From Bacteroidia bacterium (GTDB lineage: Bacteria; Bacteroidota; Bacteroidia; Bacteroidales; Prolixibacteraceae), in assembly GCA_026391295.1 (NCBI GenBank), contig JAPLDS010000019.1, positions 22,634 to 57,566 of the forward strand: a stretch of 34,933 bases of DNA, written 5' to 3'. Position numbers and translations under genes: made by a program. Below are positions 1 through 34,933 of the stretch, in pieces. Under the pieces are notes generated by a model. The model had not been told where the DNA came from. It did not search any database and saw only the letters and a list, made by a program, of their open reading frames with translations. Position 1 is the first letter of the stretch. Every line of letters begins with the position of its first letter.

Positions 1-1913
1 AAGGTATTATTCAGATTAAATCCGATTGACCCAGATTGACCAGAGGGAGACGTGCCATAAATTGCATTTTCATGCCTTGGATAGCGGTAACTTACTGGAA
101 GCCCTTTCTCATCAAAATATTCAATATTCTCGTACATGCCATAGGATGGCTTACTAAAGTCAGGAGATAGACTAAAGCTCAAAGTCGGAGTCATAACATG
201 CCGAACACCTGCAATTTTAGACTTAGGATTCAAAGGCATAAAATTTCCATAAATCTTTGTGGAAGCACCAAAACTAACAGCATAATCATAGTCGCGAGAA
301 AACCCATGCAGAGTATCCACGGTACTAACCATTTGTGTTTGCTGATTATATTTCTTTTGAATCTGCTGCGTATACCAACGCTCATTGTAATTTATCGAAG
401 GACTAAGTGTGATATATTTCAAAGCCTTAAACGAGGTGCTTAAAGGGATTGAGTGCTTTACACCATTTTTCCAATCCTTGAAAATATTTGAGTTCATCAA
501 TTGATTCTCTTTGGTATCGATGGTATTTTGCATATCCATCGAATAGCTTAGTCCAATTTTCTCATACCATTTCTCCTTACCTGCTCGATTCTTAAATTTA
601 AATGGGTAAATCCTAGACATGCTTAGGGTAAATTGAGGAAGGGTTAAGCTTATGGTCGTATCTCGGCTATTTTGAGAGTGGCGCATATTTCCCGATAGGC
701 TAAATGGGGAGTTCTCCCATCTTTTTGAGTAGGAAATACTTGATTGTTTGGTATTGGTCAGATAATTCTCTGAGGTCAACGCATTATTTTTATCAAATGA
801 GCTAGTCGAGAAGTTTACACTCGCATTAAAGGTCTGACTAGGACTTGACTTGGGATCCATTGAATGGCTCCATGTAATAGCAAAATCATTTTGTTTGTGA
901 AAATCCGGCAACCCCTTATCTCCAAAAACATTTTTGAAATACTGCAAGTCAAAAGAACCACTGTATTGATATCGGACTCTATAGTTTGTGTGAAGTTTTA
1001 TACCACTTGAACCCTTAGAATAAAGGTCTCCTCGAAGAGAAGCATCAAAGAAGTCGTTACCTGCAATATAATAGCCAATATCGCGAAGAAAGAAACCTCG
1101 GTTTATCTCATCGCCATAAGTTGGCATAATAAAACCTGAAGAATATTTAGGTGAATTAGGAAAAAATCCAAATGGAAGAAAAACAAAGTACAAGGGAAAA
1201 TCCTCCACCACAAGATAGGCAGGTCCTGTCACAATTTTTTTATTCGACAAGACTTTTGCTTTTGTCATCTCAAGCCAAAAGTGAGGATGTTCAGCGTCAC
1301 ATGTTGTATATCGACCATTGCGCAAGCAATAGGTGGAATCGTTCATTAGTTTGGTTTTATCACTATGAACAAAGCCACCCTGCTGTTCGGTAACAACTCC
1401 CGTTACAATCCCTTTCTTAGTTTTAAAATTATACCGAATCTCATCGGCCTCAAATTTCTGATCCCCCTGTTTAAAAATAGGCTTACCAACAATTGTTCCA
1501 GTAGAATCAGGTTTTCCAATCGCATAAACCTGATTGCTATCCCGATTCATCTCAATATAATCGGCATTTAGCTCAATATCTTTGTATTTAACATGGGCGT
1601 TTTTATACATAAAAACCTTGTTCCCAATCTTCGTTTGTGAAAGAGTGATATATCCATCAGCGGTATATTCTACCTCGGCATCAAAACCGCCACCACCGGC
1701 TGATTTAAGACTATCAACTGCAATAGTATCCGTTGAAGAGACGCGCAGGCTATCAGCAAGGAGAGACCCACGCTTATTTTTTCGCTCCGGCTTAACAACA
1801 CTCTTAGAAACAACCAAGTTTTTTTGGTTGTTTTCAGACTTTTGTCCAAATATTGATCCGTGTGCTACAAATAGTAGTGCAACAAAAAAAGATAAATATC
1901 GCAACGCGCTCAA
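1..1913 (-). CDS. lptD: LPS assembly outer-membrane protein LptD, partial (C-terminus beyond the window)
   Basis: The minus-strand frame is open from 1913 to the window edge (about 637 codons) and reads as a Bacteroidota-type LptD, the outer-membrane beta-barrel that inserts lipopolysaccharide into the outer leaflet. After a hydrophobic signal peptide (MSALRYLSFFVALLFVAHG) comes an OstA/LptA-like region (LNADYIEMNRDSNQVYAIG, FEADEIRYNFKTKKGIV). Next is the cysteine-bearing stretch YCLRNGRYTTCD and the conserved FPLYFVFLPFGFFP, then alternating polar/hydrophobic barrel strands. An in-frame stop at 1934-1932 and the lack of any ATG before the mature region force a TTG start: 1913 is preferred, 1904 is possible. 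A TACTTTTG box lies about 50 bases upstream. Family assignment is confident; the exact start is inferred. Confidence 0.93.
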   Translation of the reverse strand, partial: MSALRYLSFFVALLFVAHGSIFGQKSENNQKNLVVSKSVVKPERKNKRGSLLADSLRVSSTDTIAVDSLKSAGGGGFDAEVEYTADGYITLSQTKIGNKVFMYKNAHVKYKDIELNADYIEMNRDSNQVYAIGKPDSTGTIVGKPIFKQGDQKFEADEIRYNFKTKKGIVTGVVTEQQGGFVHSDKTKLMNDSTYCLRNGRYTTCDAEHPHFWLEMTKAKVLSNKKIVTGPAYLVVEDFPLYFVFLPFGFFPNSPKYSSGFIMPTYGDEINRGFFLRDIGYYIAGNDFFDASLRGDLYSKGSSGIKLHTNYRVRYQYSGSFDLQYFKNVFGDKGLPDFHKQNDFAITWSHSMDPKSSPSQTFNASVNFSTSSFDKNNALTSENYLTNTKQSSISYSKRWENSPFSLSGNMRHSQNSRDTTISLTLPQFTLSMSRIYPFKFKNRAGKEKWYEKIGLSYSMDMQNTIDTKENQLMNSNIFKDWKNGVKHSIPLSTSFKALKYITLSPSINYNERWYTQQIQKKYNQQTQMVSTVDTLHGFSRDYDYAVSFGASTKIYGNFMPLNPKSKIAGVRHVMTPTLSFSLSPDFSKPSYGMYENIEYFDEKGLPVSYRYPRHENAIYGTSPSGQSGSIGFNLNNT

Positions 1914-1965
1914 AACTTTTTCAAAATCAAGTTAAATTCTACTTTTGATGCAATTAAATGCTAGA

Positions 1966-1973
1966 CAAAAGTA
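1966..1973 (-). promoter_or_regulatory. Bacteroidota -7 box for lptD
   Basis: TACTTTTG on the minus strand matches the Bacteroidota sigma-ABfr consensus TAnnTTTG. It would start transcription near 1959, about 46 bases before the TTG start of lptD. A TTG at 1999-1997 is a possible -33 element, but the spacing (23) is slightly long. Confidence 0.6.
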
Positions 1974-2022
1974 GGAAAAGCAATTAGAGAAACTGACAAC
2001 ATAAAAAAATAATTTAATCTTC

Positions 2023-2030
2023 TATTTTTG
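2023..2030 (+). promoter_or_regulatory. Bacteroidota -7 box for the amidase gene
   Basis: TATTTTTG matches TAnnTTTG and ends 32 bases before the ATG at 2063. No clear -33 TTG lies 19-21 bases upstream. A second match (TACTTTTG, 1940-1947) is further from the gene. Confidence 0.55.
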
Positions 2031-2062
2031 TAGTACTATTATCAGTCTAACTGAACAAAATA

Positions 2063-3331
2063 ATGAAAAAACGATTTACTAAAAATATGAATTATCGGAG
2101 CCTACGATATTTCATACTCTTAATTGTGACTATATTAATGAACATCAGTTTATTATATAGCAAAAACAAACAATCAAAGAGTCTTGAAACCGTCGTAATC
2201 GATGCCGGTCATGGAGGCAAAGACCCAGGCACAATGACTGGGTCGAAGCGTGAAAAAGACATCACATTAGCTATTGCCTTGAACCTTGGAAATCTAATTA
2301 AAGAGAGAATACCAGGTGTAAAGGTTATTTACACCCGCCATACTGATGTTTTCATACCCCTTTTTGAACGCTCTGTAATTGCCAATAAAAATAATGCAGA
2401 TCTATTTATTTCTATTCACGTTAATTTTTGTGCAACACCATCTATCAAAGGGACAGAAACCTATGTTTTAGGGTTACACCGCACTGAGGATAACTTAAAT
2501 GTTGCAAAGAAAGAGAATAGCGCTATACTTCTTGAACAAGACTACACCACAAGATATGAAGGATTCAACCCGAATCTTTCGGAATCCTATATTATGTTTG
2601 AATTAATTCAAGATACCAATATTGAGCAAAGTGTTGAATTTGCGGGAATCATTCAGGATTCTTTTCGTAAACAGGCACAGCGTGATAGCAGAGATGTTAG
2701 ACAAGCTGGCTTCTTAGTTTTAAGAGAAAGCGCCATGCCATCCGTTTTAATCGAAACTGGTTATTTAAGCAACCCATCTGAAGCTGCCTATCTAATGTCG
2801 GACAATGGCAGAATGGCTATAGCAACATCTATTTACAATTCCTTTAAGACCTATAAAAATAAGTTTGAGTCCAGGCTAAATCAGAAAATTGCAACAAACA
2901 CAGCTGAAGTGTCTGCAGCTGTGCCTTCTGCTGAACTAGGAATCAAAAAAGAACCAGAAGCTAAACCACAGGAAGTCATTAAGGAATCAGAAGTCTTAAA
3001 GGAGCCAGAGATTATAGAGCAAAAAATCGAAAAACCTGCCAAGAGGCTTGTTGAAAAAAAGGAGATCACAACAGATCAGATCACCTATGCGGTTCAGATA
3101 GCTGCATTCCCCAAAAAACTACCCTTGAATTCTAAAATATTTAAAGGGATTCAAGATGTATCAGAATTTCAATTCGGAGGTTATTACAAATACTATTGCC
3201 TAAGCACCGAAACGCTTGCTGAGTCGAAACATAATCTTTCACAAATTCAACTTAAGATTCCAAAAGCTTTTATCATTGTCTTTAAAAATGGGGAGCCGAT
3301 TTTATTTAAAGACAGGCCTAAATCTAAGTAG
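2063..3331 (+). CDS. N-acetylmuramoyl-L-alanine amidase (Amidase_3 family)
   Basis: This is a zinc-dependent periplasmic amidase that cleaves the bond between MurNAc and L-alanine in peptidoglycan, normally during septum splitting or recycling. An uncleaved anchor or signal segment occupies residues 15-33. The catalytic domain (about 43-270) has all expected metal ligands and the catalytic glutamate: VVIDAGHGG (His50), Glu64 in KREKDITLA, SIHVN (His119) and VLIETGYLSN (Glu231). A Glu/Lys/Pro-rich linker (about 285-335) leads to a C-terminal SPOR-like domain (342-422). That domain resembles the end of the next gene product (see findings). A second ATG at 2087 (MNYRSL) is an alternative start. 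The family is certain; the C-terminal domain name is inferred. Confidence 0.93.
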   Translation: MKKRFTKNMNYRSLRYFILLIVTILMNISLLYSKNKQSKSLETVVIDAGHGGKDPGTMTGSKREKDITLAIALNLGNLIKERIPGVKVIYTRHTDVFIPLFERSVIANKNNADLFISIHVNFCATPSIKGTETYVLGLHRTEDNLNVAKKENSAILLEQDYTTRYEGFNPNLSESYIMFELIQDTNIEQSVEFAGIIQDSFRKQAQRDSRDVRQAGFLVLRESAMPSVLIETGYLSNPSEAAYLMSDNGRMAIATSIYNSFKTYKNKFESRLNQKIATNTAEVSAAVPSAELGIKKEPEAKPQEVIKESEVLKEPEIIEQKIEKPAKRLVEKKEITTDQITYAVQIAAFPKKLPLNSKIFKGIQDVSEFQFGGYYKYYCLSTETLAESKHNLSQIQLKIPKAFIIVFKNGEPILFKDRPKSK

Positions 3332-3362
3332 GCATAATTTCCATTTTTTTAAAAATCCTGTG

Positions 3363-3370
3363 TACCTTCG
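3363..3370 (+). promoter_or_regulatory. Probable -7 box for the MCE gene
   Basis: TACCTTCG differs from TAnnTTTG at one base and lies 24 bases before the ATG at 3395, in the 63-base gap after the amidase gene. The MCE gene may therefore be both co-transcribed with the amidase and separately initiated. Confidence 0.4.
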
Positions 3371-3394
3371 CAGTAAATTGTATATGATCCTAAA

Positions 3395-4654
3395 ATGAAA
3401 ATTTCAAAGCCATCGAAAATAGGAATTCTGGTAATTCTTTGCTTAACCGTTTTAATTTGGGGAATTAATTTTCTGAAAGGGAGAGATATCTTCAGAACAG
3501 AAAAAGTGTTCTACGCGAGGTATAAAAATGTGGGTGGTTTAACAGCGACTACATTAGTTACTTTAAATGGACTTAAAATTGGATATGTAAGAGAAATATA
3601 CTTTGCAGAAGATCATACAGGTGATTTAATTGTAAAGATTGCCGTACATAATAATTTCCCACTACCCAAAGGAACATCTGCTCAAATTGCTAGCAGTGAC
3701 TTTTTAGGGTCAAAAGTTGTCAAGCTTAATTTAGGTCATTCAGAGAAAATCCTTCAAGCAAATGACACGTTGAATTCTCAGATGGATGGAGACCTCATGC
3801 AGCAAGTTAATGAGCAAATTGCGCCAATCAAGGCAAAAGCTGAACGATTAATTGAAGATTTAGACTCTATAGTATCTGCAGCATCTAAATTTCTAAATAA
3901 CGATTCTCAACGCAACATCAGCGAAAGCATTCGACAGATCCATAGTACGATGAATAATCTTGAAAGCTTATCGGCAAGCCTGAATGAAATTGTAACAGGG
4001 CAAAAGAAAAACTTATCCTCTACTATTTCAAACATAAATGATATTTCTGGGAATCTTAAGACAAATTCAGGTAAGCTAGAACACATGATTACAAATTTCA
4101 GTTCATTCAGTGATTCCCTTTCAAAATTGGAGCTGAATAAAACTGTTGAACATATAAATGGATCTGTAGCTAGTCTTAATCAGATTTTAAGCAAAATTGA
4201 TACTGCAAATGGAACCATTGGTCTTTTAGTTAAGGATCCGAAACTTTATCAAAACATAACTTCATCTACTGAAAGTTTAAATCAATTGTTAGTCGATTTA
4301 CGCCGCAATCCGAAAAGATATGTTCACTTTTCTGCGATTGACTTTGGGAAGAAAACTAGCACAAACATGCCAGAAGACTCACAAATACCTGATAATGTTA
4401 AATTTAAGATTCAAATTAGCATTTCAAAGAGTTCTCTCCCACTTACAAGCCCACTATTTAAAGAAGCTGGACCAGTTTTCGAGACTAAATTAGGAGATGA
4501 TTTTTATTATTTCACGGAGGAGTTTTCATCCTATTCCAAAGTTAGAATGATTCTAAATAAGGTGCAAGATGCTTTTCCTCAAGCGCTTTTAAAGTGTTAT
4601 CAAAATGGAAAAGAAATAAGTTTTAAAAAAGTGTTAAAATTGATAAAAAAATAA
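3395..4654 (+). CDS. MCE/MlaD family lipid-transport protein with SPOR-like C-terminal extension
   Basis: MCE proteins form hexameric rings or tubes that carry lipids between membranes. Residues 9-28 form one N-terminal membrane anchor. The MCE domain follows (about 36-115, VFYARYKNVGGLTATTLVTLNG, with LPKGTSAQIASSDFLGSKVVKL). A long helical, Ser/Asn-rich coiled-coil region covers about 125-300. The final 83 residues (337-419) match the C-terminal domain of the upstream amidase in spacing and key residues. The protein is longer than ordinary Bacteroidota MlaD (about 300 residues) because of this tail. No MlaE permease or MlaF ATPase gene is adjacent, so its partners lie elsewhere. It starts 63 bases after the amidase gene. 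Confidence 0.88.
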   Translation: MKISKPSKIGILVILCLTVLIWGINFLKGRDIFRTEKVFYARYKNVGGLTATTLVTLNGLKIGYVREIYFAEDHTGDLIVKIAVHNNFPLPKGTSAQIASSDFLGSKVVKLNLGHSEKILQANDTLNSQMDGDLMQQVNEQIAPIKAKAERLIEDLDSIVSAASKFLNNDSQRNISESIRQIHSTMNNLESLSASLNEIVTGQKKNLSSTISNINDISGNLKTNSGKLEHMITNFSSFSDSLSKLELNKTVEHINGSVASLNQILSKIDTANGTIGLLVKDPKLYQNITSSTESLNQLLVDLRRNPKRYVHFSAIDFGKKTSTNMPEDSQIPDNVKFKIQISISKSSLPLTSPLFKEAGPVFETKLGDDFYYFTEEFSSYSKVRMILNKVQDAFPQALLKCYQNGKEISFKKVLKLIKK

Positions 4655-4676
4655 TTTTTTAAGTTACAATTTTAAC
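4633..4676. terminator. AT-rich inverted repeat over the MCE stop codon
   Basis: GTTAAAATTG (4633-4642) and CAATTTTAAC (4667-4676) are perfect 10-base arms. The 24-base loop contains A7 and T6 runs and the TAA stop. The stem has few G-C pairs, so termination would be weak. mRNA 3'-end protection or chance in AT-rich DNA are alternatives. Confidence 0.35.
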
Positions 4677-4981
4677 TACTTTTAACCGAGTCGAAAAAGA
4701 GAGATTTTACACTTCTTGATTTCCAAACAAAAAAACATTTTTGATTAATTTAGATTGAATTTAAAATCTGCAAAAAGCATATAATCAACAACTTGCAAAT
4801 TGCCCAGATACAACAATCTGATTATCAATTAATTAAAAAAAATAAGTCTACTGCATTGAGGCTTAACAGGATTGATTTAAACAAGGAATTTAGCATTTTT
4901 ATTGCAATTATTTTTTGCTAATCTTTGTCGAATAGAATGCAAAAAGTGAGTATTAAATATTAGTTGTGTTTATCAGTATTA
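4677..4981. other. Non-coding gap upstream of dnaA
   Basis: About 300 bases, strongly AT-rich, hold no convincing gene. I searched by eye for DnaA boxes (TTATCCACA-like) and found none, so an origin here is not supported. The sequence AATCTTTG at about 4919-4926, one mismatch from TAnnTTTG, is the best candidate dnaA promoter box, about 55 bases before the ATG. Confidence 0.5.
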
Positions 4982-6412
4982 ATGAATAGAGATCATCAAA
5001 ATATTTGGGAAAGTTGTCTTCGAGTAATCAAAGATAATGTTCTTTATATAAGCTACAGAACGTGGTTTGAACCGATTGTTCCAATAAAATTGGATCATGA
5101 CATTCTAACTATTCAAGTTCCTAGCCCATTCTTCTATGAATATCTAGAAGAGCAATATATTGATATCCTAAGAAAGACACTCCGAAAAGAATTAGGTGCA
5201 AATGCAAAATTAGAATACAGCGTTGTTGTTGACAATAATTTGAGTGCAAATAGCAAACCATATACAGTTAAGCTACCGACCAATCAGAATAACAGTTTAA
5301 ACAATAGGCCAGTCACTGCATCGGCATTTCATGATGACAACACCATAAAGAACCCGTTTGTCATTCCTGGAATTCAAAAACTAAATATTGATCCTCAGCT
5401 TAAGCAAGATAATACATTTGAGAATTTCATAGAGGGCGAATGCAATAGGTTAGCCAGAAGTGCTAGTTATGCTGTAGCCCAAAAGCCTGGTGGAACAGCC
5501 TTTAATCCACTGATGCTTTACGGAAATTCTGGTCTTGGAAAGACACATCTTGCTCAGGCCATTGGCATTGAAGTTAAAGAGCGGTTTCCAGAAAAGATTG
5601 TCCTTTACGTAAATGCAAATAAATTCCAGACTCAATTCTCAGAAGCTACTCGTAATAATAATCGGAATGACTTTCTTCATTTCTATCAGATGATTGATGT
5701 TTTGATCATTGATGATGTTCAAGAGTTTGCCGGTAAAGAAAAAACACAAGAGACTTTTTTCCATATATTCAACCATTTACATCAAACAGGAAAACAACTT
5801 ATCCTAACCTCTGACAAGCCACCTATCGAGCTTAAAGGATTAGAACAGCGTTTGCTTTCTCGATTTAAATGGGGATTAACTGCAGATCTTTCAATTCCAG
5901 ATTTTGAAACTCGAATGAATATCTTGCACAAAAAGATCTATAAAGATGGAATTGAGATACCTGAAGAGGTTCTAGAGTATATCGCTTCTCATATCACAAC
6001 TAATGTTCGGGAACTTGAAGGCGCTTTAATCTCCTTATTAGCACAGGCAACATTAAATAAGAAGGAAATTAATGTTGATCTAGCTATCAAAATGATTAAT
6101 AAGTTAGTTAAGTGTTCGGTTAAAGAGATCACTATCGATTACATCTCAAAAACAGTTTGCGACTATTTTAACTTACCGATTGATGCACTGGGAATTAAAA
6201 CAAGAAAGCGTGAAACAGTCCAGGCTCGTCAAATAGCGATGTATTTCTCTAAAAGCATGACCAAGTCTTCCCTAGCCTCGATTGGCTCACAGATCGGTGG
6301 AAAAGACCACGCAACCGTATTGCATGCTTGTCGAACCGTCACCAATCTGAAGGACACGGATAAGAATTTCAAAGTTTACCTTGACGAAATAGAAAATAGG
6401 TTAAAATATTAA
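4982..6412 (+). CDS. dnaA: Chromosomal replication initiator DnaA
   Basis: DnaA binds origin boxes and melts oriC to load helicase. The N-terminal domain has the typical IWESCLRVIKDNVLYISYRTWFEPIVP signature. A variable linker (about 85-140) leads to the AAA+ domain with Walker A GNSGLGKT (about 181-188), Walker B VLIIDDVQ and the arginine-finger region GLEQRLLSRFKWG. Domain IV carries the DNA-binding motif GGKDHATVLHACRTV (about 439-453). I chose ATG 4982 (MNRDHQNIW) because family members begin with this short lead. An in-frame TTG at 4964 would only add six residues. Length (476) is normal, and a clear terminator follows. Confidence 0.97.
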   Translation: MNRDHQNIWESCLRVIKDNVLYISYRTWFEPIVPIKLDHDILTIQVPSPFFYEYLEEQYIDILRKTLRKELGANAKLEYSVVVDNNLSANSKPYTVKLPTNQNNSLNNRPVTASAFHDDNTIKNPFVIPGIQKLNIDPQLKQDNTFENFIEGECNRLARSASYAVAQKPGGTAFNPLMLYGNSGLGKTHLAQAIGIEVKERFPEKIVLYVNANKFQTQFSEATRNNNRNDFLHFYQMIDVLIIDDVQEFAGKEKTQETFFHIFNHLHQTGKQLILTSDKPPIELKGLEQRLLSRFKWGLTADLSIPDFETRMNILHKKIYKDGIEIPEEVLEYIASHITTNVRELEGALISLLAQATLNKKEINVDLAIKMINKLVKCSVKEITIDYISKTVCDYFNLPIDALGIKTRKRETVQARQIAMYFSKSMTKSSLASIGSQIGGKDHATVLHACRTVTNLKDTDKNFKVYLDEIENRLKY

Positions 6413-6418
6413 AATATA

Positions 6419-6448
6419 CAAAGCAGACTTAACGGTCTGCTTTTTTTT
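6419..6448 (+). terminator. Rho-independent terminator of dnaA
   Basis: Stem AAGCAGAC (6421-6428) pairs with GTCTGCTT (6435-6442) around a 6-base loop, followed by a T run to 6448. It lies just after the dnaA stop. Confidence 0.88.
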
Positions 6449-6506
6449 GAAAAAAAAAAACTCATGTCTAGTCCTCGAATTAACAAAACTTAAAATATAG
6501 GTTTTA

Positions 6507-7121
6507 ATGACTGATTTGGACACTTATAAAACGATCGAAGCCCCAGCAATTGGCAGTTATAAAGAGAAAGGGTCTAAATTTCTCTCTTATGCATTTCCCG
6601 TTTCAAATGAGTCGCAGATTAAAACCATCCTCAACCGCTTAAAAAAAGAACACCATAGTGCTAGACATTATTGTATGGCCTGGCAATTAGGTACCGAATC
6701 CCAAATTTATAGAGTTAACGACGATGGGGAGCCATCCGGAACTGCGGGAAAACCTATATTTTCACAAATACAGCAACACGACTTAACCGATCTATTAATT
6801 GTAGTAGTTCGGTATTTTGGAGGTGTATTATTAGGCACGAGTCGTTTGACCATTGCCTATAAATTATCCGCAGCAGATGTGATGTTAAACGCCGTTATCG
6901 TAGAGAGAATCATCCTCGTGCCTATTGAGTTAAAGTTTAGCTACGAATCGATGAATGATCTAATGAGCTTATTAAAAGAGTTCGAACTTGAAATTAGCAA
7001 AAGTGTATTTGATATAAATTGTCAGGCGACTATCTTAGTACGGAAAAAATTAGTAAAAAGTGTAGTAGAACGACTTGCGAAACTAGATCATGTAGAAGCT
7101 GAAATTATAATAAACAACTAA
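6507..7121 (+). CDS. YigZ/IMPACT (UPF0029) family protein
   Basis: The 204-residue product is the usual length for the YigZ family. The N-terminal UPF0029 domain (about 8-120) shows the signature region HHSARHYCMAWQLG, NDDGEPSGTAGKPIFSQI and VVVRYFGGVLLGTSRL. A small C-terminal ferredoxin-like domain (DUF1949 type) follows. Eukaryotic IMPACT regulates translation through Gcn1/Gcn2, but the bacterial role is not established. It stands alone after the dnaA terminator, with no strong promoter box visible. Confidence 0.9.
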   Translation: MTDLDTYKTIEAPAIGSYKEKGSKFLSYAFPVSNESQIKTILNRLKKEHHSARHYCMAWQLGTESQIYRVNDDGEPSGTAGKPIFSQIQQHDLTDLLIVVVRYFGGVLLGTSRLTIAYKLSAADVMLNAVIVERIILVPIELKFSYESMNDLMSLLKEFELEISKSVFDINCQATILVRKKLVKSVVERLAKLDHVEAEIIINN

Positions 7122-7137
7122 TCATCAGATCTGATGA
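7122..7137. repeat. Perfect 16-base palindrome upstream of pyrB
   Basis: TCATCAGATCTGATGA reads identically on both strands. It begins immediately after the YigZ-family stop codon and ends 18 bases before the pyrB -7 box, so it covers the expected -33 region. No T run follows, which argues against a terminator. It is a candidate operator. Confidence 0.45.
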
Positions 7138-7155
7138 ATAAACGATTGGATTTTA

Positions 7156-7163
7156 TATTTTTG
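7156..7163 (+). promoter_or_regulatory. Bacteroidota -7 box for pyrB-pyrI
   Basis: TATTTTTG matches TAnnTTTG and ends 23 bases before the pyrB ATG at 7187. Confidence 0.6.
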
Positions 7164-7186
7164 TATAACTTCAAATTAATGGACTC

Positions 7187-8098
7187 ATGCAAACCAAAAG
7201 CCTAATTTCAATTACGGACTTCACCAAAGAGGAATACCTTAAGATAATGCGATTGGCTGCAGATTTTGAGGCAAATCCAGATCAAAACTTATTACAAGGT
7301 AAGGTGATTGCCACCTTGTTCTTTGAACCTTCAACACGTACTAGATTAAGCTTTGAAACAGCCATTAACAGACTAGGAGGAAAAATTATTGGATTCTCAG
7401 ACTCCTCCTCATCGAGTGTATCTAAAGGCGAAACTTTACATGACACGATTAAGATGGTCAGCAATTATGCCGATCTAATTATTATGCGTCACCCAATGGA
7501 AGGAAGTGCTAGGTACGCTTCTGAGGTTTCGAATATTCCGGTAATCAATGCGGGTGATGGCGCCAACCAACATCCATCGCAGACATTGCTCGATATGTAT
7601 TCGATCATGAAAACCCAGGGAACTTTAGACAATATAAATCTTTTCTTAGTTGGCGATTTAAAGTATGGGCGCACGGTGCACAGTTTACTAATGGCCATGC
7701 TTCAATTTGAAAATCCAATCTTTAACTTTATTGCTCCTGCAGAACTTGCAATGCCAAATGAATACAAGCTATTGCTTGCTTCAAAAGGGATTAAATACTA
7801 CGAGCACGATGAGTTTACTGACATTATAAATGCTGCAGATATCATCTATATGACACGCGTTCAAAAGGAGCGATTTATCGATCCTGTAGAATACGAAAAA
7901 GTAAAGAATATTTATATTCTAAGAAATGAGATGTTGAAAGGGACAAAGGAGAACATGCGAATCCTGCATCCTCTGCCTAGAATTAATGAAATACACACTG
8001 ATGTAGATGATAATCCAAAAGCCTACTATTTCACACAGGCCAAAAACGGTGTCTATGCTCGAATGGCCATCATCGCTCATTTATTGAATCTTAAATAA
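7187..8098 (+). CDS. pyrB: Aspartate carbamoyltransferase catalytic subunit
   Basis: This enzyme joins carbamoyl phosphate and aspartate to give N-carbamoyl-aspartate, the committed step of de novo pyrimidine synthesis. The carbamoyl-phosphate loop [13 protein letters not shown] (Ser49-Thr50-Arg51-Thr52-Arg53) is intact. So are the RHP motif (IIMRHP), the [14 protein letters not shown] stretch and the HPLPRI motif (about 261-266). Length 303 is normal. pyrI follows after 18 bases, so the two form an operon that should give the allosteric ATCase holoenzyme. A palindrome and a -7 box precede it. Confidence 0.97.
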
Positions 8099-8116
8099 CC
8101 AACTCACCTTTTTGTC

Positions 8117-8569
8117 ATGGAAAAGCAACTTCAAGTAAGCGCTATTAAAGATGGCACTGTCATTGATCATATCCCTACAAAAGCTCTTTTTAAGGTCATT
8201 AAAATACTTCAGCTCGAAGAGTGCAGTCAGATGATTACCTTCGGCAATAACCTGGATAGTAAAGCAATGAAAACCAAAGCAATAATCAAGATTGCAAATC
8301 GTTTCTTTGCTGATGAAGAGGTTAATAAAATAGCTTTAGTTGCCCCTAACGCAAAGCTAAATACCATCCGTGACTATGAAGTAATTGAGAAGCGAGTAGT
8401 GAAAACACCGAAAGAGATCTTTGGAATCGTGAGCTGCTTTAATCCGAAATGCATTACAAACGTAGAAAATATTAAAACGCGTTTCGAAGTGCTATCCAAT
8501 AAGCCTATCACCATGAAGTGCTTTCATTGTGAAAAGATTACCAACGAGAATGAAATGACATATTTGTAA
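8117..8569 (+). CDS. pyrI: Aspartate carbamoyltransferase regulatory subunit
   Basis: PyrI binds nucleotide effectors and holds the catalytic trimers together through a zinc domain. The N-terminal effector domain begins KQLQVSAIKDGTVIDHIPT, the family hallmark. The zinc-binding cysteines are all present in the standard spacing at 107, 112, 135 and 138 (CFNPKC and CFHC). At 150 residues it has the usual length. It lies directly downstream of pyrB. Confidence 0.97.
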   Translation: MEKQLQVSAIKDGTVIDHIPTKALFKVIKILQLEECSQMITFGNNLDSKAMKTKAIIKIANRFFADEEVNKIALVAPNAKLNTIRDYEVIEKRVVKTPKEIFGIVSCFNPKCITNVENIKTRFEVLSNKPITMKCFHCEKITNENEMTYL

Positions 8570-8619
8570 GGCATTAGCAAACCAAATAATTCTTTCGATC
8601 TTGATCAAAATTTAATGAG

Positions 8620-9078
8620 ATGAACATCCCCTTTCCCACCCTGTTAGAAAAGGCTATCCAGCTAGTTAACTCCGAGAAATCAAACCAAACGGTACTCTTT
8701 GAAATCACTAAGCTTCTTCAACAAGAAGTTGCTCACTATAATTGGGTTGGATTTTACGCGCTTGATAAGCCAAACGCGATGTTGCGACTTGGTCCATACA
8801 GCGGCCTACCTACCGAGCACACAGAAATACCTGTTGGCAAAGGCGTTTGTGGTCAAGTAGCACTAAGTTTAAAATCTAAAATAGTTCAAGATGTAAGAAA
8901 AGAGGAAAACTACATCTCTTGCAGCATTGATGTAAAGAGTGAAATAGTTATTCCAATAATAAAAAATGGTGAATTTGTGGCTGAGATAGATATCGATTCG
9001 AATACCCCTTCCCCATTTACAGCCGATGATGAAGAGTTTCTTGTTAGGCTATGCCTTGCATTAGCTGATAGATTCTAA
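8620..9078 (+). CDS. GAF-domain protein, free methionine-(R)-sulfoxide reductase-like
   Basis: The 152-residue protein is a single GAF domain of the YebR/fRMsr type (NWVGFYAL, RLGPYSG, IPVGKGVCGQ, SEIVIPII, EIDIDS). That family reduces free methionine-R-sulfoxide with a set of three cysteines. Two are seen here: Cys77 in GVCG and Cys101, 24 residues later, matching E. coli Cys94 and Cys118. The first cysteine, ten residues before GVCG in E. coli, is absent (the stretch here is TEHTEIPVGKGVC). Activity is therefore uncertain. It converges with the DUF4293 gene, only four bases away. Confidence 0.82.
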   Translation: MNIPFPTLLEKAIQLVNSEKSNQTVLFEITKLLQQEVAHYNWVGFYALDKPNAMLRLGPYSGLPTEHTEIPVGKGVCGQVALSLKSKIVQDVRKEENYISCSIDVKSEIVIPIIKNGEFVAEIDIDSNTPSPFTADDEEFLVRLCLALADRF

Positions 9079-9082
9079 ATCG

Positions 9083-9544
9083 TTACCGAATACGATCGAC
9101 AGAGCGAACAAGTGCATCATCTTTACGGATTCCTTTGATAGCCATTAAAATGAATACAGCTGCTATAATTGGGAATACAAAGATCAAAGTAAACGTAGAT
9201 ATTCCAGACAGCTGCTCTGAGAGAGACCTTACCTGTAAAAACATGGATCCATTAGCCACTAAACAACCCAATAAACCAATAAGCGCAAGCTTTTGCTGAT
9301 TTTTTCTGTTCTTATATCTAAAAATCGTTAACAAAATCAAGATTAAGATAGCACCCCCTAGGATAGTTAAGAGTGTATTTGATTGCAAAAGCTGGCTATT
9401 CGCACCAAGCCGATTTACGGCTAGCATATCGGTGGTGTATTCTGATCCCCCTTTATCTACCAGTTTTGCAAAAGGCTTAATAAACAAGCACCCTACTAAT
9501 AGCTCAGCAACAAGCAGATATAAACTTTGAATTCGTTGAATCAT
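9083..9544 (-). CDS. DUF4293 family membrane protein
   Basis: This 153-residue protein has four predicted membrane segments (about 8-24, 59-77, 84-103 and 117-137). It matches the Bacteroidota-restricted DUF4293 family, including the opening MIQRIQSLYLL and the closing DDALVRSVDRIR. The function is unknown. A minus-strand TATTTTTG box (9569-9562) sits about 18 bases upstream of the start. Confidence 0.85.
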   Translation of the reverse strand: MIQRIQSLYLLVAELLVGCLFIKPFAKLVDKGGSEYTTDMLAVNRLGANSQLLQSNTLLTILGGAILILILLTIFRYKNRKNQQKLALIGLLGCLVANGSMFLQVRSLSEQLSGISTFTLIFVFPIIAAVFILMAIKGIRKDDALVRSVDRIR

Positions 9545-9561
9545 AAGACAATAATTTTACA

Positions 9562-9569
9562 CAAAAATA
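9562..9569 (-). promoter_or_regulatory. -7 box for the DUF4293 gene
   Basis: TATTTTTG on the minus strand fits TAnnTTTG, 18 bases before the start codon at 9544. No spaced -33 TTG is evident. Confidence 0.45.
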
Positions 9570-9715
9570 TGAAAAACAATTAATTTCCTTGTGTATTGTT
9601 TAAGTCTATAATTTTAAATAAATTTGATTGTAAAACAGAAAATATTTACACCTCTGAATATTTATTAAAAACTTATAATTCAGAATCTTAACCCATTTGT
9701 TCGTCAAAAAATAAA

Positions 9716-10466
9716 ATGAAAATCCCAATCGCATCTTCAGAACTTCTACTTAATCCAGATGGGTCAATTTATCATCTTCATCTGAAGCCAGGACAAGTGG
9801 CTTCAGATATCTTATTAGTTGGAGATCCAGATCGAGTAGATCTAATAGCCAGCTTTTTTAATCATATAGAATTTCGCATACAAAACAGAGAGTTTATAAC
9901 TATAACTGGGTTATATCACAAAAAACGGATAACTGTTATCTCAACTGGCATTGGGACAGACAACATAGATATTGTGGTGAATGAACTTGATGCCTTAGTA
10001 AATATAGATTTTCAAACTCGAGAGATCAAAGATAAAAAGACGAGCTTAAACCTAACTTTTTGAAGATTCCTTCAAAAAGCATACGGCTTGGAATAGCTTA
10101 TTAGCCTCCCCGTATGTTGTTAATTGCAGCAAAAAGCTTTACGATAAAATTTTTGATCAAAATTTCATCTCTGGGATCACCATTTCTGCTCCTGGATTTT
10201 ATGGTCCGCAAGGAAGGATATTGCGCCTAGACCTTGTTGATCAGGACATCAATGCAAAAATTGAATCCTTTAGATTCAAAGATATGTCAATTACCAATTA
10301 CGAAATGGAGTGTTCTGCGATCTATGGATTAAGTCATTTGCTAGGGCACCAAGCACTAACTGTTTGCCTGATCATTGCCAACAGAGTTACTTTACAAGCA
10401 AGCATCAACTATAAAGAGAAGATGAAAGAATTAGTAACTTTCTTACTTGATAGGATGTCAAAATAG
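9716..10466 (+). pseudogene. Nucleoside (uridine-type) phosphorylase gene broken by an internal out-of-frame deletion
   Basis: The intact family member would split uridine with phosphate in pyrimidine salvage. The 5' part (9716 to about 10056) encodes the normal N-terminus: LLLNPDGSIYHLHLKPGQ, ILLVGDPDRVD, TGIGTDNIDIVVNELDALV. It then hits a stop at 10061-10063. The 3' part continues in a different frame from about 10056: FEDSFKKHTAWNS, SPYVVNCSKKLYDKI, APGFYGPQGRILRLDL, ITNYEMECSAIYGL, ending at 10466. Roughly 40-50 residues expected in between, including the IGT(S/C)GG phosphate-binding motif, are missing, so a one-base sequencing error cannot explain it. The product should be inactive. The next gene starts 1 base later, suggesting a former operon. 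Confidence 0.88.
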
Positions 10467-10467
10467 C

Positions 10468-11340
10468 ATGGAAAGCAATTATAATTTAGAACCATTAATC
10501 AGCTTAATTGACGACAGTAATTTGGAGGTCTATGGGGCTGTGCGTGAAAAGTTATTAGGGTTTGGGACCACAATACTGCCTGAACTAGAAACAGCCTTGG
10601 CAGTCTCTACAACTCTTCAACAGCACGATAGATTAGAATGGATTATTGTAGAATTAAAAAAGACGAAGCTCATTGAAAAGTTGGCACTGTGGGCAAATAA
10701 GGAGGACAAATCGCTTCTAGAGGGTTGGATAATATGTAGCAAAATTGACCATCCAATGCTCGTTGACGAAAAAATAGAACTCTTAATACATAAGATAACG
10801 AATGAGATCTGGATTGAATTAAATGAGTCTTTTACTTCGCTTGAGAAAGTATCAATCCTCAATCATGTATTATTTGATATTTTCAAGTTTGAGCTTAATA
10901 CCCTAGAACCTGATATTCCTGAAAATTGCATTTTAAATAATTTATTGATGACCCGAAAAGGGAATTTAATTTCTCTTACAACACTTTATGCTATTATAGC
11001 TCAGCGATTAGAGCTCCCGATACATGTCATTGGAATAGGGGCTTATGTAATTTTGGGTTATTACGGTCCGGAACTTGCCAAGGAGATCCATGGCATTCAT
11101 GCTGATCCTTACTTGTTTTATATCAACATGGAGAATAAGGGGGCCATTATTGGATCTAAGGAATTAGCTTATGTCGTTCAAAAAAACAATGAAAAAGCTG
11201 AAGATACGGAATTGTTATCAAAAAGCTCAATAATAAAAAGGATACTCCAGTACCTTAAACGAGCTCACCAAATTTCTAACAACGAAGAGAAAACAGAGCT
11301 TACGATAAAGTTGCTCAGGGCCTTAAAAAAACCACAATAA
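10468..11340 (+). CDS. SirB1/transglutaminase-like family protein
   Basis: The 290-residue product resembles the SirB1 group of transglutaminase-like proteins, seen in the conserved core NCILNNLLMTRKGNLISLTTLYAIIAQRLELPIHVIG and HGIHADPYLFYI. The N-terminal third looks like HEAT-type helical repeats (ISLIDDSNLEVYGAVREKLL). The cysteine-protease triad typical of true transglutaminases is not evident, so enzymatic activity is doubtful. ATG 10468 is preferred over the in-frame TTG at 10447, which lies inside the broken phosphorylase gene. It ends at a bidirectional terminator. Confidence 0.8.
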   Translation: MESNYNLEPLISLIDDSNLEVYGAVREKLLGFGTTILPELETALAVSTTLQQHDRLEWIIVELKKTKLIEKLALWANKEDKSLLEGWIICSKIDHPMLVDEKIELLIHKITNEIWIELNESFTSLEKVSILNHVLFDIFKFELNTLEPDIPENCILNNLLMTRKGNLISLTTLYAIIAQRLELPIHVIGIGAYVILGYYGPELAKEIHGIHADPYLFYINMENKGAIIGSKELAYVVQKNNEKAEDTELLSKSSIIKRILQYLKRAHQISNNEEKTELTIKLLRALKKPQ

Positions 11341-11371
11341 AAAAGAGAGACTATTTAGCCTCTCTTTTTTT
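11337..11371. terminator. Bidirectional terminator between the SirB1-like gene and rny
   Basis: AAAAGAGAG (11341-11349) pairs with CTCTCTTTT (11360-11368), with a run of A on the left and T on the right. It can terminate both convergent genes. Confidence 0.85.
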
Positions 11372-11390
11372 ATTGTATCAAAACAATTAA

Positions 11391-12944
11391 TTATTTAGCA
11401 AAACTTACAGCACGAGTTTCACGAATAACAGTGATCTTAACTTGACCTGGATAGGTCATCTCATCTTGTATCTTTTTAGCAATGTCATACGATAGACTTT
11501 CAGCTTCAGTATCTGTCATCTTATCACTTCCAACAATAACTCGAAGTTCTCTACCAGCTTGTATCGCATATGATTTTGTTACACCTGGGTAAGAAAGAGC
11601 CATATTCTCAAGATCGTTCAAACGTTTGATATAAGACTCTACGGCCTCACGTCGAGCTCCCGGACGAGCACCTGAGATTGCATCACAAGCCTGTACGATT
11701 GGAGCGATTAAACTCTCCATCTCTATTTCGTCGTGATGGGCACCAATAGCATTACAGATATCAGGTTTCTCCTTATATTTCTCAGCAAGCTTCATACCTA
11801 AGATCGCATGCGGTAATTCTGGCTCATCATCTGGAACTTTACCAATATCATGAAGCAGACCGGCACGTTTAGCACGTTTAGGATTCAGTCCTAACTCAGC
11901 TGCCATAATCGCACAAAGATTAGCGGTCTCGCGTGAGTGTTGCAGAAGGTTTTGACCATATGAAGAACGATATTTCATTCTACCAATCATCCGTATTAAT
12001 TCAGGATGTAGTCCGTGTACGCCAAGATCGATCGTGGTCCGTTTACCGGTCTCGATAATCTCATCCTCAATTTGTTTTTTCACTTTATTCACGACCTCCT
12101 CAATACGAGCTGGGTGAATACGACCATCGGTAACCAGTTGATGCAATGCCAAACGAGCAATTTCGCGACGAACAGGATCAAAGGCAGAAAGAACGATCGC
12201 CTCTGGAGTATCATCAACAATAATCTCAACACCTGTAGCAGCCTCTAAAGCTCTAATATTACGACCTTCACGACCGATAATACGCCCCTTTATCTCATCA
12301 CTTTCAATGTGAAAAACGGTAACTGAATTTTCAATAGCTGTTTCAGATGCAACTCGCTGAATTGATTTTACAATGATTTTTTTAGCTTTTTTGTTTGCAT
12401 TCATTTTGGCCTCATCCATAATCTCCTGGATGAAAGACATAGCCTCCGTTTTAGCTTCGTTTTTTAACGATTCAACCAGTTGGTTTCGGGCTTCGTCTGC
12501 AGATAATCCCGATAGGGTTTCGAGTTGTTGGATCTGTTGTTTTCGGATCTTCAGCATCTCTTCTTCTTTCTGTCCAACCAATTCTAATTGAGTATTCAGA
12601 TTTTCACGAATAGCATCCAGTTCACGTTCAGAATTTTCCAGATTACGAAGACTTATTTGCAACTCTTCTTTGCGCTGCAGGTAAATATCCTCTTTCTGTT
12701 TCAATCTATTTTCTGAACTTACAATCTCAACATTGCGTTCGCTGATATAGGTTTCATGCTCAGATTTCAATTGAATAAATCGCTCTTTAGCCTCAAGCAT
12801 CCGTTTTTCCTTCACGAGGTCTGCCTGAACTTCAGCATCAGCAAGCAACTTACGTTTATTCTTGCCTAAAAGCATCTCCCAAACATAATAAGAGATAGCA
12901 CCTCCTATGATTAGGGTTACAATAGCCGTAATAATTATGTTCAT
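11391..12944 (-). CDS. rny: Ribonuclease Y
   Basis: RNase Y is a membrane-anchored endoribonuclease that starts mRNA decay. The protein has an N-terminal membrane segment (about 3-24), a long coiled coil (about 30-200) and a KH RNA-binding domain with [19 protein letters not shown]. An HD catalytic domain follows, with LLHDIGKV and [10 protein letters not shown]. The tail [16 protein letters not shown] is family-typical, and 517 residues is normal. It lies downstream of zapA, behind a long hairpin with U7, so its expression probably depends on read-through or on its own weak promoter. Confidence 0.97.
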
Positions 12945-12969
12945 TATTAATTTACATTTAATGATTAAT

Positions 12970-13038
12970 AAAAAAACCGCAAATCAAATAGGTCAATCTC
13001 AACAAAAAGTCGAAATTATCACCTCATTTAAATTGCGG
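12970..13038 (-). terminator. Long bulged hairpin with U7 tail between zapA and rny
   Basis: Read on the minus strand, CCGCAA (13038-13033) pairs with TTGCGG (12982-12977). Inside it lie AAAT/ATTT, AGGT/ACCT, TAA/TTG and TTTCGAC/GTTGAGA around a TTTTT loop, about 24 pairs with small bulges. Seven U residues follow (12976-12970). Three pairs are G-U on this strand but C-A mismatches on the other, so the minus-strand RNA is the structured one. It may be a terminator, an attenuator or the end of a small RNA. Confidence 0.65.
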
Positions 13039-13058
13039 GTCAAACTAAAATCTACAAA

Positions 13059-13352
13059 CTAACCCTCTTTCTCGAGAAAATCAGCCAGTAAATCATTCAT
13101 AACTTCCAATTGCTCCACCAAAGGCGAATTATCTAAACGTTTTTCAGTGTCGAATTTTTGGATTACAAACTGCAATGTTGCCATTGCCATGCAATCCTGT
13201 ATATCTTTCTCAGCATATTTTTGTTTATACTGAACCACCTTTTCGTTGATAATTTTCGCAGCCCTCCGAATACTCTCTTCATCCTTACGATCAACTCGTA
13301 AAGGATACAAACGGTCGGCTATATTGATATTTATCGAAAGTTTATCATCCAT
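13059..13352 (-). CDS. zapA: Cell division protein ZapA
   Basis: ZapA bundles FtsZ filaments at the division ring. The 97-residue protein has the family N-terminal fold (LSININIADRLYPLRVDRKDEESIRRAAKIINEKV) followed by a C-terminal dimerising helix. It is 12 bases downstream of the coiled-coil gene at 13365-13658. That arrangement, followed by rny, is one I recall as common in Bacteroidota. It ends just before the structured hairpin. Confidence 0.92.
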   Translation of the reverse strand: MDDKLSININIADRLYPLRVDRKDEESIRRAAKIINEKVVQYKQKYAEKDIQDCMAMATLQFVIQKFDTEKRLDNSPLVEQLEVMNDLLADFLEKEG

Positions 13353-13364
13353 AGCATTTCTCTA

Positions 13365-13658
13365 TTATTTATTCAATAGAGCTATACAATTGTCTATTTC
13401 CCGCACAATCTTGTTTAACTTCAATTTAGCTTCATGCGAATCATCATCCGCACCAAGTAATGTTTTAGTAAACTTTAAATCTTCACTTTTTCTGGCAAGT
13501 TCGTCATTCTTTAAAGAGAGCTCATCGAGCCGAATCATTAGCTTCGATTTCTCCTCTAACAATAACTCTTTCTCTTTGTTAACTTGCTGGTATAGTCCGA
13601 TTAGTTTATCAAGTTTCTCTTTAAACTCTCTTAATAAAGCAGTCTCTCGCTCTGTCAT
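13365..13658 (-). CDS. Small coiled-coil protein upstream of zapA
   Basis: The 97-residue product is almost wholly a predicted coiled coil (heptad-like Leu/Ile, many Glu/Lys: LLLEEKSKLMIRLDELSLKN), with a short acidic break GADDDSHE and a final helix. It has no signal peptide or catalytic motif. Co-transcription with zapA and its coiled-coil nature suggest a division-ring accessory comparable to ZapB, but that is inference from position and shape, not recognised homology. Confidence 0.75.
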   Translation of the reverse strand: MTERETALLREFKEKLDKLIGLYQQVNKEKELLLEEKSKLMIRLDELSLKNDELARKSEDLKFTKTLLGADDDSHEAKLKLNKIVREIDNCIALLNK

Positions 13659-13676
13659 ACCTTGAATTTACAACTA

Positions 13677-13684
13677 CAAAGTTA
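13677..13684 (-). promoter_or_regulatory. -7 box for the coiled-coil/zapA operon
   Basis: TAACTTTG on the minus strand matches TAnnTTTG and lies 18 bases before the start at 13658. A TTTG at 13705-13702 (spacing 17) may serve as the -33 element. Confidence 0.5.
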
Positions 13685-13784
13685 ATATTAAAATCAAATT
13701 TCAAACCCCTTCAACGTATTTAATCTTGCCTATTCACATTTAAAACTTTACTATTTTTACCATCTGATTGATAAACTTGAAATA

Positions 13785-15506
13785 ATGAGAGCATTGCTAC
13801 CCCTCACCTGCTTAATTTTTCTATTCGTTAACAACACCGTTGCGATAAAAAACGCAGGTGACAATTCCATTAAAAGCCCATTAAATCCGCCATACTATTT
13901 TGCCGGCAATTTTGGAGAGCTGCGACCTAATCATTTCCATGCTGGGTTAGATTTCAGAACGCAAGGAAAGATCGGGCTACCTGTCTATGCCGTTAAAGAT
14001 GGCTATATTTCTAAGATAGGGGTCTCTCCTACTGGATATGGCAATGTGCTATATATGAGTCACTCTGATGGTACTACCACGCTTTATGGACATCTCTTGA
14101 AATTCCAAACTTCTATTCAAGACTATGTGAGGGAGAAACAATACGACAAAGAAAGTTTTGCATTAACACTTAACCCGTCGGACAATCAATTTCGATTTAA
14201 ACAAGGGGACATCATTGCATGGTCTGGAAATACCGGCAGTTCAGGAGGTCCTCATCTCCATTTTGAGATTCGAAATTCGAACTCAGAAATAGCTGAAAAT
14301 CCACTTTTTTATCCGATGGGAATAACCGATAAAAGTGCCCCTAAAGTAATTGCGCTTTATGTTTATCCACTAGATGAGACTAGTAATATTGGGAAAGAGA
14401 GAACAAAAAAAAGACTTGAAGCCATCTCTGTACCGGGAGGATATCGCTTAAAAAACAATGCACCTTTAGAAGTCTACGGCAAGATTGGATTCGGTGTTCA
14501 TGCGGAAGATTATTTCAATGGCATTGGACTCAAATGCGGTATTTATTCGGCTCATTTATATTGTGATAAAAAAGAAGTCTTTGGGTTCAAGATGGATCAA
14601 GTAGCTTTTGAGGATACTAAATATGCCAATTCACAAGGTGATCTTGAAGAATATATGAGCGCTAGCCGAAGAGTTGAACGACTCTACAAACAACCAGGGA
14701 ACAAATTAGATATCTATACGCTGCCTAATTCATCAGGAGTTCTAAACTTTAACGATGGGAAAAGTCATGAATTTGAATTAATCGTCAGTGATGCATTTAA
14801 AAATAAAGCGACCTTACATTTTAAGACAAAAGAGAAAAAATCGATTGCACCTGTTAGGCCAAAACCACATTTAAGAGAATTCGACTACGACAAATCCAAC
14901 TCATTTGAAACTGACAAGATAAAAATAGAGATACCAAAAGGGGCGCTTTATGATAATCTTTATTTCAATTATAGCGCGACACCTAAAATTGCTGGCTGTT
15001 ACTCTGAGCTTCACAAGGTGGGAACTAAAACTATTTTAACTCACATTCCCTATACACTATCGATTAGCTGCGAAGAGCTTCCTAGTGAGCTTAAGAACAA
15101 AGCCCTTATTGTTGTCGTGGACCCAGCAAAGGGTCGTAAATCAGCTATTGGAGGCGAATATTCACATGGATGGGTTACGGCAAAAACAAATGTTATGGGC
15201 ATATTTTCTATTGCAATAGATCAAACGCCTCCAGTAATAGCTCCACTAATTGCAAAAGGGAAAAAATCAATCAACATTCCGAAGCTGCTACAATTTCATA
15301 TCTCAGACAATCTATCAGGAATAAAGTCTTACAAAGGTGAAATCGATGGCCACTGGGCCCTGTTTGAGTATGATGAAAAGATTGGACTCCTAACCTACAC
15401 AATTGACAAAACAAAAGTTGCGGCTGGGAAATCACACTTGTTACTTTTGGAAGTCAAGGACAATAAAAATAATACGTCTGAATACAAAACAACATTTAAC
15501 TTATGA
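13785..15506 (+). CDS. M23 family (LytM-type) peptidase, exported
   Basis: A signal peptide (1-20) precedes a LytM/M23 zinc endopeptidase domain that cuts peptidoglycan cross-bridges or activates amidases. The metal ligands are seen: His52 and Asp56 in HFHAGLDFR, and His157-Leu-His159 in GGPHLHFEIR. The GNVLYMSHSDGTTTLYGHL stretch is also typical. About 400 further residues contain repeated Ig-like beta-rich segments (ending IAPLIAKGKKSINIPKLLQFHISDNLSGI, then a TSEYKTTF tail) of unknown binding role. The stop overlaps the anmK start (ATGA), implying translational coupling. Confidence 0.93.
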   Translation: MRALLPLTCLIFLFVNNTVAIKNAGDNSIKSPLNPPYYFAGNFGELRPNHFHAGLDFRTQGKIGLPVYAVKDGYISKIGVSPTGYGNVLYMSHSDGTTTLYGHLLKFQTSIQDYVREKQYDKESFALTLNPSDNQFRFKQGDIIAWSGNTGSSGGPHLHFEIRNSNSEIAENPLFYPMGITDKSAPKVIALYVYPLDETSNIGKERTKKRLEAISVPGGYRLKNNAPLEVYGKIGFGVHAEDYFNGIGLKCGIYSAHLYCDKKEVFGFKMDQVAFEDTKYANSQGDLEEYMSASRRVERLYKQPGNKLDIYTLPNSSGVLNFNDGKSHEFELIVSDAFKNKATLHFKTKEKKSIAPVRPKPHLREFDYDKSNSFETDKIKIEIPKGALYDNLYFNYSATPKIAGCYSELHKVGTKTILTHIPYTLSISCEELPSELKNKALIVVVDPAKGRKSAIGGEYSHGWVTAKTNVMGIFSIAIDQTPPVIAPLIAKGKKSINIPKLLQFHISDNLSGIKSYKGEIDGHWALFEYDEKIGLLTYTIDKTKVAAGKSHLLLLEVKDNKNNTSEYKTTFNL

Positions 15507-16561
15507 GTATTCTAGCTATCGGGGTGATGTCAGGCACCTCACTTGACGGAATCGACCTCGCACTTTGTCGATTTAAGGCCTCTGATACTAGATGGAAATA
15601 TGATATCCTAGCGGCAAAAACAGTAGAATATTCTTCACTTTGGAAAAGTAAACTTCAACAGGCGCCAACATTAGGTGCCCAAGATTTCCTTCTTCTTCAC
15701 AACGAATATGGATGTTATATTGGAGATTTAATCAATGAATTCGTACAAGGGAAAGAACAACCCTCACTCGTTGCCTCACATGGACATACAATATTTCATC
15801 AACCAACTAAAAAATTTACGTTTCAATTAGGACAAGGCGCATCCATTGCAGCGACGACTGGAATCTCAACGATTAGCGATTTTAGATCTCTTGACGTGGC
15901 ACTTGGCGGACAAGGTGCTCCATTAGTCCCTATGGGCGACAAGCATCTGTTCAGTGAATTTGATTATTGTCTTAATATTGGAGGATTCGCCAATATTTCT
16001 CAGCAATTAGATGGAGATCAGCTAGCCTTTGATATCTGTCCGGCTAATATTGTTTTAAATCAATTAGCCCTTGCGAGAAGTCAAGAATACGACAAAGATG
16101 GTGCAATCGGTGCTACCGGTCAAATTGACTCCAAATTGCTATCTAAATTTAATAATCTACCTTATTATCAGCAGAAATATCCAAAGTCGCTAGGTCGAGA
16201 ATGGGTAGAGACTCAGATTATGCCACTTCTAATGAATTCAGGGTTATCTATCGAAGATCAAGCTGCCACAATCTACGAACATATAACAGATCAGATCTCT
16301 TTAAATCTAGGAGCTAAAGGGAAGCTTCTTATCACTGGCGGAGGGGCGCATAACACGTTCTTAATTCAAAAATTAAAGACCAAAACCGCGTGTGAAATTT
16401 CCATTCCAGATCAGAATCTTATTAACTTCAAGGAAGCGCTAATCTTTGCATATCTGGGAGTTTTAGCATTCAAAGGAGAGATCAATGTAATGGCAACGAT
16501 TACGGGTTCTTCGAAAGATCACACTGGAGGTATGCTAACCCAGATGCCAGTAAAAATCTAA
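15503..16561 (+). CDS. anmK: Anhydro-N-acetylmuramic acid kinase
   Basis: AnmK opens and phosphorylates 1,6-anhydroMurNAc to MurNAc-6-phosphate during peptidoglycan recycling in the cytoplasm. Family motifs are clear: GVMSGTSLDGIDLALCRF at the start, ASHGHTIFHQP, TISDFRSLDVALGGQGAPLVP with the catalytic Asp, LNIGGFANIS, and ITGGGAHN for nucleotide binding. It is 352 residues, slightly shorter than the E. coli protein. It overlaps the M23 peptidase gene by four bases, which ties wall cleavage to recycling. Confidence 0.96.
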   Translation: MSILAIGVMSGTSLDGIDLALCRFKASDTRWKYDILAAKTVEYSSLWKSKLQQAPTLGAQDFLLLHNEYGCYIGDLINEFVQGKEQPSLVASHGHTIFHQPTKKFTFQLGQGASIAATTGISTISDFRSLDVALGGQGAPLVPMGDKHLFSEFDYCLNIGGFANISQQLDGDQLAFDICPANIVLNQLALARSQEYDKDGAIGATGQIDSKLLSKFNNLPYYQQKYPKSLGREWVETQIMPLLMNSGLSIEDQAATIYEHITDQISLNLGAKGKLLITGGGAHNTFLIQKLKTKTACEISIPDQNLINFKEALIFAYLGVLAFKGEINVMATITGSSKDHTGGMLTQMPVKI

Positions 16562-16618
16562 TGGTCATATCGACCATTTACTTTCGTTCTATCGAGCAAT
16601 TAACTGACACAATTTTTC

Positions 16619-16626
16619 TATTTTTG
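16619..16626 (+). promoter_or_regulatory. -7 box for the C69 dipeptidase gene
   Basis: TATTTTTG matches TAnnTTTG and lies 30 bases before the ATG at 16657. It supports starting the gene there rather than at 16561. Confidence 0.6.
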
Positions 16627-16656
16627 TACAAACAGCACCTAAATAAAAGATTCAAC

Positions 16657-18330
16657 ATGATTAAGTACCGAATAATCCTCCTAACCTGCTTGCTTTTGAC
16701 ATTGGAAGTCAAACTTGTTGATGCCTGCACTAATTTCTTAATTTCTAAAGGAGCAACAAAAGATGGTTCTGCTATGATAACTTATGCAGCAGATTCACAT
16801 ACTCTTTATGGCGAACTATACTACTGGCCAGCAGCTGATTATCCTGACGGATCGACCTTGGATGTATATGAGTGGGATACTGGTAAATTCTTAGGAAAGA
16901 TACCTCAAGTTAAACATACCTACCAAGTAACCGGCAACATGAATGAAAATCAAGTGGCCATTGGGGAGACAACTTTTGGAGGTTGTAAAGAGCTCGAGGG
17001 GCAGAAAGAGGCCATTATGGACTACGGAAGTTTAATCTATATTGCCTTACAACGTTCTAAAAGTGCACGTGAGGCTATAAATATCATGACCGATCTAGTT
17101 AAAAATTATGGATACGCTTCTAGTGGAGAATCCTTTTCCATCGCTGATCCTAATGAAGTCTGGATTATGGAGATGATTGGCAAAGGTGATGGTCAAAAAG
17201 GGGCTGTATGGGTGGCCATGCGAATTCCAGACGGCTATATCTCTGGGCATGCTAATCAAGCGAGGATTACTCGATTTCCACTAAACGATTCAAAAAATTG
17301 TGTTTATTCGACAGACGTCATCTCTTTTGCAAGAGAGAAAGGGTTATTTGATGGAAAGAATAATGAATTTAGTTTCTCAGACACCTATGCACCAGTAAAT
17401 TTTTCTGGAGCGCGTTTTTGTGAAGCTCGAGTATGGTCAGGATTCAACAAGGTGAACAAACAGATGTTTCAGTATGAAGGCTATGCCATGGGCAAAGTGA
17501 CTTACGACGAAAATAAGGTTGCGAATAACCGCATGCCACTATGGATCAAGCCAGATTCGCTTTTGTCAGTAAAAGATGTAATCAATTTAATGCGTGATCA
17601 TTATGAAGGGACTGCTCTTGATATGTCAAAAGACCCGGGTGCTGGACCTTACCGCTCCCCATATCGCTGGCGCCCTATGGAGTGGAAAGTCGATTCAGTT
17701 ACATATGTTCACGAGCGTGCCGTTTCAACCCAGCAAACTGGATTCTCATTTGTTGCGCAATGCAGATCATTCCTTCCAAATCCAATCGGCGGAATACTCT
17801 GGTTTGGCCTTGATGATACCTTCATGACCTGCTATATGCCGATCTACTGCTGTTTGAAGAAAGTTCCAGAATCAATTAAGGTTGGAGATGGTGATATGCT
17901 AACCTGGTCGGATCATTCTGCATTTTGGACATTTAATCAAGTATCTAACCTATGTTATTCGCGCTATAGTGATATGATTGTAGATCTTCAAAAAACCCAA
18001 TCACAACTCGAAAATAAATTTCTTGCTTATACACCTGTTATTGATCAAGCAGCTTTAACACTATTAAATGGTGGAAAAAAAGAGCTTGCTATCCAATTTT
18101 TATCGGAGTATTCAGAAAACCAAGTTGGAAATACCGTAACCAAATGGAGAGAATTAGGGCATTTTCTTTTGATCAAATACAAAGATGGTAATGTGATGCA
18201 GGAGAAAAATGGACAATTTGAACGAAATGAATCAGGGAAACTCCCTGTCGGTCCAGCTCATCCTGCTTATCCAGAATGGTATTACCGAAAGATTATCGAG
18301 AATAACAAAGCCCATTTTAAAGCGTTATAA
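16657..18330 (+). CDS. Exported C69 family dipeptidase (Ntn hydrolase)
   Basis: Peptidase family C69 enzymes cleave dipeptides using an N-terminal cysteine exposed after processing. ATG 16657 gives a signal peptide ending VDA, directly followed by Cys24 in ACTNFLISKGATKDGSAM, the expected nucleophile. The in-frame ATG at 16561 would bury the signal peptide behind 32 residues and lies upstream of the promoter box. Further family motifs: DPNEVWIMEMIG, ISGHANQARI, YAPVNFSGARFCEARVW and YRWRPMEW. The 557-residue length suits Bacteroidota members. Its likely role is periplasmic peptide turnover. Confidence 0.92.
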   Translation: MIKYRIILLTCLLLTLEVKLVDACTNFLISKGATKDGSAMITYAADSHTLYGELYYWPAADYPDGSTLDVYEWDTGKFLGKIPQVKHTYQVTGNMNENQVAIGETTFGGCKELEGQKEAIMDYGSLIYIALQRSKSAREAINIMTDLVKNYGYASSGESFSIADPNEVWIMEMIGKGDGQKGAVWVAMRIPDGYISGHANQARITRFPLNDSKNCVYSTDVISFAREKGLFDGKNNEFSFSDTYAPVNFSGARFCEARVWSGFNKVNKQMFQYEGYAMGKVTYDENKVANNRMPLWIKPDSLLSVKDVINLMRDHYEGTALDMSKDPGAGPYRSPYRWRPMEWKVDSVTYVHERAVSTQQTGFSFVAQCRSFLPNPIGGILWFGLDDTFMTCYMPIYCCLKKVPESIKVGDGDMLTWSDHSAFWTFNQVSNLCYSRYSDMIVDLQKTQSQLENKFLAYTPVIDQAALTLLNGGKKELAIQFLSEYSENQVGNTVTKWRELGHFLLIKYKDGNVMQEKNGQFERNESGKLPVGPAHPAYPEWYYRKIIENNKAHFKAL

Positions 18331-18373
18331 TCATCTTGACACATAAGAGTTAGATACACCTTTTATTCCTCGA

Positions 18374-18898
18374 GTGAAAAAACAACTAATCCTAGTTCTG
18401 TTGGCATGCTATTGTAGTTTTGCAATTGCAAATGTCAAAAGTAAAGAAATGTCAATTCTCAGAGATGGCATCTCTTTATCCATTCCTGAAGGATGGAAGG
18501 TTATCAGCAATGACTCGATTGGCAATAACGCTTACTATTTTTCTGCAGAGAGAGAAGGGAAAAAAGCGACTGGACTGATCACAATTACATGGATTAATAA
18601 AATTGAAGATCCAGAAAAAACGATTCGTCTCATTCAAAAAACGATGAAAGATGCGAATATTTATCGAAATCCAGGGATTGAATTTACCGAAATTGGGAAT
18701 GAAAATTTAGAACTGTTTAAAACTAAAAACTGTCATTATTCAGCTATTGTAAAGGAGCAGAAAGTTGAAGGTTATATCTTTGTTTTCAATGCATCAGGCA
18801 AGACTATATCCTTATTCTTTCAAACAGGATTAGACGATAAAAAAATCAATTTTAAAGCCTTTGAACTCTTAAAGCAGACATTCAATTGTAGAGAGTAA
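18374..18898 (+). CDS. Small exported protein of unknown function
   Basis: The gene starts at GTG 18374, giving a classic signal peptide (MKKQLILVLLACYCSFAIA). The mature part (about 155 residues) has an ISLSIPEGWKVISNDS opening and alternating beta strands ending in LLKQTFNCRE. That pattern resembles the PsbP/DUF1795-like fold, but I do not recognise a specific family. It follows the C69 dipeptidase by 43 bases and may be co-transcribed with it. No catalytic motif is visible. Confidence 0.75.
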   Translation: MKKQLILVLLACYCSFAIANVKSKEMSILRDGISLSIPEGWKVISNDSIGNNAYYFSAEREGKKATGLITITWINKIEDPEKTIRLIQKTMKDANIYRNPGIEFTEIGNENLELFKTKNCHYSAIVKEQKVEGYIFVFNASGKTISLFFQTGLDDKKINFKAFELLKQTFNCRE

Positions 18899-18985
18899 TG
18901 CGCTGTATTCCTGCAGTCAGGCAAAAACTAAATTAAACAATAAATATTTTATCCTTTTTATCACGCTTCTCTTGGTAACATAATC

Positions 18986-18993
18986 TATATTTG
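18986..18993 (+). promoter_or_regulatory. -7 box for the ugd operon
   Basis: TATATTTG matches TAnnTTTG and ends 28 bases before the ugd ATG at 19022. Confidence 0.55.
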
Positions 18994-19021
18994 TTAATTG
19001 TTTAATGAGCCTAGCTAAATC

Positions 19022-20353
19022 ATGAAAATTGCAATCGTAGGTAGTGGATATGTAGGACTGGTAACTGGAGCATGCTTTGCAGAGGTTGGCATTCATGTTA
19101 CCTGTGTGGATAATGACACAACCAAGATTAGCAATCTAAAAAAGGGAATAATTCCTATTTACGAGCCTGGACTTGACGATATCATTAATCGGAATGTAAA
19201 TAAAGGACGTTTACAATTCACAACCAGTATCGAAGAAGCAATTAGTGACTGCGAGGTTGTATTTTTAGCCGTTGGAACACCTTCGGATAAAGATGGAAGT
19301 GCTGATCTAAAATATGTACTTCAAGTTGCTCGTGATTGCGGCAAATACATGACAGATTATCTATTGATTGTCACAAAGAGTACCGTTCCTGTAAGTACGG
19401 CACAGAAAATAAAAAATACAATTCAAGCTGAGTTATCAGCCAGGTCATTAGATCTTTCTTTTGATATTGCCTCTAATCCTGAATTTCTGAAAGAGGGAGC
19501 TGCCATTGATGATTTCATGAAACCCGATCGAATTATCGTCGGATTAGAGTCGCCAAAGGCAGAAGAGATTATGAAAAGACTCTACAAACCATTTACATTA
19601 AATGGTCATCCAATTATATTCATGGATATCACCTCGGCAGAAATGACCAAATATGCAGCCAATGCAATGCTAGCAACCAAGATTAGTTTTATGAATGACA
19701 TAGCTAATTTCTGTGAAATTGTTGGCGCTGACATCAATATGGTTCGCAAAGGGATTGGTTCAGATTCAAGAATTGGAAACAAATTCATCTATCCTGGCAT
19801 TGGCTATGGCGGCTCATGCTTTCCCAAAGATGTTAAAGCACTCATTAAGAGCGCCAAAGAGAACAAATACGAATTACGACTTTTACAGGCTGTTGAAGCG
19901 GTGAATGAAGATCAAAAGTCTGTTTTGTTTAACAAACTATTTGATTATTTCAATCAGGATCTTAAAGGTAAAACTATCGCTCTTTGGGGCTTATCCTTTA
20001 AGCCGCATACCAACGATATGCGAGAGGCTCCATCCTTGGTAATCATTCAGAAACTTTTAGCTCAAGGGGCCTCTGTGAAGGCGTATGATCCTGTTGCTAT
20101 GGATGAAGCCAAATTTTATCTTGGTGACACCATAACGTATTCAGAGGATCCGTATAAAGCATTGATTGGTGCCGATTGTTTACTTTTGGTAACAGAATGG
20201 CCAGAATTTAAAGTTCCTAATTTTGAACTTGTAAAATCTAGATTAAGCAAGCCTCTAATTTTCGATGGCCGAAACATTTATGACTCGCACGAGATTAAAC
20301 TCAAAGGGTTTGAATATTTCTGTATCGGAATTGACACCTTAAATCAAAAATAA
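19022..20353 (+). CDS. ugd: UDP-glucose 6-dehydrogenase
   Basis: This enzyme oxidises UDP-glucose to UDP-glucuronate with two NAD+. The Rossmann motif [17 protein letters not shown], the [12 protein letters not shown] loop and the catalytic cysteine motif [14 protein letters not shown] are all intact, as is the C-terminal binding domain ([18 protein letters not shown]). At 443 residues it is a normal member. The next gene, a UDP-glucuronate decarboxylase, starts one base after the stop codon, so the pair should make UDP-xylose from UDP-glucose. Confidence 0.96.
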
Positions 20354-20354
20354 A

Positions 20355-21293
20355 ATGATTAGAAAGAAAGTTTTAGTCACTGGAGGAGCCGGATTTGTTG
20401 GATCACACCTTTGCGATCACTTACTGAAACAAGGGAATGAAGTGGTATGCCTTGACAATTATTTCACGGGACAAAAGCAAAATATCATACATCTGATTAA
20501 TAATCCATTCTTTGAACTTGTTCGGCACGATGTTACCATGCCATTTTTTATTGAAGTGGATGAAATTTATAACCTCGCCTGTCCAGCCTCTCCAATCCAT
20601 TACCAATACAATGCCATTAAGACCATGAAGACATCGGTTTTAGGGGCAATTAATATGTTAGGACTAGCCAAGCGAACGAAAGCGAAGATTCTTCAGGCGT
20701 CAACAAGTGAGGTTTATGGAGATCCGCAAATTCATCCTCAAACTGAGAGTTACTGGGGCCATGTGAATCCAATTGGGGAACGGTCGTGTTATGACGAGGG
20801 CAAACGCTCTGCTGAAACGCTGTTTGTGAATTATCATAAACAGAACAACGTTAAGATTAAGATTATCAGAATCTTTAATACCTATGGTCCTCGCATGCAT
20901 CCGAACGACGGTAGAGTAGTTTCCAATTTTATTGTTCAAGCCTTAAAAGGGGACGATATCACCATTTACGGCAATGGTCAACAAACTCGAAGCTTTCAAT
21001 ATATCGACGATCTAATTGCCGGAATGACCAGTATGATGGCCTCCAATGATTCGTTCACCGGTCCAGTTAACATAGGCAATCCAAATGAATTCACAATTTT
21101 GCAACTGGCCGAAGTGGTAATCGCATTAACCAATTCAAAATCTAAGATTGTACAGATGCCTTTACCGGCGGATGATCCAGCACAGCGCCAACCCAATATA
21201 GACCTAGCTCGCAGAGAGTTAAGCTGGGAACCTAAAGTACAACTTCAAGAAGGATTGATAAAAACAATTGACTATTTCTCATCGATAATCTGA
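20355..21293 (+). CDS. uxs: UDP-glucuronate decarboxylase (UDP-xylose synthase)
   Basis: This is an extended short-chain dehydrogenase converting UDP-glucuronate to UDP-xylose. It shows the NAD-binding motif [16 protein letters not shown], the family-specific [20 protein letters not shown] and the STSEVYGDP strand. The YDEGKR active-site motif (Tyr and Lys) in [16 protein letters not shown] separates this family from other epimerases. [21 protein letters not shown] is also typical. The 312-residue length is normal. With ugd and rfbD it forms a nucleotide-sugar block for surface polysaccharide. Confidence 0.95.
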
Positions 21294-21330
21294 GAGATCA
21301 GCAACGTTTTCAAACATTAAAACATTTAAA

Positions 21331-22188
21331 GTGAAAATACTTGTTACCGGCTCCAAGGGACAACTAGGCAACGAGATTCAAAGCATTGCTAAAGATTACA
21401 TCGACTTTGAATTTCTATTTACAGATATTGATGATCTTGATATTACGAACGCTGAACAAGTGAATGAATATTTCAAGTTAAATCGCCCAGATGCTGTCAT
21501 CAATTGTGCCGCCTACACGGCTGTTGACAAAGCGGAATCAGATATTGAAATGGCCTATCGGATTAATCATCTTGCCGTTGAAAACCTGGCTAAGTCTGCC
21601 TCAGCTGTGAATGCTTTAATCGTTCACGTATCAACAGATTATGTCTTCGATGGACAGAGTGAAGTCCCTTATACGGAATCAGATTCTGCAAATCCACAAT
21701 CTGTTTATGGGAAAAGTAAATTAGCTGGCGAGCAAGCGGTCAACGACTTCGCATTAAACGGTGTTATCATCCGCACCTCATGGCTCTATTCTGCCTTTGG
21801 GGCCAATTTTATCAAAACCATTCTAAGGGTTGGAAGTGAGAAGAAAGAGCTTAATGTAGTCTTTGATCAAATAGGAACCCCCACTTACGCCAAAGATTTA
21901 AGTACAGCAATCTTAGATATCATCCCACAGGCCAGCAAAAAAAATGGAGTTGAGCTATTTCATTACTCGAATGAAGGAGAAACTAATTGGTATGAATTCG
22001 CAAAAACAATTGTCTCAATAGCTGGACTTGATTGCAAAATAAATCCGATTCTAAGCAAAGACTATCCAGTGAGTGCTCCTCGACCTAGCTTCAGTGTTTT
22101 ATGCAAGTCTAAAATCAAAGAGACTTACGGAATATCTATTCCTTATTGGCTTGACAGTGTCAATAATTGCATGGAAAGACTAAAGTAA
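21331..22188 (+). CDS. rfbD: dTDP-4-dehydrorhamnose reductase
   Basis: RfbD makes dTDP-L-rhamnose in the last step of the pathway. The GTG start at 21331 gives the standard opening MKILVTGSKGQLGNEI (NADPH motif). The family signatures VINCAAYTAVDKAE, VSTDYVFDG and YGKSKLAGEQAV (catalytic Tyr-x3-Lys) are present. The C-terminal APRPSFSVLCKSKI is also characteristic. At 285 residues the length is normal. The other rhamnose genes (rfbA, B, C) are not in this window. A short gap of 37 bases from uxs suggests one transcript. Confidence 0.94.
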   Translation: MKILVTGSKGQLGNEIQSIAKDYIDFEFLFTDIDDLDITNAEQVNEYFKLNRPDAVINCAAYTAVDKAESDIEMAYRINHLAVENLAKSASAVNALIVHVSTDYVFDGQSEVPYTESDSANPQSVYGKSKLAGEQAVNDFALNGVIIRTSWLYSAFGANFIKTILRVGSEKKELNVVFDQIGTPTYAKDLSTAILDIIPQASKKNGVELFHYSNEGETNWYEFAKTIVSIAGLDCKINPILSKDYPVSAPRPSFSVLCKSKIKETYGISIPYWLDSVNNCMERLK

Positions 22189-22216
22189 TAATTCAAGCTT
22201 TAAAAACAGAATTATT
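22187..22216. terminator. AT-rich hairpin between convergent rfbD and glycerate kinase genes
   Basis: AATAATTC (22187-22194) and GAATTATT (22209-22216) are perfect 8-base arms overlapping both stop codons. It is A-T rich and lacks a long T tail, so bidirectional termination is plausible but weak. Confidence 0.4.
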
Positions 22217-23339
22217 TCCTATAAATGCCTATTACTTTGCCCAATTCAAAGGACAATGCTGCCGTTAATTCGTATGCATTTGCCATGGCCTCAGAAAGCT
22301 CCATCGGTCTATTTAGGATTGAAAACATACCATCAAAGAGCATTGAAGCTTGATCATTAAGTGAGCCACCTATTGCAATAACTGGAACACCAGCCTCTCT
22401 GGCCGCCAAAGCGATTGCAGCTGGCCCTTTCCCACTAACTGTCTGCGCATCTAACGAGCCCTCTCCTGTAATCACTAAGTCGACCATTTTAAGCTCGTTT
22501 AAGATCCCAAGCAGTTCGATTACAAGGGATGCCCCATTAATCACACGAGCATTAAAATAAGCCATTAAAGGCAAGGCTATGCCACCTGCAGCACCGCCAC
22601 CAATAGTCTCTTTCAGTTTAAGTCCAGATTGGGATTCGAGTATTGAGAGGAAATTACTCGACCCTTTCTCCAATGTCACAACCATTTGGGCATCTGCCCC
22701 TTTTTGCGGTCCATATACCTGAGCCGCTCCATGTTTTCCTAGAAGCACATTGGTTACATCGGTAGCCACTACGATTTCGCATTCAGAAAATCCGTTATTC
22801 ACCTGTCTAGGTGATAGTTGAGACAATGAAAGTAATCCATTTCCTCCAAGAGAGACCTCGTGACCCGCGCTATCTGTTGCCGAAAAGCCAAGTGCTTTAA
22901 GCATTCCTAGTCCACCGTCTACGGTTGCACTGCCTCCAATACCTAAGATAATTTTTTTAGCACCATGTGCTATCGCAGCATTCATAAGCTCTCCTGTTCC
23001 AAATGAAGATGCGATCATTGGATTTAATTCAGCGCTCGTTAACAAATCTATTCCAGAAGCTTCAGCCATTTCAATGATTGCGCATTTCGAATCAGCTAAC
23101 CAACCAAAACGAGATTGTATTTTTCGACCTAACGGATCAAGAACTTCAACTGGGACAAACGTGCCATTCAAAGCTTTAATCAATAAGGAAGTAGTCCCGT
23201 CTCCCCCATCAGCCAAAGGTCGTTTAATGATCTCCAGTGATTGATCTGCCTTCAACAACCCTTCCTCAATAGCATTGGCAAATTCGTCGGCTGTAAGCGA
23301 GCCTTTCATAGCATTAGGAGCAATTAGAATACGCATCAA
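22212..23339 (-). CDS. Glycerate kinase (GarK/GlxK family)
   Basis: The enzyme phosphorylates D-glycerate with ATP. It opens with MRILIAPNAMKGSLTADEFANAIEEGL and has the family motifs RPLADGGDGTTSLL, AIIEMAEASGIDLL and ILGIGGSATVDGGLGMLKALG. GAAGGIALPLMAYF and LVITGEGSLDAQTVSGKGP are also present. The length (375) is normal. The two initial methionines leave the start uncertain by one codon. It follows the RelA-type gene by 13 bases and is likely co-transcribed. The product may be 2- or 3-phosphoglycerate, which sequence alone cannot decide. Confidence 0.94.
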   Translation of the reverse strand: MMRILIAPNAMKGSLTADEFANAIEEGLLKADQSLEIIKRPLADGGDGTTSLLIKALNGTFVPVEVLDPLGRKIQSRFGWLADSKCAIIEMAEASGIDLLTSAELNPMIASSFGTGELMNAAIAHGAKKIILGIGGSATVDGGLGMLKALGFSATDSAGHEVSLGGNGLLSLSQLSPRQVNNGFSECEIVVATDVTNVLLGKHGAAQVYGPQKGADAQMVVTLEKGSSNFLSILESQSGLKLKETIGGGAAGGIALPLMAYFNARVINGASLVIELLGILNELKMVDLVITGEGSLDAQTVSGKGPAAIALAAREAGVPVIAIGGSLNDQASMLFDGMFSILNRPMELSEAMANAYELTAALSFELGKVIGIYRK

Positions 23340-23352
23340 TTAAGGGTTTAAG

Positions 23353-25515
23353 TTAGGAATCAGAACGAGTAACAGACTGAACACCTTTAATATTTTTTAA
23401 TTTCTGAACTAGAAAATCTAGGTGTTCTAGGTCATTCACATAGATCCGTAAAGTACCATCAAACTCTTTATCTTCAGAGTTTATTGCAATAGAACGCATC
23501 TGCACACCTATATCCTTGGCAATAATTCGAGAAATATCGGTCATAATATCGGCCCTATCAGACCCAGAAATATGCAAAGATGCCTGAAAGGAGCTTTTCT
23601 TACCTGTATTTCTCCATTTGGCATTAATCATTCGATAGGGAAACCGATCTAACATATGCTTTGCATTCGGACACGAAACACGATGAATTTTGATTCCCTC
23701 TAAAATGGTCACAAAACCAAATATTGGATCACCCAAAATAGGATTGCAGCACACCGCAAGTTTGTAGATTACATTCTTAAGATCATTGTCAATCACTAAA
23801 TAATCATCATTATTATCAAATGATAGCTCTTTAATTTCGTGAGGCGCCAGGATTTCCTGTAATTTTTCATGCTGTGAATCGTCATTTTTCCCAGCAATTA
23901 GCTCTTTGATCTCTAAGGTATCAATCTTTCCAGTAGAGATATTATAATACAAGTCGACAGCAAGTTTAAGCTTATAATGTTTTAAAATATCACGAATGAC
24001 GGTGTCGTTTAGATCGATTTTCCAGTTTTTAAACTTCCGCTTAAGGATCTCCTTCCCATTTTCAGCCTCTTTCTTGTGATCTTCATTCAAACTTGCCTTT
24101 ATGCGACCTTTTGCTTTTGAAGTAACCACAAAATCAAGCCAATCGAGCTTTGGCATTTGGTTATTGGAAGTCTCAACACTAATCTGATCGCCATTCTTAA
24201 GAATGTATTTAAGGGTAACTAATTTACCATTGACCTTACCGCCAACACATTTATCTCCAACTTTCGAATGAATTTCATAGGCAAAATCAAGCAATGTCGC
24301 TCCTGATCTTAGCTTAAGCAAATCACCTTTAGGGGTAAAAACAAAGATCTCATCTTCGTAGATATTAACTTTAAAATCATCGATAAAATCTACAGGGTTT
24401 AGCTGCGGATTTTCTAAGATCTCCCTGACGTTTTTAAGCCATTTATCAATCTCTTCTCCCCCTTTGCCACCCTTATAACGCCAATGCGCAGCTAATCCAT
24501 TCTCCGCAATATCATCCATTCGCTCGGTACGAATCTGCACTTCAACCCATCGCTTATCTGGACCTAGAACGGTGGTATGCAACGACTCGTAACCATTTGA
24601 TTTCGGATAAGTAATCCAATCGCGTAAACGATCAGGATTCGAAAGGTATTCTTCTGTAACAACTGAAAATGCTTGCCAGCAAGCGGCTTTTTCTTGCTCT
24701 GGTTCTGCTGTAAGAATGATACGAACCGCGAAAAGATCATAAACCTCATGAAAATCCACCTTTTGTTTTTGCATTTTATTCCAAATCGAATAAATCGACT
24801 TTGTTCGAGCTTTCATCTCAAAATTAAAACCTCTTGACTGAAGTTTTTTTTCAATTGGTTTGACAAAGGCGGATACAAAAGTTGCTCGTTCAACAGCAGT
24901 TTCTTTTAATTTCTCTACGATTAAATTGTAATCACTAGGGTGAAGGTGTTTCAGAGCAAGATCCAATAACTCAGTATTAATTTTATAAAGGCCCAATCGA
25001 TGAGCTAATGGAGCATATAAATGCCATGTATCGATAGCTAATCGCTCTTTGATTGTGTCAGGTTGAGAATCTAAAGTTCTCATATCCTGTAGTTGATCAG
25101 CAATTTTTAATAGGATAACCTTAACGTCACCAGACAAGGTCAATAATAGGCGTCTGAAATTTTCACTTTGAAAGGCAATATTACCAGTGTTCAAAGCATT
25201 AATCTTGATCATCCCTTCAAGGATAACCGCTACATTGTTTCCAAGTTTTTTCTTTAACGTATCGAATGAAAATTCGATGCCATTTAAACCATATAAATGA
25301 TGAAGCAAAGCTGCAATTAGTGAATCGGTAGACAAACCTAATTCCAGAACGGCAATTTTAGCGACATCAATAGAGTGATTTAAAACAAATTCACCTTTGT
25401 TCCAGACCAAATTACCCAAATGCTGAGCTGCATAATTAAAGGCCTGACTCTTCTTACATTGAAAAATCAATGCTTGATAGGAATTTAGTATCTTTTCATT
25501 TAGCGCTGAATCCAC
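23353..25515 (-). CDS. RelA/SpoT-family (p)ppGpp synthetase with degenerate hydrolase domain
   Basis: RSH proteins make and/or degrade the alarmone (p)ppGpp. The order is the standard one: pseudo-hydrolase HD domain (about 25-175), synthetase (about 225-340), TGS (about 390-450), conserved-cysteine region (CCNPILGDPIFGFV) and ACT (about 645-720). The synthetase motifs are intact: KTKSIYSIWNKM (with its basic patch), VYDLFAVRII, YPKSNGYESLHTTV and EVQIRTERMDDIAENGLAAHW. The hydrolase metal and catalytic motif HDxxED reads HHLYGL (His72 His73, then Gly76 Leu77), so hydrolysis should be lost. It is therefore probably a synthetase-only RelA type. Confidence 0.93.
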   Translation of the reverse strand: MDSALNEKILNSYQALIFQCKKSQAFNYAAQHLGNLVWNKGEFVLNHSIDVAKIAVLELGLSTDSLIAALLHHLYGLNGIEFSFDTLKKKLGNNVAVILEGMIKINALNTGNIAFQSENFRRLLLTLSGDVKVILLKIADQLQDMRTLDSQPDTIKERLAIDTWHLYAPLAHRLGLYKINTELLDLALKHLHPSDYNLIVEKLKETAVERATFVSAFVKPIEKKLQSRGFNFEMKARTKSIYSIWNKMQKQKVDFHEVYDLFAVRIILTAEPEQEKAACWQAFSVVTEEYLSNPDRLRDWITYPKSNGYESLHTTVLGPDKRWVEVQIRTERMDDIAENGLAAHWRYKGGKGGEEIDKWLKNVREILENPQLNPVDFIDDFKVNIYEDEIFVFTPKGDLLKLRSGATLLDFAYEIHSKVGDKCVGGKVNGKLVTLKYILKNGDQISVETSNNQMPKLDWLDFVVTSKAKGRIKASLNEDHKKEAENGKEILKRKFKNWKIDLNDTVIRDILKHYKLKLAVDLYYNISTGKIDTLEIKELIAGKNDDSQHEKLQEILAPHEIKELSFDNNDDYLVIDNDLKNVIYKLAVCCNPILGDPIFGFVTILEGIKIHRVSCPNAKHMLDRFPYRMINAKWRNTGKKSSFQASLHISGSDRADIMTDISRIIAKDIGVQMRSIAINSEDKEFDGTLRIYVNDLEHLDFLVQKLKNIKGVQSVTRSDS

Positions 25516-25566
25516 GGTGTATTTATTTAACGCGTCAATTTAAAATCTTATGGTTTTTAAAACTAG

Positions 25567-27027
25567 CTATTCTTTTGGAATACCAACAGACCAATGTTCA
25601 CGAACATGCCAAAACTTGGATTCGGAACGTGCATTTAAAAGATAGTTTTCAATCTTTGCCACTATCTTAGGGTGCGAACTAGCCAAATTATGATCTTCAT
25701 GAATATCTTTACTTAAATCATAAAGCTCAAGAGGCTCAGATGTACCAAACCGTATACCTTTCCATTTTCCCATACGAACCGCTTGTTTAGTCCCTTTTTC
25801 GTGAAATTCCCAATATAAAAACTCATGATTTTTCTGCGATCCTTTACCTGTCAATTCGGGCACTAGAGATATTCCATCGATCGGTTCTTTGACCTTTGAA
25901 CCAACTAATTCGGCTGCAGAAGGATAGAAATCCCAAAAAGCAAAAGGTTTATCGGAAACTTTCCCAACTGGCGTATGGCCTTTCCAAGAGGCAATAAATG
26001 GAACTCGTATTCCGCCCTCATATAACGATCGCTTATGGCCTCTTAACGAGCCAGCGCTATTGAAAAAATCAGGCGTGGCTCCCCCTTCTACATGAGGACC
26101 ATTATCAGAAGTGAAAATTATTAACGTGTTCTCATATAGCCCAAGCATTTTTAATTTAGCAACAAGTTCGCCAACATAGAGATCAAGTCGACTTACCATG
26201 GCGGCGAATACCGCTCTAGGCTTTAATTGAGAACCATAATCGCCTTTTCGATACTTCACACCAGAATCGGTACCTTTGAAAGGAACCTCTATAAATTGAC
26301 CATCATATTTCTTAAACAAGCTGTCAGCTGGAACGCTTAACTCAGCGTGAGGAATGGTATAGGGACAAAACAAGAAAAATGGTTCCGACTTATGTTGATC
26401 TATAAATTGAAGAGCCATTCGGTGATATTCATCAGGGGCATATTGGCCTGTTCCTCCGTCTTTATTACCCTGCAAATAGATTTTCTCACTAGTATGCCAT
26501 AGGTATTCGGGGTAGTAATTATGTGCTAAATTCTGACTATTAAAGCCAAAAAACTCATCAAAGCCCTGTTTTTCAGGAACACCTGTCGACCCTGGCCCAC
26601 CTAATCCCCATTTTCCAAATGCCCCAGTGGCATAGTGTGATTCATGTAAAAGCTTAGAAACAGTTGATAATCCTGCAGGTAAAGGTTCTTCCCCCTCGGG
26701 TGCCATCCCCTTATTACCGCGAATATAAGTATGACCTGTATGTAAACCAGTCATTAAAGTTGATCGTGATGGCGCACAAACCGTTGAACCAGAATAAAAA
26801 TTGGTAAAGCGAACACCCGATGCCGCTAACGCATCAATATTGGGAGTTTTAAATTTCTTCTGTCCATAACAGCTGAGATCACCGTAGCCTAAATCATCGG
26901 CCAGAATAAAAACAATATTAGGTTTTGGTGCAACATGATTAGCAAACTTATTAGAGGCTTGCAAATCAAAGCATAGTAATGACATCGAGCATATTCCGGC
27001 AGTCCAAACTAAATTTAAGGCTTTCAT
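25567..27027 (-). CDS. Exported arylsulfatase-type sulfatase (family S1)
   Basis: S1 sulfatases remove sulfate esters from glycans or other organics and need a formylglycine made from cysteine. The motif CAPSR (Cys84 from ATG 27027) in STVCAPSRSTLMTGLHTGH is present. Metal residues in IVFILADDLGYGDLSCYG and FTSDNGPHVEGG are also seen. ATG 27027 gives a signal peptide ending near FDLQAS, while the TTG two codons earlier is not needed. The protein of 486 residues ends with an ordinary C-terminal sub-domain. It follows the CBM9-like gene. The substrate is unknown, and a formylglycine-generating enzyme must be encoded elsewhere. Confidence 0.94.
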   Translation of the reverse strand: MKALNLVWTAGICSMSLLCFDLQASNKFANHVAPKPNIVFILADDLGYGDLSCYGQKKFKTPNIDALAASGVRFTNFYSGSTVCAPSRSTLMTGLHTGHTYIRGNKGMAPEGEEPLPAGLSTVSKLLHESHYATGAFGKWGLGGPGSTGVPEKQGFDEFFGFNSQNLAHNYYPEYLWHTSEKIYLQGNKDGGTGQYAPDEYHRMALQFIDQHKSEPFFLFCPYTIPHAELSVPADSLFKKYDGQFIEVPFKGTDSGVKYRKGDYGSQLKPRAVFAAMVSRLDLYVGELVAKLKMLGLYENTLIIFTSDNGPHVEGGATPDFFNSAGSLRGHKRSLYEGGIRVPFIASWKGHTPVGKVSDKPFAFWDFYPSAAELVGSKVKEPIDGISLVPELTGKGSQKNHEFLYWEFHEKGTKQAVRMGKWKGIRFGTSEPLELYDLSKDIHEDHNLASSHPKIVAKIENYLLNARSESKFWHVREHWSVGIPKE

Positions 27028-27056
27028 AAGCAATAATTATTAATCTAACTACTCAA

Positions 27057-27689
27057 TTAGAGTGCTAATTCAAATGGAACAAAATAGGCAGATTGATGGA
27101 AATCAGGCTTTTCCGTACCAATAGGCGCTAAACTGATATAATGCGGAACCAAGGTCCGATCTCCACACTTATAAAAATTAGCATAAAAGGTATCACCTGC
27201 TTTAAGACCAATAAGCGAAAGTGGAATAACAACCATTAACGACCAGCTAGATAAAACTTGCTCTGAAGGCAATGTATCTTCAGTATAAGATGGGAATCTG
27301 AGTATCTGTTCCAAGCTATTCTTATCTAAGCTTTTACGATTATTCCGATCTAGACCAAACGCAGACAGACAATATCCTAAGGAGTTAAATTCAAAATTAT
27401 GATAACCATTGCCCTCTTTTACAAAAAATTCAACGCATGAATCTTGCCAAACAGGATCTTGATCTTTCCGATAAATCGAACGAATATGCTCATTACTAAC
27501 GGCAAAATAAAGAAATAGATCTTGGCCATTGTATCCAATACTCAATTGAACATCAATTAGATGTGGAAACTCTTTCCAATTGATTTGGTTGATGATATTT
27601 TTGGATCCAGAAGATGTTAGTTTAGAAATTGACTTTTTCGGATCTTCAATACTTAAGACTTTAAGAAGAGGAATTTTTGTCGAGACCAT
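27057..27689 (-). CDS. Carbohydrate-binding family 9-like protein
   Basis: The 210-residue product resembles the CBM9-like/DOMON beta-sandwich family, as seen in LFLYFAVSNEHIRSIYRKDQDPVWQDSCVEFFV and NFEFNSLGYCLSAFG. WSLMVVIPLSLIG and the ending PDFHQSAYFVPFEL also fit. It has no signal peptide, which is unusual for a glycan binder working outside the cell. It lies just upstream of the sulfatase gene (29 bases), so a shared role in glycan use is plausible but unproven. Confidence 0.82.
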   Translation of the reverse strand: MVSTKIPLLKVLSIEDPKKSISKLTSSGSKNIINQINWKEFPHLIDVQLSIGYNGQDLFLYFAVSNEHIRSIYRKDQDPVWQDSCVEFFVKEGNGYHNFEFNSLGYCLSAFGLDRNNRKSLDKNSLEQILRFPSYTEDTLPSEQVLSSWSLMVVIPLSLIGLKAGDTFYANFYKCGDRTLVPHYISLAPIGTEKPDFHQSAYFVPFELAL

Positions 27690-27829
27690 ATAGATGTTAT
27701 TTTTGTTGCAAAATAGCTGAATTTACTCAAAATACGTGCATCTTTTCCTTTTAAAGTAGCAGATGAAGACTCGGCTTAACATTTAGATAAAAGAACCTGC
27801 ACACGAAGTAAAGTTCAGCACAGAATGTA

Positions 27830-27837
27830 TACATTTG
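27830..27837 (+). promoter_or_regulatory. -7 box for the lipid kinase gene, overlapping a palindrome
   Basis: TACATTTG matches TAnnTTTG and lies 43 bases before the ATG at 27881. The overlapping AATGTATACATT (27824-27835) is a perfect 12-base palindrome and might be an operator, though it could be chance. Confidence 0.5.
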
Positions 27838-27880
27838 CTTTGAATTATAAAAATACGCAATTCGAACTTTCAAACAGATT

Positions 27881-28759
27881 ATGAAGGAGAAAATAATATT
27901 CTTAGTTAATCCAAATTCAGGAACAAAAAAGAAGAAAAAAATACCCAAGTTAATTAATGCCTTAATTGATAAATCAATTTTTGATTTTGAGGTCCGAAAC
28001 ACTTTATTTAAAGGTGAAGCTACTCAGATAGTAACAGAAAAGCTTGCTGAAGGGTACCGGTATTTTGTTGCAGTTGGCGGAGATGGAACGATTAACGAAA
28101 TAGCAAAAGCATTAATAAACACAGATGCTACATTAGCAATAATTCCTGTTGGGTCAGGAAATGGGCTGGCTAGACATCTTAAAATCCCTTTAAAGCCTAG
28201 TAGGGCTATTAAAGTGATCAACAAATTGAAAGTTTCAACTATTGACTATGGAACAATTAACAATGCCCCATTCTTCTGCACCTGTGGTGTTGGCTTCGAC
28301 GCCATTATCGGAGCACGGTTTGATAAAAGCAAGCAAAGGGGCTTAATAAGCTATATTCGGATTGCTATTTCTGAGTTCTTCAGATTCAAACCTGAAAAGT
28401 TCACCCTTTCCATAAATCAAGGCGAATCAGTACAATATTCAGCTTTTCTAGTAACTATTGCAAATGCATCCCAGTATGGGAACAATGCTTTTATTGCACC
28501 AATGGCCAAACTTAAAGATGGCCTATTAGATGTCTGCATTCTTGCTCCCTTTAATCTATTTAGGTCACCTCAAATAGCTTGGCAGCTATTCTCCGGAAAA
28601 CTATATAAAAATAGGTATGCAACTTACCTTCAAGGGAGCTCAATAAATATTACAAGGGCTTCAGATGGTCTTATTCACTTAGATGGGGAGACCTATACCA
28701 TGGGCAAAGAGTTGCAGATCTCTATCATACCAAAAGGTCTAAACGTATTGGTTTCATAG
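27881..28759 (+). CDS. Diacylglycerol/lipid kinase family protein
   Basis: The protein belongs to the DAGK catalytic family (YegS/DgkB type), soluble kinases that phosphorylate diacylglycerol or related lipids. The N-terminal IFLVNPNSGTKKKKKI, the nucleotide motif FVAVGGDGTINEIAKAL and the LAIIPVGSGNGLARHLKIP signature are intact. The beta-rich C-terminal half (CTCGVGFDAIIGARFD, LKDGLLDVCIL, HLDGE) is standard. At 292 residues it is of normal length. The exact lipid substrate cannot be told from sequence. Confidence 0.92.
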   Translation: MKEKIIFLVNPNSGTKKKKKIPKLINALIDKSIFDFEVRNTLFKGEATQIVTEKLAEGYRYFVAVGGDGTINEIAKALINTDATLAIIPVGSGNGLARHLKIPLKPSRAIKVINKLKVSTIDYGTINNAPFFCTCGVGFDAIIGARFDKSKQRGLISYIRIAISEFFRFKPEKFTLSINQGESVQYSAFLVTIANASQYGNNAFIAPMAKLKDGLLDVCILAPFNLFRSPQIAWQLFSGKLYKNRYATYLQGSSINITRASDGLIHLDGETYTMGKELQISIIPKGLNVLVS

Positions 28760-29020
28760 TTATTGCAGGAAAAAAATCTGATTCTATAATACTTAAACTT
28801 AACATTCTTCCAGGAATTAAGAATCTAAAGCACAACTTATTACCTATTAACATGGAGAATTATCGCTCTTTATTTTAGTTTTCAGAACCAAAATTTGTAC
28901 CTTTACTTAGGTAAAATGGATCTTGCAGTAAAGTCAAATATCAATTCGAATAGCTAAAGTTTATTGGTGCGAATTCAATTTGTTAGAACAGCTTAGTATA
29001 AAATCATACAATAAAAGAAG
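28760..29020. other. Intergenic region before the SanA-like gene
   Basis: 260 bases without a convincing gene. TACCTTTA (28899-28906) is one mismatch from a -7 box, and the short inverted repeat TTTACTTAGGTAAA follows it. Very short ORFs (8-13 codons) are not credible. Confidence 0.4.
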
Positions 29021-29668
29021 TTGAAGAAACTTAAACGAATTATTGCCTTTTTATTAATCTCGATTCTATTGGCTGTAGGGTGTGTTCTGTGCATCCATAA
29101 ACATGTTGCTAATTATTCAGATCCATTTTCATATAGTTCAATAGATTCAATACCCCACAACCATTGCGCTTTAGTCTTAGGGACTAGCAAATACCTCTCC
29201 AATGGCCGACGTAATCTCTTTTATACCAATCGAATAAACGCAACAGTACAACTTTATTTTTGCAGCAAAATAGATTATATAATCGTTAGCGGAGATAATC
29301 GAAATCGTAATTACAACGAGCCCATTACGATGTATAACGATTTGGTTGCAGCAGGGATCCCAGGAAGAAAAATCATACTTGATTATGCTGGATTCAGGAC
29401 TTTGGACTCTGTCGTGCGATGCAAGGAGGTATTTGGCCAAGATAAATTCACGATCGTCTCTCAACAATTTCATAACCAAAGAGCCTTATATATAGCTCGC
29501 AAAAAAGATATTGAGGCCATTGCCTTCAATGCAGAGAGCGATAAAGAACCATTAGATTACAAAGTCAACCTAAGAGAAATTGCTGCACGGACACTAATGT
29601 TGTATGATATGCTTACGGCAAAACAGCCTCATTTTCTGGGAGAGAGAATTTATATACCTGCCGAATAA
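29021..29668 (+). CDS. SanA/YdcF-like membrane protein (DUF218)
   Basis: An N-terminal membrane anchor (about 5-25) precedes a DUF218 domain like that of SanA (vancomycin sensitivity) and ElyC. Conserved features are CALVLGTSKYLSNGRRNLFYTNRINA, YIIVSGDN, AGIPGRKIILDYAGFRTLDSVVR and FTIVSQQFHNQRALYIA. SanA-type proteins affect envelope permeability; the biochemical activity is unknown. The TTG start at 29021 follows an in-frame stop just upstream and gives the basic residues before the anchor. Length 215 is normal. Confidence 0.88.
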   Translation: MKKLKRIIAFLLISILLAVGCVLCIHKHVANYSDPFSYSSIDSIPHNHCALVLGTSKYLSNGRRNLFYTNRINATVQLYFCSKIDYIIVSGDNRNRNYNEPITMYNDLVAAGIPGRKIILDYAGFRTLDSVVRCKEVFGQDKFTIVSQQFHNQRALYIARKKDIEAIAFNAESDKEPLDYKVNLREIAARTLMLYDMLTAKQPHFLGERIYIPAE

Positions 29669-29694
29669 GTCTAAAGATCAATTAAGATTCAACA

Positions 29695-30096
29695 TTATTC
29701 TCCTGGATCTTTACGCAATGATTTAAGATTTGATTGAACTCTTTTTGATTCAAGTCTGCGCTCAATTGATGACCTGCTAGGCTTTGTGGAGATTCGTTTC
29801 TTAGGTTTTACAAGGGCCTTCTCCAGCAGCGAAAATAGCTTAGCGATCACCTTCTGTTTATTGATAAGCTGAGAGCGATCTGTCTGTTCTACCAAGATCA
29901 ATTCACCCATTTTAGAGATCTTGTTTTTAAGTTTCTGCAGCAATAAAATCTTTTCCTCCTCCGATAAAGCAAGAGAAGACTGTACATTAAATCGCAATTC
30001 AACTTTTGAACTAACCTTGTTCACATTCTGCCCACCTGGACCGCTACTTCTAATAGCTTGAAAAACTAATTCTTCTCTTATAGCAGAACTATTCAT
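29695..30096 (-). CDS. arfB: Alternative ribosome-rescue factor ArfB (YaeJ)
   Basis: ArfB frees ribosomes stalled without a stop codon by hydrolysing peptidyl-tRNA. The GGQ catalytic motif (Gly21-Gly22-Gln23) sits in RSSGPGGQNVNKVSSKVELRF. The C-terminal tail is strongly basic (KPKKRISTKPSRSSIERRLESKRVQS), as needed to sit in the mRNA channel. The 133-residue length and the absence of codon-recognition domains separate it from RF1/RF2. It converges with the SanA-like gene 26 bases away. Confidence 0.94.
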   Translation of the reverse strand: MNSSAIREELVFQAIRSSGPGGQNVNKVSSKVELRFNVQSSLALSEEEKILLLQKLKNKISKMGELILVEQTDRSQLINKQKVIAKLFSLLEKALVKPKKRISTKPSRSSIERRLESKRVQSNLKSLRKDPGE

Positions 30097-30178
30097 ATTT
30101 TATTCAGAATAAAAACCTTATAAAATTAACAAAAGACGCAAACCTCTACTATAAAAGTTACATATACAGGTAAACAAA

Positions 30179-30209
30179 TTGATAATCTCTATGTTATAAT
30201 GTAAATTTA
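30179..30209 (+). promoter_or_regulatory. Promoter for ung
   Basis: TTG (30179-30181) and TAAATTTA (30202-30209) are separated by 20 bases. The second element differs from TAnnTTTG in its last base only. The start codon follows 39 bases after the box. Confidence 0.45.
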
Positions 30210-30247
30210 CCTAAGCATTCAAGTAGCAACTAAAATTAAAGTATTGC

Positions 30248-30910
30248 ATGGAGATTTTCATTGAAAAAGAGTGGAAAAATAAGCTTAAGCAGGAGTTTTA
30301 TGATCCCTACTTTACAAATCTAATCGATTATTTGAAAGCAGAATTTAACAGCCACACCATTTACCCACCTTTAAATTTAGTTTTTAATGCGTTTAACAAG
30401 TGTCCATTTAGCTCTACAAAAGTTGTAATCTTAGGTCAATACCCATATCACGAAGAAAATCAAGCACATGGACTTTGTTTCTCGGTGCCTGATGGCGTAA
30501 AAATTCCCCCTTCCTTACGAAATATTTTCAAGGAGCTTCAAAATGATCTTGGAATTTCTTTGTCGGATAGTGGTAATCTAGATAGATGGGCCGAGCAAGG
30601 TATTTTACTTCTTAATGCAACATTAACTGTTCGAGCAAAAGAGGCTGGATCTCACCAAGACAAAGGCTGGGAGATCTTTACTGATAAGGTTATTCAAACC
30701 TTAAGTGAGCAACACAACAACCTAGTTTTTGTATTATGGGGAACATTTGCACAGAAAAAGCAGGTACTTATAGATCCTAAAAAACACTTAATATTAACTT
30801 CTGTACACCCATCTCCACTATCAGCGCATCGTGGTTTTTTTAACAACCACCATTTTAGCACCATAAATAAATATCTAGTTGCGCATCAAAAGTCAGCAAT
30901 CAACTGGTAG
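30248..30910 (+). CDS. ung: Uracil-DNA glycosylase (family 1) with Tyr in place of catalytic Asp
   Basis: Family 1 UDG removes uracil from DNA in base-excision repair. The fold is complete: ILLLNATLTVRAKEAGSHQDKGWE (with the uracil-contacting Asn), LVFVLWGTFAQKK and the HPSPLSAHRGFF loop with its catalytic His. PPSLRNIFKEL and AHGLCFSVP are present too. The active-site motif GQDPYH, however, reads GQYPYH: Tyr65 (codon TAC at 30440-30442) replaces the water-activating Asp, and the following GPG is EEN. A Tyr codon differs from Asp by one base. Length (220) is normal, so this is not a truncated gene. Activity should be greatly reduced unless another residue compensates. Confidence 0.93.
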   Translation: MEIFIEKEWKNKLKQEFYDPYFTNLIDYLKAEFNSHTIYPPLNLVFNAFNKCPFSSTKVVILGQYPYHEENQAHGLCFSVPDGVKIPPSLRNIFKELQNDLGISLSDSGNLDRWAEQGILLLNATLTVRAKEAGSHQDKGWEIFTDKVIQTLSEQHNNLVFVLWGTFAQKKQVLIDPKKHLILTSVHPSPLSAHRGFFNNHHFSTINKYLVAHQKSAINW

Positions 30911-31645
30911 TTAAAAATATGAATTGTTATCATTAATATATCTCTCTGCTTCAATGAGTTGATCTGGCTTACCAAGATCCATCCAAAGGTTAGATTCATC
31001 AAGAAAGCCATATATCGACTGTTCGCTAGCTAATCGCAAATAGAGAGGAATGAGTGGGAAAGATCCTTTTTCTAGTATTAGTTTAAAGATTTCTGGATTC
31101 ACAAGTTGAATTCCACTAAAAGCATAAAGATTTGCCTCATTAGACTTACGAGCTATTATTTGCTCATTGGATTTCGTATTACGCCAACCTGAAAGTTGCA
31201 TCTGTTTATCAAACATCAAATAACGAGATGTCACTCGTTCACGCACAGCCAGTGTAGCTAAGGCTCCATTCTGCTTATGAACCTGAAGCAATTGATCTAG
31301 ATCTATCGTGCTAAACACATCAACATTGTATACTAGAAATGGCTCCGGGCCATCTAAAAACCACGAAGCTTTTACGATTCCACCACCGGTATCTAGAAGT
31401 TGCTCTCTTTCATCAGACACAACGATGTTAAGACCAAAATTATGATGCGATTTTAAAAAATCAATAATCTGGTCACCAAAGTGATGAATATTGATTATTA
31501 GGTCATTATAACCAGCGTGACTAACCTTTTCGATTGCATACTGCAGTAATGTCTTACCAGCTATTTCACATAAAGCCTTTGGTTTATTTTGGGTCAAAGG
31601 GAAAAGTCGAGTACCTAAGCCAGCGGCAAAAATCAGTGCTTTCAT
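30911..31645 (-). CDS. MurU-like sugar-1-phosphate nucleotidyltransferase
   Basis: The 244-residue protein is a compact sugar nucleotidyltransferase. It opens MKALIFAAGLGTRLFPLTQNKPKALCEI, with the LLDTGGGIVKAS and YNVDVFSTIDL metal-binding motifs and a WMDLGKPDQLIEAE tail. These match MurU, the MurNAc-1-phosphate uridylyltransferase, better than longer GlmU or RmlA enzymes. It is 13 bases downstream of an AmgK-like kinase domain, the known functional partner that supplies the sugar-1-phosphate. UDP-MurNAc production is therefore likely, though a mannose-1-phosphate guanylyltransferase is an alternative. Its stop codon directly abuts that of ung. Confidence 0.85.
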   Translation of the reverse strand: MKALIFAAGLGTRLFPLTQNKPKALCEIAGKTLLQYAIEKVSHAGYNDLIINIHHFGDQIIDFLKSHHNFGLNIVVSDEREQLLDTGGGIVKASWFLDGPEPFLVYNVDVFSTIDLDQLLQVHKQNGALATLAVRERVTSRYLMFDKQMQLSGWRNTKSNEQIIARKSNEANLYAFSGIQLVNPEIFKLILEKGSFPLIPLYLRLASEQSIYGFLDESNLWMDLGKPDQLIEAERYINDNNSYF

Positions 31646-31658
31646 AGTCCGTAGTTAG

Positions 31659-33089
31659 TTACTTTTTATCCTGTTCGCGATGGTGAACAACAACATGAAT
31701 AGGAAATTTCGATTGAAGAAATTCACTCATTTGTTCAGCAGCATAAACCGATCGGTGTTGTCCGCCCGTGCATCCGAAGCTAACCGACAAATGCGTAAAA
31801 CCTCGCTCCATATATTTTTGTACCGTACGCTCCACGGTAGCATAGATAGGCTCTAAAAATTCCTTCATATCAGTCTCAGCTTGGAAGAACTCAATCACAG
31901 CCTGATCTTTTCCTGTTAAATGCTTATACTGATCGTATCGTCCAGGGTTGTGCACCGAGCGACAGTCAAACACAAATCCACCACCATTTCCAGAATTATC
32001 GACTGGATAACCATTTTTGTAAGAAAAGCTAGTCACATCGACGGTTAGATTAACTGGAATTGGAGCTATATCTTTAAGGAATTGTGTTTCAGGCAAAGAT
32101 GCTAACACCTTAAAAAGTTCATTTAACTCTATAGGCAATTGCACTTTAGATAAAATAATGGTAAGATTCTTAAGCGCATAAGGGATACTTTTTAAGAAAT
32201 GCTCCTTTTTTTCATAAAATCCACGGAACCCATAGGCGCCCATAGCTTGCATAATCCGAATAAGCACATAACCATAGAAATATTGACGAAAATCTTCTCG
32301 GTTGACAGGATGAATCTTTTCGAGTTCATCGAGATAATGATCGATTAGATTTTCACGAATAAGTTCCGGAATATCAGCCTTTGCATCATAGAGCAAAGAA
32401 GCTAAATCGTATTGCAAAGCCCCTTGCCTACCCCCTTGATAATCAATAAACCAAGGCTGCTGATCGACCAACATAATATTACGACTTTGGAAATCGCGAA
32501 ACATAAAAAATTGATTTTCTGCCCGAAGCAGATAATCCGTAAACGCTATAAAATCGTCTTCTAGCAGTTGTTCATTAAAAGAGATTTTAGCTAGTTTGAG
32601 GAAGTAATACTTAAAATAATTCAAGTCCCACATCATCGACTGACGGTCAAAGGCTTTTCGAGGATAGCAAAAATCATAATTAAGATCCCTCCCAGCAATT
32701 ACCTGCAGCTTAGGAAGTTCCTGGACAATCTTTTTATAGACCTCAACAATTTTATCCCCGAACCCCTCTTTTTCGCGAATTTCAGTGATAAAACTATAAA
32801 GGGTCGTGCTGCCAAGATCTTCTTGCAGGTAGATGCATTGATCAGCATCATAGACAAATATCTCTGGCACTTTGATCCCTTTAGCTCTAAAATGTCTTGA
32901 AAATTCAACAAATGCGTTATTCTCTTTGACATCCTCATTCCAAGTGCCAATTACCAGATAATTTTTACTTGTCAGTCTAATATATTCGCGGTAAGAGCCC
33001 GACATCGGCAAAATATCTATTGATGTTGGTATCTCCTTAAAATGAGACTGAAAAAGATTGATTAAGGATTGTTGAATTTTCTGTTTCAA
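31659..33089 (-). CDS. AmgK-like sugar kinase fused to RapZ C-terminal domain
   Basis: Residues 1-330 form an APH-type kinase like AmgK, which phosphorylates MurNAc/GlcNAc at the anomeric carbon. The catalytic loop FRDFQSRNIMLV and the metal segment PWFIDYQGGRQGALQYDLASLLYDA are seen. Residues 350-476 match the RapZ C-terminal domain (VDVTSFSYKNGYP, FVFDCRSVHNPG, TGKDQAVIEFF, GCTGGQHRSVYAAEQ, VVVHHRE). In E. coli that domain binds glucosamine-6-phosphate and controls GlmS through a small RNA. The RapZ N-terminal P-loop kinase is absent here, replaced by the APH domain. The 476-residue gene is followed by the MurU-like gene, so both act together in cell-wall sugar recycling. Confidence 0.88.
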   Translation of the reverse strand: MKQKIQQSLINLFQSHFKEIPTSIDILPMSGSYREYIRLTSKNYLVIGTWNEDVKENNAFVEFSRHFRAKGIKVPEIFVYDADQCIYLQEDLGSTTLYSFITEIREKEGFGDKIVEVYKKIVQELPKLQVIAGRDLNYDFCYPRKAFDRQSMMWDLNYFKYYFLKLAKISFNEQLLEDDFIAFTDYLLRAENQFFMFRDFQSRNIMLVDQQPWFIDYQGGRQGALQYDLASLLYDAKADIPELIRENLIDHYLDELEKIHPVNREDFRQYFYGYVLIRIMQAMGAYGFRGFYEKKEHFLKSIPYALKNLTIILSKVQLPIELNELFKVLASLPETQFLKDIAPIPVNLTVDVTSFSYKNGYPVDNSGNGGGFVFDCRSVHNPGRYDQYKHLTGKDQAVIEFFQAETDMKEFLEPIYATVERTVQKYMERGFTHLSVSFGCTGGQHRSVYAAEQMSEFLQSKFPIHVVVHHREQDKK

Positions 33090-33185
33090 GTTGGGTTGTA
33101 TTTTAGTTTATGTAACCTCATTGACGACCAAAGGTAAAAAATCTCTAGCAAATAGGTTTATAATCAACAGGAGAAAAATAAACAT

Positions 33186-33219
33186 AAAAAAAGCTGATCC
33201 ATTAAAGGAACAGCTTTTC
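33186..33219 (-). terminator. Terminator of the rpsF-rpsR-rplI operon
   Basis: On the minus strand AAAAGCTG (33218-33211) pairs with CAGCTTTT (33196-33189) and a T run continues to about 33185. It is in the right place to end the ribosomal operon. Confidence 0.88.
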
Positions 33220-33259
33220 TTATTTAATTGATGTAGTATATTATTAATACACTTCTTAT

Positions 33260-33643
33260 TCAGCTACAACTTCGAATTTTAATCGCATCTTCTTTAATGA
33301 TAATCTGTTTACGATCTAAATCGAAACCTTTTTCTTTTAAAGCTTCAGCCAATTGAATGTTGTTAACCGAACCAAATATTTTTCCGGTTGTACTTGTTTT
33401 AGCACCAATAGAGATACTGATTCCTTTAAGCTTTTCAGCTAAAACCAGTGCTTCATCTTTTAGTTTAGCCTCTTTGTGGGCCCGTTGTTTTTGATTCTCA
33501 GCTAATACCTTTTTCGCAGAAGAAGTGGCTAAAACAGCCAATTTTTGTGGAATTAGGAAATTGCGTGCGTAACCGTCTTTCACATTAACGCTATCGTCTT
33601 TGCTACCCAGATTTTGTACGTCTTGAAGAAGAATGATATCCAT
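33260..33643 (-). CDS. rplI: 50S ribosomal protein L9, C-terminus lost by internal out-of-frame deletion
   Basis: L9 binds 23S rRNA near the L1 stalk. The N-terminal domain and long helix are normal (MDIILLQDVQNLGSKDDSVNVKDGYARNFLIPQKLA, then TGKIFGSVNNIQLAEALKE). After DRKQIIIKEDAIK (to residue 122) the frame changes: the last codons read IRSCS and stop. The normal ending FEVVAE and its TAA are still present in another frame at 33276-33256. About 20 residues (the usual EVG...KLHKEV... segment) are missing, so this is a deletion with frame loss and not a single-base error. The product (127 residues; about 148 expected) probably keeps partial function, since L9 is often dispensable. Confidence 0.9.
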   Translation of the reverse strand: MDIILLQDVQNLGSKDDSVNVKDGYARNFLIPQKLAVLATSSAKKVLAENQKQRAHKEAKLKDEALVLAEKLKGISISIGAKTSTTGKIFGSVNNIQLAEALKEKGFDLDRKQIIIKEDAIKIRSCS

Positions 33644-33660
33644 TTTTGTATCTCCTATTA

Positions 33661-33930
33661 TTATTTCATCAAATCTGTTACATAAGGCAGCAACGCAATC
33701 ATTCTAGAGCGTTTTACAGCCTGTGATACTTTACGTTGATACTTCAATGAAGTACCTGTAAGTCGGCGTGGCAAGATTTTTCCTTGCTCGTTTAGGAATT
33801 TTTTCAAAAACTCAGGATCTTTATAATCCACATAGCGGATACCTGATTTTTTAAAACGGCAATACTTTTTCTTTTTTACCTCAACCGATGTAGGAGTAAG
33901 GTATCTAATTTCGCTTGAATTCGTGGCCAT
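33661..33930 (-). CDS. rpsR: 30S ribosomal protein S18
   Basis: S18 forms a dimer with S6 on the small-subunit platform. The 89-residue protein has the family core [25 protein letters not shown] and [35 protein letters not shown]. It lies between rpsF (3 bases upstream) and rplI (17 bases downstream), in the typical operon order. No anomaly is seen. Confidence 0.97.
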
Positions 33931-33933
33931 GAC

Positions 33934-34287
33934 TTAGTTCTCCTTTTGAGTTTTAGCATTTACCTTTTTTTGTCTCTTCGCGCTGTACTCAGCGGCGTAT
34001 TTATCCAATTTCAACGTAATGAAACGGATGATACGTTCGTCACGGCGGAACTCTATTTCAAGTTTACCGATGAATGCAGGATCAGCCTTGAATTCGAGTA
34101 GATGATAAAATCCGGTCGATTTCTTTTGAATGGGGTAGGCTAATTTCTTTAGACCCCAATGTTCTTCATGGATAAGTTCGCTACCACTAGCAGTGATCAG
34201 ATCCTTGAACTTTCCTACCGCTTCCTTTATCTGAGCCTCAGATAAAACGGGAGTAGCAATGAAAACGGTTTCGTACTGGTTCAACAT
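33934..34287 (-). CDS. rpsF: 30S ribosomal protein S6
   Basis: S6 pairs with S18. The 117-residue protein has the expected sequence: [48 protein letters not shown] and [22 protein letters not shown] short basic tail ([14 protein letters not shown]) follows. It is the first gene of the rpsF-rpsR-rplI operon and follows a strong promoter match at 34335-34365. Confidence 0.97.
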
Positions 34288-34334
34288 ACTGTTAAAGTTT
34301 TACATTAAACATTAATCAATTATTATAAGTGGCG

Positions 34335-34365
34335 CAAAAGTAGAAAGATTTTAGATGAATACCAA
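34335..34365 (-). promoter_or_regulatory. Promoter of the rpsF operon
   Basis: On the minus strand TTG (34365-34363) and TACTTTTG (34342-34335) are separated by 20 bases, as expected for Bacteroidota sigma-ABfr promoters. This is the best full promoter in the window. Predicted start near 34328, 41 bases before the ATG. Confidence 0.8.
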
Positions 34366-34547
34366 CACTTTCAATAGAAAACAATGCATTAATTTAGTTT
34401 TGCTAATTCACTATCTCTTAGACAGTAGAACCATTTAGAGCGATCTATTCTAAATCTAAAATCATAAATAAGGAAAAAACGGCCCTAAGAAATAGAAATT
34501 TTCACCTTCAGGCTCAACCATTTATCTCACCCTCAAACAACTTGATT

Positions 34548-34586
34548 AAAAAGCAAAAGAGCCATCCAGGAAGGACAGCTCTTTTG
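34548..34586 (-). terminator. Orphan intrinsic terminator
   Basis: CAAAAGAGC (34554-34562) pairs with GCTCTTTTG (34578-34586), with an inner TCC/GGA pairing. On the minus strand it continues into TTTTGCTTTTTAA, a good U-rich tail; the plus strand tail is poorer. No annotated leftward gene ends here. Confidence 0.6.
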
Positions 34587-34650
34587 TTTGGGTTTAGTGT
34601 AGAAAATTAGAGTCTTAGTAAAAGAACAATAATTACATTTTTCATTTAAG
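34550..34650 (-). ncRNA. Candidate small transcript with a 12-codon ORF
   Basis: A near-consensus -7 box TACTTTAG (34664-34657, one mismatch), a tiny ORF at 34645-34607 encoding MKNVIIVLLLRL, and the terminator above are aligned over about 100 bases. The peptide is hydrophobic, but so short an ORF can arise by chance. It may be a small RNA or a leader peptide transcript. Confidence 0.25.
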
Positions 34651-34888
34651 CGTCGGCTAAAGTAAACGAATTTCTTAAAAAATGTTAATCCTATCATACA
34701 TTTTCATCTTCAGATGGGTTTAAACTATTCTAATACACATATTAAATAATTAATTAACAGTTATTTAAACTTTAAATTTCAAAAACATGTTTAACAGCAT
34801 GTTTTCAAAAACAAACACTTCACAACGAATTGTTTTAAATATATGCCAAAAACCATCAAGCTAACGAATATATGGTCTTGAATTTCGT

Positions 34889-34896
34889 TACATTTG
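34889..34896 (+). promoter_or_regulatory. -7 box for the tRNA gene
   Basis: TACATTTG matches TAnnTTTG and ends 12 bases before the mature tRNA 5' end. Confidence 0.5.
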
Positions 34897-34907
34897 CAAT
34901 TCAAATT

Positions 34908-34933
34908 GCCACTTTAGCTCAGTTGGTAGAGCA
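34908..34933 (+). tRNA. tRNA gene, 5' part only
   Basis: GCCACTT (acceptor arm), TA, then the D-arm GCTC-AGTTGGTA-GAGC and A fit a tRNA 5' half. The window ends before the anticodon, so the isotype cannot be read. The 5' sequence is compatible with tRNA-Thr of Bacteroidota, from memory only. Confidence 0.9.

Follow-up and report, generated by a model that had tools for sequence, protein, structure and literature searches.

The stretch of DNA analysed here, referred to as the window, comprises 34,933 nucleotides of a Bacteroidia bacterium assembly and carries an open reading frame that runs from ATG to TAG and encodes a full-length family-1 uracil-DNA glycosylase (Ung; Table 1). The assignment is based on similarity over the full length of the protein. 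It scored 318.6 bits with NCBIfam NF003589 (cut-off 223) and 272.2 bits with TIGR00628 (cut-off 185.75), both equivalog models for ung, and 69.1 bits with the Pfam UDG model, and the solved structures closest to it are Ungs, with E values down to 3.4e-69. Bacterial family-1 enzymes such as E. coli Ung have the same length and share the other motifs. Indeed, ILLLNATLTV (residues 119–128) and VLWG are intact, and the uracil-recognition Asn123 (in LLLN), Phe78 (in CFSV) and the His187 of the loop are all kept. In contrast, the Asp of GQDPYH, the defining catalytic residue of the family, is missing: the translation around motif 1 reads ...VVILGQYPYHEENQAHGLCFSV..., in which codon 65 encodes Tyr. 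The original prediction, made from the sequence alone, had described this substitution in an otherwise full-length protein with the Asn motif and the HPSPLSAHRG loop preserved, and inspection of the reading frame, the codon and the translation confirmed each of these points.

Table 1. Positions of the features discussed (window coordinates unless another locus is named)
Feature	Position	Strand	Basis or remark
ung, family-1 uracil-DNA glycosylase, Asp65 to Tyr	30248–30910	+	220 aa; open reading frame, profile scores, matches to solved Ungs
Intergenic region 5′ of ung; ~30137–30244 unaligned to the longer counterpart in G016	30097–30247	+	Alignment with G016
Motif 1, GQYPYH and not GQDPYH, residues 63–68	30434–30451	+	Translation
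TAC codon, Tyr65, position of the water-activating Asp (E. coli Asp64); GAC in the nearest relative	30440–30442	+	Codon comparison
Uracil-recognition motif LLLNATLTV, residues 120–128, intact	30605–30631	+	Translation
Leu-intercalation loop HPSPLSAHRG with catalytic His, residues 187–196, intact	30806–30835	+	Translation
Nucleoside phosphorylase gene, udp-like	9716–10466	+	Our naming
Ribosomal protein L9 gene, rplI	33260–33643	−	Our naming
Partial ung copies in relative G001, stops in one copy	L108, ~2369–2786; L109, ~2592–3007		
GQSPYH Ungs	L210, 10598–11188; L211, near 7849–7886	−	Same contigs as L212, L213
GQNPYH Ung	L209, 2127–2164	−	

The gene sits inside a 57.6-kb contig, ~4 kb from its end. 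The gene order of the window is identical in the nearest relative (G016) and, judged by this context, the gene is the organism's ordinary chromosomal ung. It is also the sole match to the UDG superfamily in the assembly (2.93 Mb in 81 contigs, 97.5% complete), so that no intact second copy was seen.

The region upstream of ung had been described as containing a good promoter, which was not borne out. Between 29600 and 31000, five promoter-like sites were found against 4.7 ± 2.1 in shuffled sequences, a chance level. The best of them, at 30171–30200 (10 of 12 positions, with TG before the −10), is a candidate promoter; the Bacteroidota-type promoter element had no match in the upstream region. 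The claim that there is no other damage holds for ung itself and fails for the surroundings, where both udp and rplI carry deletions relative to G016. In udp, the loss of ~130 bases at ~10.06 kb has left two open reading frames, and the gene is whole in G016 and in a sister genome (G006). In rplI, a deletion of ~59 bases at ~33.27 kb replaces the C-terminal end of a gene that is whole in G016. The relA gene has a 30-base in-frame deletion against G016, and the window reading frames compared other than udp and rplI aligned with G016 along their full length or close to it. The three deletions are compatible with recent decay of some genes in this lineage or, alternatively, with flaws in the assembly.

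To place the substitution among related sequences, a set of 101 genomes (the window genome and 100 relatives) was searched and Ung was matched in 91. Among the 90 matched relatives, 81 covered the catalytic site and nine gave weak partial matches that were left out; the other ten had no match. Asp occupies the site in 81 of 81. The remaining key residues are equally constant in 82 loci of the relatives, with Phe kept in 82 and Asn and His in 81 each (one locus lacks coverage for each of the two). The Ung of G016 is 84% identical to the window protein and has GAC where the window genome has TAC, a difference of one base. Of 80 columns that are invariant in 28 reference Ungs, the window protein departs from three (Y33F, D65Y and V119I) and that of G016 from one, and the presence of Asp in all 81 relatives argues that D65Y is not a matter of chance. 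The search for Tyr-bearing homologues in close relatives that had been proposed as a check therefore returned none, and Tyr65 is, on this sampling, private to the window genome among the relatives compared.

One of the relatives, G001, has a full gene and, at two further places, tandem copies of the opening ~65 codons of ung that are degenerate in part (Table 1). In the sister genome G006 no ung was matched; the next gene gave a weak match of 51 residues and the gene after that none, in a search without a positive control. The G006 contig stops ~4.7 kb beyond relA, shortly before the point at which ung would be expected to begin, and an ongoing loss of ung in this sister was rejected, as the pattern fits an assembly gap.

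A probable gap also appears in the window genome. The stretch of G016 at L141 5000–14500, with thyA, ppa and open reading frames that we take to be mutL and folA (all names except thyA being our own reading), is unmatched there. The thyA gene itself had no match in the window genome and is present in G016 and G006, the 9.5 kb around it in G016 had none either (again without a positive control), and ppa is absent from the window genome and found in the other two. The counterpart of this stretch is probably sequence missing from the assembly. A link between ung inactivation and the loss of thymidylate synthase was accordingly rejected, missing sequence being the most likely explanation.

To ascertain whether the same change occurs elsewhere, 84,980 genomes of the genome_contigs collection, one per species, were scanned with a degenerate DNA pattern for GQYPYH...QA[H/N]G; this figure counts the species genomes scanned and not Asp-type Ungs. 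Two other loci were found, in the Alistipes MAG MI.5_1 (L045) and in Vibrio ordalii ATCC 33509 (L046), and the pattern had no match in viral_contigs; scans of either collection may omit records of the window genome or of very near ones. As a check of sensitivity, the Asp version of the pattern matched 77 of 81, 10 of 11 and 13 of 14 Ungs from the relatives of the window genome, V. ordalii and the Alistipes genome, respectively. Both proteins are, like the window Ung, full length apart from the same replacement of Asp by Tyr, and they come from lineages unrelated to it. The relatives of each carry Asp: 11 of 11 compared at the site for V. ordalii (12 of 12 matched) and 14 of 14 for Alistipes (14 of 15 matched), in all 25 Ungs, of which five in the Alistipes set were already among the 81. 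Uniform Asp around both genomes makes independent events at the tips likely, and a clade of GQYPYH Ungs was rejected, given two hits in genome_contigs, none in viral_contigs and Asp in the relatives. In the collections searched, Tyr thus looks like the outcome of separate single-base events. The three cases might point to some tolerance of Tyr, but every one of them is an isolated tip. No published D64Y, D145Y or GQYPYH uracil-DNA glycosylase was found in the open-access literature searched, nor was an open-access paper joining ung, D64N and uracil.

Between the window genome and G016, ung has a dN of 0.096, a dS of 1.76 and a dN/dS of 0.055, within the range of 0.005–0.166 for the 30 window genes tabulated (34 open reading frames were compared; the two udp pieces, rplI and a 97-aa reading frame at 13365 were left out). 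Polarised with 13 outgroups from the genus, the 35 residue differences between the two Ungs divide into 13 derived in the window genome, nine derived in G016 and 13 ambiguous. By these comparisons ung is under ordinary purifying selection, and a long-standing relaxation (dN/dS 0.055; 13 against 9 derived residues) was not seen; the three departures from the 80 invariant columns, against one in G016, lean slightly toward relaxed constraint. A long-dead Ung would be expected to leave an excess of C>T and G>A changes on the branch of the window genome. No such excess was seen in 25 genes when changes at synonymous third positions were polarised with G006: the ratio of C>T plus G>A to T>C plus A>G was 220:288 on this branch and 198:295 on the branch of G016 (Fisher p 0.34). 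The five genes of the 30 not used here, ung among them, lack a counterpart in the G006 stretch. A long-standing repair defect was rejected on this result. Taken together, the dN/dS, derived-residue and transition results indicate that Tyr is probably recent relative to the split from G016, or not real. An old loss of Ung with too little change to detect would, strictly, still be compatible with these tests. The suggestion of a very recent mutation is supported: the change is a single base, private to the genome, in a constrained gene and with no mutational footprint.

The dS of ung to G016 is the highest of the 30 genes, 1.76 against 1.13 for the next. This value and the mostly unaligned upstream region perhaps reflect an old recombination beside ung.

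The expected effect of the substitution can be judged from studies of the motif 1 Asp. In E. coli Ung, according to passages of two papers, Asp64 is proposed to act as general base on the attacking water, and the leaving uracil is stabilised by His187 (PMC1936997, PMC5387724). Replacement of the equivalent residue, in human UNG the change Asp145Glu and in Arabidopsis UNG a change of Asp173, strongly lowered or abolished activity, as excerpts of the respective reports state (PMC8730318, PMC12428235). Tyr lacks a carboxylate and is larger than Asp, which makes a strong loss of activity likely, and near-inactivity of the Tyr65 protein would, by analogy, likely follow. In the mechanism that we propose, one very recent G>T missense change replaces the catalytic Asp by Tyr. 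The water-activating carboxylate would be gone and a bulky ring would stand in its place, strongly reducing hydrolysis of the glycosidic bond, while the protein may still flip the base and bind uracil. The allele would then be hypomorphic or null and would mark the earliest stage of a missense pseudogene. Laboratory E. coli can do without ung, and the window genome encodes a dUTPase, by which the dUTP pool is presumably kept under control; such an allele should for these two reasons be tolerable.

The reading that we favour, as the probable one, is that the window ung is a recent missense allele with, in all likelihood, a loss of function. Next in rank is an error of consensus or assembly, in which the true codon of the cells is GAC, with TAC a base-level error or a variant taken up from a minority strain; this we regard as doubtful while giving it real weight. 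It would account for a codon one G>T change away from that of G016, for Asp in every relative that covers the site and for a gene otherwise under normal constraint, and an assembly of 81 contigs that lacks thyA and ppa, probably as one missing stretch, is hence not flawless. Against it, ung lies inside the contig, at the ~4 kb from its end noted above, and outside udp and rplI the window reading frames compared align with G016 throughout or almost so.

The readings in which the Tyr65 protein is real and useful fare less well. That it still excises enough uracil, through a relaxed positioning of the water, is unlikely. Some residual activity is possible by analogy with UDG families 4, 5 and 6, which a section of one paper describes as having no motif 1 Asp, family 4 positioning the water by the Asn of motif 3 (PMC5387724), and the intact remaining motifs and the absence of a C>T/G>A footprint would agree with retained excision. 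However, the missing footprint is equally expected under a recent mutation, the adjacent Gln of motif 1 is unchanged, so that there is no doublet like that of family 4, and the human and Arabidopsis replacements cut activity strongly or fully (PMC8730318, PMC12428235, in the portions cited above). Still less credence is given to a selected change of function, namely to a non-hydrolytic binder of uracil-DNA. Its model is the inactive human UNG D145N/H268N, from which, according to part of the source, a U-DNA sensor was derived (PMC8070346) and which, in an extract of another, also serves as a dead control (PMC11162499). The motif 1 Asp is replaced in the sensor as in the window Ung, and with the sequence family and the uracil-recognition motifs intact the latter is a plausible binder without cleavage; the engineered sensor, as that source describes it in part, also lacks the His, whereas the window Ung keeps it, and binding by the latter is a prediction (PMC8070346). 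Vaccinia virus D4 provides a precedent for a family-1 UDG with a role independent of catalysis, yet in the relevant passages it retains the Asp (GIDPYP) and has a partner, A20, nothing similar to which was seen at the window locus (PMC1936997). For a uracil-DNA binding pseudoenzyme, the loss of the catalytic residue would be conserved across a lineage, and Tyr was found in the window genome only among the relatives compared. The two other GQYPYH proteins are likewise lone tips among theirs, and there is no new gene neighbourhood, the order being that of G016. Selection for something other than the normal reaction, as the original prediction had suggested, is accordingly without support: no Tyr clade turned up among the relatives and collections searched, and there is no clear acceleration or set of accompanying changes in the active site. 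The fuller version of this idea, in which the protein would be a selected binder that perhaps marks or protects uracil, and in which GQYPYH would have arisen at least three times by way of a stable dead-end complex, is held to be just as improbable.

Other replacements of the catalytic Asp were encountered in viral sequences. The viral scan yielded 64 stretches with the Asp form and three in which the codon at the catalytic site does not start with G, one coding for Asn and two for Ser; Ala, Gly and Val were not found at this site in the scan, the range of which did not include Glu. The two Ser loci (GQSPYH) are family-1 Ungs that keep the His and Asn motifs. They lie on contigs from different metagenomes and are 94% identical in nucleotides within the gene, with 19 synonymous and seven non-synonymous codon differences, which indicates that the two contigs are distinct and both retain Ser. 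Asp is present in the four nearest further relatives found, which are 44–52% identical. At one locus the neighbouring open reading frame is presumably a family-B DNA polymerase. The Asn variant (GQNPYH) is otherwise intact. The phages collection yielded 100 records with a match to Ung, of which one, Flavobacterium phage Fpv1, was examined and has Asp (GQDPYP).

The Tyr65 ung reveals no new system, and there is no evidence that it has a new function; a better place to seek binders derived from Ung is offered by the three viral contigs with Ser or Asn at the catalytic site. If the base is real, the recent missense allele in the window genome would be a naturally occurring change at the catalytic site of the sole UDG detected in that genome, caught soon after its origin. 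It would then offer a small natural experiment on how bacteria do in the absence of Ung, and it could serve as an example for software that detects missense pseudogenes.
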